Of a stretch of DNA of 64,000 bases, positions 1 to 64,000 are shown piece after piece. Below the pieces are notes generated by a model that did not search any database, was not told where the DNA came from, and saw only the letters and a program-made list of their open reading frames with translations. The position numbers were made by a program, and so were the translations under genes. The DNA comes from Streptomyces sp. ISL-98 (GTDB lineage: Bacteria; Actinomycetota; Actinomycetes; Streptomycetales; Streptomycetaceae). The DNA lies in contig NZ_JAGGPB010000006.1 in assembly GCF_018614055.1 (NCBI RefSeq), positions 124,001 to 188,000 of the forward strand, in the 5' to 3' direction. The number at the start of each line of letters is the position of its first letter. Within the stretch, counting starts at the first letter, position 1.

Positions 1-2966
1 TCCACGACGTGCAGACCGAGCCCTGAGCGGCCGCGTCCGCCGGACCTGGCGTCGGAGTGGACGAGGGTGTAGCGGCCCGACGACATGCGCTGGAGGCGTG
101 CGGTGGCCGCGGCCGCGACCTGTTCGAGGCGGGCCGCCAGGACGTACGACTCCAGGCGCATTTTGCGTTCGTTGTCGGCGGAGGTGCCTGCGGTGAGCGA
201 GGCGAGGCGCGCAACCCGCTCGTACTGCTCGCGCAGCGGGCCGAGGCGTCGCATTTCCTCGGCGGCCTGCTGCGACAGCCCGTCGAGCGCGGCGCAGCGC
301 TCGCGGGCGGCGTCGAGGGCGGAAGCGGCATCGAGCAGTCCGCGCTCCGCGGCGTCGAAGGCGGCCTGGGCCTGCTGCGGCGCGGCGTCGGGCCGTGCGG
401 CAGCGGCAGCGGTGTCCGGCTCGGCCAACCGGTCTGCGACGGCGGCCTGTTCACGCTGCCAAGCGTCGAGTTCGTGCTGGAGGTCGCGTTGCTCCGCGTC
501 GCCGAGCAACGCCTCGGCCGCGGCGCTCGGCGTGTCGAACCCGGCCTTGAACGCGGCGTCGGCGAGCCGGTCGTCGGCCTCCTTGAGGCGCCGCGCGGTG
601 GTTTCGAGCGCCCGTACGGCTTCGGCGGCCTCGCCCAGGAACCGCACCCTGCGCTCCAGCAGCGCGGCATGCTCGGCGACGCTCCCGGCGTCACCACGGG
701 CCCGGGCCAACTCCGCTTCCAGCGACGCCTGTTCCCGGTCGAGGGCTTCGCGCTGCGAGGTCCTGGCGGCGACGCGCCGATCCGCCTGCTGCTGGGCATC
801 GACGCGCCCGGCGTGCTCACGCTCGGCACGGCGCAACGCCTCGCGGGCGTCGTGCATGCCCCCGGCCACGGCATGCGCCTCGGCGTGTTCGCGCCGCAAG
901 TCGTCGACGAGGGCGGCCAGTTCACTGACGGCGACGTCGCAAGACCGGTCGGCGGAGACGCCCCCGGCCAAGGCGCCGGAACCGCCGTCCGCCTCGGCGC
1001 CCCCACCAGCACCCCCACTCACACCGCGGATACCCGCCCGCTCCGGCCCAGAGCTCGCGTCACCCTCACCCAGGCCGTCGACCCCAGCGGCGCCAACCGC
1101 TTCCCCGGCCAAAACCCCTGTGCCCACCGACGCCGGGCCAGAGCTCGCGCTGCCCGCCCCGCCAGTGCCGCCCGGCTCAGCGGTCCAGTCCGCTGCTTCC
1201 CAAGGTGCCGTCGTAGCGCCGACGCCCCCGCCCACCTCGGCTCGCGCCGACGCGTAGGCCTCTCGCACCGTCGCCAGCGCGCGCTCCGCCTCGCCGCGCG
1301 CCCTCTCCGCGGTCGTGTGCGCTGTGTACGCCGCGTCTTCCGCCGCGCGGTCCACCTGGTCGTCCGCGGGCCGTGCCGGCTCCGGGTGTTCGGCGGAGCC
1401 GCAGACCGCGCACGGCTTCCCCTCGCTCAGTCCGGCCGCCAGCTCGGCCGCGATCCCCCGCAGCCTGCGCTCCTTGAGGTCGAGCCACGTCTCGTGTGCG
1501 TCGGCGGCCCGCTCGCGGGACGTGCGCAGCCGGTCCTCGGCGGCGGTGACCTGCTCGGCGAGTGCGTCGCGGCGGCGGGCGGCGTCCAGTCTGCGGCGGG
1601 CCGGTTCGAGCCGGCCCGCCAAATGCTCCGTGCGCGTCACCGCCTCCTGGGCGGCTTCGATGCGCTCCTGGCAGCGGCGGCGGGTCGCGTCCCAGCCGGC
1701 GAGCCAGTCGGCGGCGTCCCGGAGCAGTTCGTCGTCGGCGCGGGCCTGCCGCTCCAGCACGGTGCGCTCCCAGCCGATCTCCTCGCTCCGCTGCTCGGCC
1801 CTGCGGGCGGCTTCGAGCCCGCCGAGGTCCTGGCGGATCTTGCGCTCCAGCGCGGCGATCTGCTCGGCCCCGGCGTCGGCGAGATCCGGCGGCAGTACGG
1901 CACGCGAGCGCTCCCGGGCCGTGCTCGCCGCGCGGTGCTCCCGCTCGGCGTCGTCGCGCAGCAACAGCGCGGGGGCGACACGGTCGGCGCGGCGGGCGCG
2001 GTCCTGCCGCTGGCGCAGCCGCTCGTACTCGGGGCGCCGGGCTTCGAGCACGTCGGCGCGTTGGCGCGCATCGGCGTACCGCTGCTGAAGGGCGGCCAGT
2101 TCGCGCTCGTCCTCCAGCGTGCGGCGGGCGGCGGCCTGCCTGCTTCCGGCGGCGGTCACGGCCAGCTCCGCGATGTCGAGGCGCTCGCGCGCACCGCTGC
2201 GCGCGACCGCGGCCCACTCCCGTACGGCTTCGGCAAGTCCCGGCTCGCCCGGCTGTGCGCCGGGCAGCGGCCAGTCGCGGGCGTCGGCGCTGTCGCCCGC
2301 CGCCTGCGCCATCCGCTGCGCGACGGCGAGGAGGCGCTCGTCGCCGCTGCGCACCTGCTGCTCGGCGGAGCGGCGCAGCTCGGCCAGACGGTCCTCGACT
2401 GCGGCGAAGCGGCGGGTGTCGAAGAGGCGGCCGAGGAGCTTGCCGCGCGCTTCGGCGTCGGCGCGCAGGAAGCGGGCGAAGTCTCCCTGGGGAAGGAGCA
2501 CCACCTGGCAGAACTGCTCCCGGCTCATGCCGACGAGCTGGGTGATCTCCTCGCCGATCTCCTGGTGGGAGCGGCTCAGCGCCTTCCACCCCGTGTCGGG
2601 GTCGTACTCGCGGAGCCGGCTCTGTGCCTTCTCCGTGGTGAAGCCGGTGCCCTTCTTCTTCGGGCGCGGCTGTGCGGGCCGCCGGGTGATCTCCAGCCGC
2701 CGCCCGCCGACGGTCAGTTCGAGGCGGACCTCGGTCGGCAGGTCCTGCGGGGCGTGGTCGCTGCGCAGCGAGGCGCCGGGACTCTGGCGGGCGCCCGGCA
2801 CCGCGCCGTACAGCGCGTAACAGACGGCGTCGAGTACGGAGGTCTTCCCGGCGCCGGTTGGTCCGTGCAGCAGGAAGAGCCCGGCGGCGCTGAGCGCGTC
2901 GAAGTCGACGTCCTGGGTGGCACCGAAGGGCCCGAAGGCCGTGATCTGCAGGGCGTGCAGTCTCAT
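1..2966 (-). CDS. sbcC: SbcC exonuclease subunit, SMC-like ATPase (C-terminus off left edge)
   Basis: Large subunit of the SbcCD (Mre11-Rad50-like) nuclease, which cleaves hairpins and protein-blocked DNA ends. The N-terminus reads MRLHALQITAFGPFG, with a Walker A motif GPTGAGKT at residues 35-42. A Q-loop region follows near residue 150 (LLPQGDFARFL). Long Arg/Ala/Glu-rich coiled-coil arms flank a zinc hook, CAVC, at residues 519-522. The last visible residues (MSSGRYTLVHSDARSGGRG) lie just before the ABC signature, so about 100 residues with the signature and Walker B motifs are outside the window. The ATG overlaps the sbcD stop codon (ATGA), implying translational coupling. Family assignment is very secure. 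Confidence 0.96.
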   Translation of the reverse strand, partial: MRLHALQITAFGPFGATQDVDFDALSAAGLFLLHGPTGAGKTSVLDAVCYALYGAVPGARQSPGASLRSDHAPQDLPTEVRLELTVGGRRLEITRRPAQPRPKKKGTGFTTEKAQSRLREYDPDTGWKALSRSHQEIGEEITQLVGMSREQFCQVVLLPQGDFARFLRADAEARGKLLGRLFDTRRFAAVEDRLAELRRSAEQQVRSGDERLLAVAQRMAQAAGDSADARDWPLPGAQPGEPGLAEAVREWAAVARSGARERLDIAELAVTAAGSRQAAARRTLEDERELAALQQRYADARQRADVLEARRPEYERLRQRQDRARRADRVAPALLLRDDAEREHRAASTARERSRAVLPPDLADAGAEQIAALERKIRQDLGGLEAARRAEQRSEEIGWERTVLERQARADDELLRDAADWLAGWDATRRRCQERIEAAQEAVTRTEHLAGRLEPARRRLDAARRRDALAEQVTAAEDRLRTSRERAADAHETWLDLKERRLRGIAAELAAGLSEGKPCAVCGSAEHPEPARPADDQVDRAAEDAAYTAHTTAERARGEAERALATVREAYASARAEVGGGVGATTAPWEAADWTAEPGGTGGAGSASSGPASVGTGVLAGEAVGAAGVDGLGEGDASSGPERAGIRGVSGGAGGGAEADGGSGALAGGVSADRSCDVAVSELAALVDDLRREHAEAHAVAGGMHDAREALRRAEREHAGRVDAQQQADRRVAARTSQREALDREQASLEAELARARGDAGSVAEHAALLERRVRFLGEAAEAVRALETTARRLKEADDRLADAAFKAGFDTPSAAAEALLGDAEQRDLQHELDAWQREQAAVADRLAEPDTAAAAARPDAAPQQAQAAFDAAERGLLDAASALDAARERCAALDGLSQQAAEEMRRLGPLREQYERVARLASLTAGTSADNERKMRLESYVLAARLEQVAAAATARLQRMSSGRYTLVHSDARSGGRGRSGLGLHVV

Positions 2967-4129
2967 CGGGCGACCTCGCGCACGACGTCGTCCACGCGTA
3001 CGTCGTCGAACGCGCCCGAGAGCACGGTGCGTTCGAGGTCGTCGGGACCGCTGCCGCCGCGCACATGCGCCACGAAGTCCTCCGCGATCTGCTGGTCGTC
3101 GCGGCCCCTGAGCCGCTGCGCGTACGAGGCGAGGGGGTCCTCGGCGGTTCGCTCGGGGTCGAAGACGAGGCTGATGGTGTGCGGGAAGCGTGCGCAGAGG
3201 CGTGCCATGGGTTCGGCCGGGCGTACGGGATCGGTCAGCGTCGCCTCGGTCCACGCGTCCTCGTGGCGCTCCAGTGCCGGGTCGGCGAGGAGGTCCTCCA
3301 GGCGGCCCCGGATCCGGGCGACCGTCCTGGGCACCGGGCAGTCGATGCGCTCAGCCGCGATCTCCCCGCCGGGCCCGAGGTCGACCAGCCACATGGTCTT
3401 GCGGTGATCGGCCTCCGAGAAGGAGTACGCGAGCGGGGAGCCCGAGTAGCGCACGCGCTCGGTGATGGCCTGGGAGCCGTGCAGGTGCCCGAGGGCCACG
3501 TAGTCGACGCCGTCGAAGACTCCGGCGGGGACGGCGGCCACGCCGCCGATCGTGATGTCGCGCTCGCTGTCGCTCGGTTTGCCGCCCGCGACGAAGGCGT
3601 GTGCGAGGACGACGGACCGGGTGCCTTCGGGGCGTGCGGCGAGGTCGGCGCGTACGCGCTGCATGGCCGCCCCGATGACGGCCTCGTGTCCTGCCTTCGC
3701 GGCCTTGAACTCCTCGCGGACCAGGGCCGGTTCGAGATACGGCAGTCCGTAGAAGGCGACTTCGCCGTGTGCGTCGGAGAGCACGACGGGCGTGGCGCAG
3801 GCGGCCGGGTCGGTACGGAGGTGGATTCCGGCCCGGTCGATGAGTCCGGCGCCGACGCCGAGCCTGCGGGCCGAGTCGTGATTTCCGGAGATCATGACGG
3901 TCGGTACGCCCTCGGCCGCGAGGCGGTGCAGGGCCAGGTCGAAGAGCTCGACGGCGGCGAGCGGCGGCACCGCCCGGTCGTACACGTCACCTGCCACCAG
4001 CACGGCGTCCACGTCGTGCTCGCGCACCGTCGCCACCAGGTGGTCGAGGAACGCGGCCTGGGCTTCGAGAAGGTTCACCCGGTGGAAAGACCGCCCGAGG
4101 TGCCAGTCGGAGGTGTGCAGAATTCTCAA
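2963..4129 (-). CDS. sbcD: SbcD exonuclease subunit, Mre11-like metallophosphoesterase
   Basis: Nuclease subunit of SbcCD. The calcineurin-like phosphoesterase motifs occur in order: HTSDWHLG near the N-terminus, VAGDVYDRA, MISGNHDS, LAHAFV and ALGHLHG. These supply the two-metal ligands. I chose the TTG start at 4129 because it gives the conserved start LRILHTSDWHLG and has GGAG 7 bases upstream. The longer ATG form from 4186 would add 19 poorly conserved residues (MAVLILRALEGKHAGRSRL). The predicted length of 388 aa is normal. It is upstream of sbcC, overlapping it by 4 bases. Confidence 0.96.
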   Translation of the reverse strand: MRILHTSDWHLGRSFHRVNLLEAQAAFLDHLVATVREHDVDAVLVAGDVYDRAVPPLAAVELFDLALHRLAAEGVPTVMISGNHDSARRLGVGAGLIDRAGIHLRTDPAACATPVVLSDAHGEVAFYGLPYLEPALVREEFKAAKAGHEAVIGAAMQRVRADLAARPEGTRSVVLAHAFVAGGKPSDSERDITIGGVAAVPAGVFDGVDYVALGHLHGSQAITERVRYSGSPLAYSFSEADHRKTMWLVDLGPGGEIAAERIDCPVPRTVARIRGRLEDLLADPALERHEDAWTEATLTDPVRPAEPMARLCARFPHTISLVFDPERTAEDPLASYAQRLRGRDDQQIAEDFVAHVRGGSGPDDLERTVLSGAFDDVRVDDVVREVAR

Positions 4130-4254
4130 GAGACGACTCCGACCTGCATGTTTCCCTTCCAGCGCCCTCAGAATCAGCACGGCCACGGCCGGGCCCGCCC
4201 TGGGACCCGGTTAGCGGCACCCAGTCACGCTAGCGCCCGCATCCACCACTGACC

Positions 4255-6831
4255 TCAGTTTTCCACCCTCGTCCGACGCCAGGTGACCGTCCGCCGTCCG
4301 CGCAGGGACGGCCGCCACCGCATCACGCGGGTCGCCAGTGCGGCGTATGCGATGCCCACGGCGAGTGAGGCCGCCAGCGCCAGCACCGCGAACTGGTCCT
4401 CCAGGCGGGGGAAGACCTGCCAGTGCGTCACATAGATGTAGAGCGAGCTGGCCGCGAGTACGCCCGCCACGCGGTTGACGGAGGCAAGACTCGGCAGCTT
4501 CGGCACCCACACCAGCAGCGCGAAACCGGCCATGATGACCGCCTCGCGGGCGGGCTGCCCGAAGAACCCCGGAACGGTGACCAGGGCCACAGCGGTCACC
4601 AGCAGCCGCTGCCGCACGGTGGTCGCCTTCGCGGCGGCCCAGCCCATCGCGAACAACCAGAAGATGCCGGCCACAAGCGGGACGTGCCCCCGGGCGTCGA
4701 GGCCGAAGACGTCGTAGCGCCCGATGAGCCCGAGAGCTGTCAGGACGGCCGGGAAGGCGAAGGGGAAGCGTCGCTCGGTGCGGTCCACGCGGGGTACGGC
4801 GAGCACGGCGGCCACAACGACCAGCATGTAGACGAGGGCCTCGATGAACCAGAAGCCGTCGTTCGGTCCGATGAGGCTGGTGAGCAGCAGGACCGTGGTG
4901 AGCCCGTAGTCGTCGGTGACGAGCGTGATCAGGGCGAGCCAGGCCATGCTCGGCACGGCGATCCGGGCGATGCTCCGGCCGAGGTTTCGCAGGCGTTCGC
5001 GGCGGTCGGCCGAAGTGAGGTGGAAGCGCGCGAAGTTGTAACCGGCGACTCCCAGCAGTACGTGGGCGCCGCCCTTGACCGTGAAGAGGTGGATGTGCGA
5101 GCCGACGATCAGCACGATGGCGACGGCGCGCAGGGCGACCCCGGTCTCCAGGGTGCGGGTGCGGCGGCGCCGGGTGTTCGGCCGGTCCTCGGCCTGCTGC
5201 CCCGGCGGCTTCCCGAGTTCGCGGATCGGGAGAGTGTGCCAGTCGTCGGGCAGCCGGCCGAGTGCCTCTTCGAGGCGCAGTGACATCTCGACGTACGACA
5301 GGGAGTCGCCGCCCAGGGCTACGAAGCTGCTGTCCGCGGTGACGTGGTCCCGGTCGAGGATCTGCGCGTACAGCCGGCACAGGTCGGCCTGTGCGGACGT
5401 TGCCGCGGCAGCCGGGGTTTCGGGGTCGGGCCGGGTCAGTTCGCGTACGGCCCGGTAGTCGGGCTTTCCGGTGGTGAGCCTGGGCAGTTCGGGGAGGACA
5501 CGGACGTGCACGGCGCGGGGCGGCAGGCCGCACTCGCCGGTGACCATGCGCCGTACGAGAGCGGCGTCGGTGGTGTCCGGATCGCCCGCGACGGCCACCA
5601 TCAGGGCGTCGTCGTCACCGGTGCAGCAGGAGGTGATGCCGCGCCTGCCGAGCATCGCCTCCACCTGCTGCGGGTCGATCCGCAGGCCGAGGATCTTGGC
5701 GAACCGGCTGCGCCGCCCGATCACTTCGTACAGCCCGTCGGGGGTCCGGCGGGCGATGTCCCCGGTGTGCAGCTCGTCGACGGTGCGGCCCAGCCGGAGG
5801 TCTTCCGGGCTCTCGGCATAGCCCAGCATGACGTTGGGTCCCGCGTACACCAGCTCCCCGGTGTCCTCTCCGGGCCAGTCCGGGTGCGGCTGGAGCCGGA
5901 AGGAACCGCCGGGGATGGCGATACCGGCGGCCTCGGGTCGGGTTGCCGCGAGATCCGGTGGCAGGTAGGCCATGCGGGCGGTCGCCTCGGTCTGGCCGTA
6001 CATGACGAACAGGTCCCAGCCGGCGGCCCGGCCGAGGGCCGCGTACCGGGCGACCCGGTCGGGCGCCAGCCTGCCGCCCGCCTGGGTGACGTAGCGCAGA
6101 TGGGGGAGCTCCATGGTGGCGAAGCCGACCCGGTCGAGCAGGTCGAAGGTGTACGGGACTCCGGCGATGGCCGAACCGTGGCCGGTCCTGAACAGCTCCC
6201 AGAAGCAGGAGTCGGCGACCGACAGGTCGGTGAGGATCACGCCGGCGCCGCGCAGGAGGTGGCTGTGGACGACGGAGAGTCCGTAGCAGTAGTGCAGGGG
6301 CAGGGTCGTCGCCGCGCGGTCGGTGTCCCTGATGCCGAGGTATTCGGCTATGGATTCGGCGTTGGCCTGCAGGTTTTCGTGCGAGAGCCGGACGAGTTTG
6401 GGTGAGCCCGTCGAGCCGGAGGTGCTCAGCAGCAGTGCGAGGTCCGGGTGCAGGGAGTGCGCGGAGACCGTGCGTCGTTCGTCGAGCACCCACGCGCCGC
6501 CGTCCGGGCGTGCCACGACGTCCGGGTCGTACTCGTCGATCAGCGAACGCACGGCTTCGGCGTGGTCCCCGGGCACCAGGAGGACGGGGTGTCCGGCGGC
6601 CAGCGCGGCGAGGTGGACCACGAGGGCGTCGGTCGTGTTGGCGCCGACGAGCAGGATGAGGCGCCGTTCCCGGCCGAGGCGGTGCGCGGTCTGCTCCACC
6701 CGTGCGGCGAGTTCGCGGTAGGTCACCGGGCCGTCGGCGGTGATGACCGCGGTGCGGTCGCCGTGAGCCGCGAGGCCTGCGGCGAAGGGGACGGTCTTGG
6801 CGCCTTTGAGCAGGCCGGGAGCGGGTATCAC
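4255..6831 (-). CDS. Adenylation domain - carrier protein - membrane acyltransferase fusion
   Basis: A single 858-aa protein with three modules. Residues 1-470 are an ANL adenylation domain: phosphate-binding STSGSTGSPK at 136-145, YGQTE at 278-282, TGD at 356-358, and catalytic-lysine motif TGKPDYR with K456. Residues 480-545 are a phosphopantetheine carrier domain with LGGDSL (Ser510). After a basic linker (RRRRTR), residues 565-845 are a multi-pass membrane domain resembling acyltransferase family 3: LRAVAIVLIVGSH at its start and SLYIYVTHW near its end. There is no condensation or thioesterase domain. I infer that it activates an amino or carboxylic acid, loads it on its own carrier and passes it to an acceptor at the membrane. 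An iron-box-like site lies just upstream of the GTG start, and the iron transporter is divergent. Substrate unknown. Confidence 0.85.
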   Translation of the reverse strand: MIPAPGLLKGAKTVPFAAGLAAHGDRTAVITADGPVTYRELAARVEQTAHRLGRERRLILLVGANTTDALVVHLAALAAGHPVLLVPGDHAEAVRSLIDEYDPDVVARPDGGAWVLDERRTVSAHSLHPDLALLLSTSGSTGSPKLVRLSHENLQANAESIAEYLGIRDTDRAATTLPLHYCYGLSVVHSHLLRGAGVILTDLSVADSCFWELFRTGHGSAIAGVPYTFDLLDRVGFATMELPHLRYVTQAGGRLAPDRVARYAALGRAAGWDLFVMYGQTEATARMAYLPPDLAATRPEAAGIAIPGGSFRLQPHPDWPGEDTGELVYAGPNVMLGYAESPEDLRLGRTVDELHTGDIARRTPDGLYEVIGRRSRFAKILGLRIDPQQVEAMLGRRGITSCCTGDDDALMVAVAGDPDTTDAALVRRMVTGECGLPPRAVHVRVLPELPRLTTGKPDYRAVRELTRPDPETPAAAATSAQADLCRLYAQILDRDHVTADSSFVALGGDSLSYVEMSLRLEEALGRLPDDWHTLPIRELGKPPGQQAEDRPNTRRRRTRTLETGVALRAVAIVLIVGSHIHLFTVKGGAHVLLGVAGYNFARFHLTSADRRERLRNLGRSIARIAVPSMAWLALITLVTDDYGLTTVLLLTSLIGPNDGFWFIEALVYMLVVVAAVLAVPRVDRTERRFPFAFPAVLTALGLIGRYDVFGLDARGHVPLVAGIFWLFAMGWAAAKATTVRQRLLVTAVALVTVPGFFGQPAREAVIMAGFALLVWVPKLPSLASVNRVAGVLAASSLYIYVTHWQVFPRLEDQFAVLALAASLAVGIAYAALATRVMRWRPSLRGRRTVTWRRTRVEN

Positions 6832-6840
6832 GACTGCATC

Positions 6841-6859
6841 TTAGGAAAGCCTTACCTTG
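6841..6859. promoter_or_regulatory. Iron-box-like operator of the adenylation/acyltransferase gene
   Basis: This 19-mer matches the actinobacterial IdeR/DmdR iron box (TTAGGTTAGGCTAACCTAA) at 13 of 19 positions by my count. It lies 9 bases before the GTG start at 6831 on the minus strand, overlapping where a promoter or initiation region should be. Iron repression of the gene is inferred; it is a weaker match than the site at 6980. Confidence 0.6.
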
Positions 6860-6979
6860 ATGGATAGTCACAGGGGCGTCACAGCCGACCCATTGAAGAT
6901 CCACAGAATCGTCACCAGTAGGGTCGGCTCCGCCGCCCGGTCCACGCTGCCGAAATGTTGTGTGCGTCACTCTTGACGT

Positions 6980-6998
6980 TTAGGTTAGCTTTACCTTA
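6980..6998. promoter_or_regulatory. Iron box (IdeR/DmdR operator) of the ferric-iron ABC operon
   Basis: TTAGGTTAGCTTTACCTTA matches the iron-box consensus at 15 of 19 positions, with the left half-site perfect. It lies about 100 bases before the start of the iron-binding lipoprotein gene. DmdR1/IdeR proteins are known to repress iron uptake genes at such sites when ferrous iron is plentiful, which fits the transporter downstream. Confidence 0.85.
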
Positions 6999-7101
6999 TT
7001 CATAGGGCGTTCAAAGGTTCCTCCGCGGCACCGCTACGCCGCTCGCTCCCTGACGACGCGACGCGCGGCGGCGGAAGTGAGCCATGCAGGAAGGCATCCA
7101 C

Positions 7102-8121
7102 ATGCGACGCCCCTTGTCCCGACGTCTGACCGCGCTCGTCTCGGCAGCCCTGCTCCTGCCCGCTCTCGCGAGCTGCGGCAACGACGAGGAGGACGCCGGG
7201 CTCGTCATCTACTCCGGCCGCAACGAGAACCTGGTCGAACCGCTGCTGGACGAGCTGGAGAAGGCTGTCGGCACCGACATCGCCGTCCGCTACGGCGACA
7301 GCGCCGAACTGGCCGCCCAGATCCTGGAAGAGGGCGACAAGACCAACGCCGGGCTGTTCTTCTCGCAGGACGCCGGAGCCCTCGGGGCCCTCTCCACGCA
7401 GGGCCGCCTGAAGAAGCTGCCCGAGTCGTCGCTGGACAAGGTCGACAAGGCGTTTCGCGGCAGCGAGGGCGACTGGGTGGGAACCTCCGGCCGCGTGCGC
7501 GTCCTCGCGTACAACCCAGGCAAGGTCACCAAGGTGCCGGACAGCGTGCACGAGCTGACCAAGCCGGAGTGGAAGGGCAAGGTCGGTTACGTCCCGACCA
7601 ACGCCTCCTTCCAGGCGTTCGTCACCGGTATGCGCGTCCTCGAGGGCGACGAGGCCACCCGCAGCTGGCTGAAGGGGCTCAAGGCCAACGACCCGAAGGT
7701 CTACGAGAACAACCTCAAGGTGCTGGAGGGCGTCGGCAAGGGCGAGGTCTCCCTCGGCCTGGTCAACCACTACTACTGGTACGAGCAGGTCGCCGAGAAG
7801 GGCGAGGACGAAGTCGGCGCGAAGATCCACTTCTTGCCGGGCGGCGACCCCGGTGCGCTCGTCAACGCGGCGGGAGTCGGCATCCTCAAGGGCAGCGACC
7901 AGGCCCCTGTGGCGCAGAAGGCCGTCGACTTCCTGCTCTCGAAGAAGGCACAGACCTACTTCGCCGACGACACCAAGGAGTACCCGCTGGCCGCCGGTGT
8001 CACCAGCAAGGTCAAGGACCTGCCGCCGATGGAGTCCCTCGACGCCCCCAAGATCGACCTCGGCAAGCTGGAATCGCTTCAGGAGACCCTGAAGATGCTG
8101 CAGGACGTCGGGATGGTCTGA
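7102..8121 (+). CDS. Ferric-iron ABC transporter substrate-binding lipoprotein (FbpA/FutA-like)
   Basis: Extracellular iron-binding lipoprotein of an FbpABC-type importer. The signal peptide ends in the lipobox LASC (Cys25). The mature protein starts a periplasmic-binding type II fold with LVIYSGRNENLVEPLL, typical of the iron(III) family. NHYYWYEQ, late in the protein, carries the adjacent tyrosines that commonly bind ferric iron. I prefer the ATG at 7102 (MRRPLSRRL) because AGGAAGG sits 7 bases upstream; an in-frame ATG at 7084 lies before that ribosome-binding site. First gene of a three-gene operon behind an iron box. Confidence 0.93.
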   Translation: MRRPLSRRLTALVSAALLLPALASCGNDEEDAGLVIYSGRNENLVEPLLDELEKAVGTDIAVRYGDSAELAAQILEEGDKTNAGLFFSQDAGALGALSTQGRLKKLPESSLDKVDKAFRGSEGDWVGTSGRVRVLAYNPGKVTKVPDSVHELTKPEWKGKVGYVPTNASFQAFVTGMRVLEGDEATRSWLKGLKANDPKVYENNLKVLEGVGKGEVSLGLVNHYYWYEQVAEKGEDEVGAKIHFLPGGDPGALVNAAGVGILKGSDQAPVAQKAVDFLLSKKAQTYFADDTKEYPLAAGVTSKVKDLPPMESLDAPKIDLGKLESLQETLKMLQDVGMV

Positions 8122-8127
8122 GCCGTC

Positions 8128-9768
8128 ATGCCTGCGAAGGAACCCGTCGTACGAACGGGTCCCGCCACCGGGCCGGCCGGTCCTCCGGGGCCGGCCGACC
8201 CTCCCGGCCCGGCCGGCCCTCCCGCGTCGGCCGGTCTGCCGCGTGCCGCGAAGGGCGCCGGGACCACCAGGCCGCCGGGCGCCCTCGTGGTCCCGGCCGC
8301 CGTCGCCGCGGCATTCGCGCTGCTGCCGCTCGGCTACCTCGCGGTCCGCTCGCTGGAGCGCGGCCCCGGATTCGCCTGGGAGGTCGTCGCCAACGAGCGC
8401 ACCGCGCTGCTGCTGGGCCGCAGCCTGGGACTCGCCGCCGTCGTCGTAACGGCCTGTCTGGTGCTGGGAGTTTCGCTGGCCTGGCTGACGGTACGGACCG
8501 CCCTTCCCGGCGCCAGGGCCTGGTCGGTCCTGGTGACCCTGCCGCTGGCCGTGCCCAGCTATGTCGCGGCCTTCGCCTGGCTGTCCGCGTTCCCCGAACT
8601 CGCGGGCTTCACAGGCGCCGCACTCGCGCTGACCCTGGTGAGCTTCCCGTACGTCTACCTGCCGGTGACCGCCGCACTGCGCGGCACCGACCCGGCGCAG
8701 GAGGAAGTGGCCCGCTCGCTCGGCCTCGGGCCGCTGCGGACGTTCCTGCGCGTCACACTCCCGCAGGTCCGCCCCGCGGCCGCCGGGGGTGCGGTGCTCG
8801 TCGCGCTGTACGTGTTCTCCGACTTCGGCGCGGTGTCCCTGATGCGCTACGACACCTTCACCCGGGGCATCTACACGTCCTACCGGGCCAGTTTCGACCG
8901 CACCCCGGCCGCCGCACTGAGCATCGTCCTGGTGGTGATGACCGTGGCCCTGGTCGCCGCAGAGGCACGTACGCGCGGCCGCGCCGGGCACGCCAGGACC
9001 GGCACCGGCACTGCGCGCCCCGCCGCCACGGCGCCGCTGGGGCTGTGGCGGGCACCGGCGCTGGCCTGGTGCGCGGCGGTCACGGCGGTCGCCGTTGTCA
9101 CTCCGCTGGCCACCCTCGGGTACTGGCTGGCCGTCGGCAACTCCGCTACGTGGGACCCCGCGCGGCTCCTCGACATCGCCGGTACGACGCTCGCAGTCGC
9201 CGCCGCGGGCGCCGCGCTCACCACTGCGCTCGCCCTGCCCGTCGGCGTGATCGCCGCCCGCCACCGGGGCCGGCTCGCGCATCTGCTGGAGCAGTCCGCC
9301 TACGCGGGCCACGCCCTGCCGGGCATCACCGTCGCCCTCGCGCTGGTCTTCTTCGCGGTCCGCTACGCCAACCCGCTGTACCAGGAACTGCCGTTGCTGG
9401 TCTGCGCGTACGCCGTGCTCTTCCTGCCCGTCGCGGTGGCGGCCACCCGCGCCGCGGTCCTCCAGGCCCCGCCCGTACTGGAGGACGTCGCCCGCTCCCT
9501 GGGCCGCACCCCGCTGCGGGTCCTGCGTGACGTCACCGTGCCACTCGCCGCGCCTGGCGTCGCGGCGGGGGCCGCTCTGACCTTCGTGGTGTGCATGAAG
9601 GAACTGCCCGCCACTCTCCTGCTGCGCCCCACCGGCATGGACACCCTGGCCACCCGTCTGTGGACCGAGACCGGCACCGGATCGTTCGCGGCCGCCGCCC
9701 CCTATGCCGCGACCCTGATCCTGCTGGCCGCCGTCCCCTCCTACCTCCTCGGGAGGCACCGCACATGA
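8128..9768 (+). CDS. Ferric-iron ABC transporter permease (FbpB-like, duplicated)
   Basis: A 546-aa inner-membrane permease made of two fused transmembrane halves, each with an EAA loop that docks the ATPase (EEVARSLGLGPLRTFLRVTLP and EDVARSLGRTPLRVLRDVTVP). About twelve membrane segments are expected. The first 45 residues are an unusual Pro/Gly/Ala tract (GPAGPPGPADPPGPAGPP) encoded by a GC-rich DNA repeat, not usual in this family. It starts 6 bases after the binding-protein gene, and its stop overlaps the ATPase start (ATGA). Confidence 0.93.
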   Translation: MPAKEPVVRTGPATGPAGPPGPADPPGPAGPPASAGLPRAAKGAGTTRPPGALVVPAAVAAAFALLPLGYLAVRSLERGPGFAWEVVANERTALLLGRSLGLAAVVVTACLVLGVSLAWLTVRTALPGARAWSVLVTLPLAVPSYVAAFAWLSAFPELAGFTGAALALTLVSFPYVYLPVTAALRGTDPAQEEVARSLGLGPLRTFLRVTLPQVRPAAAGGAVLVALYVFSDFGAVSLMRYDTFTRGIYTSYRASFDRTPAAALSIVLVVMTVALVAAEARTRGRAGHARTGTGTARPAATAPLGLWRAPALAWCAAVTAVAVVTPLATLGYWLAVGNSATWDPARLLDIAGTTLAVAAAGAALTTALALPVGVIAARHRGRLAHLLEQSAYAGHALPGITVALALVFFAVRYANPLYQELPLLVCAYAVLFLPVAVAATRAAVLQAPPVLEDVARSLGRTPLRVLRDVTVPLAAPGVAAGAALTFVVCMKELPATLLLRPTGMDTLATRLWTETGTGSFAAAAPYAATLILLAAVPSYLLGRHRT

Positions 9769-10811
9769 CCGATCTGCAGATCGCCGGAGTGTCCAAGGCG
9801 TACGGCCGAGGCCGCCCGGACGAGGCACCCGTACTCGACGGGCTCGATCTCACCGTCCCCAGCGGTGCGTTCGCGGCCGTGCTGGGACCGTCCGGCTGCG
9901 GAAAGACCACGCTGCTGCGCATCATCGCGGGCTTCCTGCGCGCCGACGCGGGCACCGTCACGGTCGGCGGACGCACCCTCGCCGCGCCCGGTACGCATCT
10001 GCCGCCGGAGAGCCGCCGCGTCGGGATCGTCCCGCAAGAGGGCGCGCTCTTCCCGCACTTGAGCGTGGCCCGCAATACCGCCTTCGGCCTGTCGGGGCTC
10101 GACCGCGCCGCACGCCGCAGGCGTACCGAGGAGATGCTGGAACTGGTCGGCCTCGGCGGCTACGGAGACCGCATGCCGCACGAGCTGTCCGGCGGCCAGC
10201 AGCAGCGCATCGCACTCGCCCGGGCCCTGGCACCGGAACCCGCGGTGGTCCTGCTCGACGAGCCGTTCAACGCCCTCGACAGCGCCCTGCGCGCCGGGGT
10301 ACGGGCGGATGTCCGCGCCGCCCTGCGCGCCACCGGCGCCACCGCCCTGCTGGTCACCCACGACCAGCAGGAGGCCCTCTCGACGGCCGACCTCGTCGCA
10401 GTCGTACGGGACGGCAAAGTCGCCCAGTGCGACACTCCCCAGGAGGTCTACCGGCACCCCGCCGACCCGTGGGTGGCCCGCTTCGTCGGCGACGTCGTAC
10501 TTCTGCCCGGCAGCGCCGACGACGGCACGGCCACCACAGCGCTGGGCCGGCTACCCCTCGGCCCTGCGGCCCGGGACGCCGGTGACGGAACCGTTCTACT
10601 GCGGCCCGAGCAGCTGCAACTCACCGATGCGGCAACGGCAGTTCAGGGCACGGTGACCGAGGTGAGCTTCTACGGTCACGACGCCATGGTCACTGTCGAC
10701 GTCGACGGTCTTGCGACGCCGGTGGAAATCCGGGTCGCCGGATTCACCGGCGTACGGCCCGGCCAGCGAACCGGCATCCGCGTGACGGGCGAGGCGACCC
10801 TGCATTCCTGA
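9765..10811 (+). CDS. Ferric-iron ABC transporter ATPase (FbpC-like)
   Basis: Cytoplasmic ATPase that powers the iron importer. Motifs in order: Walker A GPSGCGKTTL, Q-loop VGIVPQEGALFPHL, signature LSGGQQQR, Walker B VVLLDEPFNALDS and the switch THDQQEA. The C-terminal 100 residues look like a TOBE domain, as in FbpC and PotA proteins. The ATG overlaps the permease stop by 4 bases and has GGGAGG upstream. Length 348 aa is typical. It ends the iron operon and converges on the UPF0029 gene. Confidence 0.94.
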   Translation: MTDLQIAGVSKAYGRGRPDEAPVLDGLDLTVPSGAFAAVLGPSGCGKTTLLRIIAGFLRADAGTVTVGGRTLAAPGTHLPPESRRVGIVPQEGALFPHLSVARNTAFGLSGLDRAARRRRTEEMLELVGLGGYGDRMPHELSGGQQQRIALARALAPEPAVVLLDEPFNALDSALRAGVRADVRAALRATGATALLVTHDQQEALSTADLVAVVRDGKVAQCDTPQEVYRHPADPWVARFVGDVVLLPGSADDGTATTALGRLPLGPAARDAGDGTVLLRPEQLQLTDAATAVQGTVTEVSFYGHDAMVTVDVDGLATPVEIRVAGFTGVRPGQRTGIRVTGEATLHS

Positions 10812-10851
10812 GCCGGCATTCCTGAGTGGCGGCCCAGCGTTCCGGAGCGCC

Positions 10852-11478
10852 TCAGGCGTCGCCGTACGCCTCTCCGCCCACCTCGAACCCCGCCGTGCCC
10901 GCCGTCGCGTCGGCGAGCCAGGCCCGGAAGGGTTCGACGTCCGCCTCCGGCAGACCGACCTCGATCGTGACCGCCTCGGCGTACCGCACATCGCGCACCG
11001 CCCGCCCGGTCGCCCGCAGGTCGTTCTCCAGCTTTCCGGCCCGCTGGTGGTCGACGGTGACCGTGGCGAGCCGGAAGCGCTGCCTCGTGATCGTGCCGAT
11101 CTCGTCCAGGGCTTCGCCGACCACGCCGCCGTACGCCCTGATCAGACCGCCCGCGCCGAGCTTCACACCGCCGTAGTAGCGGGTGACGACGGCGACGGTG
11201 TACCGCACCTCGCGGCGCATCAGCATCTGGAGCATCGGTACACCGGCCGTGCCGCCCGGCTCGCCGTCGTCACTCGCCTTCTGTACGGAGGCGTCCGCGC
11301 CGATGACGTACGCGAAGCAGTTGTGCGAGGCCGTCGGGTGTTCCTTGCGGATGCGCGCGATGAAGTCCTGCGCCTCACGTTCGGTGGCGGCGGGCGCGAG
11401 CGCGCAGAGGAACCGCGACCTGTTGATCTCGGCTTCGTGCACGCCCGCGTGGGCGACGGTCCGGTACTGCTCCTGCAT
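10852..11478 (-). CDS. UPF0029/IMPACT (YigZ) family protein
   Basis: 208-aa member of the YigZ/IMPACT family, identified by the strongly conserved RYYGGVKLGAGGLIRAYGG and by DDGEPGGTAGVPML. Eukaryotic IMPACT interferes with Gcn2 activation; the bacterial role is unclear. I take the ATG at 11478 (MQEQYRTVAHAG) as start; the open frame extends to 11580 but that portion is made of a large inverted repeat and is unlikely to be coding. Convergent with the iron ABC operon. Confidence 0.9.
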   Translation of the reverse strand: MQEQYRTVAHAGVHEAEINRSRFLCALAPAATEREAQDFIARIRKEHPTASHNCFAYVIGADASVQKASDDGEPGGTAGVPMLQMLMRREVRYTVAVVTRYYGGVKLGAGGLIRAYGGVVGEALDEIGTITRQRFRLATVTVDHQRAGKLENDLRATGRAVRDVRYAEAVTIEVGLPEADVEPFRAWLADATAGTAGFEVGGEAYGDA

Positions 11479-11526
11479 TCGGCCCACCCTATGCGGCGGC
11501 CGGAGGGGACGCGTCGGGCGCCTAGT

Positions 11527-11576
11527 GGGTGTCCGGTCGATCTCCGTGGGACGCCGCGGAGATCGACCGGACACCC
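11527..11576. terminator. Perfect 20-bp inverted repeat, terminator-like
   Basis: Arms 11527-11546 and 11557-11576 are perfectly complementary over 20 bp with a 10-base loop. It lies between the end of the DoxX gene and the start of the UPF0029 gene, both on the minus strand, so it should end DoxX transcription. There is no clear U-tract, as is common in Streptomyces. Confidence 0.8.
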
Positions 11577-11589
11577 CCAAGGGGGCCGG

Positions 11590-12141
11590 CTACTTCTTGA
11601 GCAGCAGGGCGGCGGCCGCGAGCACCAGGCCGAGCGCCACGGCGGCGACTCCGTACGCGAGACGGTGGGTGCGCAGGCCGGGCAGGAAGCGGTCGACGGC
11701 GTACCGGCCGGGGCCGGTGAGCGCGAGGGCGGCCGATGCGGCCGTGAGGAGCAGTACGTACTCGACGCCCTTGGGGGCGAAGAAACCGCCGCTCCAGTGC
11801 ATGGCGAGGGCGTTGACCATGGTGCCGACGATGGCCGCGCCCGCCAGCGGGGTGAGCAGGCCAATGACGAGCCCGAGGCCGCCGAGAGTCTCGGTGAGGC
11901 CTGCGACGGCGGCCATCACCTCGCCCGCCGGGTAGCCGCTCGCGGTGAAGAACATCCCTGTGCCTTCGATACCGCCGCCGCCGAACCAGCCGAAGAGCTT
12001 CTGCGAACCGTGTGCGGCCATGGTCAGGCCGAGCGCGATACGGAGTACGAGCAGACCGGCGTCATAGCCGTGAAGTGAGGGGGTGGGGCGGTCGGTTCCG
12101 GCGGTTACGGGGGCGCCGAGGGTACTGGTGGGGGGAGTCAT
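11590..12141 (-). CDS. DoxX family membrane protein
   Basis: 183-aa membrane protein with four expected membrane helices. The family signature is LLVLRIALGLTMAAHGSQKLFGWFGG, followed by GMFFTASGYP and LGGLGLVIGLLTPLAGAAIVGTM. DoxX-like proteins are linked to oxidative or thiol stress and quinone chemistry, with no settled activity. I chose the ATG at 12141 because AGGAGAGA lies about 8 bases upstream. An ATG at 12180 is possible. A palindrome next to the predicted transcription start suggests repression by a MarR-type protein, but no such regulator gene is adjacent. Confidence 0.9.
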   Translation of the reverse strand: MTPPTSTLGAPVTAGTDRPTPSLHGYDAGLLVLRIALGLTMAAHGSQKLFGWFGGGGIEGTGMFFTASGYPAGEVMAAVAGLTETLGGLGLVIGLLTPLAGAAIVGTMVNALAMHWSGGFFAPKGVEYVLLLTAASAALALTGPGRYAVDRFLPGLRTHRLAYGVAAVALGLVLAAAALLLKK

Positions 12142-12181
12142 CTGGTGGGCTCTCTCCTGTGTCGGATGCTTGTTCAGCATT

Positions 12182-12232
12182 ACTTGAAACTTCAAGTCAC
12201 CAGACGATACACAGCCGTACAACCTTGAACAA
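12182..12232 (-). promoter_or_regulatory. Promoter and palindromic operator of the DoxX gene
   Basis: On the minus strand, TTGTTC (12232-12227) is followed after 17 bases by TATCGT (12209-12204), a plausible -35/-10 pair. Next comes ACTTGAA-GT-TTCAAGT (12197-12182), perfect 7-bp arms around 2 bases, exactly where transcription should start. This geometry fits a repressor site of the MarR class. Identity of the repressor is unknown. Confidence 0.6.
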
Positions 12233-12239
12233 CTGCGCC

Positions 12240-12622
12240 TCGATGGGCGCACAGACGGAGGCCGAGGCCGCAGGCATCGATCTCACCGTCACCTATGCGC
12301 AGAACGATGCGTCCCAGCAGGCCAACCCGTACCCGGGGATCAAGGTCGTCGCCACGCAGCCCGCCGGCTTCGACCGCGCGGCCAAGGCGCTCGGCGGCAA
12401 GGCGGGCAAGTCCGTGGCCGTGGTCGGCTTCGACGGAACTCCGACGGCCTCAAGGGGGTTGAGACGGGCACGCTCTACGCTTCCGTGGCCCAGCAGCCCA
12501 AGGAGCTCGGCAGGACAGCCGTCCGGAACGCGGTGAAGGCCGCGCAGGGCAAGAAGGTCGAGAGCATGGTGAAGGTGCCGGTCAAGGTCGTGACCAAGAA
12601 GAATGTCTCCGGCTTCTCCTGA
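12240..12622 (+). pseudogene. rbsB: Degenerate ribose ABC transporter binding protein
   Basis: Remnant of a sugar-binding protein. Recognisable pieces occur in the order of a ribose-binding protein: GAQTEAEAAGIDLTVTYAQN, then GIKVVATQPAGFDRA, then ALGGKAGKSVAVVGFDGTP, then in another frame GTLYASVAQQPKELG and a C-terminus VKVVTKKNVSGFS. The signal peptide and first part are missing, at least two internal segments are deleted, and a frameshift follows FDGT near 12440. It cannot make a working protein. It directly precedes rbsK, so a ribose uptake operon has decayed here. Confidence 0.85.
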
Positions 12623-12664
12623 CTTCACCTGACTTCTTCTGCGTACCGAAAGTAGGAAACAGGG

Positions 12665-13570
12665 ATGCACAGCTACGACCTGCTGGTCGTCGGGTCGGCC
12701 AATGCCGACCTCGTGATCGGCGTCGAGCGACGCCCCGCGCCCGGCGAGACCGTGCTCGGCTCCGACCTGACCGTCCACCCCGGCGGCAAAGGAGCCAACC
12801 AGGCGGCCGCCGCCGCGCGTCTTGGCGCCAGTACGGCCCTGCTCGCCCGGGTCGGCGACGACGCCCACGGGCAGCTGCTCCTGGAGGCGCAGCGCGCGGC
12901 CGGGGTGGACACGGGCGGCGTACTCGTCGGCGGGGCGCCGACCGGGGTCGCGCTGATCACCGTGGACCCGTCGGGCGACAACAGCATCGTGGTCTCCCCC
13001 GGCGCCAATGCCCGGCTGACCCCCGACGACATCCGTGCGGCCGGGAGCCTGCTCGCGCTGGCCCGGGTCGTCTCGGCGCAGCTGGAGGTCCCCCTGGACA
13101 CGGTCGCGGAGGTGGTACGCACGCTGCCGGCCGGCACCCGCTTCGTACTGAACCCCTCGCCGCCGGCGCCGCTGCCGTCGGGAGTGCTCGCGGCCTGCGA
13201 TCCGTTGGTCCTGAACGAGCACGAGGCGCGGTTCATCCTCGGGGATTCGGCCGGGGAGGCTCCGGAGGACTGGGCGCGGGGACTGCTCGCCCTCGGTCCG
13301 CGATCGGTGGTGGTGACGCTGGGTGCGGCGGGCGCGCTGGTCGCCGACGGCCGTACGGACGCGCTCGTGCGGGTACCGAGCCCGAAGGTCGAAGCCGTGG
13401 ACACGACCGGGGCCGGTGACGCGTTCACCGCCGCCTTGGCCTGGCGGCTCGGCCTGGGCGAGGACCTCGCGGCGGCGGCCGCGTTCGCCGTGCGGGTGGG
13501 AGCAGCCGCCGTCACCAGGGCGGGTGCGCAGGAGTCCTTCCCCACGGCGGAGGAGGTCTCCGCCCCGTGA
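12665..13570 (+). CDS. rbsK: Ribokinase
   Basis: PfkB-family kinase that phosphorylates ribose to ribose-5-phosphate. The N-terminal signature VVGSANADLVIGVERRPAPG, the substrate-loop HPGGKGANQAAAAARLG and the C-terminal DTTGAGDAFTAALAWRLG with its catalytic Asp are all intact. Length 301 aa is usual. AGGAAACAGGG precedes the ATG. The stop overlaps the GTG of the broken rbsD (GTGA). It is the only intact member of the ribose locus; permease and ATPase genes are absent. It may serve other sugars or internal ribose from nucleosides. Confidence 0.93.
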   Translation: MHSYDLLVVGSANADLVIGVERRPAPGETVLGSDLTVHPGGKGANQAAAAARLGASTALLARVGDDAHGQLLLEAQRAAGVDTGGVLVGGAPTGVALITVDPSGDNSIVVSPGANARLTPDDIRAAGSLLALARVVSAQLEVPLDTVAEVVRTLPAGTRFVLNPSPPAPLPSGVLAACDPLVLNEHEARFILGDSAGEAPEDWARGLLALGPRSVVVTLGAAGALVADGRTDALVRVPSPKVEAVDTTGAGDAFTAALAWRLGLGEDLAAAAAFAVRVGAAAVTRAGAQESFPTAEEVSAP

Positions 13571-13954
13571 AGAAGGCCGGCATCCTGAACCGCCATCTGT
13601 CCGGTGCGCTGGCGGAGTTGGGCCACGGGGACGGGGTCCTGGTCTGCGATGCGGGCATGCCGATTCCGGCGGGCCCGGGTCGTCGATCTGGCCTTCCGGG
13701 CCGGTGTCCCGTCGTTCGCCGAGGTCTTCGACGGGCTGCTGGCGGAGCTGGTCGTGGAGGGCCTGACGGTTGCACGCGAGGCGCGGGAGGCGAACCCGGC
13801 GGTGGCATGGCTGCTGGGCGGCCGCTTCGCGGATCTTGAACTGGTGTCGCGCGAGGAGCTCAAGGTGCGGTGCGGTGGGGCGCGGTTGGCGGTGCGGACG
13901 GGGGAGGCGCAGCCGAACGCCAATGTACTGCTGCGGTGCGGGGTCTTTTTCTAG
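13567..13954 (+). pseudogene. rbsD: Frameshifted D-ribose pyranase
   Basis: The first frame begins MKKAGILNRHLSGALAELG and reaches CDAGMPIPAG, the conserved RbsD N-terminus. The rest, RVVDLAFRAGVPSFAEVFDG through ANVLLRCGVFF, continues in a different frame from about 13677. Joining the frames gives a nearly normal pyranase of about 129 residues, so one small indel in a run of G and C near 13672-13680 broke it. A sequencing error is possible, but the neighbouring rbsB wreck favours true decay. Confidence 0.85.
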
Positions 13955-13972
13955 GGCGGGGGACTCCTCCTC

Positions 13973-14036
13973 GGTCTGGGGCGGAGCCTCCACGCGGCGG
14001 CAGCCGCAAAGTGTCACAGCCGGGAAGGGGCGGGGA
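13973..14036. repeat. Dispersed intergenic repeat, copy 1
   Basis: Contains the run GGTCTGGGGCGGAGCC, then GCGGCGGCAGCCGCAAA and GCCGGGAAGGGGCGGG. A near-identical copy is found at 38584-38645. Both copies lie just downstream of plus-strand genes. The internal GCGGC/GCCGC pair can form a hairpin, so it may act as a terminator or processing element. Confidence 0.8.
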
Positions 14037-14163
14037 GGGGAAGGGAGGGGAAGCGCCGCAGGCAACCCGCACCGCACAGTGCCCCACCCGCGCCCTCTCC
14101 CCCACGGGAATCCGCCGCGCAGGCCATGCGTTGTAAAACCCAACGACACGCTGGAGGCCGTAC

Positions 14164-14571
14164 ATGCATGGCGACCCCGCCACCATCCGCAAGATCCTCA
14201 CCGAGCTCGGCGACACGTGGGCCGTCGTCGGCCTCTCCTCCAACCAGAGCCGCGCAGCGTACGGCGTAGCAGACGTACTGCAGCGTTACGGCAAGCGGAT
14301 CGTCCCCGTGCATCCCAGCGCCGAGACGGTGCACGGCGAGCAGGGCTATCCGTCGCTCGACGCCATCCCGTTCGACGTCGACGTCGTGGACGTCTTCGTG
14401 AACAGCCGCCTCGCGGGCCCCGTCGCCGACGAGGCCGCCGCGATCGGCGCCAAGGCCATCTGGTTCCAGCTGGGCGTGATCGACGACAAGGCGTACGACC
14501 GCACCCGCGCGGCCGGCCTCGACATGGTCATGGACCGCTGCCCCGCAATCGAGATCCCCCGGCTGCACTGA
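14164..14571 (+). CDS. CoA-binding domain protein (YccU-like)
   Basis: 135-aa single-domain Rossmann-fold protein of the CoA-binding family. WAVVGLSSNQSRAAYGVADVLQRYG and IVPVHPSAETVHGEQGYPSL match the family closely, as do VDVVDVFVNSRLAGPVADEA and IWFQLGVID. Stand-alone members are common and poorly characterised; they probably bind a nucleotide or CoA. It stands alone here, downstream of the dispersed repeat and convergent with the YbaK-like gene. Confidence 0.9.
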   Translation: MHGDPATIRKILTELGDTWAVVGLSSNQSRAAYGVADVLQRYGKRIVPVHPSAETVHGEQGYPSLDAIPFDVDVVDVFVNSRLAGPVADEAAAIGAKAIWFQLGVIDDKAYDRTRAAGLDMVMDRCPAIEIPRLH

Positions 14572-14610
14572 CGGACGTCAAATGCACGTCAGATGCACGT
14601 GAGAAACGCG

Positions 14611-15165
14611 TCAGACGCCCAGCCCGTCGATCACCACCGCACCCGGCAGCCCCCCGAACACCTTGCCCGGCACGATGAGCTTGCCCCGGCGGCGGCCGCT
14701 GCCGACCAGTACCCATTCGACGTCGACGACGGCGGAGTCCACCAGCAGCGGCCAGCCGGCCGGCAGACCGATCGGCGTGATGCCGCCGTACTCCATGCCT
14801 GTCTCGCCGACAGCCGTGTCCATCGGCGCGAACGACGCCTTGCGCGCGCCGAGTTGCTTGCGGACCGCGCCGTTGACGTCGACGCGCGTACGGGAAAGGA
14901 CCAGGCAGGCGGCCAGGGAGCTCTCGCCTCCCCTCTTGCCCGCGACGACCACACAGTTCGCCGACGCGTCGAGGAGCTCGGGGCCGTAATGCTCGACGAA
15001 GGCCGCTGTGTCGGCGATCTCGGGGTCGGTGTCGACGTAGATCAGCTGCTCGGCGGGTACGTCGTGGCTCCATCCGCGCACGGCGTCCGCGACAGGCGCG
15101 GTCAGCAGGTCGAGGCAGTCGGGGGCGGGCCTGGCATCGTCGAAGTTTCCGAGTGGAGCGCGCAT
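14611..15165 (-). CDS. YbaK/EbsC family aminoacyl-tRNA deacylase-like protein
   Basis: 184-aa protein with the YbaK/ProRS-editing fold. The key region is CVVVAGKRGGESSLAACLV with the conserved lysine, followed by KASFAPMDTAVGETGMEYGGITPIGLP. The GGITPIGLP loop is diagnostic. Family members hydrolyse mischarged tRNAs such as Cys- or Ala-tRNA(Pro), but the exact substrate of this branch is not known. TAACGT sits 6 bases before the ATG on the minus strand, suggesting a leaderless message. Confidence 0.85.
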   Translation of the reverse strand: MRAPLGNFDDARPAPDCLDLLTAPVADAVRGWSHDVPAEQLIYVDTDPEIADTAAFVEHYGPELLDASANCVVVAGKRGGESSLAACLVLSRTRVDVNGAVRKQLGARKASFAPMDTAVGETGMEYGGITPIGLPAGWPLLVDSAVVDVEWVLVGSGRRRGKLIVPGKVFGGLPGAVVIDGLGV

Positions 15166-15208
15166 GCTCGCACGTTAACAGTCGCCCCCGCAGGCCGGTT
15201 TGGCCGTC

Positions 15209-15781
15209 TCAGCGCACTGGCGGGATGGACACCGCCATCGTCATCTCGACCGTCTCCGACCCGTCGTTGCGGTACGCGTGCGGGACGTTCGCCTCGAATG
15301 TCGCCGAGCTCCCCGCCGGCACGGAGTGCGGCTCGCCGTCGACCACGAGGGTGAGCTCGCCCGCGGTGACATGGAGCAGCTCGGTCGTGCCGTCCGGGTG
15401 CGCGTCGGAGGAGCTCACGTCGCCCGGCATCAGCCGCCAGGCCCACAGTTCGAGCGGGCCGCCCGTCTCCGTGCCGACCAGCAGCGTGGTGTAGCTGCCG
15501 GCCTCGGTGGACCACATGCGGACCGCCTGCTCCGGCGGTACGAGCCTGACCTGCTTGCCCTGCTCGTAGTCGAGGAGCGTGGTGATGCTGACGCCCAGCG
15601 CGTCGGCGAGCTTCACCGTGGTGCCGACGCTCGGGTTCGTACGCGCCTGCTCGATCTGGATGATCATGCCGCGGCTGACGCCCGCGCGGGCGGCCAGAGC
15701 GTCCAGCGTGAATCCCCGCTCGCCCCGCCAGCGCTTGAGGTTGCGGGCGAGCGACTGCGTGAGCTGGTCGAGGTCCGACAC
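15209..15781 (-). CDS. XRE-cupin transcriptional regulator
   Basis: 190-aa regulator: an N-terminal Cro/CI helix-turn-helix (LKRWRGERGFTLDALAARAGVSRGMI, then IEQARTNPSVGTTVKLADALG) followed by a cupin sensor domain (TTELLHVTAGELTLVVDGEPHSVPAGS and VPHAYRN). I take the GTG at 15781 (MSDLDQLTQSLARN) as start, with GGA 6 bases upstream; a TTG at 15814 is the outer limit. It is divergent from an EamA-type exporter, and a palindrome between the two is its likely operator. The ligand is unknown, perhaps an amino acid or other small metabolite. Confidence 0.9.
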   Translation of the reverse strand: MSDLDQLTQSLARNLKRWRGERGFTLDALAARAGVSRGMIIQIEQARTNPSVGTTVKLADALGVSITTLLDYEQGKQVRLVPPEQAVRMWSTEAGSYTTLLVGTETGGPLELWAWRLMPGDVSSSDAHPDGTTELLHVTAGELTLVVDGEPHSVPAGSSATFEANVPHAYRNDGSETVEMTMAVSIPPVR

Positions 15782-15807
15782 ATTCCGTCCAATATTTTGA
15801 ATGGTAG

Positions 15808-15825
15808 AGTGCAATGCAGTGCACT
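15808..15825. promoter_or_regulatory. Palindrome between XRE-cupin regulator and exporter
   Basis: AGTGCA-ATGCAG-TGCACT: perfect 6-bp arms around 6 bases, lying 27 bases before the regulator start and 50 bases before the exporter start. It is a good candidate for the regulator's own operator controlling both genes. Confidence 0.5.
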
Positions 15826-15875
15826 ACGGTCTGGTGTACCAAACCGTTCACCACACTGTACTGCGAGGCACCGTC

Positions 15876-16742
15876 ATGACCGCACTCTTCGCCCTGGCCA
15901 CCAGCCTGCTCTGGGGGCTGGCCGACTTCGGCGGCGGGTTGCTCACACGACGTACGCCCGCCCTCACCGTCGTCGTCGTGTCGCAGGCGATCGCGGTCGT
16001 GGTGCTCGGCGCGATCGTCGTCGCGACCGGCGGCTGGAGCGAGGCGGGGCCGGAGCTGTGGTTCGCGGTGGCGGCCGGCGCGGTCGGGCCCGTCGCGATG
16101 CTCAGCTTCTACAAGGCCCTGGCCCTCGGCCCGATGGGCGTGGTCTCCCCGCTCGGTTCGCTGGGTGTCGCCGTGCCGGTCACGGTCGGCCTGGTCCTCG
16201 GCGAGCGCCCGGGGCTGCTTCAGTTCGCCGGGATCGCGGTCGCCGTGGCCGGAGTGGTGATGGCCAGTGGCCCTCAGCTGCGCGGGGCGCCGGTGCAGCG
16301 GCAGGCGATCGTCCTCACGCTGATCGCCGCGGTCGGCTTCGGTGCGGTGCTGGCCCTGATCTCGGAAGCCTCCACGACCCTCACGGGGCTCTTCCTCGCG
16401 CTCTTCGTCCAGCGCGTCACCAATGTGATCGTCGGGGGCGGGGCGCTGTACGTATCGGTGAAGCGCGGCGCGAAGGCCCTGCCGGAGGACGGCGGGATGC
16501 GCGTGATCTGGGCTGCGCTGCCCGCCCTGGCGTTCGTCGGCCTCGCCGACGTCGCGGCGAACGGCACGTACTCCATCGCCGCCCAGAACGGCCCGGTGAC
16601 CGTAGCGGCCGTACTGGCCAACCTCTACCCGGTGATCACGGCCTTGGCGGCCCTGATCATCCTCAAGGAGCGGCTGCGCGGCGTACAGGCGGCGGGCGCG
16701 GGCCTCGCCCTGGTCGGTACGGCGCTGCTCGCGGCGGGCTGA
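15876..16742 (+). CDS. EamA/DMT family transporter
   Basis: 288-aa membrane protein with two EamA repeats and about ten membrane segments. The first repeat begins MTALFALATSLLWGLADFGGG; the second includes IAAQNGPVTVAAVLANLYPVITALAALIILKERL, the typical pre-terminal signature. Family members export amino acids, nucleosides or other small metabolites. The ATG at 15876 has GAGG upstream. It is divergent from the XRE-cupin gene, which probably controls it in response to the exported compound. Confidence 0.92.
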   Translation: MTALFALATSLLWGLADFGGGLLTRRTPALTVVVVSQAIAVVVLGAIVVATGGWSEAGPELWFAVAAGAVGPVAMLSFYKALALGPMGVVSPLGSLGVAVPVTVGLVLGERPGLLQFAGIAVAVAGVVMASGPQLRGAPVQRQAIVLTLIAAVGFGAVLALISEASTTLTGLFLALFVQRVTNVIVGGGALYVSVKRGAKALPEDGGMRVIWAALPALAFVGLADVAANGTYSIAAQNGPVTVAAVLANLYPVITALAALIILKERLRGVQAAGAGLALVGTALLAAG

Positions 16743-16752
16743 CGGCGGCCGC

Positions 16753-17514
16753 TCACTCCGCGGCTTCGGTCTCCAGCTCGGCCAGGTACCGCAGCTGCTC
16801 CGGAGTGACACCCTCCGGAATCGGTACGGGCGCGGGCGTCCGCAGCGGCGGCTGCCAGCCCTCCACCGCGTCCCAGCTCCGTACGACCCGGGCGGGCGCC
16901 CCAGCCACCACCGCGTGGTCGGGCACTTCGCCCCGTACGACCGCGCCTGCCGCGACGACGACGTTACGGCCGAGACGGGCGCCCGGGAGAATCACGGCGC
17001 CCGTGCCGATCCAGCATCCCGGGCCGATCTCCACCGGCTCCATGCGCGGCCACTGCTTGCCGACGGGGATGCCGGGATCGTCGTAACTGTGGTTCGTGGA
17101 CGTCACGTAGACGTACGGGCCGAAGTAGCAGTCGTCCGCGATGGTCACCGTCGTGTCGGCGATGACATGGCTGCCGCGGCCGAGGACCACACCGTTGCCG
17201 AGCCGCAGAATGGGGTCCGGTCCGAGGTCGAGGCCGGGCATCATCCCGGCGGTCAGAGTGACTTGTTCGCCGATGATGCAGTGGTCGCCGAGGTGGATCC
17301 ACGGCTCGCCGAAGACGGTCCCCTGCGGGAAGGCGAGCTTCGTCCCGGCGCCGATCGATCCGAAGCGCAGGCGGCCCGGGCGCTCGGCGCTCACCGCCCC
17401 GGCCTGCTGGACCCAGCGCCACCCGCCCTGCACGGCGCGGGTCACCAGGCGGCGCCGCCAGGCGGTCAGCACAGTCGGCAATGAGAACGTGTTTCTGTTC
17501 TTCGGCACTCGCAT
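16753..17514 (-). CDS. Left-handed beta-helix acyltransferase (hexapeptide repeat)
   Basis: 253-aa hexapeptide-repeat protein resembling maltose/chloramphenicol O-acetyltransferases and WcaF-type sugar acetyltransferases. The repeats run from IHLGDHCIIGEQVTLTAG through VVLGRGSHVIADTTVTIADD to VVAAGAVVRGEV. VTSTNHSYDDPG carries the histidine expected at the active site, and VAGAPARVVR is the usual C-terminal turn. The acceptor is unknown. It is divergent from the gamma-carbonic anhydrase gene, another beta-helix protein. Confidence 0.88.
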   Translation of the reverse strand: MRVPKNRNTFSLPTVLTAWRRRLVTRAVQGGWRWVQQAGAVSAERPGRLRFGSIGAGTKLAFPQGTVFGEPWIHLGDHCIIGEQVTLTAGMMPGLDLGPDPILRLGNGVVLGRGSHVIADTTVTIADDCYFGPYVYVTSTNHSYDDPGIPVGKQWPRMEPVEIGPGCWIGTGAVILPGARLGRNVVVAAGAVVRGEVPDHAVVAGAPARVVRSWDAVEGWQPPLRTPAPVPIPEGVTPEQLRYLAELETEAAE

Positions 17515-17624
17515 ACGGTAGTCGGCCCCGCCCGAGGTGATCAGGGCAGCCTGCTGTGATGTTCACCCCACCCGTCGCTTACGGTTCCCCTTGCGCGACA
17601 GTCCGAGGCACTGAGGAGCACGTG

Positions 17625-18155
17625 ATGGCAGAGCAGGCGTTGATCACCGGCGTGGGCGGCAAGGACCCGAAGATCGACCCGGCGGCATTCGCCGCGCCGA
17701 CCTCCGTCGTGATCGGGGATGTCACGCTGAGCGCCGGCGCCAGCGTCTGGTACCACACCGTGCTGCGCGCCGACTGCGGGCCGATCGTCCTCGGCGCCGA
17801 CAGCAATATCCAGGACAACTGCACGGTCCACGTCGACCCCGGCTTCCCCGTCACCGTCGGCGACCGCGTCTCCGTGGGCCACAATGCCGTACTGCACGGC
17901 TGCACCGTCGAGGACGACGTGCTGGTCGGCATGGGCGCCACGGTCCTCAACGGGGCGCACATCGGCGCCGGTTCGCTGATCGCGGCACAGGCGCTCGTAC
18001 CCCAGGGCATGCGAGTGCCCCCGGGCTCACTGGTCGCCGGCGTACCCGCCAAGGTGAAGCGGGAGCTGACCGACGAGGAGCGCGAGGGCATCAAGCTGAA
18101 CGCCGCGATGTACCTGGAGCTGGCCAAGGGCCACCGCGAGGCACACGCGGAGTAG
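17625..18155 (+). CDS. Gamma-carbonic anhydrase family protein
   Basis: 176-aa left-handed beta-helix protein. Metal-binding histidines are visible in NCTVHVDPG and in VSVGHNAVLHGC, the standard gamma-class pattern, and the N-terminal region GASVWYHTVLRAD is also typical. Predicted to bind zinc or iron and possibly hydrate CO2, although many YrdA-like relatives are inactive as purified. Start ATG at 17625 has GAGGAG upstream; a GTG directly before it is an alternative. Confidence 0.92.
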   Translation: MAEQALITGVGGKDPKIDPAAFAAPTSVVIGDVTLSAGASVWYHTVLRADCGPIVLGADSNIQDNCTVHVDPGFPVTVGDRVSVGHNAVLHGCTVEDDVLVGMGATVLNGAHIGAGSLIAAQALVPQGMRVPPGSLVAGVPAKVKRELTDEEREGIKLNAAMYLELAKGHREAHAE

Positions 18156-18183
18156 GGCGCCGGACACACCCTGGGGCCGTCCG

Positions 18184-18900
18184 TCAGTCGGCTGTCGCCG
18201 GGATCTTCTCCGAGACGGCGGCCGCCGTCTGGTCCCCGGCCTCTGCCTCAGCGCCGGCGCCCGCCCGGGCTTCCGCCGCCCGCGCCTCCGACTGCTCCGC
18301 AGCCTTCTTCGCACGGTTCTTGAGGACCAGCATCGACGTGAGGCCGATCAGCACCGCGAGCACCAGACCCAGCCACGAGAAGCGCTTGAGCCACGCCTCG
18401 GCGACGATGCCCACCGAGTAGATGACAGCGGTGGTGCCGCCCGCCCACAGGATGCCGCCGAAGACATTGGCGATGAGGAACTTCCAGTACGGCATGCGCA
18501 GTACGCCCGCGAGCGGACCCGCGAAGATCCGCAGCAGCGCCACGAAGCGGCCGAAGAAGACCGCCCACATGCCCCACTTCTCGAAGGACCGCTCCGCCAT
18601 CGCGATATTGGCTTCGCTGAAGTGCTTGGGGAACTTGCGGCCGAGCTTCGCCAGCAGCGGCCTGCCGCCCTTGCGCCCGATCGCGTAGCCGATCGAGTCA
18701 CCGATGATGGCGCCCGCCGACGCGCATGCGCCCAGGACGTACGGGTCGATGTCGCCGTGCTGGGAGGCGAGGAGCGCCGAGCTGACGAGGACGATCTCGC
18801 CCGGCAGCGGAATACCCAGACTCTCCAGCCCGATGACGACCCCCACCAGGAGGTAAATGCTGACGGCCGGGATGGTCTCGAGCCACTCCGTGATGTGCAA
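18184..18900 (-). CDS. DedA family membrane protein
   Basis: 238-aa DedA/SNARE-associated (VTT) membrane protein. GLESLGIPLPGEIVLVSSALLA, GDSIGYAIGRKGGRPLL and FFGRFVALLRIFAGPLAGVLRMPYWKF carry the acidic residue and the family arginines. DedA proteins are linked to lipid-carrier flipping and membrane potential. The TTG at 18900 (LHITEWLETIP) has AGGA upstream and matches the family start better than the outer start at 18960. The tail is Ala/Glu-rich and cytoplasmic. Confidence 0.93.
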   Translation of the reverse strand: MHITEWLETIPAVSIYLLVGVVIGLESLGIPLPGEIVLVSSALLASQHGDIDPYVLGACASAGAIIGDSIGYAIGRKGGRPLLAKLGRKFPKHFSEANIAMAERSFEKWGMWAVFFGRFVALLRIFAGPLAGVLRMPYWKFLIANVFGGILWAGGTTAVIYSVGIVAEAWLKRFSWLGLVLAVLIGLTSMLVLKNRAKKAAEQSEARAAEARAGAGAEAEAGDQTAAAVSEKIPATAD

Positions 18901-18980
18901 CGCCGGTTCCTGTCGTCGAGAAGATGCGGCTGCCCTGCCCGCCGTGCGCCCCCGTGGCACACGGCGGGCAGCCTACCTGG

Positions 18981-20594
18981 TCACGCCGTGGCGGCGGCGT
19001 CCCAGAGGTCACACTGGTGCTCGCGCCCCAGCGTCGTACTGATGGTGTTGCCGCCCGCCGACGCGGTTTTCAGGGAGAGCACGTGCCCCGCCTCGCGCCG
19101 CTGGTCCGGCATGTCCGGGCCGCCCGCCGCGCGCGGCACGCCGTCGTGGATGAAGGAGCCCCAGTACTGCGTCATCTGCCGCGCGAGCACCCGCTGCTCC
19201 GCGTCCAGCGGGCTGTCGAGGCCGAAGTGCCGGAAGAGGTACTGGACCTCATTGACGTGCGTGGCCCCGAAGTCGAAGTCGGTGTCCAGGTCGCGCAGCG
19301 AGGGGAAGGGCGGCGACGTACGGTCGGCGAATTCGTACGCGTACACCGGCCCGCGCCGGGCGAGAGCCCCGTCCATGCGCAGGGCGGGGCAGGCGAAGAG
19401 CCGGTCGCCCATCGCCGCGCCGTACGCGAGGGTCGGGGACGCGTGGTCGCGCAGCGGATAGCGGGCCAGGACCTTGGCGCCCAGTTCGGGCCCGTACGCC
19501 CTGGTGAGCGCGGCGGGGTACTGGGCGGCCGTCAGTGGCTCGCCGCGTCCGTCGAACTGGCCGAAGGCGAACATCCTCCCTTCGTCGCTGTTGGCGCCGT
19601 TCAGTACGGGCACGCGCGCGGAGCGGCCCGTCGCGTACGCCGTGGCGGGCTGGACCGGCAGGAAGGAGCCCCCGGCCACGGGCGCCCAGTCGAATCCGGC
19701 CTGTGCCTCGAGGACCTCCCTCGCGGGCTTGCGCCGCAGGCAGTCGGCGGCCGTACGGGTGTCCGTGCAGCCGAGACGGGCCGCGAAGTCCGCCCCCTGC
19801 CGCGTCGCCTGCTCGCGCGTCCTGGCGGCGCAGTCTCCGTACGCGCCGCTCTGGATGATCGCTGCGCCGAAGAGGCCGCGGGCGGGCGGCGAGGCGAGCT
19901 GGGTGCAGACGGAGCGGCCGCCCGCCGACTCGCCCGCGATCGTGACGCGCGCCGGGTCGCCGCCGAACCGGCCCGCATTGGCCCGTACCCAGCGCAGCGC
20001 GGCCTGCTGGTCGAGCATGCCGTAGTTCCCGGACACGCCGTCCTTCGCCTCGTCGTCGAGACCGGCTGTCGCGAGGAACCCCATCGCGCCGAGGCGGTAG
20101 TTGACGGTGACGACGACGGTATCGGTCGCGTTGGCGAAGAAGTCGGGGACGATGTCCTCGCCGGCGCCCGCCACGAGTCCGCCGCCGTGCAGCCACACCA
20201 TGACCGGCAGCCCCCTCCGCTGCCGGTCGGGGGTGTAGACATTCAGGTCGAGGCAGCCCTCGGTGTGGCTGGGCTGCTCGTACCCGGGGTCCCAACCGGC
20301 CGTCTGTACGCAGCGGTTCCCGAACGCGGTGGCGTCCCTGACTCCCTGCCAGGCCGAGGCCTGGCGGGGCGCCTTCCAGCGCAGATCGCCGACCGGCGGC
20401 TCGGCGTACGGAATGCCGAGGAACTGACGGCCGTCGCCGGTGGCCTTCCCGCGCACCCAGCCCGTGTCCGTCCGTACGAGAGTGTTGTGCGTGTTGTCCG
20501 CCGCCTGCGCGGGAACGGGCGCCAGGACTGCCGCGCCGCAGGTCGCCCAGGCGGTGAATAACAGCGCGGCGTGGCGCATCCGGCGTTTGCTCAT
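18981..20594 (-). CDS. Secreted carboxylesterase (type B / cholinesterase-like)
   Basis: 537-aa alpha/beta-hydrolase of the type-B carboxylesterase family. A Sec signal peptide ends near APVPAQA|ADN. Catalytic serine lies in VTIAGESAGG; the acidic residue is probably in NGANSDEGRMF and the histidine in THVNEVQYLF. The oxyanion region is MVWLHGGGLVAG. GGGAGA lies 6 bases before the ATG. It should be exported and hydrolyse short esters. The gene stands alone, separated from the upstream thioesterase gene by a hairpin. Confidence 0.92.
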   Translation of the reverse strand: MSKRRMRHAALLFTAWATCGAAVLAPVPAQAADNTHNTLVRTDTGWVRGKATGDGRQFLGIPYAEPPVGDLRWKAPRQASAWQGVRDATAFGNRCVQTAGWDPGYEQPSHTEGCLDLNVYTPDRQRRGLPVMVWLHGGGLVAGAGEDIVPDFFANATDTVVVTVNYRLGAMGFLATAGLDDEAKDGVSGNYGMLDQQAALRWVRANAGRFGGDPARVTIAGESAGGRSVCTQLASPPARGLFGAAIIQSGAYGDCAARTREQATRQGADFAARLGCTDTRTAADCLRRKPAREVLEAQAGFDWAPVAGGSFLPVQPATAYATGRSARVPVLNGANSDEGRMFAFGQFDGRGEPLTAAQYPAALTRAYGPELGAKVLARYPLRDHASPTLAYGAAMGDRLFACPALRMDGALARRGPVYAYEFADRTSPPFPSLRDLDTDFDFGATHVNEVQYLFRHFGLDSPLDAEQRVLARQMTQYWGSFIHDGVPRAAGGPDMPDQRREAGHVLSLKTASAGGNTISTTLGREHQCDLWDAAATA

Positions 20595-20717
20595 CGTGTG
20601 TCTCCCTTGCCGTTGCTGAGGAGATGGCTGGCTGCATGAGCTGATTACACGTGCCAATGAAGTGCCCGACGAAGCTAGGACCAGCCCTTCGAAGAGTCAA
20701 TAAGTTGAACAAGAAAC

Positions 20718-20754
20718 AGCCGGGCCGCCCCTCCGAACAGGGGGCAGCCCGGCT
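20718..20754. terminator. Terminator hairpin downstream of the thioesterase gene
   Basis: AGCCGGGC (20718-20725) pairs with GCCCGGCT (20747-20754), with further C/G pairing inside. It lies just after the thioesterase stop on the minus strand and before the esterase promoter region, so it should separate the two transcripts. Confidence 0.75.
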
Positions 20755-20776
20755 GCCTTCAAAGCAACTGCGGACG

Positions 20777-21229
20777 TCAGCTGTTGGGCCGGAGCGTCCA
20801 GACGACGGTCATCTCGCCCGTCACCGCGCCGTCCTCGCGCGTGATCGAGATGACGACCGGGAACTCGGGACGCTGTCCGGCGTCGAGTTCCGCGACGACG
20901 TCCGCCACCGGACGGCCGAGCGTCGCGGTAGCCGTCACCACACCCATGGCGAGCTTCTTGTAGCCGATCTCCGCACTGACGGCGAGCGGCACGGCTCGCG
21001 ACAGCTGGTCCCCGAAGGCGGCGATGACGATCGCGCCGCTCGCCGACTCGGCGAGGGTGAACATCGCGCCGGCGTGCGGTCCGCCCACGTGATTGTGGTA
21101 GTCGGCCTGGTCCGGGAGGCGCACGACGGCGCGCTCCGGGGTGGTCTCCAGGAACTCGAGGTTGAGGGTACGGGCCATGGGAACCGTGGCGACGAGCATC
21201 TCGCCGACGGACATCTGATCTGCGCTCAT
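20777..21229 (-). CDS. Hotdog-fold thioesterase (PaaI/DUF4442-like)
   Basis: 150-aa hotdog-fold protein. ADYHNHVGGPHAGAMFTLAESASG is the family core, and KKLAMGVVTATATLGRPV and ITREDGAVTGEMTVVWTLR complete the fold. Likely a cytoplasmic acyl-CoA thioesterase of broad or unknown specificity. I use the ATG at 21229 (MSADQMSVGEML). It is divergent from the repeat-containing membrane protein at 21324. Confidence 0.82.
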   Translation of the reverse strand: MSADQMSVGEMLVATVPMARTLNLEFLETTPERAVVRLPDQADYHNHVGGPHAGAMFTLAESASGAIVIAAFGDQLSRAVPLAVSAEIGYKKLAMGVVTATATLGRPVADVVAELDAGQRPEFPVVISITREDGAVTGEMTVVWTLRPNS

Positions 21230-21285
21230 GAGGCTCGATGTTACCCACGAGTAGGCAGGCTTGGCCATCCCCTCGGGGGGCGGAC

Positions 21286-21315
21286 GTGGCACCCGTGCTG
21301 CCGCGCCTCTATGGT
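21286..21315 (+). promoter_or_regulatory. Predicted leaderless promoter of the QQPGY-repeat protein
   Basis: GTGGCA (21286-21291) and TATGGT (21310-21315) are 18 bases apart, and the ATG follows 8 bases after the -10 box. No ribosome-binding site is visible. This fits a leaderless transcript; it is sequence inference only. Confidence 0.45.
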
Positions 21316-21323
21316 TACTCGCC

Positions 21324-22346
21324 ATGTGGCAAGGACAGCAGCCGCCCGGGGGCGAGCAGAACCCGCAGGACCCTAATCAGAACCCGTATCAACAGCCGGG
21401 ATACCAGCAGCCGGGCCAGCCGTCCGGATATCAGCAGCCCGGGTACCAGCAGCCGGGATATCAGCAGCCGAATCCATATCAGCAGCCGACCGTGCCGCAG
21501 TACGCCGTTCCGATGCCGCCGGGCGCGCCCAGGCCGCCGGACGGCAACCGGAACAAGACCACGATCATCGCGATCGTCGCGGCCACCGCCGTCGTCGCGG
21601 CCGCCGTGATCACCGGCGTGGTGGTCATGGGCAAGGACGACGAGGGAGGCTCCACCGAGGCGGACAAGAAGGCGAAGTCCTCGCCCTCCGCCACCGCCAC
21701 CTCGGAGAAGCCCTCAGCTCCCACCTCGCCCGCCGAAAATCCGCGCGGCGGCTCGACCGAGGAGGCCAAGCCGACGATTCCCGGCTGGAAGGTCGTGACC
21801 AACCCGAAACACGGGAGCCGCTTCGACGTACCGCCGGAGTGGGAGGTGCAGAAGCCCGGCCTGACCATCAGCTACGAGAATTCCAAGAAACCGAGCGAGC
21901 TTCTCATCGGGATGTCGTCGCCGGCGTATTTCAAGAGCAAGTGGTGCACCGCCGTCGTCGACGGCCGCAAGGACGAGTACCGGCTCGGCGCAGCCGGGAC
22001 CCGGGGCGCGAACGGCGCCAGTAACGGGGGCACCGAGGCCGAGAATGTGGCCGGCAACTGGGTCTACGCCGCGTACGACCAGAACGAGACAGGCAAGTTC
22101 AAGATCTCCAAGGCCGTGCCGTTCACCTCCACGTCCGGGCTCAAGGGCAACGTGTCCACCGCGACCGTCACGGGCGTCACCAAGAAGAACAAGTGCGACA
22201 GTGACGGCAAGGCGATCGCCTTCGCGTTCAAGAATGCCGACGGCGACTTCGCCGTCTGGAGCCTGCACACGGCCAAGGGCGTCAAGGGCGAACTGCCGGA
22301 GACGACGATCCGCCAGATCCTCGGCACCGTCCGCCTGTCCGACTGA
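21324..22346 (+). CDS. Membrane-anchored protein with QQPGY repeats
   Basis: 340-aa protein in three parts: a cytoplasmic N-terminus of about 70 residues rich in QQPGY repeats (for example PGYQQPGYQQPGYQQPNPYQ), one membrane helix (TTIIAIVAATAVVAAAVITGVVV), and an extracellular domain after a Ser/Thr/Pro linker. The outer domain holds FDVPPEWEVQKPG and ends with TIRQILGTVRLSD. I recognise it as a type common in Streptomyces but know no function. TATGGT at 21310-21315 ends 8 bases before the ATG, and GTGGCA lies 18 bases before it, so the mRNA may be leaderless. Confidence 0.85.
   Translation: MWQGQQPPGGEQNPQDPNQNPYQQPGYQQPGQPSGYQQPGYQQPGYQQPNPYQQPTVPQYAVPMPPGAPRPPDGNRNKTTIIAIVAATAVVAAAVITGVVVMGKDDEGGSTEADKKAKSSPSATATSEKPSAPTSPAENPRGGSTEEAKPTIPGWKVVTNPKHGSRFDVPPEWEVQKPGLTISYENSKKPSELLIGMSSPAYFKSKWCTAVVDGRKDEYRLGAAGTRGANGASNGGTEAENVAGNWVYAAYDQNETGKFKISKAVPFTSTSGLKGNVSTATVTGVTKKNKCDSDGKAIAFAFKNADGDFAVWSLHTAKGVKGELPETTIRQILGTVRLSD
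21388..21488 (+). repeat. Coding tandem repeat (QQPGY units)
   Basis: Imperfect tandem units of about 15-21 bases built on CAGCAGCCGGGATACCAG and variants, encoding the Gln/Pro/Gly/Tyr tail. Copy number in such tracts often differs between strains through slippage. Confidence 0.8.
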
Positions 22347-22462
22347 CACGGCCGACCGGCTGGCCGGCTGAAGGCTGACCAGCCGTGGGCCGGCCGGATC
22401 CCGAGCAAATCTGTCGCTCAATCGGTTTGGCAACGCGGGGCAACGACAGCGATAGTCCGGAA

Positions 22463-23788
22463 GTGACATCTCCTGCCGCCGCCCCTCGCCGCATCAGCCG
22501 CCGCCCCGAGTGGGCCGGTCGCAACTACACACTGCTGACCGCCGCCGCGATCGTGACGAACCTGGGTACCCATGGTGCGTTGATCGCGGCGGCGTTCGCG
22601 GTTCTCCAGGCGGGCGGCGACGGCGGTGACGTGGGTCTGGTGGCCGCGGCCCGCACTCTGCCGCTCGTCCTGTTCCTCCTCATAGGCGGCGCGGTGGCCG
22701 ACCGGGTGCCGAGGCACCGGGTGATGGTCGCCGCCAACGCCCTCAACTGCGTGTCCCAGGGGGCTTTCGCCGTCCTGGTCCTGGCGGGCGACCCCCAGCT
22801 GTGGCAGATGATGCTGCTCACCGCCCTGTGCGGCACCGGCCAGGCATTCTTCAACCCGGCGGCCGAGGGCATGCTGCTCTCCAGCGTCAGCGGCGAGCAG
22901 GCCAACCGAGCCTTCGCCCTCTTCCGGATGGCCATGCACGGCGCGGGCATCGGCGGCGCAGCGCTCGGCGGTGCGCTGATCGCCGCGGTCGGCCCCGGCT
23001 GGGTTCTCGCCGTCGACGCCGCGGCTTTCGCGGTAGCCGGCGCGCTGCGCGCCTTCCTCGACGTGAGCCACATCGCGCCGCGCGAGCCCGGCGGCGGGAT
23101 GCTGTCCGATCTGCGCGAAGGCTGGCAGGAGTTCATCGGGCGGCCGTGGCTGTGGAGCATCGTGGCGCAGTTCTCGGTGGTCGTCGCCGTCGTCGGAGCT
23201 GCCGAGGCGGTGTACGGACCGTTGGTCGCCCGCGACGAACTGGGCGGCGCGGCGCCCTGGGGCCTGGCACTGGCCGCGTTCGGTGTCGGCACGCTGGGCG
23301 GCGCGCTGCTGATGATGCGGTGGAAGCCCAGGCGCCTGCTGCTCGCCGGAACGCTGTGCGTCTTCCCGCTCGCGCTGCCTTCGGCGGGGCTCGCCGTACC
23401 GCTGCCGGTGGCCGCGCTCGCGGCGGTGATGTTCTTCAGCGGCATCGCGATCGAGGTGTTCGGTGTGTCGTGGATGACCGCGCTGCACCAGGAGATCCCG
23501 GAGGAGAAGTTCTCGCGGGTGTCGGCGTACGACTGGTTCGGTTCGGTGGCGATGCTGCCGCTGGCCACCGCGGTCGCGGGTCCCGCCGAGAGCCTGTTCG
23601 GGCGGCACGAGGCGCTGTGGGGCTGCGCGGCGTTGGTGGTCGTCGTCACGGGCGCGGTGCTGTTCGTGCCCGACGTACGGAATCTGACGCGGCGTACGCA
23701 CGAGATGGCGAAGGCGGTCGCGCCGGCCTCGTCAGCTTCGTCAGCCTCGTCAGCCGATGCTGAAGGCGCCGCCGGGCGGCTCGGGTGA
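22463..23788 (+). CDS. MFS transporter (multidrug-efflux type)
   Basis: 441-aa major facilitator with about twelve helices. AARTLPLVLFLLIGGAVADRVPRHRVM is the loop 2-3 signature of the 12-helix drug-exporter branch (MFS_3-like), and LCGTGQAFFNPAAEGMLLSSV follows. Probably exports a drug or metabolite; substrate unknown. The GTG at 22463 (MTSPAAAPRR) is preferred over the longer frame from 22385. The C-terminus, low-complexity SSASSASSADAEG, overlaps the converging next gene by 39 bp. Confidence 0.88.
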   Translation: MTSPAAAPRRISRRPEWAGRNYTLLTAAAIVTNLGTHGALIAAAFAVLQAGGDGGDVGLVAAARTLPLVLFLLIGGAVADRVPRHRVMVAANALNCVSQGAFAVLVLAGDPQLWQMMLLTALCGTGQAFFNPAAEGMLLSSVSGEQANRAFALFRMAMHGAGIGGAALGGALIAAVGPGWVLAVDAAAFAVAGALRAFLDVSHIAPREPGGGMLSDLREGWQEFIGRPWLWSIVAQFSVVVAVVGAAEAVYGPLVARDELGGAAPWGLALAAFGVGTLGGALLMMRWKPRRLLLAGTLCVFPLALPSAGLAVPLPVAALAAVMFFSGIAIEVFGVSWMTALHQEIPEEKFSRVSAYDWFGSVAMLPLATAVAGPAESLFGRHEALWGCAALVVVVTGAVLFVPDVRNLTRRTHEMAKAVAPASSASSASSADAEGAAGRLG

Positions 23789-24598
23789 CTCCACCGCGTC
23801 CTCGTCCCGTACGACGTCGGCGGCGGCGGCGATGAAGCGCACCAGCGAAGGCCCGTGCTCCACGCGCGCGGGGAAGACGTCCGCGGCCGTGCGGCGGGCC
23901 AGGGCGGCCGTGGGGAGGGGCTCGTGCGAGGCAAGCAGCACCGTGTTGCCGAAGCGGCGGCCGCGCAGTACGCCGGGCTCGGCGATCAGCGCGATCTCTT
24001 CGAAGACGGCCGAGAAGTTGGCCAGTTGGGAGCGGAGGAAGGCGAACGGCGCACCGTCGGCAAGGTTGGCGGCGTAGATCCCGTCGGGACGCAGGACGCG
24101 TTCTGCTTCGCGTACGTACTCGACGGACGTGAGGTGCGCGGGCACCCGGGAGCCGCCGAAGACGTCGGCGATCAGTACGTCGGCAGAGTCGCGCGGGGTG
24201 CTTTCGAGCCACTGGCGGGCGTCGGCGCCGTGCACCCGTATCCCGGCTTCGTCCGCGAGCGGCAGATGCTCGGTGACCAGTGCCAGCAGGCCCCGGTCGG
24301 CCTCGATGACGTCCTGGTGCGAGCCCGGCCTGGTCGCGGCCGTGTAGCGGGGCAGCGAGAGTCCGCCGCCGCCGAGGTGCACCACGTCGATGGGTTCGCC
24401 CTCGTCGGCCGCGCAATCGACGACGTGGGCGAGCCGCCGGGCGTACTCGAACTCCAGGTAGGTGGGCTCGTCCAGATCGACGTACGACTGGGGCGCACCG
24501 TCGACCGTGAGCAGCCACGCCCTCGGCCGGTCCACGTCGGGCATCAGCTTGGCGGTGCCCCAGTCCACGTCCCGGATCACGGGTATCGGCTCGTCCAC
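23750..24598 (-). CDS. Spermidine synthase-like methyltransferase-fold protein
   Basis: 282-aa Rossmann-fold protein related to spermidine synthases. It shows IDVVHLGGGGLSLPRY (nucleotide-binding loop), HQDVIEADRG, RVHGADARQWLES and SADVLIADVFGGSRVPAHL. Many actinobacterial members lack proof of polyamine synthesis, and the decarboxylated-SAM specific residues cannot be confirmed here. Its last 39 bases overlap the end of the convergent MFS gene. The patatin-like gene lies 22 bases upstream on the same strand. Confidence 0.85.
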   Translation of the reverse strand: MDEPIPVIRDVDWGTAKLMPDVDRPRAWLLTVDGAPQSYVDLDEPTYLEFEYARRLAHVVDCAADEGEPIDVVHLGGGGLSLPRYTAATRPGSHQDVIEADRGLLALVTEHLPLADEAGIRVHGADARQWLESTPRDSADVLIADVFGGSRVPAHLTSVEYVREAERVLRPDGIYAANLADGAPFAFLRSQLANFSAVFEEIALIAEPGVLRGRRFGNTVLLASHEPLPTAALARRTAADVFPARVEHGPSLVRFIAAAADVVRDEDAVESPEPPGGAFSIG

Positions 24599-24620
24599 CC
24601 CACCATTGTGCGCCGCCGGG

Positions 24621-25481
24621 TCACCCGGACCAGACCGCGGCGACGGCCCGGGCGTGCGCGACCGCCTGGGCGTAGCCCGCGCGGGCGGCGGGTGCGCGGC
24701 GGGTGGGGTCGAGCGTGTTGCGGCCGAACGCCTTCCTGGCGGCGGCGTCCGGCGTGATCACCTCGACGCGCGCCCCTGCGGCGGCGAGCGCTGCCGCCTG
24801 GGTGCGCGGTGAGGCGATGGTCTTGGTACCCCAGGCGATCGGGGCGATGATGACGACGCGCCGGTATCCGGCCGCGAGGTGGGCGTTGGCCGAGGAGTGC
24901 AGGGCGCCGTCGATCCACTTGCGGCCCTCTATGGTGACGGCCGGCCAGACCCCCGGCACGGCACAACTGGCGCCCACCGCGTCCACGACCGGGACACCGC
25001 TGTCCCGGTCGAAGGGGCGGAGTTCGCCGGTGAGGGCGTCGACGGCGGTGACGACCAGGGCTCTGTGCGGCCAGTCGTGCGAGACGAGACGCCCCGCGAT
25101 CACCTTGCGCCGCGCGGCCTCGCCCCCGTCACCGTCACCGTCCATGGTGTCCGCGTCGAGCGCCATGCGCCCCAGCTTCTGTCCGTACGCCTCGGGGGTA
25201 CGGGAGGAGAGCACCGCCCGCGCGTAGCGGAGGAACGTGGCGCTGCCGATGCGCGCGGGAACCTCGCCGGCGGGGTCGCGGAGCTGGCGCTCGTACAACT
25301 CGGCGAGGGTCAGCAGTCCGGAGGTGAGCTGCGCGCCAATAATCGACCCCGCGGAGGAGCCCACGACAAGGTCCGCGTCGCTCAGATCCGTGCCACCCTC
25401 GGCAAGCCCATGGAGTACGCCCGCTTCCCACCCGGCTCCGGTAAGCCCGCCGCCGCCCAGTACCAGTGCCGTATCCGTCAT
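24621..25481 (-). CDS. Patatin-like phospholipase
   Basis: 286-aa serine hydrolase with the patatin pattern: oxyanion loop LVLGGGGLTGAGWEAGVLHGL at the N-terminus, nucleophile motif VVGSSAGSIIG and the catalytic Asp in WIDGALHSSANAHLA. No signal peptide, so it should act inside the cell on lipids. ATG at 25481 places the conserved motif directly at the N-terminus. It probably forms an operon with the spermidine synthase-like gene 22 bases downstream. Confidence 0.92.
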   Translation of the reverse strand: MTDTALVLGGGGLTGAGWEAGVLHGLAEGGTDLSDADLVVGSSAGSIIGAQLTSGLLTLAELYERQLRDPAGEVPARIGSATFLRYARAVLSSRTPEAYGQKLGRMALDADTMDGDGDGGEAARRKVIAGRLVSHDWPHRALVVTAVDALTGELRPFDRDSGVPVVDAVGASCAVPGVWPAVTIEGRKWIDGALHSSANAHLAAGYRRVVIIAPIAWGTKTIASPRTQAAALAAAGARVEVITPDAAARKAFGRNTLDPTRRAPAARAGYAQAVAHARAVAAVWSG

Positions 25482-25860
25482 GCGAAGAGTGTGCCGCACC
25501 CCCGAACCCCCGCTTCCCCTGGGTTGCTCAGGACAGCCAAGCGCTACCCCCAACACACACCAAGGCACCGCCACCCCGGGCCGCGCCCGAAGCACGGCAC
25601 GCACCAGGCCCCGGCCCAAGCACCGCGCCCTGCCCAATCCGCCCCTGCCTCATGCGACGCGTCAGGAGGTCGGCCCCGTCCGGCCTCCCGTCGGAGCCCG
25701 ACCCGGCCAACGCGTCGGCGAGCGTCAGGTGCGCTCGCGCGACGCGTCGGGTCGGGTCGGGCGATCAGCCGGGCCACCGCTGTCGGGCGGTCAGCCCGGC
25801 CACCGCTGTAGGGCGATCGGCACCGTCACCGCTGTCGGGGCGACCAGCACAGTCAGCGCG
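25482..25860. other. Intergenic region with no convincing gene
   Basis: GC-rich spacer between the patatin start and the tuf3 stop. I see no credible coding frame. The left two thirds are C-rich and irregular; the right end is the 26-bp tandem repeat described separately. It holds the patatin promoter and the 3-prime region of tuf3. Confidence 0.6.
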
Positions 25861-25861
25861 T
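25758..25861. repeat. 26-bp tandem repeat, about four units, after tuf3
   Basis: Units start at 25758, 25784, 25810 and 25836. The first three share GGGCGATCAGC or close variants followed by CACCGCTGT; the fourth is degenerate. The array runs up to the tuf3 stop codon on the minus strand. The period is not a multiple of three, so it is not coding; it could affect 3-prime end formation. Confidence 0.75.
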
Positions 25862-27048
25862 CAGGCGACCAGGCCCGTCACCGTTCCGGCGCCGACCGTG
25901 CGGCCGCCCTCCCGGATGGCGAAGCCCAGGCCGGGCTCCAGGGGTACCGCGCGGCCCAGCTCTACGGTCACGGTGACCGTGTCGCCGGGGCGTGCGACCG
26001 GTGTCTCGCCGAGGTCGATGTCTCCTACGACGTCCGCGGTGCGGATGTAGAACTGCGGCCGGTAGCCCGTCGCGACCGGTGTCATGCGGCCGCCCTCCCG
26101 CGCCGACAGGACGTACACCTGCGCGGTGAAACGCCGGCTGGGCGTGACGCTGCCGGGGGCGGCCACCACGTGGCCCCGGCGCACCGCGTCGCGCGGCATG
26201 CCGCGCAGCAGCAGTGCGACGTTGTCCCCGGCCTCGGCGGACTCCATCGGCTTCCCGAAGGTTTCCAGGCCGGTGACGACCGTCTCGCCCGCTTTCGATG
26301 TCGCAGTCGCGCCCAGCACCTCCACCCGGTCGCCGACCCGGATCGTGCCGCGCTCGACGGCGCCGGTGACGACCGTGCCGCGCCCGGTGATGGTCAGCAC
26401 GTTCTCGACGGGCATGAGGAACGGCGCGTCCGTGTACCGCTCCGGAATCGGTACGTACGTGTCCACCGCGTCCAGCAGTGCCTCGATCGCGGCCGCCCAG
26501 CGCGGGTCGCCCTCCAGGGCCTTCAGCCCGGAGACCCGTACGACGGGCACGGCGTCGCCGCCGTAACCGTGCGCGGAGAGCAGTTCGCGTACCTCCAGCT
26601 CGACCAGGTCGGTCAGCTCCTCGTCGCCCGCGTCGGCCTTGTTGAGGGCGACGACGATGTGGTCGACGCCGACCTGGCGGGCGAGCAGGACGTGTTCGGC
26701 GGTCTGCGGCATGACCCCGTCGAGCGCGGACACGACGAGGATCGCCCCGTCGAGCTGCGCGGCTCCGGTGACCATGTTCTTGACGTAGTCGGCGTGGCCG
26801 GGCATGTCGACGTGGGCGTAGTGCCTGGTGTCGGTCTCGTACTCGACGTGCGCGATGTTGATGGTGATGCCGCGCTGTGCCTCCTCGGGGGCGCGGTCGA
26901 TGCGGTCGAACGGCACGAAAGTGCCCGCCCCGCGCTCGCTCAGGACCTTGGTGATGGCGGCGGTCAGGGTGGTCTTGCCGTGGTCGACGTGGCCCATGGT
27001 GCCGATGTTCAGGTGCGGCTTGGTGCGCACGTATGCCGTCTTGGGCAT
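25861..27048 (-). CDS. tuf3: Divergent elongation factor Tu (EF-Tu3 type)
   Basis: 395-aa EF-Tu with GHVDHGKTT (19-27), DMPGH (81-85; usually DCPGH), NKAD (136-139; usually NKCD) and SGLKALEG. It departs from normal EF-Tu enough to be the third, accessory paralogue known in several Streptomyces, not the major tuf1. Positions aligned to E. coli Tyr160 and Ala375, where kirromycin-resistance changes occur, are His160 and Pro369. It is monocistronic, unlike tuf1 in the str operon; GAGGAAG precedes the ATG. From memory, tuf3 of S. coelicolor responds to amino-acid starvation. Confidence 0.93.
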
Positions 27049-27384
27049 GGTGATCTTCCTCGGAAGCTCGAAGCGTGATGGGGACCCCTGGGCCTTGCCG
27101 ACCCTCCCCCTGTGGGGTCCGCCGGACGATCCGGGAAGGGTCAGCTTCGGGCGCCGCCGAAGGGCGCTGCGGCAGCGGCGAGTGCCGGTGCGAGTGCGGT
27201 TGCGAGCGCGGTTGCGACTGCGGCCGCTGCGGGGAATGTCCGGAACGCGGCAGCCTTCGGCGCGTCCGCGACTGCGGACCGCGCTGCGAGGAAGGCGTAC
27301 CTGGACATAGCGCTGATCATGGCTGACGGGCGGGGCCGCGTCGAATGGTTTTCGCGCCCCTGATACGGGAGTTCAGCAGGGAGG
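27049..27384. other. tuf3 upstream region, low complexity, no convincing gene
   Basis: Holds the tuf3 promoter and leader. Positions 27175-27235 are a degenerate GCGAGTGCGGTT-type repeat; depending on frame, the plus strand would read as an alanine-rich or a cysteine-rich peptide of about 83 codons. Neither frame has a convincing ribosome-binding site or known similarity, so I call no gene. Confidence 0.5.
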
Positions 27385-28083
27385 TCAGAGGTTCTTGAGT
27401 GCCTCGCGCACCGACAGCGGCGCCAGCCGGTCCCTTGATCCCTCGACGAAGTCGCGTACCGCCGCCGGATCGGTCTTGGCGTACTCGCGCAGGCACCAGC
27501 CGATGGCCTTGCGGATGAAGAAGTCGGGGTGGCGCGACTGGCGCAGGCAGTAGTCGAACAGCCGCTCCGTGTCGGTCGCTTGCTTGTAGCGGAGCTGGTG
27601 GAGCAGCGCCGTGCGCGCGACCCAGAGGTTCGCGTCCTCGATCCACGCGTCCATGACGGCCTTCAGCTCGGGATCGGCGGCGACCAGCGGGCCGACGACA
27701 TGCACGGCGAGCGTGTCGACGGTGTCCCACCAGGGACTGGTGACGACCAGATGCCGTACGACGGGCAGAAAGCCGGACGAGCAGCGCACGACGTGGCGGC
27801 GCAGATAGTCGGCGGCGAAGTAGTGGTACTCGCGCTCGCGCAGGTCCCACGCCCTCAGCGCGATCGCCGTGCAGTCCGCCTCGTCGGGGCGCGGAAGGCC
27901 GCTGAGGACCGTACGGGAGAGGACCCGGCGCTCGGGCGTGGGGATGCCGAGGAACGGTGCGATGCCCTTCATGTACGCCGCGGCCTGCGCGGCGCGCGTC
28001 GCGTCGGCGGCGGCCGGGTACACGGTGGTGAGCCGCTCCAGCACGGTGTCGGCGAGTTCGCTGGGCGGGACTCCCAAGGTCAT
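27385..28083 (-). CDS. DNA alkylation repair protein (AlkD-like glycosylase)
   Basis: 232-aa HEAT-repeat protein of the AlkC/AlkD family, which removes bulky or cationic alkylated bases. TSPWWDTVDTLAVHVVG contains the Trp and Asp residues of the active cleft, and FIRKAIGWCLREYAKTDP contains the conserved C-terminal Trp. ATG at 28083 is chosen; a GTG at 28092 would add three residues. It is divergent from the TVP38-like gene. Confidence 0.92.
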   Translation of the reverse strand: MTLGVPPSELADTVLERLTTVYPAAADATRAAQAAAYMKGIAPFLGIPTPERRVLSRTVLSGLPRPDEADCTAIALRAWDLREREYHYFAADYLRRHVVRCSSGFLPVVRHLVVTSPWWDTVDTLAVHVVGPLVAADPELKAVMDAWIEDANLWVARTALLHQLRYKQATDTERLFDYCLRQSRHPDFFIRKAIGWCLREYAKTDPAAVRDFVEGSRDRLAPLSVREALKNL

Positions 28084-28132
28084 GCGGTGCACATTACGGC
28101 GATCACATACCTTTCTCGGTTACTCTCCCCGG

Positions 28133-28873
28133 ATGCTCCAGCCCACCGCCGAGCCCGCGGCCCCGCCCGCACTCCCCCCGCCCGCCGTCCAGCCCGTCGG
28201 TTTCACTCTCCGCTGTACCCGGGTGCTGCTCTCCCCGTGGTCGCGGCTCTCGCTGCTCGTGGTGGTGCTGGTCTCGGCCGCGACGACGATGCTGGTCCTC
28301 GAACCGCAGCGGCTGATCGGCGCGGGCTGGCCGCCGCAGGTGAGCGGCGGCGCGGCCGTCGTGCTGTTCGGGGTCGCGTACGGGCTGTGCACCGCCGCGT
28401 TCGTGCCGCGGCCGCTTCTCAATCTGGCGGCGGGCGCCCTGTTCGGTTCCCAGGCGGGGCTCGCATCGGCCGTCGCGGGAACGGTACTTGGTGCCGGAAT
28501 CGCGTTCGGACTCGGCCGGGTGCTCGGCCAGGACGCGCTGCGGCCGCTGCTGCGCGGGCGGGCGCTGCTGGCGGCGGACGGCCAGCTGAGCCGGCACGGA
28601 TTCCGCACGATGCTGGCGATCCGGCTGTTCCCCGGTGTGCCGTTCGCGGCGGCCAATTACTGTGCGGCGGTCTCGCGCATGGGGTGGTTGCCGTTCCTGC
28701 TGGCGACGGGGCTCGGTTCGATCCCGAACACGGCGGCGTACGTCGTCGCGGGCAGCAGCGCTTCGTCCCCGACGTCCCCCGCCTTCCTGATCTCGATGGC
28801 GTGCATCGCGCTGCCCGCGCTGGGCGGGGCGGTGGTCGCCTGGCGAAAGCGCCACCGCCTGCGCGGCCGTTGA
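28133..28873 (+). CDS. TVP38/TMEM64 (VTT domain) membrane protein
   Basis: 246-aa integral membrane protein. The VTT/SNARE-associated core includes RPLLNLAAGALFGSQAGLASAVAGTVLGAGIAF and FRTMLAIRLFPGVPFAAANYCAAVSRM, with the conserved RLFPGVPF. Related to DedA proteins and thought to move or scramble lipids. TACTCT at 28121-28126 ends 6 bases before the ATG, so the mRNA is probably leaderless. Divergent from the AlkD-like gene, only 49 bases away. Confidence 0.9.
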   Translation: MLQPTAEPAAPPALPPPAVQPVGFTLRCTRVLLSPWSRLSLLVVVLVSAATTMLVLEPQRLIGAGWPPQVSGGAAVVLFGVAYGLCTAAFVPRPLLNLAAGALFGSQAGLASAVAGTVLGAGIAFGLGRVLGQDALRPLLRGRALLAADGQLSRHGFRTMLAIRLFPGVPFAAANYCAAVSRMGWLPFLLATGLGSIPNTAAYVVAGSSASSPTSPAFLISMACIALPALGGAVVAWRKRHRLRGR

Positions 28874-28877
28874 TCCG

Positions 28878-28926
28878 GCGGATCGATCCAGTCGGTCCAG
28901 TCGATCCAGTCGATCGACGATCCAGC
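28878..28926. repeat. Short tandem repeat between TVP38-like gene and thiolase
   Basis: Several direct copies of a 9-base unit, TCCAGTCGA or close variants, in the space between two convergent stops. No coding role is apparent. Confidence 0.65.
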
Positions 28927-28928
28927 AG

Positions 28929-30098
28929 TCAGAGGGCTTCCAGCACAGTGGCGTTCGCGAGTCCGCCCGCCTCGCACATGGTCTGCAAGCCGTAGCGCGC
29001 TCCGCGTTCGCGCATCGCGTGGACGAGCGTGGTCATCAGCCGCGTGCCGCTGGCCCCCAGCGGGTGCCCCAGCGCGATCGCGCCGCCGTGCACATTCACC
29101 TTCTCCGGGTTGGCGCCCGTCTCCTGGAGCCAGGCGAGGACGACGCTGGCGAACGCCTCGTTGACCTCGAAAAGATCGATGTCGTCCAGACCGAGACCGG
29201 CCCGCCGCAGCACCTTCTCGGTGGCGGGCAGCACGCCGGTGAGCATCAGCAGCGGGTCCGAGCCGGTGACGGCGAAGCTGTGCAGCCGGGCCAGGGGACG
29301 CAGGCCGAGCCGCGCCGCCGTCTCACTGGACGTGATCAGTACGGCGGATGCGCCGTCGTTGACCGGGCTGCTGTTCCCCGCGGTGACCGACCAGTCGATC
29401 TGCGGGAACCGCTCGGCGAAGACGGGGTCGACGAAGGACGGCTTCAGGCCGGCGAGTATCTCCGGTGTGGTGGCGGGCCGTACGGACTCGTCGGCCGCCA
29501 CCCCGGCGAGGGGCGCGATCTCGGCGCCGAAGAGACCGTCGGCCTGCGCCCGCGCGGCCCGCCGGTGCGAGGTGGTGGCGAAATCGTCCATCTGCTCCCG
29601 GCCGATGGACCACTTCGCGGCGATGAGCTCGGCGCTGATGCCCTGCGGGACGAGCCCCTCCGGATAGCGGGCGGCGACACCGGGGCCGAAGGGGTCGGCG
29701 CCCGCGGGCACGTTCGACCACATGGGTACGCGGCTCATCGACTCGACGCCGCAGGCGACGACCATGTCGTACGCACCGGAGATGACGCCCTGCGCGGCGA
29801 AGTGCACGGCCTGCTGGGAGGACCCGCACTGCCGGTCCACGGTGGTGGCGGGCACGGCCTCGGGGAATCCGGCCGACAGCCAGGCGTACCGGGTGGTGTT
29901 CATGGCCTGCTCGCCGACCTGGTCCACGGTGCCGCCGACGACGTCGTCGACGAGGGCGGGGTCGATGCCGCTGCGGTCGACGAGAGCCCGCAGCGTGTGG
30001 GCGAGCAGCTCGACGGGGTGTACGTGGCTGAGGGCGCCGTTGGCCTTGCCCTTGCCGATGGGAGTACGTACCGCTTCGACGATGACGGCGTCACGCAT
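28929..30098 (-). CDS. Acetyl-CoA acetyltransferase (thiolase)
   Basis: 389-aa thiolase-family enzyme that cleaves or condenses acyl-CoAs. The nucleophile lies in DRQCGSSQQAVH, the second active-site motif is NEAFASVVLAW, the histidine is in GGAIALGHPLGASGTR, and the second cysteine is in QTMCEAGGLANA. AAGGAG precedes the ATG. It is divergent from an HxlR regulator, with a compact operator-rich region between, so it is likely controlled by that protein. Confidence 0.95.
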   Translation of the reverse strand: MRDAVIVEAVRTPIGKGKANGALSHVHPVELLAHTLRALVDRSGIDPALVDDVVGGTVDQVGEQAMNTTRYAWLSAGFPEAVPATTVDRQCGSSQQAVHFAAQGVISGAYDMVVACGVESMSRVPMWSNVPAGADPFGPGVAARYPEGLVPQGISAELIAAKWSIGREQMDDFATTSHRRAARAQADGLFGAEIAPLAGVAADESVRPATTPEILAGLKPSFVDPVFAERFPQIDWSVTAGNSSPVNDGASAVLITSSETAARLGLRPLARLHSFAVTGSDPLLMLTGVLPATEKVLRRAGLGLDDIDLFEVNEAFASVVLAWLQETGANPEKVNVHGGAIALGHPLGASGTRLMTTLVHAMRERGARYGLQTMCEAGGLANATVLEAL

Positions 30099-30120
30099 GG
30101 GTGTCTCCTTGCCCAGCCAA

Positions 30121-30191
30121 TGAGGGTTAGTTGGAAAACTGGATTCACCATAACTCCGCGAGTTGGAAAAACAAACCCTCACCCTTAGGGT
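30121..30191. promoter_or_regulatory. Shared control region of thiolase and HxlR regulator
   Basis: Two direct repeats AGTTGGAAAA lie at 30129-30138 and 30161-30170, 32 bp apart (three helical turns), inside an 8-bp inverted repeat TGAGGGTT (30121-30128) / AACCCTCA (30174-30181). The plus-strand promoter TTGGAA (30163-30168), 17 bp, TAGGGT (30186-30191) gives a leaderless HxlR message. The minus-strand promoter AAACAA (30169-30174), 16 bp, ACCATA (30147-30152) serves the thiolase. The repeats overlap both. Confidence 0.65.
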
Positions 30192-30197
30192 GGCCGC

Positions 30198-30653
30198 ATG
30201 AAGGACCCGCGCCCGTGCTCGATCGCCGACACCCTCGCCCTCGTGGGCGAGAAGTACTCCCTGCTCGTACTCCGCGAGGTGCTCCTGGGCGTACGGCGCT
30301 TCGACCGCATCGCACGCAACATCGGCGCCCCGCGCGACATCCTCACCACGCGCCTGCGCCGCCTCGTCGAGGCCGGAGTGCTGGAGAAGGTCCCTTACAA
30401 CGAGCGCCCCCAGCGCTTCGAGTACCGCCCCACAGAGGCGGGCCTCGAACTGGAACCCGTACTGCTCACACTCATGGCCTGGGGCGACCGCCACCTCGCC
30501 GACAAGCCGCCGGTGGATCTCGAACACTCCTGCGGCGCCCGGCTGACCCCCGTCGTCACATGCGCGACCTGCGGCGACAAGGTCGAACACGACGCCCTGA
30601 CCCCACACGTCCGCGCGCCCGGCTGGACACCGGCGGGCCCGGTCTCCACCTGA
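30198..30653 (+). CDS. HxlR family transcriptional regulator
   Basis: 151-aa winged-helix regulator. CSIADTLALVGEKYSLLVLREVLLG and RFDRIARNIGAPRDILTTRLRRLVEAGVLEKVPY are the family DNA-binding core. The C-terminus adds a small cysteine-containing segment (CGARLTPVVTCATCGDKV) with four cysteines that could bind metal or sense thiols. -10 box TAGGGT is 6 bases before the ATG, so a leaderless transcript is likely. It is divergent from the thiolase and probably regulates both. Confidence 0.9.
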   Translation: MKDPRPCSIADTLALVGEKYSLLVLREVLLGVRRFDRIARNIGAPRDILTTRLRRLVEAGVLEKVPYNERPQRFEYRPTEAGLELEPVLLTLMAWGDRHLADKPPVDLEHSCGARLTPVVTCATCGDKVEHDALTPHVRAPGWTPAGPVST

Positions 30654-30774
30654 TCCGGTACGGATACGGGGGCTTCCCGCAGCGGCGTTCGGCGCGGACG
30701 ATACGCTGCGCACCAACTGACCTGACTGCACCTGCACGCTGCTGCACAAATACATCTGGGACGGCATTAGCCCC

Positions 30775-31650
30775 ATGAGTTGGTTCGAATCATTCATCCT
30801 CGGACTCGTCCAGGGGCTCACCGAGTTTCTGCCGATCTCGTCCAGCGCCCATCTGCGGCTCACGGCGGCGTTCGCCGGCTGGCACGACCCGGGCGCGGCC
30901 TTCACCGCGATCACCCAGATCGGCACCGAGGCAGCCGTCCTCATCTACTTCCGCAAGGACATCGCCCGGATCATCTCCGCGTGGTGCCGGTCCCTCTTCG
31001 ACCGCTCGATGCGCGGCGACCACGACGCCCAGATGGGCTGGCTCGTCATCGTCGGCTCGATCCCCATCGGCGTGCTCGGTGTCACCTTCAAGGACGAGAT
31101 CGAGGGCCCGTTCCGTGATCTGCGCCTGATCGCCACCACGCTGATCGTCATGGGCATCGTCCTCGGCATCGCCGACCGCCTCGCGGCCCGCGACGAAGAG
31201 GGCGGCAAGCACCGTGCGGTCAAGGAGCGCAAGACGCTCAGGGAACTCGGCGTACGAGACGGTCTGATCTTCGGTGTCTGCCAGGCGATGGCCCTGATCC
31301 CGGGCGTCTCCCGCTCCGGCGCCACGATCAGCGGTGGCCTCCTGATGGGCTACACCCGCGAGGCAGCGGCCCGTTACTCCTTCCTGCTGGCCATTCCCGC
31401 CGTGCTGGCGTCCGGTGCGTTCGAGCTCAAGGACGCGAGCGAGGGCGGCCATGTGTCGTGGGGCCCGACGATCTTCGCGACGATCATCGCTTTCGTCGTC
31501 GGATACGCGGTCATCGCATGGTTCATGAAGTTCATTACGACCAAGAGCTTCATGCCGTTCGTGATCTACCGGATCGTGCTCGGCATCCTGCTGTTCATCC
31601 TGGTCGGCATGGGCGTACTGAGCCCGCACGCGGGCGAGTCGGCAGGCTGA
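30775..31650 (+). CDS. uppP: Undecaprenyl-diphosphatase (UppP/BacA)
   Basis: 291-aa multi-pass membrane enzyme that removes a phosphate from undecaprenyl diphosphate to recycle the cell-wall lipid carrier, and gives bacitracin resistance when abundant. The catalytic signatures GLTEFLPISSSAHL near the N-terminus and PGVSRSGATISGGLLMG in the middle are intact. Standard length. It is followed by the convergent pentapeptide-repeat gene. Confidence 0.96.
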   Translation: MSWFESFILGLVQGLTEFLPISSSAHLRLTAAFAGWHDPGAAFTAITQIGTEAAVLIYFRKDIARIISAWCRSLFDRSMRGDHDAQMGWLVIVGSIPIGVLGVTFKDEIEGPFRDLRLIATTLIVMGIVLGIADRLAARDEEGGKHRAVKERKTLRELGVRDGLIFGVCQAMALIPGVSRSGATISGGLLMGYTREAAARYSFLLAIPAVLASGAFELKDASEGGHVSWGPTIFATIIAFVVGYAVIAWFMKFITTKSFMPFVIYRIVLGILLFILVGMGVLSPHAGESAG

Positions 31651-31689
31651 TCAGGGCAGGCCGTACGGCCCGGCCGATCACCAGGCCGA

Positions 31690-32550
31690 TCACCAGTGCG
31701 AGGGGCGAGTCAGTGACGGCGAAAGCCTGGTCCTGGCGTCACCCTTCGCCGCGTTGACCTGGGACTGCGTCAGGAAGAAACTCCCCGTGAGGTCGGCGCC
31801 GCCGAGGTCCGCGTCCCGCAGGTCGGCCCCGATCAGGTCGGCCACCCTCAGGTCGGCGCCCCTGAGGTCGGCCCCGATGAGGTAGGCGCCTCTCAGGTTC
31901 GCGCCGTGCAGATCGGCGCCCCTGAGGTCGGCCCCGATGAGGTCGGCGCCCCTGCGGTCCTTCTTCTTGGTGCCTTTGCGGCCCTTCTGGTGCCGGACTC
32001 CGGCCCGGACCAGTTCGCTCGTACGCAGCAGCAGAACGTTCACGTCCTGCCGGTGCGCCGCCACGTCCAGCTCCAGCAGCGCGTCGGGGCTGCCCTGCGA
32101 GAGGCGTTCGATCGTGTCGAGGGCGACGCGGAGGTCGGCGTGTATCTCGCGGGCCGGTTGCAGAGTCAGGGCCTCGGTCAGGTACCAGAGCAGTTCGTGG
32201 AGCTGGCGCACGACGGGGAGTAGGGCGAACATCTGCTGTGCGCTCTGCGGGGCCTGCCTCCAGTCCTGTCCCGCGAAGGTCACCTGGGAGATCTTCTGGC
32301 CCGCGCCGAAGCAGTCGTACACGGTGCAGCCCTGGAAGCCCTGCGGCCTCAGGCGCTCGTGAATGCCGCAACGGAAGTCCGTGTCCAGATTGGGGCACGG
32401 CTGCCCGGCGTCCTTGTCGATCGCGAAGTCCGCGGAGGCCGAGAAGGCCAGTGCGACACAACACAGTCCGAAGCAATTCCCGCAGTCGGACCGGAGGGCG
32501 GCGACACCGCTTCCGGGACGGGACTCGGCAAGTTCGCGCTGCTCGGACAA
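31690..32550 (-). CDS. Pentapeptide-repeat protein with Cys-rich N-terminal domain
   Basis: 286-aa protein if started at the TTG at 32550, which has AGGAG 10 bases upstream; an in-frame GTG at 32607 is possible. The N-terminal part has clustered cysteines (CGNCFGLCC, then [16 protein letters not shown]), suggesting a metal site. A helical middle follows, then a basic spacer ([14 protein letters not shown]). The C-terminus is about a dozen A(D/N)LxG repeats, which fold as a right-handed quadrilateral helix. Such proteins can mimic DNA or serve as scaffolds. Exact role unknown. Confidence 0.82.
31785..31960 (-). repeat. 15-bp coding repeat of the pentapeptide domain
   Basis: Tandem 15-base units based on CTGAGGTCGGCCCCGAT and variants on the plus strand, each encoding one pentapeptide. 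High similarity between units suggests recent slippage or duplication. Confidence 0.8.
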
Positions 32551-32683
32551 GGTGCGTAGTCTCCTGGCATACGGCGGGCTCCGCCGCTCGGCGCCCGGCT
32601 CCCCCACCGTATCCGGTGGGCCCGCAGCGAAAACCGCTGACGCCCTGGTGCTTACTGTCAGTGCCTGCGCGTACTCTTATCGC

Positions 32684-32857
32684 ATGTACCGCTCTCCCCC
32701 GCCGTCTGGTTCCGTGCGCCCCCTCACCGAGGCGAACGAGGCGATCCGCGCGCTGGTCGAGTCGCGCGCGGACGGGGCATGGCCTGCGGACGAGTACGAA
32801 TCGCTGCTCCTGCAGTGGGCCGCGGCAGTGCGCGGCGAGGTGGCCGAAGCCGCCTAG
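32684..32857 (+). CDS. Small conserved actinobacterial protein, 57 aa
   Basis: Short protein beginning MYRSPPPSGSVRPLTEANEAIRAL and ending AAVRGEVAEAA, apparently helical and acidic (ADEYESLLLQWAAAV). I recognise the sequence type as recurring in Streptomyces but not its function. TACTCT (32672-32677) sits 6 bases before the ATG, so it may be leaderless. It is divergent from the pentapeptide-repeat gene. Confidence 0.7.
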   Translation: MYRSPPPSGSVRPLTEANEAIRALVESRADGAWPADEYESLLLQWAAAVRGEVAEAA

Positions 32858-33026
32858 CGCCCCTGGGCGCCGCTGCTCACGCGGTGTGCACGGGCAGGGC
32901 GCGCGCTCAAGTGGGGCGACCGCCGTTCCGTGCAGGTCCTCGGACGTAACCCGTACAGATCATCGAGCGCCGAGTAACGCCGTACGGGCTCTTGGCGCGG
33001 AGCCCGCGCTGCCACAGACTGAGCCG

Positions 33027-33503
33027 ATGACACAGCGTGTGGAGCTCGCGACCGTGCTGGACCGACTGGCCGTGGACGCGGTGATCACCGGGTACGCGGT
33101 CGCCGTGGACGACGCCAACTGGTCCGACTACCGCGCCCTGTTCACCCCGGACGGCCGCGCCGACTACCGCACGGCGGGCGGCATCGAGGGCCCCGCCGCC
33201 GAAGTCTCCGACTGGCTGGCCGAGACGATGCGGCTCTTTCCCGTACGTCAGCACCTCATCGTCAACCGGCGCCTGCGGCTGGAGGACCTGCACGGGGACA
33301 CGGGCGACCGGGCGGAGCTCCAGGCCGACTATGTGAACCCGATGCGTTTCGAAGCCGCGTCCGACGGCGGCGACTCCCAACCGTCCACGGCCCCCAATTT
33401 CCTGTCCGGCGGGCGGTACACCTTCGGTCTGCGGCGCACCGAAAACGGCTGGCTGCTGCGCTCCGTGGTCGTCCACGAGAAGTGGCGGCGTACGAGCTAC
33501 TGA
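33027..33503 (+). CDS. SnoaL-like / NTF2-fold protein
   Basis: 158-aa protein with the SnoaL-like pattern: ITGYAVAVDDANWSDYRALFTPDGRADYRTAGG and the C-terminal RYTFGLRRTENGWLLRSVVVHEKW. Members of this fold include isomerases, dehydratases and steroid-degradation enzymes, or non-catalytic binding proteins. No specific substrate can be assigned. It stands 78 bases before lnt. Confidence 0.88.
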   Translation: MTQRVELATVLDRLAVDAVITGYAVAVDDANWSDYRALFTPDGRADYRTAGGIEGPAAEVSDWLAETMRLFPVRQHLIVNRRLRLEDLHGDTGDRAELQADYVNPMRFEAASDGGDSQPSTAPNFLSGGRYTFGLRRTENGWLLRSVVVHEKWRRTSY

Positions 33504-33581
33504 TCCGCCTCGGCGCCCCGCCGTCCACTGTCCGCGATCGCCGCGCTCATCCACACTGGGGACAGGACTAGGAGGCGCAGC

Positions 33582-35180
33582 ATGCGGATCCCGGCCGACC
33601 GGTGGGACTGGCCTTCGTCGCGCTGGCGGCGCGGCGCGGTCGCGGTGGTGCTCGGCGCCCTGCCCGCGCTGGCCTTTCCCGAGCCGTCGCTCTGGTGGTT
33701 CGCGTACGTCGCCCTGGTGCCGTGGATGCTGCTGATCCGCACGGCGCCGACGGGCAGGCGCGCGGCGCTGGACGGCTGGCTGGGCGGCATCGGCTTCATG
33801 ATCGCCGTGCATCACTGGCTGGTGCCGAGCCTGCATGTGTTCATCGTGGTCCTGGCCGGCCTGCTGGCTGTGCTGTGGCTGCCCTGGGGCTGGCTGGTCA
33901 GAAAGATGCTCGGAGGTACGCCGTCTCCCGCCCGGGCCGCGGCCGCCCTGGTCGTCGTCCCCTCCGGTTGGCTGACGGCCGAACTGGTCAGGTCCTGGGA
34001 GGGACTGGGCGGGCCGTGGGGGCTGCTCGGGTCGAGCCAGTGGCAGGTCGACCCGGCGCTGCGGCTGGCTTCGGTCGGCGGTGTCTGGCTGGTGAGCCTC
34101 CTGGTGGTCGCGGTGAACACCGGCATCACCGTGCTGGTGGCGGTGCCCTCCGCCCGTAAACCGGCGGTGGCCGGGGTGGTGGGCTGCGCGGTGGCGGCGG
34201 GGGCGGCCTGGGCGTGGGCGCCGCGCACCGAGGAGACCGGCCGGGTGCGGGTCGCGGTTGTTCAGCCCGGCGTCGTCGGCGCCATGGGTACGCTCAGCGG
34301 CCGCGAGGGCCGCTTCGCGCGCAGCGAGGCACTCACCCGCGACCTCGCCGGGCAGGACGTCGATCTCGTGGTCTGGGGCGAGAGCAGCGTCGGCCAGGAC
34401 CTGGCGGCCCGCCCCGATCTGGCGGACAGGATCGCCGCCCTGTCCCGGACCGTCGGCGCCCCTGTGCTGGTCAATGTGGACGCGCGGCGCTCCGACCGGC
34501 CCGGCATCTTCAAGAGCTCCGTGCTCGTCGGCCCGCAGGGCCCGACCGGCAACCGCTACGACAAGATGCGCCTGGTCCCCTTCGGCGAGTACATCCCGGC
34601 GCGCGATGTGCTCGGCTGGGCCACGTCGGTGGGCAAGGCCGCGACCGAGGACCGCAGGCGCGGCGAGAGCCCGGTGGTGATGATGCTGCCGGGCAGCGGC
34701 GGGGGCGGTCTGCGGGTGGGTCCGCTGGTGTGCTTCGAGTCGGCGTTCCCCGACATGAGCAGGAAGCTGACCCGGAGCGGCGCCCAGGTCCTGGTCACGC
34801 AGTCGGCGACGTCGACGTTCCAGGAGAGCTGGGCGCCCGAGCAGCACGCCTCGCTCGCGGCAGTGCGGGCGGCGGAGAACGGCCGCCCCGTCGTGCACGC
34901 GACCCTGACCGGTGTCACCGCGGTGTACGGCCGGGACGGCGAAAGGATCGGCTCGACGCTGGGTACGGACGACAGCGCGTCCGCGGTGTACGACATCCCG
35001 CTGGCCCAGGGCACCACGGCGTTCGTACGCACCGGCGACTGGGCCGTCCACGGCGCACTGGCCGTACTGGCGCTGCTGTGCGCGGCCGAGGGCGTGCGGG
35101 CCCTCAGGCGGCCTGCTCCTGAGCCGCCCGAACCACCCGCTCGCACAGCTCGTGAGTCAGCAACGCGTCCTGGGCGCTGA
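33582..35180 (+). CDS. lnt: Apolipoprotein N-acyltransferase
   Basis: 532-aa membrane enzyme that N-acylates the lipoprotein cysteine. About six N-terminal membrane helices precede an extracellular nitrilase domain with the triad in LVVWGESSV (Glu), GNRYDKMRLVPFGEYIP (Lys) and GPLVCFESAFPD (Cys). One membrane helix closes the domain (GALAVLALLCAAEGV). GGAGG lies before the ATG. The last 77 bases overlap the converging oxidoreductase gene; the tail is Pro/Arg/Glu-rich. Streptomyces often carry two lnt genes. Confidence 0.94.
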   Translation: MRIPADRWDWPSSRWRRGAVAVVLGALPALAFPEPSLWWFAYVALVPWMLLIRTAPTGRRAALDGWLGGIGFMIAVHHWLVPSLHVFIVVLAGLLAVLWLPWGWLVRKMLGGTPSPARAAAALVVVPSGWLTAELVRSWEGLGGPWGLLGSSQWQVDPALRLASVGGVWLVSLLVVAVNTGITVLVAVPSARKPAVAGVVGCAVAAGAAWAWAPRTEETGRVRVAVVQPGVVGAMGTLSGREGRFARSEALTRDLAGQDVDLVVWGESSVGQDLAARPDLADRIAALSRTVGAPVLVNVDARRSDRPGIFKSSVLVGPQGPTGNRYDKMRLVPFGEYIPARDVLGWATSVGKAATEDRRRGESPVVMMLPGSGGGGLRVGPLVCFESAFPDMSRKLTRSGAQVLVTQSATSTFQESWAPEQHASLAAVRAAENGRPVVHATLTGVTAVYGRDGERIGSTLGTDDSASAVYDIPLAQGTTAFVRTGDWAVHGALAVLALLCAAEGVRALRRPAPEPPEPPARTARESATRPGR

Positions 35181-36009
35181 GCAGCTTTCCGGCCCGTACG
35201 GCGTCGAGGAAGGACACGACGGCCTGCTCGATGCCGCGCTGGCGGGCCACCGGCACCCAGTCACCGCGGCGGCGGACGGTCGGCTGCCCCTTGTGGTCCA
35301 CGACCTCGGCGAGGTTGACGACCTGGCGCTTGGTGTCCTGCCCGGAGACTTCGAGGATCTCCTCGGTGGATCCGTTCATCCTGTTCATGGTGCCGATGGC
35401 GGTGAATCCGGCGCCGGAGAGCTGGAGGACGACGTGGTGCATCAGTCCGTCGACGATCCTGGCCCGTACGTCGATGTGGTCGACCGTGCCGGGCACCAGG
35501 AAGCGCAGGGTGTCGACGACATGGATGAAGTCGTCGAGGACGAGGCTGCGCGGCTCCTCGGGGAGACCGACGCGGTTCTTCTGCATGAAGATCAGGTCGC
35601 GCGGGTGCTCGATGCATTGCGCGTAACCGGGCGCGAGGCGGCGGTTGAAGCCGACGGCCAGGCTGACGCCGCGCTCGTCGGCGAGGCGCACCAGCCGCTC
35701 GGAGTCGGCGAGTTCGTACGCGAGGGGCTTGTCGACGTACGTCGGTACGTCCGCTTCCAGGAGCCGGGTCACGATCTCGGGGTGCACGGCGGTGGGCGCG
35801 TGCACGAACGCGGCGTCCAGGCCCTGGGCGAGCAGCGCGTCGATGCCGGTGTGGCGCTGGGCCGGTGGGATGCGGTAGGTCTCGGAGACCCTCTCCAGGG
35901 TGGTGGGAGTGCGGGTCTGCAGGTGGAGTTCGAGCCCCGGCACAGTCGTCAGTACGGGCAGATATGCCTTCTGCGCGATGTCTCCGAGCCCGATGACGCC
36001 GACCTTCAC
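35104..36009 (-). CDS. Gfo/Idh/MocA family oxidoreductase
   Basis: 301-aa NAD(P)-dependent oxidoreductase. The N-terminal MKVGVIGLGDIAQKAYLPVL is the Rossmann motif, VDKPLAYELADSERLV holds the EKP-type catalytic lysine (here DKP), and LDDFIHVVDTLRFLV carries the substrate-side Asp/His. Substrate is likely a sugar or inositol derivative but unknown. GTG at 36009 has GGGAGG 6 bases upstream. Its 3-prime end overlaps lnt by 77 bp. It lies 23 bases after the FAD monooxygenase gene and may be cotranscribed. Confidence 0.92.
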   Translation of the reverse strand: MKVGVIGLGDIAQKAYLPVLTTVPGLELHLQTRTPTTLERVSETYRIPPAQRHTGIDALLAQGLDAAFVHAPTAVHPEIVTRLLEADVPTYVDKPLAYELADSERLVRLADERGVSLAVGFNRRLAPGYAQCIEHPRDLIFMQKNRVGLPEEPRSLVLDDFIHVVDTLRFLVPGTVDHIDVRARIVDGLMHHVVLQLSGAGFTAIGTMNRMNGSTEEILEVSGQDTKRQVVNLAEVVDHKGQPTVRRRGDWVPVARQRGIEQAVVSFLDAVRAGKLLSAQDALLTHELCERVVRAAQEQAA

Positions 36010-36032
36010 AGAGGGCCTCCCTAACGCTGTAT

Positions 36033-37268
36033 TCACTGGTTCCGGACCTGAAAGTCCCGTACTTCGGCAGCATACGTGCGCTGCGGCGGCTGCCAGTCGG
36101 CGATGCCGTCGAAGGTGCGCAGGGCGAGGCCGGGGCCGAAGCGGGCGAGGGTCATCAGGGTGTCGCGCGCGGCGACGGCGGGGGCGCTGCTGAGGGACAC
36201 CAGCTTGGCGATCTGCGCCGACTTCCGGACGATGCCGCTGGTACGCGGCAGCCGGTCCGCGCTGTACGCCGCGAGGCCGGCCCCGAGGGCACCGGCGTCC
36301 GGGAGGTGGTGCGCGAGGACGATGCCGTCCTCGATGGCCTGGTTGCCGCCCTGCCCCATGGTCGGGGCCATGGCGTGCGCGGCGTCGCCGAGCAGTGCTG
36401 TCCTGCCCCGGTGGAAGGCCGGCAGGGGCGTGATCAGGTGGTGTACGTCGTGGCGCAGGACCTGGCCGGGGTCGGCGGCGGCGATGATCCCGGGTACCGG
36501 ATCGTGCCAGCCGCCGAACCTGCGCAGCAGTTCGGCCTTCTCGCAGTCGGGCGCGTGGCCTCCGGCGGGCGTTACGGCAGCGGCGTACGCGTAGACGCGG
36601 CCGTCCTTGAGCGGCTGGGTGCCCCACAGGGCGCCGCGTCCCCAGGTCTCGTGCGGGGCGAAGGGCCGGTCCGGGGCGGGCACGACGACGCGCCAGGTGG
36701 TGATTCCGGCGTACGCGGGGCCGGGGTGGCCGGGGAACAGGGCGCGGCGCATCGCGGAGTTGATGCCGTCGCCGCCGATGACGAGGTCGGCTTCGATGTC
36801 CCCGTCGGGCGTGCTGACCACGGCTTTGCGCCCGCCGCGCCCGTCCGCCGCGCCCGGCACGCCCGGGTCGGCCAGCGACGCCGCTGTCCCGGTGCGTACG
36901 GCGTCGTCGGGCAGGCGGGAGACGAGGCGGTCGACGAGGATGGCGCGGTGGACGAGGACGAGGGGGCCGCCGAAGCGTTCGGTGGCGGCGGAACTGCTCA
37001 TCCGGGAGAGCCAGCGCCCGCCCGGCGTGCGCATGCCGCCGTCGCCCTGCCAGGCGGCGAGTGCGCGGATCTCGTCGCCGAGGCCGATGACGTCGAGGGC
37101 CCGGTGCGCGTTGGGGGCGAGGCCGATGCCGGCGCCGACGGCTTCCAGGGCCGCGGCGCGCTCCAGGACGGTGACGTGCCAGCCGCGCTGGTGCAGGGCC
37201 ACGGCGGCGGTGAGGCCGCCGATGCCGCCTCCGACGACGACGGCGTGGGGCTTGGGAGTGGTGCGCAT
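36033..37268 (-). CDS. FAD-dependent monooxygenase
   Basis: 411-aa flavoprotein of the aromatic-hydroxylase/PHBH family. HAVVVGGGIGGLTAAVALHQRG is the FAD-binding GxGxxG; DLVIGGDGINSAMRRALF is the DG motif binding FAD and NADPH; LLGDAAHAMAPTMGQGGNQAIEDG is the second FAD motif. Likely hydroxylates an aromatic or other small compound, or inactivates an antibiotic. Ribosome-binding site GAGGAGG. It is divergent from a TetR repressor with a strong palindromic operator between. Confidence 0.93.
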   Translation of the reverse strand: MRTTPKPHAVVVGGGIGGLTAAVALHQRGWHVTVLERAAALEAVGAGIGLAPNAHRALDVIGLGDEIRALAAWQGDGGMRTPGGRWLSRMSSSAATERFGGPLVLVHRAILVDRLVSRLPDDAVRTGTAASLADPGVPGAADGRGGRKAVVSTPDGDIEADLVIGGDGINSAMRRALFPGHPGPAYAGITTWRVVVPAPDRPFAPHETWGRGALWGTQPLKDGRVYAYAAAVTPAGGHAPDCEKAELLRRFGGWHDPVPGIIAAADPGQVLRHDVHHLITPLPAFHRGRTALLGDAAHAMAPTMGQGGNQAIEDGIVLAHHLPDAGALGAGLAAYSADRLPRTSGIVRKSAQIAKLVSLSSAPAVAARDTLMTLARFGPGLALRTFDGIADWQPPQRTYAAEVRDFQVRNQ

Positions 37269-37284
37269 GACGCCTCCTCGGCAA

Positions 37285-37325
37285 CTACAGGTGTAGTAAC
37301 TTCGCCAACCGTACTACACCTGTAG
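37285..37325. promoter_or_regulatory. TetR operator: 14-bp inverted repeat
   Basis: CTACAGGTGTAGTA (37285-37298) is exactly repeated in reverse complement at 37312-37325, and each arm is itself nearly palindromic around CTACAGGTGTAG. It lies between the monooxygenase and tetR starts and should bind two repressor dimers. TAGGTT at 37335-37340, 6 bases before the tetR ATG, is the likely -10 of a leaderless autoregulated message. Confidence 0.8.
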
Positions 37326-37346
37326 TCCTCGCGGTAGGTTGTTCCC

Positions 37347-37958
37347 ATGACCGCCGCACGCACCGCCACGGGCCGCTCCCGCGCTGAGCTGATCACCGAC
37401 ACCGCGCTGACCCTGCTCGTCGAGCGCGGCATGCGCGGGCTCACCCACCGGGCAGTGGATGAACTCGCCGGACTCCCCCAGGGCTCGACGTCCAACTACG
37501 CGCGCACCCGGCAGGCCCTGCTCGAAGCGACGGTGCGGCGGCTGGCGGAACGTGAGGCGCAGGTGCTCGCCCTGGAGGAGATGTCGGCGCCGTCGGCCGG
37601 TCTGGACGGCCTCATCGACGCTCTCTCCCTCGTCCTGCACCGCCATCTGACCCAGCACCGCGCGCTGCTCGTGGCCCGTTACGAGCTGGGCCTGGAGGCA
37701 ACGCGCCGGCCCGAGCTCCGGGAGTTCTACGACGCGGCGGGCAGGCACCGCTTCCGGGAACCGCTCAACGCACTGATGGCGGCGGCCGGTTCGGCGGAAC
37801 CGGAGCGGCACGCTCTGTCGCTTGTGGCCTGGTGCGAAGGCCTGATGTTCTCCTGCGCGGCGGGCGCGTACCACTCGTCGGTGCCCAGCCGGGAAGAATT
37901 GCGCACGGGATTCGCCGAGTTGCTGCGCGGGATGCTGGGCAGCCGGCCGGGCGAATAA
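37347..37958 (+). CDS. TetR family transcriptional repressor
   Basis: 203-aa TetR-type regulator. The helix-turn-helix spans about residues 15-50 (LITDTALTLLVERGMRGLTHRAVDELAGLPQGSTSNYARTRQ), followed by a helical ligand domain. Divergent from the FAD monooxygenase with a paired palindrome between, so it probably represses the monooxygenase/oxidoreductase pair and itself until a substrate-like ligand binds. Confidence 0.93.
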   Translation: MTAARTATGRSRAELITDTALTLLVERGMRGLTHRAVDELAGLPQGSTSNYARTRQALLEATVRRLAEREAQVLALEEMSAPSAGLDGLIDALSLVLHRHLTQHRALLVARYELGLEATRRPELREFYDAAGRHRFREPLNALMAAAGSAEPERHALSLVAWCEGLMFSCAAGAYHSSVPSREELRTGFAELLRGMLGSRPGE

Positions 37959-37989
37959 GTCCTGGCGGTGAGCTGCCCGGTGAGTGACG

Positions 37990-38511
37990 ATGGCCGCCAT
38001 GACTACTACACCTGAGCGCACCGAAGCGTCCACCACAGCCGGCGAGCGCGACATGCTGGAAGGCTGGCTGGAGTTCCACCGCGAGACACTCGCCCAGAAG
38101 TGTGCCGGCCTCACCGACGAGCAGTTGCGGGAGACGGCGCTACCGCCGTCGGAACTTTCCCTGCTCGGTCTCGTACGGCACATGGCGGAGGTCGAGCAGG
38201 CCTGGTTCCGCAATGTGCTCGCCAACGAGCAGGTTCCGCCGCTCTACTACACCGACGAGGACAGGGACGGCGACTTCCATGTCACCGACCAGGACACGTG
38301 GGCGGAGGCGGAGGCGAGCTGGCGCGACGCGATCGCCCGGGCGCGGGAGCTGGCCGCGCCGCGCTCGCTCGACGACCTCGGCGAGGGGAAGCACCGCCGC
38401 GGGGACATCAACCTCCGCTGGATTTACGTCCACATGATCGAGGAGTACGCCCGCCACAACGGCCACGCGGATCTGTTGCGCGAGCGCATCGACGGCACGA
38501 CTGGTTACTAG
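37990..38511 (+). CDS. DUF664 / DinB-superfamily protein
   Basis: 173-aa four-helix DinB-like protein of the DUF664 branch. MLEGWLEFHRETLAQKCAGLTDEQL, SLLGLVRHMAEVEQAWFRNVL and LRWIYVHMIEEYARHNGHADLLRERIDGTTGY carry the histidines that bind metal in this fold. Members include thiol-dependent S-transferases such as mycothiol-dependent enzymes; this one is not assigned. Start at the ATG 37990 with GGTGAG upstream; 37999 is an alternative. Confidence 0.9.
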   Translation: MAAMTTTPERTEASTTAGERDMLEGWLEFHRETLAQKCAGLTDEQLRETALPPSELSLLGLVRHMAEVEQAWFRNVLANEQVPPLYYTDEDRDGDFHVTDQDTWAEAEASWRDAIARARELAAPRSLDDLGEGKHRRGDINLRWIYVHMIEEYARHNGHADLLRERIDGTTGY

Positions 38512-38583
38512 GTGTGCCCTGCGGGCAGGCCCCCAGACCCCCGGTCGGGCTGATCTCTTAGCCCCTCCGGCTTTTGAGGAGCG

Positions 38584-38645
38584 GGGTCTGGGGCGGAGCC
38601 CCCGGCGGCGGCAGCCGCAAAATGTCAGCCGGGAAGGGGCGGGCT
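38584..38645. repeat. Dispersed intergenic repeat, copy 2
   Basis: Shares GGTCTGGGGCGGAGCC, GGCGGCGGCAGCCGCAAA and GCCGGGAAGGGGCGGG with the copy at 13973, differing by a few substitutions and short indels. It again follows a plus-strand gene (the DUF664 gene). Confidence 0.8.
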
Positions 38646-38746
38646 GGGTGGGCAAAAATCCAGCGCCCCGCCCCCGCGTCACCCATGTGGGCCAATCTCC
38701 AGCACCGCCTCCCCGGAACGGTCCCGCGCCCACCAGAGTTGCGCGG

Positions 38747-39226
38747 GTGAACCGAACTCGAACCACAGCGATGATCCTGGCGGGCGTGGCCGTCTCGGCC
38801 GTCTCCGGATGCGTGGCGGTGGAACCGCAGCCCGCCCCCTTACCAGCGACGGAACCCCCGCGTCTCTCCCGGGACGTACAGCCGCAGATCCTGAAGCCAC
38901 CGATCGTGCAGGCCCCCGCCCTGGAGGCCCTGGACGCCGCACTCCCGCCAAAGCCGTCGCCGAGCGCCACGCCGCGGACGTCGCCGCGCGAGACCCCGGC
39001 GGCACGGCGTACCGCTCCCCCCGCACCGCCGCGGCAGGCCTCGCCCGCTCGGCCCGCGCCCCCGAAGGCCGCCGCACAGAAGCCCCGCGCCCTGCCGGGC
39101 ATGGACGCACTCCCTCCCGCTCCCGCCGCCCCGCATACGGACGTGTGCGCACTCGGAGAGGGCTATGGCGGGTGGCAGCCCGGCAGCCCCGAGGCCCGCA
39201 TCTGCCGTGAGACGTACGGACGTTGA
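38747..39226 (+). CDS. Proline-rich lipoprotein with conserved C-terminal motif
   Basis: 159-aa predicted lipoprotein. The GTG at 38747 gives MNRTRTTAMILAGVAVSAVSGC with lipobox Cys22; the open frame extends upstream without a better start. The middle is disordered and rich in Pro, Ala, Arg and Thr. The last 28 residues (CALGEGYGGWQPGSPEARIC) form a small motif with two cysteines that I recognise as recurring at the C-termini of short Streptomyces exported proteins. Function unknown. Confidence 0.7.
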   Translation: MNRTRTTAMILAGVAVSAVSGCVAVEPQPAPLPATEPPRLSRDVQPQILKPPIVQAPALEALDAALPPKPSPSATPRTSPRETPAARRTAPPAPPRQASPARPAPPKAAAQKPRALPGMDALPPAPAAPHTDVCALGEGYGGWQPGSPEARICRETYGR

Positions 39227-39260
39227 CCGCGCATCACGCGCATCACGCACATGACGCGCA

Positions 39261-39734
39261 TCACCCCGCTTCCGCGAGCCTTCTCTCCAGACGTTCGATG
39301 GCCGCACGGACACCGTCCCCGTAACCGTCGTCCCCCAGCGCGTCGGACGCCGCCCGCGCCCGCACCAGATGGGTGCGCGCGGCGTCGGGCCGGTGCAGCT
39401 TCAGGTAGTCGGCGGCCAGGTTGAGATGCAACGAGGGGTAGAAACCACGCACCGCCACCGACGAATCGTGCCGCGCAACCCTCTCGTCGGTCAGCCCGTC
39501 CGCGGCGGCCAGCGCCCTGAGATCCCAGGCGAGTTCATCACCGGCGTCGTCCTGGGTGTCCGCCATGTAGTGCGCGAGTGTGCAGCGATGGAAGGGATCG
39601 CCGTCCTCGCCGATCTCGTCCCACAGCACACCGAAGCGGTTGCGCGCCTCCTCGCGGTCACCGGCGTGGAGAAGCATGACCGCCTGCCCGATCCGCGTCA
39701 TGGTGGCGTCCTCCGACGTCTCCTGCTGCTCCAT
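39261..39734 (-). CDS. Helical TPR-like protein
   Basis: 157-aa all-helical protein with tetratricopeptide-like pairs: IGQAVMLLHAGDREEARNRFGVLWDEIG, FYPSLHLNLAADYLKLHRPDAARTHLVRARAASDALGDDGYG and AAIERLERRLAEAG. Probably a protein-interaction module. I use the ATG at 39734; an internal ATG (MTRIGQAVML) is possible. No partner is obvious nearby. Confidence 0.75.
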   Translation of the reverse strand: MEQQETSEDATMTRIGQAVMLLHAGDREEARNRFGVLWDEIGEDGDPFHRCTLAHYMADTQDDAGDELAWDLRALAAADGLTDERVARHDSSVAVRGFYPSLHLNLAADYLKLHRPDAARTHLVRARAASDALGDDGYGDGVRAAIERLERRLAEAG

Positions 39735-40043
39735 CGCCGCGCTCTCCTGCCGTCCGCAAGCCCATTCAAAATGCTGACGATCTCGACGCTAGACCCCACC
39801 ACTGACAATCCGGCTCAGGCAGAGCCCTGGTAGCGCAGGTCGGCCGCCGGCCCCGGTTCGGCCGCGGCAGCGGGGCATTCCGGCGAAGTGCAGCGACCCG
39901 GCCTCGTCGTGCGTGTACACGATCGCGTACGTCACCGCACCGGCGAGCCGGCCGGGCCGATCGGGACGGGCGGCTTCACTGCGCGTCACGGCGAGCCGGC
40001 CGTCCCGTACACCTTGACGTACGACGCCAGCTGATCACGACGG
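39735..40043. other. Intergenic region with no confident gene
   Basis: A 66-codon minus-strand frame (39789-39989, MTRSEAARPDRPG) is open but has no ribosome-binding site or recognisable domain. I treat it as non-coding, possibly the worn remains of a gene (AVTYAIVYTHDEAGSLHFAG). Confidence 0.5.
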
Positions 40044-40727
40044 TCAGCCCAGGTTGGGCACGGTCCAGTCGATCGGAGCGTGGCCCTGCGCCGCCACCGC
40101 CTCGTTGATCTGCGTGAACGGACGGGACCCGAAGAACTTCTTCGCCGACAGGGGCGACGGGTGCGCGCCCTTCACCACCGTGTGCCGCTCTTCGTCGATC
40201 AACGGCAGCTTCTTCTGCGCGTAGTTGCCCCACAGCACGAAAACCGCCGGGTCGGGCCGCGAGGCCACGGCGCGGATCACCGCGTCCGTGAACTTCTCCC
40301 ACCCCTTGCCCTTGTGGGAGTTGGGCTCGCCGGCCCGCACCGTCAGTACGGCGTTGAGCAGCAGGACACCCTGCTCGGCCCACGGCATCAGATAGCCGTT
40401 GTCCGGGATCGGGGTGCCCAGCTCCGCGTTCATCTCCTTGTAGATGTTCCGCAGGGACGGCGGCACCTTTACGCCGGGCCGCACCGAGAAGCACAGCCCG
40501 TGCCCCTGGCCCTCGCCGTGGTAAGGGTCCTGGCCAAGAACCAGGACCTTCACCTTGTCGTACGGCGTCGCGTCGAGCGCGGCGAAGACCTCCTCGCGCG
40601 GAGGGTAGACCGGACCGTTCGCCCGCTCCTTCTCGACGAATTCGGTGAGCTGCTGGAAATAGGGCTTCTGCAGCTCGTCCCCGAGGACGCCGCGCCAGGA
40701 CTCGGGCAGCATGTCGGTGTCGGTCAC
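40044..40727 (-). CDS. ung: Uracil-DNA glycosylase, family 1
   Basis: 227-aa Ung enzyme that excises uracil from DNA. Motif 1 is LVLGQDPYHGEGQGHGLCFSV with the catalytic Asp, VLLLNAVLTV contains the uracil-binding Asn, and HPSPLSAKKFFGSRPF is the Leu-intercalation motif with the catalytic His. All are intact and length is standard. Streptomyces genomes often have a second copy elsewhere. Confidence 0.96.
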   Translation of the reverse strand: MTDTDMLPESWRGVLGDELQKPYFQQLTEFVEKERANGPVYPPREEVFAALDATPYDKVKVLVLGQDPYHGEGQGHGLCFSVRPGVKVPPSLRNIYKEMNAELGTPIPDNGYLMPWAEQGVLLLNAVLTVRAGEPNSHKGKGWEKFTDAVIRAVASRPDPAVFVLWGNYAQKKLPLIDEERHTVVKGAHPSPLSAKKFFGSRPFTQINEAVAAQGHAPIDWTVPNLG

Positions 40728-40795
40728 GTCAACAACCTCCGGTAGGTAATCAGTTCTTCGCCACTGAACCTACCTGCGGCCACTGACAGCCGGAC

Positions 40796-42376
40796 CTACC
40801 AGCTGGTCTTCCGGTGCAGCTGCCACACCTGCATGATCGTCTGCGGGTCCAGGGCCCGTTCGCCGCCCGCGATGTCGGACGAGGCCGCGACGTACAGCTT
40901 GCCCTGCCACAGCGGCAGCAGGCGGACGTCCTTGAGGAATATGTCCTGGGCGCGCTTGAACTGCTTGGCCACGGCGATGCGGTCGCTCTCACGGCGCGAC
41001 TGCGGCAGCAGGCTGGAGGTGATCTCCGGTGTGTCGTACGGCGTGCCGACGGCGTTCTCCTTGCCGACGAACGGCGCGATGAAGTTGTCGGGGTCGGGGA
41101 AGTCGGGGGCCCAGCCACGGCCGAAGACCGGGTACTCGCCCTTCAGGTAGCCGTCCTTGAACTCTTTCCAGGGGCGGTTCTTGAGGGTGATCTTGAACAG
41201 ACCGGACGAGTTCAGCTGCCGCTTCAGCTCGGCGAACTCCTTCGCCGTGGAAGATCCGTACCGGTCGGAGGTGTACCAGAAGGTCAGCGGCACGGGCTCG
41301 GTGATGCCCGCCTCGGCCAGGATCGCCTTCGCCTTCGGCACGCTCGGCTCGCCGTAGCTGTCGAAGAAGCTGGTGGCATGACCCGCGACGCCGCTCGGGA
41401 CCATCGAGTAGAGGGGCTCGGCAGTGCCCTTGTAGACCTTGTCGACCAGCGCGCCCCGGTCGACGACCTGCGCGATCGCGCGGCGTACCGCGGGGTTGCG
41501 CGCGGCCGGGTCCTTGGGGTTGAACACCAGGTAGCGGATCTCCGCGCCGACGGCCTCGACGACCTGGAGCCCCTTCTCCTTCGGCTGCCCCTCCAGGTCG
41601 ATGACCTGCTCCGCGGTCAGACCGCGGAACGTCGCGTCGATCTCCTTGCTCTTCAGCGCGGCGACCATGACGTTGGAGTCCTGGAAGTACCGGATGGTGA
41701 CGGCGTCGTTCTTGACGTCGGCGAACCCGTCGTACTTCGGGTTCTTCACGAGCTCGGCCTCGTTGTCCGGCTTGTACGATTCGAGGGTGTACGGCCCGGA
41801 GCCGGTGATCTCGTCGCCCTTGCGGAGCTCGTCCTTCGGGTAGTCCGCGGGGTTCACCAGCGACATCGCGGGCGTGGCGAGGACGAACGGGAAGGTGGCG
41901 TCCGGCTTGTTCAGGCGGAAGGTGACCGTGCGGTCACCGTCGGTCTCCACCTTGTCCAGGCTGGTCAGAAGGCCGCTCGGGCCTCCGTCCACATCGATCT
42001 TGATGATGCGGTCGATCGAGTACTTGACGGCCGCCGCGTCCAGCTTGGCGCCGTCGGAGAAGACGAGGCCCTCGCGGAGCGTGCAGGTGTAGACCTGGTT
42101 CGAGCTGTCCTCGAAAGCGCACTTCTCCGCCGCGTCCGGCTCGGGAATGGTGCTTCCCGTGGGGTAGCTCACCAGGGTCTGGAAGATGTTCCTGTAGAGC
42201 TCCCAGGAGCCGTCCCAGGCCCCGGCCGGGTCGAGCGTGCTGGGCGTGCTCGTCGTACCGACAGCGAGCTTCTGCTCGGTGTCCGATTCATCACTGGAAA
42301 ACAACCCGCATCCGCTCAGCAGGGATATGGACGCAAGGGCTGCAGCGGACTGCAGACATCTGGTCCGGTTGAACAC
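40796..42376 (-). CDS. Peptide ABC transporter substrate-binding lipoprotein (family 5), orphan
   Basis: 526-aa extracellular solute-binding protein of the OppA/DppA type. The signal peptide ends at lipobox LLSGC. Family markers are AVGTTSTPSTLDPAGAWDGSW, YTCTLREGLVFSDGAKLDAAAVKYSIDR and RAIAQVVDRGALVDKVYKG. The GTG at 42376 has GGAG 7 bases upstream and is preferred to the GTG at 42382. No permease or ATPase genes are adjacent, so it must work with a transporter encoded elsewhere or act as a sensor. Confidence 0.92.
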   Translation of the reverse strand: MFNRTRCLQSAAALASISLLSGCGLFSSDESDTEQKLAVGTTSTPSTLDPAGAWDGSWELYRNIFQTLVSYPTGSTIPEPDAAEKCAFEDSSNQVYTCTLREGLVFSDGAKLDAAAVKYSIDRIIKIDVDGGPSGLLTSLDKVETDGDRTVTFRLNKPDATFPFVLATPAMSLVNPADYPKDELRKGDEITGSGPYTLESYKPDNEAELVKNPKYDGFADVKNDAVTIRYFQDSNVMVAALKSKEIDATFRGLTAEQVIDLEGQPKEKGLQVVEAVGAEIRYLVFNPKDPAARNPAVRRAIAQVVDRGALVDKVYKGTAEPLYSMVPSGVAGHATSFFDSYGEPSVPKAKAILAEAGITEPVPLTFWYTSDRYGSSTAKEFAELKRQLNSSGLFKITLKNRPWKEFKDGYLKGEYPVFGRGWAPDFPDPDNFIAPFVGKENAVGTPYDTPEITSSLLPQSRRESDRIAVAKQFKRAQDIFLKDVRLLPLWQGKLYVAASSDIAGGERALDPQTIMQVWQLHRKTSW

Positions 42377-42419
42377 GTGCACGCTCCTCGATCAGCCATG
42401 GGTCGGCAGACCATACCGC

Positions 42420-42459
42420 AGTGCCCTGTCGGGTCAACGCTCAGACCCGACAGGGCACT
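42420..42459. terminator. Perfect 16-bp terminator hairpin
   Basis: Arms 42420-42435 (AGTGCCCTGTCGGGTC) and 42444-42459 are perfectly complementary with an 8-base loop. It lies downstream of the SDR gene on the minus strand and before the peptide-binding protein gene, so it should end the reductase operon. Confidence 0.85.
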
Positions 42460-42495
42460 TGGTGTGAATACCGTTGAAATGCGGAGTAAAGCGAC

Positions 42496-43275
42496 TCAGC
42501 CAACGCCGGCGTTCAAGAAGATACCGCCGTCCACGACGAGGGTCTGTCCCGTGATCCAGTCCGATTGGTCCGAAGTAAGGAAGGCCGCCGCTCCCCCGAT
42601 GTCCTCGGGAACACCGAGCCGTCCCAGAGGATACGCCGCCGTGACCTCCTCCTCCCGGCCCTCATAGAGCGCCGCGGCGAATTTGGTCCTCACCACGGCC
42701 GGCGCGATGGCATTGACCCGCACGAGCGGCGCGAATTCGTGCGCGAGCTGGAGGGTCAGATTCACCATCGCCGCCTTGCTCATGCCGTACGCGCCGACGA
42801 AGGGCGAGGCGGCGAGCCCGGCGACCGAGGCGATATTGACGATCGCCCCGCCGTTCTCCTTCTGCCACGCCTTCCAGGTCTGCTGCGCGAATCCGAGCGC
42901 CGAGATCACATTCGTCTCGAAGACCTTGCGGGCCACGCCCAGGTCCAGGTCCGCCATCGGTCCGAAGACCGGATTCGTACCGGCGTTGTTGATCAGGAAG
43001 TCGACGCGGCCGAACGCCTCCATGGTGCGCTCCACGGCGATCGCCTGGTGCGCCTCGTCGTGGGCCTTGCCCGCGACGGCGATGACCCGGTCGGAGCCGA
43101 GCGCCTCGACGGCCTCCTTGAGGGCCTCCTCGCCGCGCCCGGTGATGCACACCCGGTCGCCGCGGGCGACGAGCGCCTGGGCGACGCCGTAACCGATTCC
43201 GCGGCTCCCGCCGGTGATCAGCGCGACTTTTCCACTGTCCTGCACTTCGGTTGCCTCATTTGCCTCAGTAGCCAT
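42496..43275 (-). CDS. Short-chain dehydrogenase/reductase
   Basis: 259-aa SDR enzyme. NADP-binding TGGSRGIGYG, NNAG (in FLINNAGTNPVF), the catalytic Ser in IVNIASVAG and YGMSK with the catalytic Tyr and Lys are all present. DWITGQTLVVDGGIFL is the typical end. It starts 15 bases after the FabG-like gene and is likely cotranscribed with it. Probably acts on a ketoacyl or alcohol substrate. Confidence 0.93.
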   Translation of the reverse strand: MATEANEATEVQDSGKVALITGGSRGIGYGVAQALVARGDRVCITGRGEEALKEAVEALGSDRVIAVAGKAHDEAHQAIAVERTMEAFGRVDFLINNAGTNPVFGPMADLDLGVARKVFETNVISALGFAQQTWKAWQKENGGAIVNIASVAGLAASPFVGAYGMSKAAMVNLTLQLAHEFAPLVRVNAIAPAVVRTKFAAALYEGREEEVTAAYPLGRLGVPEDIGGAAAFLTSDQSDWITGQTLVVDGGIFLNAGVG

Positions 43276-43290
43276 GCTCAGTCCCTCGCG

Positions 43291-44052
43291 TCAGTTGAGC
43301 GGGCCGCCGGCCACGTACAGGACCTGGCCGGAGACAAAGCCGGCGTCCTCGCCCGTGAAGAAGGCGATGGCGTTGGCGATGTCGTCCGGCGTGCCGACGC
43401 GCTGGACCGGGATCTGGGTGGCTGCTGCCGCCTGGAAGTCCTCGAAGCCCATGCCCATGCGGGCGGCGGTCTGGGCGGTCATCTCGGTGACGATGAAGCC
43501 GGGCGCGACGGCATTGGCGGTGATGCCGAACTTGCCGAGCTCCTTGGCCAGGGTCTTGGTGAAGCCCTGGAGGCCGGCCTTGACGGCGGCGTAGTTGGCC
43601 TGACCACGGTTGCCGAGCGCCGAGCTGCTGGAGAGGCTGACGATACGGCCGAACTTGGCGTCCACCATGTGCTTCTGGCAGGCCTTGGACATCAGGAACG
43701 CGCCCTTGAGGTGCACGTTCATCACGGTGTCCCAGTCGGACTCGCTCATCTTGAAGAGCAGGTTGTCGCGGAGCACGCCCGCGTTGTTCACCAGGATCGT
43801 CGGCGCACCGAGCTCCGTGGCGACGCGCGCGACGGCGGCCTCGACCTGCGCACTGTCGGAGACGTCGCAGCCTACGGCGACGGCGGTGCCGCCGGCCGCG
43901 GTGATCTTCTCGACCGTGTCCTTGCAGGCCGCCTCGTCGAGGTCGAGTACGGCGACGGCGCGGCCCTCGGCCGCGAGACGTACCGCGGTGGCGGCGCCAA
44001 TGCCGCGCGCCGCCCCCGTCACGATCGCGACGCGCTGCTCGGTGGTGGACAT
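43291..44052 (-). CDS. fabG: 3-oxoacyl-(acyl-carrier-protein or CoA) reductase
   Basis: 253-aa FabG-type SDR. TGAARGIGAA, LVNNAGVLRDNLLFKM (the RDNLL extension is typical of FabG), SLSSSSALGNRGQANYAAVKAGL with the Ser/Tyr/Lys triad, and a GFVSGQVLYVAGG end. Reduces 3-ketoacyl chains; with the adjacent SDR it may serve beta-oxidation or acyl metabolism rather than core fatty acid synthesis. ATG at 44052 has GGAG 7 bases upstream. An imperfect palindrome lies at 44114-44131. Confidence 0.93.
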   Translation of the reverse strand: MSTTEQRVAIVTGAARGIGAATAVRLAAEGRAVAVLDLDEAACKDTVEKITAAGGTAVAVGCDVSDSAQVEAAVARVATELGAPTILVNNAGVLRDNLLFKMSESDWDTVMNVHLKGAFLMSKACQKHMVDAKFGRIVSLSSSSALGNRGQANYAAVKAGLQGFTKTLAKELGKFGITANAVAPGFIVTEMTAQTAARMGMGFEDFQAAAATQIPVQRVGTPDDIANAIAFFTGEDAGFVSGQVLYVAGGPLN

Positions 44053-44113
44053 GCTGGATCTCCTCGCCCTTGGATGCGGATCGGCCAAGTCGACCGAGAG
44101 TGAGTTCTCGATC

Positions 44114-44131
44114 ACTGAGCAACCGCTTAGT
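44114..44131. promoter_or_regulatory. TetR-like palindrome upstream of the reductase operon
   Basis: ACTGAGC-AACC-GCTTAGT, 7-bp arms with one mismatch around 4 bases, about 60 bases before the fabG start. The form resembles sites of TetR-type lipid-metabolism repressors. No regulator gene is adjacent, so a distant protein is implied. Confidence 0.4.
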
Positions 44132-44211
44132 CTTCAGCAGACGTGACGCTAGAAGGCATGGCACGCGGTGTCAACGGCCCAAGGATCCGCTCCGGGTTTC
44201 AGCGGCGCATT

Positions 44212-44598
44212 TCAGCGCACCAGCAGGTCCAGCAGGCGCTCGACCTCCGCCTCCGGATCCGTCGTGAGCCCGGTGTGCACCGGCCCCGGCTGTACGACGG
44301 TGCTGCGCGGCGCGATCAGCCAGCGAAAACGCCGGCCCGCGTCGTCGCCCGCCGCCTGTCCGGCCGCGTCCCCGCCGCCGCAGACGCCTTCCACGGCGCG
44401 CAGGGCGGCCCGTACACCCGCCACATCCGCTCGGGGGTCCAGAACCTTGAGCTTCGCCTCGTCCAGGTGGGTCCTGGCGGCGACGAAGGACTTGGCGCGG
44501 CAGTAGACCAGCACGCCCGCGTTGAACATTTCGCCGCGCTCCACGCGCGGCACGACGCGCACCAGCGCGTACTCGAAGACATCCCGCTGCGTGCTCAC
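44212..44598 (-). CDS. DUF3037 domain protein
   Basis: 128-aa protein, start GTG at 44598 overlapping the stop of the HipA-like kinase gene (GTGA). VFEYALVRVVPRVERGEMFNAGVLVYCRAKSFVAAR is the DUF3037 signature. Function is undescribed. The tight coupling to a HipA-fold kinase, which I recall as a recurring arrangement, suggests the two act together, as modulator and kinase. HipA was first known as a toxin, but nothing here proves toxicity. Confidence 0.85.
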   Translation of the reverse strand: MSTQRDVFEYALVRVVPRVERGEMFNAGVLVYCRAKSFVAARTHLDEAKLKVLDPRADVAGVRAALRAVEGVCGGGDAAGQAAGDDAGRRFRWLIAPRSTVVQPGPVHTGLTTDPEAEVERLLDLLVR

Positions 44599-45476
44599 TT
44601 GCTGCCGTCCCTCATGCCTTGCTTGTCCTGCTCGCCCTGCTTGTCGCGCTTCGTCGGGTGCGGCCACGGGGTCAGGTGGTCCGTCAGCCAGCCCGGTGCC
44701 TGCGACGGCTTGTCCCTCGACGGCTCGCTGAGGGTGATCCGTTCGTGGATCGTCGCGGCGCGCGGCAGCAGCGCTTCGACATACGCGCGGCGCAGGGCGC
44801 CGGTCGTCTCGAAGCCGGGCTCGTCGACCAGCCACTCGGCCGGGACCTGCGCGGCGATCTCCGTGAGCAGCTCCTCGGTGACGAGGGGCGCCAGCCCGGC
44901 GGCAGCGGCGGCGATGTCGGGGCCGAAGGGGGCGAGTGCGTGGTCGGAGGCGTTGAACGGCTTGGCGGAGGCGCTCTGCGCGGTGGGCCAGTTGTGGTGC
45001 CAGATCATGGTCGCACCGTGGTCGATGAGCCACAGGTCGCCGTGCCAGACCAGCATGTTGGGGTTGCGCCAGGAGCGGTCGACGTTGTTGATCAGCGCGT
45101 CGAACCAGACGACCCGGCCGGCCTCGACCGGTTCCACCTCGTACGCGAGCGGGTCGAAGCCGATCGATCCGGGGAGGTAGTCCATCCCCAGGTTGAGCCC
45201 GCCGCTTGCCTTGAGCAGTTCCTGGACCTCCTGGTCCGGCTCGGCGAGGCCGATCACCGGGTCGAGCTGGATGGTCACCAGCTCGGGAACGCGCAGTCCC
45301 AGCCTGCGGGCCAGCTCGCCGCAGATGACTTCGGCGACCAGGGTCTTGCGGCCCTGTCCAGCGCCGGTGAATTTCATGACGTACGTACCGAGATCGTCGG
45401 CCTCGACGATCCCCGGGAGCGAGCCGCCCTCACGCAAGGGCGTGACGTAGCGGGTCGCTGTGACTTCGGAGAGCAT
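44595..45476 (-). CDS. HipA-like Ser/Thr kinase domain protein
   Basis: 293-aa protein with a HipA-type kinase core lacking a HipB partner. The ATP-binding Lys35 is in TYVMKF; the catalytic loop is DALINNVDRSWRNPNMLV (Asp133, Asn138/Asn140); the metal-binding motif is DHG at 152-154 in LWLIDHGATMIWHHNW. The C-terminal tail is charged (TKRDKQGEQDKQGMRDG). ACATTA at 45483-45488 reads as TAATGT, 6 bases before the ATG, suggesting a leaderless message. Its stop overlaps the DUF3037 start. Substrate unknown. Confidence 0.85.
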   Translation of the reverse strand: MLSEVTATRYVTPLREGGSLPGIVEADDLGTYVMKFTGAGQGRKTLVAEVICGELARRLGLRVPELVTIQLDPVIGLAEPDQEVQELLKASGGLNLGMDYLPGSIGFDPLAYEVEPVEAGRVVWFDALINNVDRSWRNPNMLVWHGDLWLIDHGATMIWHHNWPTAQSASAKPFNASDHALAPFGPDIAAAAAGLAPLVTEELLTEIAAQVPAEWLVDEPGFETTGALRRAYVEALLPRAATIHERITLSEPSRDKPSQAPGWLTDHLTPWPHPTKRDKQGEQDKQGMRDGSK

Positions 45477-45541
45477 TTCCCCACATTACTGCCGGTCGGG
45501 TGGCCTTCTCGATCAGTTATTCGCCTGCGAGGGTGTCGCGC

Positions 45542-47656
45542 ATGGATGTTGAGGAGTTCCCGCGCCAGTTCGCCCGTACCCGCCGCTTCTCGCTGGGAGT
45601 GCCCCGCCGGTTCACCGTCTCCCCCGACGGCGAACGCGTGCTGTTCGTACGGTCGGACAGTGGCAGCGACCCGGTGAGCAGACTGTGGCTGTACGAGGAC
45701 GGGAGCGAGCGGATAATCGCCGGCCCCCACGGCGGCGACGGCAACGATCCCGAGGCGGAGCGGATCCGCCGGGAGCGGGCCCGCGAAACATCCACGGGCG
45801 TGGTGGCGTACGCGACCGACTTACCGGTGCGTGTCGTGGCGTACGCACTGGGCGGCGAGCTCTGGGTCGTACGGACGGACGGCGGCACCCCGCGCCGCAT
45901 CCCGACGGCGGGCCCCGCGGTCGATCCGCGCCCCTCGCCCGACGGGAGGCTCGTCGCGTACGTCACCGGGGGCGCCCTGCGCGTCGTGAGCACCGACGGG
46001 CGGGGCGACGACCGGCTGCTGGCCGAGCCGGAGGGCGGCGAGGTGACGTACGGCCTCCCGGACCATGTGGCGGCCGAGTCGCTCGACAGGACGCGCGGCC
46101 ACTGGTGGTCGCCGGACAGCGATGCGCTGCTCGTCGCGCGCGTGGACACCTCGATGGTGCAGCGCTGGTACCTCAGCGATCCGGCGAACCCCGCGCAGGT
46201 CCCACGCTCGGTGCCCTATCCGGCGGCCGGAACAGCCAACGCGGAGACGTCCCTGCACATCGTGCGGCTGGACGGCGACGCGGTCGCGGTACGGATCCCT
46301 GACGCAGCCGACCCGGAGTACCACTTCGAGGGCCGGTGGACGGACACGGCGTTCGAGTACGTCGTCTCGGCCGGGTGGGACGCCATCGGCCCGGTCGTCA
46401 ACGTGCAGACGAGGGACCAGCGCACGGCGTGCCTGCTGGACATCGACCCGGCGACCGGCGCGACATCGCCGCTGCACACGCAACGCGACCCGGCATGGCT
46501 GGAGTTCGTCCCGGGCGCCCCGACGCGCACCGCATCCGGCGCCCCTGTCATTCCTTTCGTGCCGCAAGAGGGGCGCGCACGGGGGCTGAGGATGGTCCGG
46601 GACAAAGCGGTCACTCCGCCCGGGCTGAATGTCCGCGAAGTGCTGTGCACCATCGGTGAGCGGGTGCTCTTCACCGCCAACGAGGAGCCGACGGAGGTCC
46701 ATGTCTGGTCGTACGAACCAGCCTCCGGATTCGTCCGGCTGACCACGGAGCCGGGCATCCACACGGCGGCGGCGGGTGGCAGCACGGTCGTACTGGACAG
46801 CAGGACGCCGGACGGCCACACAGTGACCGTGCTCCGCGACGGCAGACCGGCCGGGCACATCGCCGTACTCGCCGAGGAGCCGCTGATCACGCCCCGGCCG
46901 ATCCATCTCTCGCTCGGCGAGCGCGCATTGCGCAGCCGGCTGTTTCTGCCGTCGTGGTACGAGCCCGGGGCGGGAAAGCTGCCGGTCCTGCTCAGTCCGT
47001 ACGCCGGACCGGGGGTGCAACTGGTCGTCAAGGCCCGCATGTGGTGGACGGCCGTCGCCCAGTGGTGGGCCGAGCAGGGCTTCGCCGTGCTGATGACGGA
47101 CGGTCGCGGCACACCCGGACGCGGCATCGCGTGGGAGAAGAGCATCCACGGTGACCAGCTGACGCCCGTACTCGAAGACCAGATCGACGCGCTGCACGCG
47201 GCGGCCGGGCACTGCGATGCTCTCGATCTGGAGCGCGTGGGGATCCGCGGCTGGTCCTTCGGGGGTTATCTGGCGGCGGGCGCGGTACTGCACAGGCCCG
47301 AGGTGTTCCATGCCGCCGTCGCGGGTGCGGCGCCCACCGATATGCGGCTGTACGACACGCACTGGAAGGAGCGCTACCTCGGCCATCCCGACGTCATGCC
47401 GGAGAACTACGAGCGCTGCTCGCTGGTCGGGCACGCCGGGAAGCTGACCCGGCCGCTGATGCTGGTCCACGGCATGGCGGACGACAATGTCGCGCCGGCC
47501 CACATGCTGCGCTTCTCCGCGGCGCTGCTCGCGGCGGGGCGGCCGCACACCGTCCTGCCACTGCCGGGCGCGAGCCATCTGGTCACGCAGGAGGGCGTGG
47601 CGGACAGCCTGCTGCTGCTCGAGCTCGACTTCCTGAAGAAGTCGCTCGGCGCGTGA
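45542..47656 (+). CDS. S9 family prolyl oligopeptidase / dipeptidyl peptidase-like
   Basis: 704-aa peptidase: an N-terminal beta-propeller (repeats such as [17 protein letters not shown] and [15 protein letters not shown]) followed by an alpha/beta-hydrolase. The Ser is in [14 protein letters not shown], the Asp in [11 protein letters not shown], and the His in [12 protein letters not shown]. This matches the DPP IV type. No signal peptide, so it is probably cytoplasmic and trims peptides. GAGGG lies 8 bases before the ATG. Divergent from the HipA-like kinase. Confidence 0.93.
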
Positions 47657-47717
47657 ACACCATGACGCGGCCGCCCGTACAACATCACGTAGCCAGAAGC
47701 GGAAGGGGAATGCCGGC

Positions 47718-48194
47718 ATGACGGGATCTCAGGAGACAGGGCGGGTGCTCGGCCGCCGCACGGTCGTCGCCGCGGTGGGCGCCGCCGGAGTCGCGGCGGC
47801 GCTGACGGCGTGCGGTGGTTCGGACAGCTCTGCCGACACCGCCGTCGAGAAGCCGGCGGGCAGCGGTGGTGACGCGGGCGGGAGCGGCGCAGGTGGCGGT
47901 GACGCGGGGGCCGCGCTTGCCAAGACCAGCGACATTCCGGAGGGCGGCGGCAAGGTGTTCGCCGACCGGGGCGTGGTGATCACGCAGCCCACGGCGGGGC
48001 AGTTCAAGGCGTTCTCGTCGAAGTGCACCCATCAGGGCTGCGCGGTCAAGGACATCGCCGACGGCACCATCAACTGCCCCTGTCACGGCAGCAAGTTCGA
48101 CGCGACGGACGGCAGCGTGAAGGCCGGTCCGGCCACGCAGCCGCTTCCCCCGGCCGCCATCAAGGTCGACGGCGGCTCCATCACGCTGGCCTGA
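47718..48194 (+). CDS. Rieske [2Fe-2S] lipoprotein, Tat-exported
   Basis: 158-aa exported iron-sulfur protein. The N-terminus has a twin-arginine motif ([11 protein letters not shown]) and lipobox LTAC (Cys32), then a Gly/Ala-rich linker. The Rieske cluster ligands are Cys103 and His105 in CTHQGC and Cys120 and His123 in CPCHGSKF, with Cys108 and Cys122 forming the disulfide. It should be folded with its cluster before export and tethered outside the membrane. Electron partner unknown. Ends overlap the next gene by 14 bp. Confidence 0.93.
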
Positions 48195-48834
48195 CCCGCC
48201 TCGGCCGGCGCTTCCAGCAGGCCAGCACCTCGTCGGTCGTGGTGATGGTGGCGACGAAGGCGAGTGTGTTGCGGATCATCGCGGGGGTGTACTCGGCGGG
48301 CACCCCCGCGATGGCGTCCGAGAGCACGACCGCTGTGTAGCCGAGGTTGACCGCGTCGAAGACGGCGTTGGGAATCGCGACATTGGCCGAGACTCCGGTG
48401 ACGAGCAGGCTCCGGCAGCCGAGATTGCGCAGCAGGGCGTCGACGTCCGTACCGGCGAGGGGCGAGAGCCCGTGCAGGCGGCGTACGACAAGATCCTCGT
48501 CCGCGACCTCGATCGGCTCGGCGATACGGACGGCCGTCGTCCCGGTCAGCTGCTGTACGGGCAGGCGTGCGGCGGCGCGGAAGAGCCGTGCGTTGTGACT
48601 GGCGCCGCGCCCGTCGGGCCGCCGTTCCGCCACCGCGTGCAGCACCTGTACGCCGGCCTCGTGGGCACCGTCCACCAAGCGCGCGACATGGTGGAGAGCG
48701 CCCGACGACCGTGCCACTTCGGCCAGTTCGGGCAGTGCACTGTCCCGCCCGACGACACCCTGCTGGCATTCCACGGTGAGCAGCACCGTGGTCGCGGGAT
48801 CGAGCTGCTCCGCGAGCTGTTCGTACGACGGCAA
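48181..48834 (-). CDS. Isochorismatase-fold protein lacking the catalytic cysteine
   Basis: 217-aa cysteine-hydrolase-fold protein. The first catalytic position is Glu (LLTVECQQG) where most relatives have Asp (DMQ), and the nucleophile loop reads [22 protein letters not shown], with Ala where Cys is normal. So it is either a pseudoenzyme or uses another mechanism. Cluster residues around [20 protein letters not shown] remain conserved. TTG at 48834 is preferred; an ATG at 48900 is an option. Converges with the Rieske gene. Confidence 0.85.
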
Positions 48835-48927
48835 GGCTCCCCCTCGGGTCTGATCCGGACCGGGCGAACGGGCGACCGGGCGCGCGAGGCTAATCGCCAT
48901 TGCGCGATGAAGGAAGAGACCCCATGA

Positions 48928-48948
48928 TTTCTGACACCCAGTCAGAAA
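48928..48948. promoter_or_regulatory. Perfect palindrome before the PPOX gene
   Basis: TTTCTGAC-ACCCA-GTCAGAAA, perfect 8-bp arms around 5 bases. It resembles a TetR-type operator and lies 20 bases before the start at 48969, near the likely promoter. A nearby regulator of this class is not seen. Confidence 0.55.
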
Positions 48949-48968
48949 CGATGAGGGGACGATCTCGG

Positions 48969-49442
48969 ATGACCGCCACACAGCGCAGGGGCCGCCGGAT
49001 CATGATGACGGACGCCGAGCGGGACGCGTACCTCAGCGAGCAGCGCACCTGCCGGGTGGCGACGGTCTCGGCGGACGGCAGCCCGCATGTCGGCGCGCTG
49101 TGGTTCGTCTGGGACGGTGACTCGATGTGGCTGTACTCGATCACGCGCAGCCGTCGCTGGGCGCAGCTGCGGAAGGACGCCCGGCTGGCCGTGGTCGTCG
49201 ACGACGGCGTGGAGTACAGCGAACTGCGCGGCGTGGAACTGTCGGGCACGGCCGAGTTCGTGGGCGAGGCTCCGCGTACGGGCGAGCCGTGCCCCGAACT
49301 CGAAGAGGCGGAGCGGCTGTTCCCGCGCAAGTACTTCGGTATGACGGAGATGCCGCACGACGGGCGGCACGCCTGGCTGCGGCTCACGCCGGACGCGGTG
49401 ACTTCGTGGGACTTCCGCAAGCTCGGCTCGGCCGGCGGCTGA
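48969..49442 (+). CDS. Pyridoxamine-phosphate-oxidase-like (PPOX/F420) flavin protein
   Basis: 157-aa split-barrel protein. TDAERDAYLSEQRTCRVATVSADGSPHVGALWFVWDGDSMWLYS is the family start, followed by RRWAQLRKDARLAVVVDDG. Such proteins bind FMN or F420 and reduce small molecules; specificity is unknown. Start chosen at ATG 48969 with AGGGGA 9 bases upstream; ATGs at 48924 and 48951 are alternatives, but the first would put the palindrome inside the coding sequence. Confidence 0.85.
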   Translation: MTATQRRGRRIMMTDAERDAYLSEQRTCRVATVSADGSPHVGALWFVWDGDSMWLYSITRSRRWAQLRKDARLAVVVDDGVEYSELRGVELSGTAEFVGEAPRTGEPCPELEEAERLFPRKYFGMTEMPHDGRHAWLRLTPDAVTSWDFRKLGSAGG

Positions 49443-49472
49443 CGACCGCCGATGCCCGAGGACCGCTCCCGG

Positions 49473-49574
49473 CTGAGGACTGCCCCTGGCTGAGGACTGC
49501 CCCTGGCTGAGGACCGCCGCTGACTAAGGACCTCCACTGACTGACGGGCGCCACTGACCGAGGACGCCCCTAGC
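49473..49574. repeat. 17-bp tandem repeat, about six units
   Basis: Units begin at 49473, 49490, 49507, 49524, 49541 and 49558. The first two are identical (CTGAGGACTGCCCCTGG), the rest progressively degenerate. The array fills the gap between the PPOX stop and the LysR stop, running into the end of lysR. The period is not a multiple of three. Confidence 0.85.
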
Positions 49575-50475
49575 TGACGACCGCCGTGCCCGCCGCGCAC
49601 AGCGCGTCGACCGCCGCGCGGATCGAGGGCCGCCGGTCGGCGTCCGCACGCCAGACGGCGTACACATGCCGCCGCATGGCGTGCCGCACCGGTACGACGC
49701 GGACCCGGTCCGGCACCGGCCCGCGCCCGAGCCGGGGCGCCACGCACACCCCGAGGCCCTCGGCGATCAGCGCGAGCTGGGTGGCGTGCTCCTCGGCGAC
49801 ATGCGCGATGCGAGGCTCGACGCCCTTGCCGCGCAGGGTGAACATCAGCCACTCGTGGCAGAACTCGCCCTCCGCCCAGGTGACCCAGTCGTCGTCGGCG
49901 AACTCCTCCAGGTCCACCGCGGTCCGGCCGGCCAGGGGGTGGTCGACGTGCATGGCGACGTCGGCGGGGTCGTGCAACAGCTCGCGCTTCGCGAGCCCTT
50001 CGGGCATGGAGAGCGGCCTGTTGTACCAGTCGAGTACGACGGCCACGTCGAAGTCGCCCCGCACGATGCCCCGTACAGACTCTGCGGGCTCCATCTCCCT
50101 CAGCTTCACCCTCAGTTGCGGGTGGTCGGTACGGAGCGTGGCGAGGGCCGAGGGCAGCAGGCCGCGGGCGGCCGTGGGGAACGCGGCGACGGCCAGATCG
50201 CCGACGACCCGGCCGCTCTGCGCCTCGATGTCGGCCTGGGCGAGTTCGACCTGGGAGAGGATGCGGGCCGCGTGATCGGCGAGCAGCCGTCCGGCGTCGG
50301 TGAGGCGGACGCCGCGGCCGCTCTTGGCGAGCAGCGGCTGACCGACCTCGCGCTCCAGCTTGGCCATCTGCTGGGAGACGGCGGAGGTCGTCACATGCAG
50401 GCCCTCGGCGGCGCCGCTGACCGAGCCGTGCCGCGCGAGGGCGTCGAGCGTACGAAGGCGCTCCAAATTCAACAT
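49570..50475 (-). CDS. LysR family transcriptional regulator
   Basis: 301-aa LysR regulator. Helix-turn-helix at residues 3-60 (LERLRTLDALARHGSVSGAAEGLHVTTSAVSQQMAKLEREVG), followed by the two-lobed ligand domain (GDLAVAAFPTAARGLLPSAL, and DFDVAVVLDWYN). Start ATG at 50475 follows the family pattern MLNLERL. Divergent from an EamA exporter, which it likely activates. Confidence 0.94.
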   Translation of the reverse strand: MLNLERLRTLDALARHGSVSGAAEGLHVTTSAVSQQMAKLEREVGQPLLAKSGRGVRLTDAGRLLADHAARILSQVELAQADIEAQSGRVVGDLAVAAFPTAARGLLPSALATLRTDHPQLRVKLREMEPAESVRGIVRGDFDVAVVLDWYNRPLSMPEGLAKRELLHDPADVAMHVDHPLAGRTAVDLEEFADDDWVTWAEGEFCHEWLMFTLRGKGVEPRIAHVAEEHATQLALIAEGLGVCVAPRLGRGPVPDRVRVVPVRHAMRRHVYAVWRADADRRPSIRAAVDALCAAGTAVVS

Positions 50476-50549
50476 GTAAGCAATGCTAAGCGATAGGCCG
50501 AACAAAATCTCGCTTGTACTAAGAGGTTGACTGGGTCAAGGTGAGCACC

Positions 50550-51560
50550 ATGAGCCCCGTCACCAGACCCAGCGCCGCGCCGGCCACCACCCCTGACGTC
50601 CCGCCCACGCCTGACGTCCCGCCCACGCCCGCCAGCCGCCGTCCCGCTCTCGACTGGCGCATCCGGTTCGCGGCGCTCTCGCTCATCTGGGGCTTCAGCT
50701 TTCTGTTCATCAAGGTCGGCACGCAGGCGTACGCACCCTTCCAAGTGACCCTGGGACGGCTCCTGTTCGGTACGGTCGTACTCGCCGTCGCGATGGCCGT
50801 GAAGCGGGTGGGGCTGCCCCGCGGCGCCCGCACCTGGGGCCATCTCGCCGTCGCCGCGTTCTTCCTCAACGCCCTGCCGTTCTCGCTCTTCGCCTACTCC
50901 GAGCTGACGATCCCCTCGACGCTCGCCGGCATCTGCAACGCCACCTCGCCGCTGTGGGGCATGGTGCTGTCGTTGGTCGCGTTCTCCGAGGACCGGCCGA
51001 CCCGCCGCCGCGTCGCCGGACTCGGCATCGGCTTCATCGGCGTACTGACCGTGCTCGGCGCCTGGCAGGGCTTCTCGGGCCTTGACTTCGGCGGTACGGC
51101 GATGGCGCTGCTGGCCTCCCTCAGCTACCCGGTCGGCTGGATCTATCTGCGGCGTACGCTCGGGGGCAGCGGCCACTCCGCCCTCTCCATGACCGGCGCG
51201 CAGCTTCTTCTCGGCACCGCCCAACTGGCCGTGGTGACACCGATGTTCACCACCCTGCCCAGCTCGTTCCCGGTCGTTCCGCTGCTCGCGGTGGTGGCTC
51301 TCGGCGCGCTCGGGACGGGGCTCGCCATGCTCATCCAGTACAACCTGGTCGCCGAGATCGGCCCGACCACCGCCCAGATGGTCACGTACTTCGTCCCCGT
51401 CATCGCGACGGCCGCGGGCGTCACGTTGCTGGGCGAGCACCTGAGCTGGAACACCCCGGTCGGCGCACTCATCGTCCTGGCCGGAGCCGCACTCACTCAG
51501 AGCCGCGGCCGGAGCCGCAGCCGAAGCCGGAGCGCCGGCAACCGGCAGCCTCAGTCGTAG
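50550..51560 (+). CDS. EamA/DMT family transporter
   Basis: 336-aa ten-helix exporter with two EamA repeats (AALSLIWGFSFLFIKVGTQAYAPFQVTLGRL and GTGLAMLIQYNLVAEIGPTTAQMVTYFVPVIATAAGVTLLGEHL). The N-terminal 30 residues contain a duplicated PDVPPT unit, and the tail is RSRSRSRS. ATG at 50550 has AAGG about 8 bases upstream. Divergent from LysR, so export is likely induced by an amino acid or similar ligand. Its last 10 bases overlap the converging MocR gene. Confidence 0.92.
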   Translation: MSPVTRPSAAPATTPDVPPTPDVPPTPASRRPALDWRIRFAALSLIWGFSFLFIKVGTQAYAPFQVTLGRLLFGTVVLAVAMAVKRVGLPRGARTWGHLAVAAFFLNALPFSLFAYSELTIPSTLAGICNATSPLWGMVLSLVAFSEDRPTRRRVAGLGIGFIGVLTVLGAWQGFSGLDFGGTAMALLASLSYPVGWIYLRRTLGGSGHSALSMTGAQLLLGTAQLAVVTPMFTTLPSSFPVVPLLAVVALGALGTGLAMLIQYNLVAEIGPTTAQMVTYFVPVIATAAGVTLLGEHLSWNTPVGALIVLAGAALTQSRGRSRSRSRSAGNRQPQS

Positions 51561-52885
51561 CGCCTGCCCGACGGCGCGGGACCGGCCGCCGAAGCGACGG
51601 CATCGGCGACGGGCCCGATGTCGTCCGCGGCCATGGCCGAGATGGTGAGGCGTACGCCGGGGGACGCGGACATCCGGAACCGCGCTCCTGGCGCGACGGC
51701 CCACCCTGCGTGCAGCAGCCTCGCCACCACCCCCGTCTCGTCCGCGACGGGCACCCACACGTTGAGGCCACTGCGCCCGTGCGCCTCGACCCCCCGCTCC
51801 GCCAGCGCCCGCACCAGCGCGTCCCGCCGCTCGCCGTACGCACGCGAGACGGCCCGGACATCCACCGCGCCCGTCACCCACAGGTCCACGACGGCGCGTT
51901 GCAACAGGCGGCTGACCCACCCGGGCCCGAGACGCTGACGGCCCATGACCCGGTCCACCGTGACCGGGTCGCCCGTCATCATGGCGAGGCGCAGATCCGG
52001 GCCGTACGCCTTCGCGACAGAGCGTACGAACACCCAGTGGTCCGTCACGCCCGCGAGCGGATGCACCGGCAGATCGACGATGCAGTGCCCGTGGTCGTCC
52101 TCGATGAGCAGCACCCCGGGATGCGCCGCGAGGACCGCGCGCAGCTCCTCGGCGCGCGCGCCGCTCACCGCCGCACCGGTCGGGTTCTGCGCCCGGTCCG
52201 TGACCACCATCGCGCGCGCCCCTCCCCGCAGTGCCCGCTCGACCTCACCGGGCAGCGGCCCGTCGTCGTCGAGCGCGACCGGTACGGCCCGCAGCCCCAG
52301 CGCCGGGATGAGGTCGAGCAGGGCGCCCCACCCCGGATCCTCGACTGCGACCGCGTCACCCGGTTTCAGGTGCGCCGCCAGTACGCGCTCGATCGCGTCC
52401 AGCGATCCCGAGGTGACGGCGACAGGGCCGCCCGGCACGCCGTCGGCGTCGAACGCGGCGCGCGCGAGCCGCGCGAACTCCGGGTCGACGGGGTCCTGTC
52501 CGTACAGCACGGGGCGCTCCGCGTTGTGCCGGGCCGCCGCCGCGAAGGCGTCGTGCAGCGGCGGCAGCAGCGCGGGATCGGGGTTCCCCTCGCTCAGGTC
52601 GCGCACGCCGGGCGGCACGTCGACCCGGATGGAGTCGCGCGCCGTACTGGCCGGGCGGGGCCGCACCCGGCTGCCGCGGCGGCCCGACGTCTCGATCACC
52701 CCGCGCTCGCGCAGGGTGCGGTACGCGGCCGCGACCGTATTGGGATTTACGCCGAGGTCACCCGCCAACTCCCGCATGGGTGGCAGTAGTTGACCGGGCT
52801 CCAGCTCCCCGGATCCCACCGCACGCTCCACGCTCGCGGCAATCTCCGATGCGCGGCGCCCACTGATCCGATACTCTCCTAGCAC
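51551..52885 (-). CDS. MocR-type regulator (GntR HTH fused to aminotransferase)
   Basis: 444-aa fusion: residues 1-75 are a GntR winged helix (ASEIAASVERAVGSGELEPGQLLPPMRELAGDLGVNPNTVAAAYRTL), the rest a class-I aminotransferase-fold domain with PLP-binding features: VVTDRAQNPTGAAVSG, and a lysine in VRSVAKAYGPDLRLAMM. MocR/PdxR proteins sense PLP or amino acids. Divergent from two FMN-type oxidase-fold genes, consistent with a vitamin B6-linked role. GTG at 52885 matches the family start (LGEYRISGRR). Confidence 0.9.
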   Translation of the reverse strand: MLGEYRISGRRASEIAASVERAVGSGELEPGQLLPPMRELAGDLGVNPNTVAAAYRTLRERGVIETSGRRGSRVRPRPASTARDSIRVDVPPGVRDLSEGNPDPALLPPLHDAFAAAARHNAERPVLYGQDPVDPEFARLARAAFDADGVPGGPVAVTSGSLDAIERVLAAHLKPGDAVAVEDPGWGALLDLIPALGLRAVPVALDDDGPLPGEVERALRGGARAMVVTDRAQNPTGAAVSGARAEELRAVLAAHPGVLLIEDDHGHCIVDLPVHPLAGVTDHWVFVRSVAKAYGPDLRLAMMTGDPVTVDRVMGRQRLGPGWVSRLLQRAVVDLWVTGAVDVRAVSRAYGERRDALVRALAERGVEAHGRSGLNVWVPVADETGVVARLLHAGWAVAPGARFRMSASPGVRLTISAMAADDIGPVADAVASAAGPAPSGRRYD

Positions 52886-52910
52886 AAAGCACACTATGCA
52901 CTAATACAAT
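52882..52910. promoter_or_regulatory. MocR / PPOX divergent control region
   Basis: A 36-base intergenic stretch with repeated half-sites: GCACAAAGCAC, then a pair related to TAGTGCA / TAGTGTG on the minus strand. TACAAT at 52905-52910 is a likely -10 for the plus-strand gene. MocR regulators are known to bind such direct or inverted repeats. Confidence 0.5.
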
Positions 52911-52920
52911 GGAGAACGCA

Positions 52921-53601
52921 ATGCAGGACACCGCCACGCCGGACCCCACCACCTCGTACGCGCCTTCCGAGCGCACCGTCCCGACCCGTTCCCGGGAACG
53001 GGCCTCGTACGACCGCGATCTGGTGCACGCGATCCTCGACGAGGGCTACGTCTGCCACCTCGGCTTCGTCCGCGACGGCGCCCCCGTCGTTCTCCCCACC
53101 CTCTACGGGCGCATCGGCGAGCGCCTCTACGTGCACGGCTCCACGGGGTCCCGCCCGCTGCGCATGACGGGCCAGAGCGACCCCGGCCTCGCCGTCTGCC
53201 TCACGGTCACCCACGTCGACGGCCTGGTCCTGGCCCGCTCGGCCTTCCACCACTCCATCAACTACCGGTCCGTGGTGGTCCACGGCATCGCTCACCAGGT
53301 CATCGACGAGGAGGAGCGGCGCAGGGCGCTCGACGCCCTCGTCGACCATGTCGTCCCCGGCCGCTCCTACGACTCGCGCCCGGCCAACGCCAAGGAGCTC
53401 GCCGCGACCGCTGTGATCCGCCTCGACCTGGAGGAGGTCTCCGCCAAGGTCCGCACGGGCGGCCCCAACGACGAGCCCGAGGACGCCTCGCTGCCCCACT
53501 GGACGGGCGTGGTCCCGCTCGTCCGCGGATACGGAGCCCCGATTCCGGCAGACGACCTGGACCCGGCCGTCGTCCTCCCCGACTACCTCACCACCCTCTG
53601 A
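52921..53601 (+). CDS. PPOX-class flavin-binding protein
   Basis: 226-aa split-barrel FMN protein of the pyridoxamine 5-phosphate oxidase-like (NimA-type) family. ILDEGYVCHLGFVRDGAPVVLPTLYGRIGERLYVHGSTGSRPLRM is diagnostic, then VTHVDGLVLARSAFHHSINYRSVVVHG. GGAG lies 6 bases before the ATG at 52921. It is the first of two genes divergent from MocR; PaiB follows 10 bases later. Probably a reductase or flavin-dependent detoxifier. Confidence 0.9.
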   Translation: MQDTATPDPTTSYAPSERTVPTRSRERASYDRDLVHAILDEGYVCHLGFVRDGAPVVLPTLYGRIGERLYVHGSTGSRPLRMTGQSDPGLAVCLTVTHVDGLVLARSAFHHSINYRSVVVHGIAHQVIDEEERRRALDALVDHVVPGRSYDSRPANAKELAATAVIRLDLEEVSAKVRTGGPNDEPEDASLPHWTGVVPLVRGYGAPIPADDLDPAVVLPDYLTTL

Positions 53602-53610
53602 GGAGCTCCC

Positions 53611-54249
53611 GTGCTGATCCACCCGTGGGACGCGCCGCAGAGCGACAGCGAGTGGCAGCAGTGGCTCGCCACCCACGACTTCGGCCAGCTGGCGGTCAAC
53701 GGTCTGCCGGGCGAGGCGCCGTACGTCCAGCCCACACATTTCGTGTACGACGCCGAACGCGGACGGTACGGCGAGATCCTCACGCACCTGGCCCGCCCGA
53801 ACCTGCTGTGGAAGGCCGTCGAGGCGGATCCGCACGTCCTGCTGAGCGTCGTGGACGACTACGCGTACATACCCGGCCCTTGGCAGGCACCGACGGACAC
53901 CCCTCCCGAGCACGGCGTGCCCACCAGCTTCTATGCCGCCGTTCAACTGCGCTGCAGGGCATACGTCGTGGACGACCCGGCGGAGAAGGCTGACCTGCTG
54001 AACCGCCAGGTCGGCCACTTCCAGCCTGAGGGCGGTTCGGCCGCCGCCGCCGTCGGCGAGGCACCGTACGGCCGCATGCTGTCGGGCATTCGCGGCCTGC
54101 GCCTCGAAGTGACGGAAATCCGGGCCAAGTTCAAGTACGGCAGCCACAAACCGGAGGATGTCCAGGACCGAACGGCAGCGGGCCTGGCGGGGCGCGGGGC
54201 CCCGCACGACGCGGCGGCCCACACCCACCACCTGCGCCGCCGCACCTAG
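53611..54249 (+). CDS. paiB: PaiB-like FMN-binding negative regulator
   Basis: 212-aa FMN-binding protein of the PaiB family. PYVQPTHFVYDAERGRYGEILTHLARPNLLWKAVEADPHVLLSVVDDYAYIPG and FKYGSHKPEDV are the family hallmarks. In Bacillus PaiB affects protease and sporulation genes, but PaiB proteins may really be flavin enzymes. Start GTG at 53611 has GAGGAG upstream. It shares an operon with the PPOX gene. Confidence 0.9.
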   Translation: MLIHPWDAPQSDSEWQQWLATHDFGQLAVNGLPGEAPYVQPTHFVYDAERGRYGEILTHLARPNLLWKAVEADPHVLLSVVDDYAYIPGPWQAPTDTPPEHGVPTSFYAAVQLRCRAYVVDDPAEKADLLNRQVGHFQPEGGSAAAAVGEAPYGRMLSGIRGLRLEVTEIRAKFKYGSHKPEDVQDRTAAGLAGRGAPHDAAAHTHHLRRRT

Positions 54250-54271
54250 ACACGTACTTTTTCCCGTTTCT

Positions 54272-54309
54272 GGGAGGGGGCGGGGTGGAAAGCCCCCCAC
54301 CCCCTCCCA
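54272..54309. terminator. Bidirectional terminator hairpin
   Basis: GGGAGGGGGCGGGGTGG pairs imperfectly with CCCCCCACCCCCTCCC across a short AAAG loop. It sits between the convergent stops of paiB and the EamA gene and should end both transcripts. Confidence 0.75.
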
Positions 54310-54319
54310 TCGGAACCAC

Positions 54320-55303
54320 CTACGCGGGAACCGCCGCCGCCCTACGGCCGACCGCCGCGATCCGCGCCTCGGCAACCGCAAGTCCCGCCACGGCCGCGAG
54401 CAGCAGCAACGTCCCCACCACAGTGGCCACCGTCAGCCGCTCCCCCAGCAGGGCAACCGCGATGACCGCCGCACTCACCGGCTCCAGCAGCATGATCACC
54501 GAGACGGTCGCCGACCGTACGACGGCTGCTCCCGCGAAGTACAGGGCGTACGCGAGAGCCGTCGGCACCGCCGCCACGTACACCAGCAGCCACACCACCC
54601 GCGCGAGTTCCGCGCTGTGCGGCAGCAGCCCTTCGGCGACCGCGAGCGGCAGCAACCCGACCGACCCCACACCGAAGGCCCACGCGGTCGTCGAGATCGG
54701 GTCGCCTCCGCCACCGTCACGCCCCAACCGCCGCGTCAGCAGAGTGATGGCCGCATAACCCGCCGCCGAAAGCAGCGCGAGGGCGATGCCCGCAGGGCGT
54801 ACAGTTCCGCTGTCGTTCCCCAGCACCAGCACGCCGAGACCGACGAGCGCGCCGGTCACGGTCACGATGCCGCCGCGCCCCAGCCGCTCCCCCATGGTCA
54901 GCCACGCACCGAGCGCGATCAGGACAGGCCCGGCCCCCAGGGTGACGACGGTGCCGACCGCGAGGCCTGTCGCCTGGACAGCCGCGAAGTAGGCGCTCTG
55001 GAAGACGGTGAGCCCGATGCCGGTGACGAGGATGCGCACAACCCGCCGCCTGCGCGGCTCGGGCTCGGCGGACACGGCGGCCGCCGTACGCCGTCGATGC
55101 CACCCCACCACACACGCGGGCAGCAGCAACAGAAGCCCACCGGCGCAACGCCAGAAGGACAGCGACAGAGGACCGAGATCGCTGATGAGGAACACCATGG
55201 AGGCAGCCGCCCCAGCGGTGCCCCAGGCAACTCCGGCAAAGATCAGACAGAGCAGGCCGCGCCCGGTGGGCAGGCCGGTGGGCACAAAAGAATGATCCGA
55301 CAC
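54320..55303 (-). CDS. EamA/DMT family transporter
   Basis: 327-aa ten-helix exporter ([67 protein letters not shown]). GTG at 55303 has GGAG 7 bases upstream. A second EamA gene starts about 1.2 kb further on the same strand. Substrate unknown. Confidence 0.92.
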
Positions 55304-55463
55304 GTGACTTCTCCGCGTGAAGACGGGACTGGTGGTCGCTCGGCTCCGCACGCGGGCAGCGACGAACCGCTCGGGGACTGCCCGAGCCCGGTCTTCGTCT
55401 TCGGCAAGCCGCCCGCGTTACGCGGCAGGAGGCGGAAGCACAGTCATAGGCATGGTCGTGACC

Positions 55464-56498
55464 CTACGGCGCGGTCCGCCCGGCGGCCAACTTTCCGTCC
55501 GCGTCCGGGAGAGCAGCCGCACCGGCGGACTCACCGGCAACAGGCCGATTCGGACCCTTGGGTCCCTCGGGCCCCTTCTGCGTCTTCGGCGCCTTGGGCG
55601 CGGACGACTGAGCGATAAAGGCGCCGATGAGCACGACCGCCCCACCGAGAATCTGCGGCGCCGAAAGATGCTCGCGCAGCAGTACCCACGCCAGCACGGT
55701 CGCGATGACCGCCTCCAGACACGCGACCACCCCCGCCACCTGCGGCGACAGCCTCCGTACGGACACCACCCCGGTGACGTACGCGACGACGGTGGCGATC
55801 AGCACGATCCAGCCCAGCAGCAGCGCGGCCGGCACCTCGGTCCCGCCCATGTCCGCGCTTCCGGCGAGCAGCGACCAGTCCATGCCCCACGGCCGCGCGA
55901 CGACGGTGAGCACCGCGGCGCCGATGAGCAGTCCGTACGCGATGACGCCGAGCGGATCAGCCGCGTCCTCGCCGGAGCTGCCCTGGTCGGACAGGACGAA
56001 GTAGCCGACCTGGCAGCAGGCCGCGCCGAGTGCGAGCAGCAGGCCGAGGGCGTCGAAGCTCAGCCCGGCCCAGACTTCGACGACACACGCGAGGCCGCCG
56101 ACCGCCAGGACAACGCCGACGGCGGCGGCGCGCGTCACCGGCCTGCGCTGCACGAAACGCACCCACCCCAGCACCAGCGCGGGGGCGAGGTATTCGACAA
56201 GCAGGGCGACGCCGACGGGGATCCGGGATATGGAAGCGAAGTAGAACGCCTGCACGCCGGCGACCGCGAGGAGGCCGAACCCGGCGAGCAGAGCTGGTTT
56301 ACGGCGCAGCAGCGTACGGTGGCGCCAGGCCACGGGCAGCATGACGAGGGCGGCACCGGTCACCCGGAGCCACACCACGTGCAGCGGGTCGAGCCCCGCT
56401 TCGATCAGCGGCTTGGCCGCTACACCTGAACCACCGAATGCGAACGCCGACGCCAGGGCAAGTCCCAGGCCGGCGCTCTTTCCCTGAGACGCGTGCAT
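55464..56498 (-). CDS. EamA/DMT family transporter
   Basis: 344-aa ten-helix exporter (LGLALASAFAFGGSGVAAKPLIEAGLDPLHVVWLRVTG; SVRRLSPQVAGVVACLEAVIATVLAWVLLREHL). The C-terminal tail is Lys/Pro-rich (APKAPKTQKGPEGPKGPNRP). ATG at 56498 chosen; a GTG at 56504 is possible. It is the third EamA member in about 6 kb, and the fourth in the window. Confidence 0.9.
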   Translation of the reverse strand: MHASQGKSAGLGLALASAFAFGGSGVAAKPLIEAGLDPLHVVWLRVTGAALVMLPVAWRHRTLLRRKPALLAGFGLLAVAGVQAFYFASISRIPVGVALLVEYLAPALVLGWVRFVQRRPVTRAAAVGVVLAVGGLACVVEVWAGLSFDALGLLLALGAACCQVGYFVLSDQGSSGEDAADPLGVIAYGLLIGAAVLTVVARPWGMDWSLLAGSADMGGTEVPAALLLGWIVLIATVVAYVTGVVSVRRLSPQVAGVVACLEAVIATVLAWVLLREHLSAPQILGGAVVLIGAFIAQSSAPKAPKTQKGPEGPKGPNRPVAGESAGAAALPDADGKLAAGRTAP

Positions 56499-56538
56499 CG
56501 GCACATCATGCCAGTTGCCGTCAGGAGCGACACCCCTG

Positions 56539-57129
56539 TCACACCTGTCGAGATTCGCCCTGCAGGCGCCCGGCCAGCGACTCCGTGTCCACGCCTGCCC
56601 GCTGGAGCACCTCGACCGCCCGGCAGTCCCGGTCCGCGGCGAGTACGGCAAGGAGATCGAGCCCGCAGGCACGCTGATCGCCGCGCGACGCGGCGCGCTC
56701 CAGGGCGCCTTCCATGGCACTGACGGCGGCAGGCGACCATCCGGCGACACCCGCCGCCCCCGCCGCCTCGCACATCACCGGCACCGCGCCGGAGTCCTCC
56801 ACCGTCCCCTGCCAGCGCAGCCCGTAGCCGATGCTGCGCTGGACGAGATAGCCGAGCACCCTGGCGACCTGCGGGGGGCCGTCGAACGCGGCCCTGACGT
56901 CGGGGTCGGTCTCGATCACCGAGTGCAGCAGATGTGCGGTGTCGATCTGCCGGTCGCCGTCCCGCAACGCCCGTCGGCGCGCGCCCGCGACCACCGAGGC
57001 GAGCTCCGCGGTGAGCCTCGCTTCGATTTCAGCTCGGACGTCTGCACAGCTGTCTGCACGGCTGTCTGCACGGCTGTCCGGTCGGTTCGCGGCAGGCTGC
57101 TGGGGAGCCCGCGGGGTACGGCTTTGCAC
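56539..57129 (-). CDS. Clp N-domain protein
   Basis: 196-aa protein with a Clp repeat (ClpA/C N-terminal) domain but no ATPase. RALRDGDRQIDTAHLLHSVIETDPDVRAAF and SPAAVSAMEGALERAASRGDQRACGLDLLAVLAADRDCRAVEVLQRAGVDTESL are the two halves. It could act as an adaptor or decoy that delivers proteins to Clp. The N-terminus holds a tandem RADSRADSCAD repeat. GTG at 57129 is the start I infer. Confidence 0.82.
   Translation of the reverse strand: MQSRTPRAPQQPAANRPDSRADSRADSCADVRAEIEARLTAELASVVAGARRRALRDGDRQIDTAHLLHSVIETDPDVRAAFDGPPQVARVLGYLVQRSIGYGLRWQGTVEDSGAVPVMCEAAGAAGVAGWSPAAVSAMEGALERAASRGDQRACGLDLLAVLAADRDCRAVEVLQRAGVDTESLAGRLQGESRQV
57043..57086 (-). repeat. 12-bp coding tandem repeat
   Basis: Three near-identical units GGCTGTCTGCAC, with one degenerate copy at the edge, encode RADS-like repeats in the Clp N-domain protein. 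Likely produced by slippage. Confidence 0.75.
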
Positions 57130-57452
57130 ACTCCCACCCCATCAGGCACCGGCGGCTGAAGCATCCCCGCGGGGAAGCATTCGCACATCCCACCGGAGTT
57201 GGGCAACCCCGCCCGGGCCCTCCTCCTTGCGGATGAGATCCGGATTTTCTCCCCCAGGGGCGCGCGCCGCCTTGCCCTGCGCCCCACGCGCAACCACGGC
57301 TCCCTCCCCCTCCTCCCCTCCGGACAACACCACGCGCCCCTCGGGAGCCGGGAGGGGAGGCCCATCGCCAGATCTGACGGTTCATCAGTATTGAATGTTC
57401 CGCCCCTTACCGCTACGTTCCGCGACACGAGCCGACGAGAAGGGGTGGTCGC
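57130..57452. other. Intergenic region with no convincing gene
   Basis: Holds the divergent upstream regions of the Clp-N and SRPBCC genes. The left half is G/C-skewed with short G-runs and short inverted repeats; the right edge, around 57385-57420, is more AT-rich and probably contains the SRPBCC promoter. I see no credible reading frame. Confidence 0.5.
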
Positions 57453-57881
57453 ATGGCCGAAGCCAGCGCGGAAGCACGCATCGGGGCACCGGCCGAGAAG
57501 ATCTGGGCGCAGCTGACGGACTTCGCGGCGTACGGCCAGTGGAACGCCACCCACACCAGCTTCCCCAAGGGCGGCCCCGCGGTGCTCGAGGTCTCGGCGA
57601 CGTACGAGGAGAACATGAAGCTCATGGGCTTCCCCGCCGAGGTGACCTGGACGGTCGAGGAACTGGAGCCGGCCCGGCTGCTCGCCACCAAGGGCAAAGG
57701 CCCGATGGGCGTCAACCTCGCCATGCGCTACTCGCTGACTCCCGACGGCGACGCGACCCGGGTCCGTATCGACGGCGAGTTCACCGGCGCCGCCGTATCG
57801 CTGATGGCGGGCAAGCTCAAGGACTCCGCGGGTGCTGCCCTGACCGAGTCGCTGCGCAAACTCGACGGCCTGGTCACCTGA
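57453..57881 (+). CDS. SRPBCC / CoxG-like polyketide-cyclase-fold protein
   Basis: 142-aa helix-grip protein. ARIGAPAEKIWAQLTDFAAYGQWNATHTSFP is the typical start and VRIDGEFTGAAVSLMAGKLKDSAGAALTESLRKLDGLV the C-terminal helix. These bind hydrophobic ligands or act as cyclases. Specific role unknown. It ends in a strong hairpin and converges on padR. Confidence 0.9.
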   Translation: MAEASAEARIGAPAEKIWAQLTDFAAYGQWNATHTSFPKGGPAVLEVSATYEENMKLMGFPAEVTWTVEELEPARLLATKGKGPMGVNLAMRYSLTPDGDATRVRIDGEFTGAAVSLMAGKLKDSAGAALTESLRKLDGLVT

Positions 57882-57889
57882 CCGCACGA

Positions 57890-57928
57890 CGACGGCGCCC
57901 CGCGGACGATGTCCGCGGGGCGCCGTCG
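57890..57928. terminator. Perfect 18-bp bidirectional terminator
   Basis: Arms 57890-57907 and 57911-57928 are perfectly complementary over 18 bp with a 3-base loop, mostly G and C. It lies between the convergent stops of the SRPBCC and PadR genes and should end both. Confidence 0.9.
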
Positions 57929-57942
57929 CGCAATCTGCCGGT

Positions 57943-58530
57943 TCAGTGTTCGTCGGCAAGGATGAGATAGAGCTTCTTGCGGGACTCGTTGATGACCGCG
58001 AGCGCCTTCTGCCGCTGCTCGGCGGAGCCGGTCTTCCAGACCTGGCCGAACGCTTCCATCAGACCGAAACCGGCCTGCCGGATCTCATTCATCGACTCCC
58101 AGTCGACGCCGCGCCCCGCCTCCTCCCACGGAGCCTGCGGCCCCGCTTCGGCCTCGGTGCGCCCGGCGTCGGTGAGCGTGAACAGCTTCTTGCCGCCCTC
58201 GCTCTCACTGACGATCAGGCCTTCGTCCTCCAGCAGCTGGAGCGTCGGGTAGACCGAACCGGGACTGGGCCGCCAGGCCCCGCCGCTGCGCTCGCCGATC
58301 TCCTGAATCATCTCGTAACCGTGCATGGGCCGGCCCGTCAGCAACGCCAGGATCGACGCGCGTACGTCGCCGCGCCTCGCCCTGCCGCGGGGCCCGCCCC
58401 GGCCGCGCCCGCCGCCACCCCAGGGCCCGCCGAACGGCGGTCCGAACGGGCCGAAGGCGGCACGCCGCCCCTCCGAGTCACCCCGACCGCGATGGCCGGG
58501 CCCGCAGTCCCCATGTCCATGTGAACGCAT
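57943..58530 (-). CDS. PadR family transcriptional regulator
   Basis: 195-aa PadR-type winged-helix regulator. The N-terminus is a glycine-rich disordered stretch (GPWGGGGRGRGGPRG), then the DNA-binding domain: VRASILALLTGRPMHGYEMIQEIGERSGGAWRPSPGSVYPTLQLLEDEGLI and the C-terminal dimer helix. ATG at 58530 has GGAG 7 bases upstream. A palindrome CGATATATCG lies at 58572-58581, its likely operator. It is divergent from phzF. Confidence 0.92.
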   Translation of the reverse strand: MRSHGHGDCGPGHRGRGDSEGRRAAFGPFGPPFGGPWGGGGRGRGGPRGRARRGDVRASILALLTGRPMHGYEMIQEIGERSGGAWRPSPGSVYPTLQLLEDEGLIVSESEGGKKLFTLTDAGRTEAEAGPQAPWEEAGRGVDWESMNEIRQAGFGLMEAFGQVWKTGSAEQRQKALAVINESRKKLYLILADEH

Positions 58531-58571
58531 CACTACGCTCCTTCCATCGTTGATCTGTCGCGATGCGTCAA

Positions 58572-58581
58572 CGATATATCG
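58572..58581. promoter_or_regulatory. PadR-type palindrome CGATATATCG
   Basis: A perfect 10-bp AT-centred palindrome 42 bases upstream of padR. Sites rich in ATAT are typical for PadR proteins, so autoregulation is likely; effects on phzF are possible. Confidence 0.6.
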
Positions 58582-58680
58582 GAATAGCTCGCCCGACAAG
58601 AGTCGTCAGGAGTCAAATGAGGCCAGCCACCCACAATTGGCCTTGGCCTGCGGCTTTGCTCCGCCTCTACGTTCAGGGTC

Positions 58681-59502
58681 ATGCGGATTCGAATCGTCGA
58701 CGCCTTCACCGACCGCCCCTTCGCCGGCAACGCGGCCGGAGTCCTGCTGCTGGACGCCGACTCCTTCCCCGACGACAGCTGGCTCCAGCAGGTGGCCATC
58801 GAGGTGAACCACCCGGAGACCGCCTACGCGCACCCGCTCCCGCCCGGCGGCGAAGCCGACTGGGCCCTGCGCTGGTTCACCCCGGCCACCGAGGTCGACA
58901 TGTGCGGCCACGCCACCCTGGCCACCGCACACGTCCTGAACACCACGGGCGCCGCGACCGGCACCGTGCGCTTCGCGGCGCGCTGCGGCATCCTCATCAC
59001 CACCGCGCACGACGACGGCACCATCACCATGGACTTCCCGACCGCGCCGCTCACCCCCGTGCCGGTCCCCGACGGCATCTCCGAAGCCCTCGGCGCACAG
59101 ATCCTCTCCGCCCACGACACAGGACCGCACATCGGCGACCTGGTCGTCGAACTGGCCGACGAGCGGACGGTACGCGCGCTCACACCCGACTTCGCCGCTC
59201 TCGTGGCCCACTCCAAGCGCGGCATCATCGCCACGGCCGCCGCCGAAGTTCCCTCCCTCGGCTACGACTTCGTGTCGCGCGGCTTCTTCCCCCGAGTCGG
59301 CATCGACGAGGACGCGGTGACCGGCAGCGCGCACACGGCCCTGGCCCCGTTCTGGTCGGCCCGGCTCGGCCGCGAGGAACTGACGGGCCTCCAGGCCTCG
59401 GCCCGCTCCGGCCTGGTCCGTACATCACTGCGCGGCGAACGCACCCTGCTGACCGGCCGGGCCGTCACCGTCATCGACGGCGAGCTGCTCGCCGCCCCCT
59501 GA
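58681..59502 (+). CDS. PhzF family protein
   Basis: 273-aa PhzF-like isomerase fold made of two related halves. VDAFTDRPFAGNAAGVLLL begins the protein, and EVNHPETAYAH holds the catalytic Glu of the family. CGHATLATAHVL and GSAHTALAPFW are also conserved. PhzF itself isomerises a phenazine precursor, but most homologues act on other compounds. TACGTT at 58668-58673 ends 7 bases before the ATG, so it may be leaderless. Confidence 0.92.
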   Translation: MRIRIVDAFTDRPFAGNAAGVLLLDADSFPDDSWLQQVAIEVNHPETAYAHPLPPGGEADWALRWFTPATEVDMCGHATLATAHVLNTTGAATGTVRFAARCGILITTAHDDGTITMDFPTAPLTPVPVPDGISEALGAQILSAHDTGPHIGDLVVELADERTVRALTPDFAALVAHSKRGIIATAAAEVPSLGYDFVSRGFFPRVGIDEDAVTGSAHTALAPFWSARLGREELTGLQASARSGLVRTSLRGERTLLTGRAVTVIDGELLAAP

Positions 59503-59523
59503 CAGCACGAATGACAGCACGAA

Positions 59524-59552
59524 GGGGGCGTACGAAACCTCCGTACGCCCCC
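59524..59552. terminator. Perfect 11-bp terminator hairpin
   Basis: GGGGGCGTACG (59524-59534) pairs perfectly with CGTACGCCCCC (59542-59552) around a 7-base loop, between the convergent ends of phzF and the CPBP gene. Confidence 0.85.
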
Positions 59553-59564
59553 ATCCGCGCATCC

Positions 59565-60365
59565 TCAAGGCGTCGGCAGCCAGCCGACATGCCCGGCCAG
59601 CAGCGCGTACCCGACAAACGCCCCGACATCGAGCAGCGTATGGGCCACGATGAGCGGCCCGACCCGCCCCCAGCGCCGGTACAGCAGCACGAAGACCATG
59701 CCCATCACCACATTGCCGATGAAGCCGCCGATCCCCTGATACAGGTGGTACGAGCCGCGCAGCACCGAACTTGCCATCAGGGCGGCCGTCGGCGACCACC
59801 CCAACTGCCCGAGTCTGCGCAGCAGATACCCGACGACGATCACTTCCTCCAGTACGGAGTTCTGCATCGCCGAGAGGATCAGTACGGGGAACTTCCACCA
59901 CACCGCGGGCAGCGACTCCGGCACCACCGTGAGGTTGAACCCCACCGCGACGGCGACCAGATAGAAGGCGAGCCCGGCGCTGCCGATGCCCGCGGCGACC
60001 AGCGTCCCCCGCCCCAGGTCCGGCCACGGCCGTGTCCGGTCGAATCCGATCGCGCGAAGCCCCGCTCCCTCCCGCATCAGCAGGTAGGCGACCAGCGCGA
60101 CAGGCACCAGCGCCGAGGTGATCCCGAAGAGCTGCCAGGCGAGATCAAGCCATGGCCGCCCGGGAGCGTACGACGCATTGAGCCGCGCGGCCTGGTCCTT
60201 GAGATCGCCCGGCCTCGTCACCGCTCCGACGAACCTGATCAGGGACGAAAGCCCGCTCGCACCCAGCGAGAGGGCGAGCACGATCAGGACTTCGGCCCGG
60301 AAAATCCCTCGTGTCAGTCCCTGTCCGGGATGAGAATCGGCCACCAGCCCCGCCTCCACCTGCAC
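59565..60365 (-). CDS. CPBP family intramembrane metalloprotease
   Basis: 266-aa membrane protein with about seven helices and CAAX-protease-like motifs: EEVIVVGYLLRRL (glutamates; the usual Arg is offset), SYHLYQGIGGFIGN (His) and VAHTLLDVGAFVG (His/Asp). Probable intramembrane peptidase or bacteriocin-immunity relative. The GTG at 60365 is the inferred start, with an in-frame GTG two codons later. Confidence 0.87.
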   Translation of the reverse strand: MQVEAGLVADSHPGQGLTRGIFRAEVLIVLALSLGASGLSSLIRFVGAVTRPGDLKDQAARLNASYAPGRPWLDLAWQLFGITSALVPVALVAYLLMREGAGLRAIGFDRTRPWPDLGRGTLVAAGIGSAGLAFYLVAVAVGFNLTVVPESLPAVWWKFPVLILSAMQNSVLEEVIVVGYLLRRLGQLGWSPTAALMASSVLRGSYHLYQGIGGFIGNVVMGMVFVLLYRRWGRVGPLIVAHTLLDVGAFVGYALLAGHVGWLPTP

Positions 60366-60413
60366 ACCAGCCTCCAGTTGAGCATTCCCGCCTCATCCCC
60401 GACACGGCCCCGC

Positions 60414-60500
60414 TAGGGTCTCGAATGCAGGTACGAAGATCGCGCGCGACAGGCCGGGGGACGAACGCCATTCCGATGGCGCGGTCCCCTTTTCTTTGTT
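60414..60500 (+). ncRNA. Structured leader with U-tailed hairpin before the VWA gene
   Basis: A TAGGGT -10 box (60414-60419) would start a 5-prime leader of about 100 bases. At 60457-60489 GGGGAC pairs with GTCCCC around an inner stem GCCAT/ATGGC (loop TCCG); a U-rich run TTTTCTTTGTT follows at once (60490-60500). This is the form of an intrinsic terminator inside a leader, as in attenuators and riboswitches. I cannot name a class from sequence alone. Confidence 0.5.
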
Positions 60501-60527
60501 CGAGATTCGAGGAGGGGCACCACTTCC

Positions 60528-62300
60528 ATGGGACGTCACAGCTTGCCCGACGACGCCGCGACGGACGGAACCAGGTCCCGCCCACCCGTACACCGTCGCA
60601 CGCTCGCCATCGCCACCATGCTCGTCCTGAGCGTGGCCGCGGGGACCGCAGTGGCGGTGCAGGGCGGCCTCCTGTCCTTCTCCGGCTCCTGCGCGGACTC
60701 GGCCGTACGCCTGAAGGTGGTCGCATCCCCCGATGTCGCCCCCGCCGTACGCGCGGCCGCCCAGTACGCCCGCGACGAGGAGGTCACCTCCGACGGGCGG
60801 TGCCTCGACGTGGCCGTCGTCGCCCGCGACGCGTACAAGGTCGCCGACGCAGTCACCGGCGGTACGGCCGAGCCCGACTACCAGGTGTGGATCCCCGATT
60901 CCGATCTGTGGATCCAGCGCGCCGAGAGCTCCGGCGACGGATCACCCCTCACGTCGGTCGGCAATGTCGCCTCGTCGCCGGTCGCCCTGGCCATGGTTCC
61001 GTCGGCCGCCAAGTCGCTGGGCTGGCCCAGGAAGACGTACACCTGGGCCGAGATGTCGGCGGCTGCGACCGAGAAGGACACTCTGCGCCTCGGAGCGGCG
61101 GACCCCGCCCGCAGCGCCACCGGTCTCCTCGCGCTCACCAGCATCGGCAGGTCGGAGCACAAGAAGTCCCCGGATGACGATACGAAGGTCGCGGCCACCG
61201 CCAAACTGCTCTCGCAGCGCATATCGGACACCGACGCCCAGGTACTCAAGACACTGGCCAAAGACGACTCCGGTACAGAGAAGGGCAACCCCCGCCGCAA
61301 CCAGGCCGTACTCCTCTCGGAGCAGGCGGCCTTCGCGCACAACACCGCCGGCGGCAGCCCCGGCCTCGAACTCTTCTACCCGAAGGACGGGGCGCCGCAG
61401 CTCGACTACCCGTACGCGCTGGTCAACGAGCCCGAGCTGTCGACCGACCAGAGCCGGGCGGCTCTGCGTTTCATGACCCTGCTGGGCGAGCCGGAGAGCC
61501 GCAAGTTCCTGGTCGACCGGGGCTTCCGTATGCCCGACAAGCCCGTGTCCGAAGGCGTCGTACGGGTGGCGGGCGGCCGCGCGCCCCAGCCCTACGCCCT
61601 GGCCACGACCGAGCCGCCGTCCCAGAAGGACATCGAGGAGACGCTCGGCATGTGGACCATCACCGTGCAGAGCGCCCGGCTGACGACGGTGGTCGACGCC
61701 TCGGGTTCGATGGCCACGGCCGTGCCGGGTCGCGGCAGCCAGTCGCGCATGGACGTCACCAAGGCGTCGCTGCTTCAGGCCCTCTCGCAGTTCACGCCCG
61801 AGGACGAAATCGGTCTGTGGGACTTCGCCACGGACCTCGACGGTGATCGCGACTACCGCAAGAAGGTTCCGACCACCCGGCTCGGCGACCCCGCGTCCGG
61901 CGGCGGCACCCACCGCGACAAGATCTCGGCTGCCTTCTCCGCGCTGGCCCCTGTGCCCGGCGGTGCGACGGGCCTCTACGACACCACTCTGGCCGCCTAC
62001 AAGGACGCCAAGGCGAATTACGCGAGCGGCAAGTTCAACGCCGTAGTCATCCTCACCGACGGCTCGAACCAGGACGCGGTCAGCATCTCGCGCAGCGCCC
62101 TGATCGCCGAACTGAAGCGGATCGCGGACCCGCAGCGGCCGGTCCCGCTGATCGCCATCGCGGTGGGCCCCGACGCCGACAGGGAGGAGATCGAACAGAT
62201 CGCCACCGTGACGGGCGGCGGCGGTTACCAGGTCAGCGACCCGGCCGAGATCCACGCCGTAATCCTCAAGGCGATCATGGAGGCGGGTCAGGGCGGCTGA
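60528..62300 (+). CDS. Solute-binding and von Willebrand factor A fusion protein
   Basis: 590-aa exported protein. An N-terminal hydrophobic signal or anchor (LAIATMLVLSVAAGTAVAV) precedes a periplasmic-binding type II-like domain (VVASPDVAPAVRAAAQYARDE, VWIPDSDLWIQRAESSG, LLALTSIGRS). The C-terminal 230 residues are a VWA domain with the MIDAS DASGS near residue 388, and ILTDGSNQD. The pairing suggests a metal-dependent adhesion or a sensor of an extracellular ligand. It follows a structured leader and a ribosome-binding site GGAGGGG. Confidence 0.88.
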   Translation: MGRHSLPDDAATDGTRSRPPVHRRTLAIATMLVLSVAAGTAVAVQGGLLSFSGSCADSAVRLKVVASPDVAPAVRAAAQYARDEEVTSDGRCLDVAVVARDAYKVADAVTGGTAEPDYQVWIPDSDLWIQRAESSGDGSPLTSVGNVASSPVALAMVPSAAKSLGWPRKTYTWAEMSAAATEKDTLRLGAADPARSATGLLALTSIGRSEHKKSPDDDTKVAATAKLLSQRISDTDAQVLKTLAKDDSGTEKGNPRRNQAVLLSEQAAFAHNTAGGSPGLELFYPKDGAPQLDYPYALVNEPELSTDQSRAALRFMTLLGEPESRKFLVDRGFRMPDKPVSEGVVRVAGGRAPQPYALATTEPPSQKDIEETLGMWTITVQSARLTTVVDASGSMATAVPGRGSQSRMDVTKASLLQALSQFTPEDEIGLWDFATDLDGDRDYRKKVPTTRLGDPASGGGTHRDKISAAFSALAPVPGGATGLYDTTLAAYKDAKANYASGKFNAVVILTDGSNQDAVSISRSALIAELKRIADPQRPVPLIAIAVGPDADREEIEQIATVTGGGGYQVSDPAEIHAVILKAIMEAGQGG

Positions 62301-62351
62301 GCGCCGCATCCGCCGCGATCACCCCGACCCGCCGCCATCACCCCGGCTTCC

Positions 62352-63860
62352 TCACCCCGGAGTCGGGAACCCCACCGGCCAGGTGTGCACCGGCTCACCC
62401 TCGTGCATCAGCTCGCAGTAGCGGCGGGTGGTGGCCGCCAGCGCCGCCTCGCGCTCCAGACCGGCATCAAGGGCCCTGTGGTACGTGTCCACCTGCCAGG
62501 ACGCCCCGTTGACGCGTCGCCTGCACCGCTGCTCGATGACCCCGAGGTAGAGATCGCGGTCCGTGGGCTCGATGCCCCAGGCGTCGAGCCCCGCCGCCGC
62601 CAGCGGCAGCAGTTCGTCCCGTACGAGCTTCACGGCCGGCACCCGCGTCGTCCCGCTCCCCCGGCCCGGCTTCGGCCAGACGAGCTCGGCATCGATGCCG
62701 TGGCGGCAGGCGGCGTCGAAGTTCGCGGCCGCGACCTCGAAGGGCAGCCGCGTCCACACGGGACGGGCGTCCTCGGCGAGGGCCCGGACCAGGCCGTAAT
62801 AAAAGGCGGCGTTGGCGACCACATCCGTCACCGTGGGCCCCGCCGGCAGCACCCTGTTCTCGACGCGCAGATGCGGTACGCCGTCGGCCAGCCCGTAAAC
62901 GGGCCGATTCCAGCGGTAGACCGTACCGTTGTGCAGAACGAGTTCCTGCAGACGCGGTACCCCGCCGTCGTCGAGCACGAGCAGTGGGTCTTCCTCGTCG
63001 CATATCGGCAGGAGGGCGGGGAAGTAGCGGAGGTTTTCCTCGAAGAGTTCGTACGCCGAACCGACCCACCGTTCGCCGAACCACGTCCTGGGCCGCACGC
63101 CCTGGGCCTGCAGCTCGGGCGGCCGGGTGTCGGTGGCCTGCTGGAACAGCGGCGGCCTCGACTCGCGCCACAGTTCGCGGCCGAAGAGGAACGGCGAGTT
63201 GGCGCCCACAGCGATCTGCGCGGCAGCAACCGCCTGCGCCGCATTCCATACGTCCGCGAACCGGGCCGGTGTGACCTGGAGGTGCAACTGCACGGAGGTA
63301 CAGGCTGCTTCGGGCGCGATGGAGGCGAAAGAGCAGGTGAGCCGCTCGACCCCGCCGATGTCGAGCATGAAGTCCTCGCCGCGCGCCGCGACGATCTGAT
63401 CGTTGAGCAGCTGGTAGCGGTCGACGTCGGAGAGGTTCGCCGAGACCAGGTCGTTGCGGCCGAGCGTAGGAAGAATTCCGATCATCACGATGCCCGCGTC
63501 GACCTCGTTCGCTTTTCTGTGGGCATATGCGAGGCCGGTACGCAGTTCCTCCGCGAGCTGGTCGAGAACACGGCCTCCCAGCCGGTGCGGAACAATATTT
63601 ACTTCCAGATTGAACATGCCGAGTTCGGTCTGGAAATCACGGCTGGCGATCCGCTCCAGGACCTCCGCGTTCATCATCTTCGGCGTACCGTCGGGCCCGG
63701 CGAGATTGAGCTCGATCTCCAGCCCCATGAGGTTCTTGGGACGGTCGAATCGCTTCTCCTCCAGCAGCCGCCCCAGACCCTCCAGACACTGCTGGAGTTT
63801 CCTTCGGTACCTCTGCCGATCCGACAGATCGAAGCCGCCTGCCACGACCTTCTCCCCCAT
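62352..63860 (-). CDS. Glutamate-cysteine ligase family 2 (GCS2-like) protein
   Basis: 502-aa ATP-dependent carboxylate-amine ligase fold. NLMGLEIELNLAGPDGTPKMM contains the acidic metal-binding motif, FQTELGMFNLEVNI and CTSVQLHLQV follow, and ENRVLPAGPTVTDVVAN is also conserved. Streptomyces make mycothiol, not glutathione, so this may make gamma-glutamylcysteine for ergothioneine or another gamma-glutamyl compound; I cannot choose. ATG at 63860 has GAGGGA upstream. Confidence 0.88.
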   Translation of the reverse strand: MGEKVVAGGFDLSDRQRYRRKLQQCLEGLGRLLEEKRFDRPKNLMGLEIELNLAGPDGTPKMMNAEVLERIASRDFQTELGMFNLEVNIVPHRLGGRVLDQLAEELRTGLAYAHRKANEVDAGIVMIGILPTLGRNDLVSANLSDVDRYQLLNDQIVAARGEDFMLDIGGVERLTCSFASIAPEAACTSVQLHLQVTPARFADVWNAAQAVAAAQIAVGANSPFLFGRELWRESRPPLFQQATDTRPPELQAQGVRPRTWFGERWVGSAYELFEENLRYFPALLPICDEEDPLLVLDDGGVPRLQELVLHNGTVYRWNRPVYGLADGVPHLRVENRVLPAGPTVTDVVANAAFYYGLVRALAEDARPVWTRLPFEVAAANFDAACRHGIDAELVWPKPGRGSGTTRVPAVKLVRDELLPLAAAGLDAWGIEPTDRDLYLGVIEQRCRRRVNGASWQVDTYHRALDAGLEREAALAATTRRYCELMHEGEPVHTWPVGFPTPG

Positions 63861-63982
63861 CGAAGCGTCCCTCCTCGAGTGGGCGGCCCACAGCATCGGG
63901 CTCTCATGTCACGGTCGATGATGCCCAGACGGGCTGATCAATAACGCCCCGCACTCACCAAGTACCGGGTACGCTCGATGCG

Positions 63983-64000
63983 GTGTCCCGGCGGCACATT
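63983..64000 (+). CDS. Possible start of a gene cut by the right edge
   Basis: GTG followed by TCCCGGCGGCACATT would begin MSRRHI. TACGCT lies just upstream at 63970, as for other leaderless genes in this window. Only six codons are visible, so this is a guess. Confidence 0.25.

Follow-up and report, generated by a model that had tools for sequence, protein, structure and literature searches.

A probable iron-scavenging protein with adenylation, carrier and transmembrane acyltransferase domains encoded opposite a ferric-iron transporter in Streptomyces sp. ISL-98

Introduction

What does a protein that joins an adenylation domain, a carrier domain and a membrane acyltransferase do opposite a ferric-iron transporter operon? 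FbpABC-type importers are commonly said to take up bare ferric ion; to my knowledge, it is not settled how the ion stays soluble outside the cell for them. I know of no FbpABC, HitABC or SfuABC importer that has a dedicated acyltransferase alongside. The gene in question lies in a 64-kb stretch of the Streptomyces sp. ISL-98 genome (the window), whose preliminary description had likened its product to a fused Dlt machine. The iron-boxed three-domain protein is confirmed here, and its sequence and surroundings suggest that it probably serves to scavenge iron, a role so far unrecognised.

Results

Three domains in one polypeptide

The gene had been located correctly, and its strand can now be added, as the plus-strand frame over the same positions is interrupted by stops.

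4255..6831, minus strand: A-T-AT3 protein, 858 amino acids; ORF with a GTG start at 6831; Pfam AMP-binding, PP-binding and Acyl_transf_3; 80 named homologues
5443..6831, minus strand: adenylation (ANL) domain, residues about 1-463; STSGSTGSPK, YGxTEATAR, TGD, A10 Lys456, Cys182, invariant Arg286
5254..5394, minus strand: carrier (PP-binding) domain by Pfam, residues about 480-526; Ser510 codon at 5302-5304
4258..5199, minus strand: AT3/TmAT membrane acyltransferase domain by Pfam, conservation and model, residues 545-858; Arg568-X10-His579, Ser796-xxx-Tyr800

Every domain exceeds its Pfam cut-off, in the order that had been proposed: AMP-binding at 19-337 (E 4e-40), PP-binding at 482-524 (E 1e-6) and Acyl_transf_3 (PF01757) at 566-816 (E 5e-9; 36.0 bits against a cut-off of 31), in a numbering without the start residue, to which 1 should be added. 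The proposal had been made to depend on a membrane acyltransferase match in such a search, and the match is present; the logic of activation, loading and transfer is supported. Among nine full-length homologues tested, Acyl_transf_3 was above the cut-off in only three and below it or absent in six, and PP-binding was below the cut-off or absent in three. Pfam gave no PlsC match in the protein, and the match to the NCBIfam Aas models is confined to the A part. An Rfam search of the window gave no match, and a promoter and terminator scan from 3900 to 11000 found none.

Residue conservation was counted in an alignment of 81 sequences. The A-domain core motifs TSGSTGSPK and TGD and the A10 Lys456 are found in all of them. 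Ser510 (in GGDSL), previously named as the phosphopantetheine serine, is Ser throughout; by inspection, Ser510, Arg568 and His579 are also invariant in seven proteobacterial rows. Cys182 aligns with the Asp of LgrA at the alpha-amine-binding position of amino-acid A domains, which I take to be that of GrsA Asp235. It is Cys in 81 of 81 sequences and Ser or Cys in the proteobacterial rows. Judged from this alignment, the Asp hallmark of an amino-acid-activating A domain is absent. The epsilon-poly-lysine synthetase and PosA have an A domain, a carrier and then a membrane part in one chain, and polymerise amino acids. In contrast, the protein studied here has no condensation-type match in Pfam and its membrane part is an AT3 domain; an amino-acid polymer synthetase was rejected on the strength of Cys182 and the missing condensation-type match.

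The fold of the membrane domain

Since the best 50 matches listed for the whole chain in Foldseek were all adenylating enzymes or NRPSs, the AT3 part was modelled alone (pLDDT 90.7, pTM 0.85). The model aligned with HGSNAT over 256 residues (Z 14.4, rmsd 4.7) and with GWT1 over 248 residues (Z 9.8, rmsd 4.9), the next other row having a Z of 5.6. Its E value in Foldseek alone was 0.14, and a PDB sequence search with the AT3 part gave no match up to E 1. On the evidence of the model, the predicted fold of the membrane domain is the 10-TM TmAT fold. The R-X10-H of TMH1 corresponds to Arg568 and His579, invariant in 81 of 81 sequences, and the SxxxY of TMH9 to Ser796 and Tyr800, each kept in at least 97%. 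For the RxxR of TMH3, the letters R610xxR613 match (74 and 81 of 81 sequences), but R623-I-x-V-P resembles the canonical place more. In the same alignment the Asp of DxxR (TMH1) and the Phe of FxxxxG (TMH2) are replaced.

These two replacements, the ambiguous RxxR match and the weak Pfam scores of the relatives would suit a membrane domain that transfers no acyl group and instead exports or anchors the product of the A and T domains. Such a role is quite improbable, since R-X10-H and SxxxY are retained, the fold match covers the domain, and OacB, also an AT3 protein, does not need the DxxR Asp according to the accessible text of PMC12423673.

With OafB, OatA, HGSNAT and GWT1, the protein thus compared shares the AT3/TmAT fold (over about 256 residues), R-X10-H, SxxxY and PF01757, but it differs from described AT3 proteins in having an A domain and a carrier fused in front. 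The Aas protein (acyl-ACP synthetase-acyltransferase), with its PlsC-type acyltransferase and separate ACP, is alike in having a ligase and an acyltransferase in one protein and the acyl group on a carrier arm. The fusion partners named in the AT3 literature, as far as it was accessible, are SGNH, alanine racemase and eukaryotic domains. Described AT3 proteins use acyl-CoA, and ACP as a donor is argued against in the accessible part of PMC9558356. The resemblance to Dlt (DltA-DltC-DltB) lies in a ligase, a carrier and a carrier-fed membrane acyltransferase. However, a fused Dlt machine in the literal sense does not stand: here there is one polypeptide with an iron box, Cys takes the place of the amino-acid Asp, and the membrane domain is AT3/TmAT with no MBOAT match in Pfam, whereas DltB is an MBOAT. 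The two folds differ according to the accessible portions of PMC9558356 and PMC12423673, and membership of Dlt was rejected on the type of the membrane domain.

Iron boxes and the partner operon

An iron-box-like site had been noted at the gene start. It was borne out, and there are in fact two boxes, one for each of two divergent genes.

6841..6859, strand not given: iron box (DmdR/IdeR type), 16/19 match, 10-28 bases before the A-T-AT3 start
6980..6998, strand not given: second iron box, on the transporter side, 17/19 match
7084..8121, plus strand: FbpA/HitA-type ferric-iron-binding lipoprotein; Pfam SBP_bac_6; best PDB relative; lipobox LASC and twin Tyr in NHYYW by eye
8128..9768, plus strand: FbpB-type permease, two BPD_transp_1 stretches in one protein; ORF, Pfam, NCBIfam
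9765..10811, plus strand: FbpC-type ATPase (ABC_tran and TOBE_2), whose likely ATG overlaps the permease stop

The two boxes are the only sites of at least 14/19 in the 64 kb, and 100 dinucleotide shuffles, with up to three mismatches allowed, contained none. In the whole host genome, a slightly looser pattern had 35 matches at about 15 places, two of them here, against three matches for a reversed control pattern. Six regions were fetched, representing ten of the other 13 places, and ten nearby genes were scanned. Boxes were found near a Peripla_BP_2 binding protein, a pyridoxal decarboxylase and a lysine/ornithine monooxygenase (desferrioxamine-like), near HtaA, haem oxygenase and a second FbpA-type protein, and near a siderophore-interacting protein with a divergent penicillin amidase. 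Two further neighbours have no obvious link to iron: an SBP_bac_5 binding protein and a ribosomal S4-type protein. By its 19-bp box, which also lies next to known kinds of iron gene in this genome, the A-T-AT3 gene is a predicted member of the DmdR1/IdeR regulon. Nothing of this kind appears among the genes named in the accessible part of the DmdR1 regulon paper (PMC12161575), and S. coelicolor may not carry the gene.

The divergent ferric-iron ABC operon was likewise found as described, with a binding protein, a fused permease and an ATPase at 7084-10811. In the PDB, the binding protein is most closely related to ferric-iron-binding proteins (E 5e-75), and by sequence it belongs with FbpABC/HitABC/SfuABC; the operon is thus a predicted FbpABC ferric importer. 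Transport of 2-aminoethylphosphonate, suggested by NCBIfam PhnS2/PhnT2 matches that all fall below the cut-off, was rejected because ferric-ion binders predominate among the binding protein's PDB relatives.

Is the iron link repeated at other loci?

The 80 named actinobacterial homologues were searched for a box of at least 14/19 between -80 and +60 relative to the called start. The count was limited to sites adjoining the start because the best-scoring box is often a farther one (more than 100 bases upstream in 18 of 25 Streptomyces loci). A near-start DmdR/IdeR-type box was found at 73 of 80 homologues (23 of 25 in Streptomyces) and at two of 758 control genes, whose starts lie more than 600 bases from that of the enzyme gene. 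With a 300-base search window, the numbers were 75 of 80 and 14 of 766, or 4 of 754 with neighbours removed. Of the seven homologues with no near-start box, four sit behind a boxed FbpA-type gene. FbpABC-type importer genes adjoin 43 of the 80 homologues in three main layouts, also in loci at 39-45% identity. The other 37 have no adjacent importer genes (in L084 at least, the contig ends there), among them 14 of 15 loci of Micromonospora and Micromonosporaceae KJ-029. The boxes persist at most transporter-less loci, including Micromonospora and most Arthrobacter. Thus, the gene keeps its iron box more regularly than its importer neighbour. Surroundings unrelated to iron had been named as grounds against the proposal, and this survey by sequence does not refute it. 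In a phylum-wide sample of 13 loci, the near box was absent in four and the importer was present in only five.

In the Streptomyces genus, 23 of 199 genomes have the enzyme, and 22 of these have the binding protein as well (co-occurrence p = 3e-22). The acyltransferase is missing from seven of the 29 genomes in which the binding protein was matched; in three of the seven the match has only about 50% identity. The enzyme might instead acylate a siderophore made elsewhere in the genome, e.g. desferrioxamine, during or after export. Acylated siderophores are known, and the desferrioxamine-like genes of the host share the iron box. This role is nevertheless improbable: the partner is an FbpA-type ferric-ion binder and not a Peripla_BP_2 siderophore binder, the gene is confined to the minority of genomes counted above, and relatives occur in rhizobia, which make different siderophores.

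Relatives at about 36% identity occur on alphaproteobacterial plasmids. In the first seven plasmid records examined, the enzyme is annotated only as 'AMP-binding protein', so it is easy to overlook. The RirA motif, TGA-N9-TCA (PMC8822346, in its accessible part), is unrelated to the DmdR/IdeR box and was found in 12 of 13 rhizobial-type loci; the exact motif was found in one of six Rhodobacterales loci and in 7 of 73 control genes. The same part of PMC8822346 makes no mention of AMP-binding or acyltransferase. One rhizobial-type relative has a divergent Fe3+ ABC operon; over all 16 annotated proteobacterial loci, most of them viewed with 3-kb flanks, an Fe3+ importer adjoins one.

Could the iron association be incidental, if the enzyme worked in general lipid or polymer chemistry and owed its boxes to the neighbour? 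The loci with no adjacent importer and the four wider loci with no near box would fit this idea, but it is most improbable given the boxes at transporter-less loci and the recurrence of another regulator's motif in rhizobia. Judged from the motifs, the iron link is real and repeated across loci.

No dedicated pathway recurring beside the enzyme across genera was found in the 80 loci when ten neighbours were scanned; the acid and the acceptor should therefore be common metabolites or envelope components. Recurrent neighbours are generic, e.g. a family resembling short-chain dehydrogenases, present at 11 of the 80 loci. At loci mostly lacking an importer, the neighbours included a luciferase-like monooxygenase and an FMN reductase (Micromonosporaceae), argininosuccinate lyase, P-type ATPase, prolyl oligopeptidase, glycosyltransferase and others, with no recurrent theme.

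The absence of recurring dedicated acceptor genes would also fit envelope remodelling, in which the enzyme acylates a fixed phospholipid, lipid-linked sugar or peptidoglycan in iron starvation and alters surface charge or iron binding near FbpA, with no free ligand. Stand-alone A-domain relatives lie in clusters that look like those for sugar modification (genes resembling FabG, LuxE/LuxC and aminotransferases, by eye), and the AT3 papers PMC9833829 and PMC9558356 deal, in their accessible parts, mainly with cell-surface glycan modification. Yet the recurrent partner is a transporter and not an envelope gene. The presence of the family in both Actinomycetota and diderm Alphaproteobacteria makes teichoic acid or O-antigen an unlikely shared acceptor. 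Envelope remodelling is, on the whole, rather unlikely.

Discussion

As the best explanation, I tentatively propose a self-contained, carrier-fed transmembrane acyltransferase of iron scarcity that would serve FbpABC. The boxes suggest that release from an iron-dependent DmdR/IdeR-type repressor would allow co-expression of the enzyme gene and the divergent FbpABC operon. The conserved motifs suggest that the A domain would activate a small carboxylic acid, not an alpha-amino acid, and load it onto the enzyme's own phosphopantetheine arm. From its place at the cytosolic mouth of the AT3 domain, the carrier would then insert its acyl-pantetheine arm into the pore, which is the acyl-CoA binding site of other AT3 proteins; on the outer face, an acceptor would receive the acyl group, as the fold and R-X10-H suggest. 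Taken together, these three steps are likely. In the last and weakest step, the product would most likely be an Fe(III) ligand, either small or carried on a lipid, whose synthesis and release would be a single step and from which FbpA would collect the iron; this is possible, and I lean slightly against it. The host also carries the iron-boxed desferrioxamine-like genes, so that a further ligand could be redundant. A one-enzyme metallophore route, in which a common acid and a common acceptor are coupled during membrane crossing to give an exported iron ligand for FbpABC, is a doubtful version of this.

Full-text literature searches, judged by titles, starts of abstracts and term counts, listed nothing on a protein of this architecture or on its part in iron supply. 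If the proposal is true, this would be the first TmAT known to me that is fed by its own carrier domain, and a one-chain carrier-fed AT3 protein may be convenient for learning how an acyl arm enters the pore. A metallophore route, if true, would explain the iron supply of a 'naked iron' transporter. A conserved iron-boxed enzyme that travels with FbpABC in two phyla is a concrete candidate for keeping ferric ion soluble.

Domain architecture and conserved residues

As the preliminary description had proposed, an adenylation domain, a carrier domain and a membrane acyltransferase domain follow each other in one protein (the A-T-AT3 protein).

4255-6831, minus strand: A-T-AT3 ORF (GTG start at 6831, 858 amino acids)
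Residues 19-337 of the protein: AMP-binding (Pfam, above the curated cut-off)
Residues 482-524 of the protein: PP-binding (Pfam, above the curated cut-off)
Residues 566-816 of the protein: Acyl_transf_3 (Pfam, above the curated cut-off)

I analyzed 80 named loci, the best 80 of 173 related loci, from Streptomyces, Micromonospora, Actinomadura, Thermomonospora, Catellatospora, Kineococcus, Nocardioides, Rhodococcus, Arthrobacter, and other genera. In the alignment of these homologues with the window protein (81 rows), the proposed carrier serine Ser510 is the same residue in all rows, Lys456, Arg568, and His579 are also invariant, and the remaining adenylation motifs are fully or almost fully invariant. 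Cys182 is conserved in 81/81 rows, while the LgrA alignment has Asp at that place. Arg286, four residues past the glutamate of YGxTE, is Arg in 81/81 rows and in 13/13 rows of a wider alignment including proteobacterial and stand-alone relatives. Since this invariant arginine occupies a position that lines the acyl pocket in luciferase-type enzymes, my guess by analogy is that the substrate may be an acid whose far end is polar or charged. The 48 other matches in the window's genome stop by query residue 535, within the A-T part (best E 4e-23). Three loci (L136, L137, and L138) encode stand-alone adenylation relatives, 38-47% identical; two adjoin FabG- and LuxE/LuxC-like genes, plus an aminotransferase-like gene in L137 (by eye), and look like sugar acyl-modification clusters.

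The full-length model (mean pLDDT 82.5, pTM 0.50) does not give a trustworthy relative placement of the domains. The AT3 part was modelled alone from 48 sequences (pLDDT 90.7, pTM 0.85), and its top Foldseek match was human HGSNAT at an E of only 0.14. A second look with VIA-align put HGSNAT, by title, in six of its first ten rows (best Z 14.4, rmsd 4.7, 256 aligned) and GWT1 in two (best Z 9.8, rmsd 4.9, 248 aligned); the other two bear just the title "membrane proteins" (8jl4 and 8jkv), and the row after this group drops to 5.6. One article identifies 8jkv as HGSNAT and groups AT3, HGSNAT, and GWT1 as one TmAT superfamily (PMC12423673). Compared with the superfamily features given there, the A-T-AT3 protein has the TMH1 Arg, the TMH2 Gly, and the TMH9 SxxxY, whereas the Asp of DxxR, described there as dispensable in OacB, and the Phe of FxxxxG are replaced (PMC12423673). 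For RxxR of TMH3, R610xxR613 matches in its letters (74/81 and 81/81 rows), but the canonical site seems closer to R623-I-x-V-P.

Among nine full-length homologues, the AT3 cut-off of Pfam was passed by three and two had no match, while PP-binding was below the cut-off or absent in three, all proteobacterial, in which GGDSL is seen by eye. These weak scores may explain why the architecture was overlooked. No description of such a protein was found in the open full-text literature. The domains and the logic are known, but I am not aware of a description of the combination.

Iron boxes upstream of the gene

The preliminary description had also noted an iron-type control site at the gene start. 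A 19-base consensus of the IdeR/DmdR1 type was scored upstream of the called genes of the 80 loci, a match being at least 14/19 positions. Within 300 bases, 75/80 homologues have a box, versus 14/766 other genes, or 4/754 when control genes starting within 600 bases of a homologue, which could share its site, are excluded. When only positions -80 to +60 relative to the called start are counted, 73/80 homologues and 2/758 control genes have a box, bearing out the proposed site, although the sequences are related and hence not independent draws. The boxed loci span 11 named genera. Among the seven loci lacking a near box, two of Streptomyces (L042, 13/19, and L068) have a site farther upstream. 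In four others (L103, L105, L106, and L077), the box belongs to a binding-protein gene that precedes the homologue on the same strand, and no box lies at the L091 homologue. Of 13 further loci drawn from a phylum-wide sample, one with a gene broken by two stops, 9 have a box close to the gene or to the operon that includes it. The box pattern is rare in the host genome, and most examined places adjoin known kinds of iron genes; two have neighbours that are not obviously iron genes.

The same genome has a second FbpA-type binding protein (G000:C66:31189-32235; L164 3187-4236), 51% identical, with an iron box directly upstream. At another locus (L167 361-3300), a penicillin-amidase-type gene and a divergently oriented gene for a siderophore-interacting protein flank an iron box, an arrangement that resembles the desG region of S. 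coelicolor (PMC12161575).

Association with a ferric importer

The divergent plus-strand operon encodes a fused double permease, an ATPase, and a lipoprotein that, among solved structures, is closest to ferric-ion-binding proteins, in agreement with the earlier assignment to ferric-iron ABC transport. The expected adjacency held for 43/80 homologues, 42 by binding-protein cluster plus L096, whose divergent binding protein was detected by tblastn; no adjacent importer was counted in the rest. The importer is divergent in 31 loci, downstream in the same direction in 6 (in L079, a weakly similar binding protein, just a part of which fits before the contig end), and upstream in the same direction in 5 (in L077, the ATPase is on the opposite side of the gene), with L096 listed in addition. 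Importer genes also occur at 5/13 loci of the wider phylum sample, two at just 39-45% identity, and in one of these two (L134) they are split on either side of the gene. Since the same genes occur in varied arrangements, I argue that the adjacency results from selection rather than from inheritance of one arrangement.

Among 199 genomes from the same genus as the window (taken as Streptomyces on the basis of its closest named relatives), 23 have the A-T-AT3 protein, 29 have the binding protein, and 22 have both (Fisher p = 3e-22, a statistic that ignores phylogeny). The sole genome with only the former, G197, has a match covering query residues 290-719 in a 527-residue frame (L139), a partial gene, as if decaying after transporter loss. 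The phylum sample yields matches at E 1e-60 in 18/396 genomes; in at least three, only the adenylation domain is covered.

Elsewhere in the window, a short frame (12012-12536, plus strand) directly upstream of a ribokinase-like gene (12665-13570) resembles by eye part of a sugar-binding protein and looks like a remnant.

Plasmids and Proteobacteria

Plasmid matches comprise 86 records at E 1e-60 or better, and 74 of these cover at least 80% of the query (Rhizobium 44, Leisingera 17, Rhodococcus 7, Sinorhizobium 4, and others); proteobacterial identity is about 34-38% among the matches listed. Neighbours are annotated as "iron ABC transporter" on plasmids of Rhodococcus fascians, R. opacus, and Mycolicibacterium chubuense. 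On those of R. fascians D188 (L144 5070-8647) and M. chubuense NBB4 (L145 1653-5117), the cluster also neighbours ArsR, P-type ATPase, signal peptidase II, and cadmium resistance transporter genes. Among 16 annotated proteobacterial loci (four viewed with 9 kb flanks, twelve with 3 kb), an Fe(3+) importer is adjacent in one, Pararhizobium sp. A13, where the gene is divergent from an ATPase, an "Fe(3+) ABC transporter substrate-binding protein", and a permease.

RirA is an Rrf2-type repressor, and its motif is TGA-N9-TCA (PMC8822346). Scanned from -160 to +20, this motif was found in 12/13 rhizobial-type loci (12 Hyphomicrobiales and one labelled Roseateles), 1/6 Rhodobacterales loci, and 7/73 control genes, some sharing a site. 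As DmdR/IdeR are DtxR-type repressors, a family other than that of RirA, control by iron seems to have been either retained or gained when the regulator changed.

Possible function

The sequence shows that the A-T-AT3 gene encodes three intact domains with conserved catalytic residues, has iron boxes, and is partnered by a ferric importer. An iron role of the putative acyltransferase is strongly supported. The adenylation domain would activate an acid, the protein would load its own carrier with the acyl group, the acyl arm would enter the AT3 pore, and transfer would occur at the outer face. The suggested likeness to a fused Dlt machine is right in this logic of activation, loading, and transfer but wrong in membership, the membrane part being AT3/TmAT.

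Because no dedicated pathway recurs beside the gene and the family is present in both one-membrane and two-membrane bacteria, a common small metabolite or lipid is favoured as the acceptor. A ligand for FbpA is, tentatively, the first choice for the product; envelope acylation comes second and is somewhat less likely. A luciferase-like monooxygenase gene is found near the gene at L047 (3843-5602) and, by cluster, at 13 of 15 Micromonosporaceae loci, most with an FMN reductase; the pair possibly serves flavin-driven iron release.

According to a review, AT3 proteins receive their acyl groups from acyl-CoA rather than from ACP (PMC9558356). The covalently attached carrier would make the A-T-AT3 family an exception to this rule.
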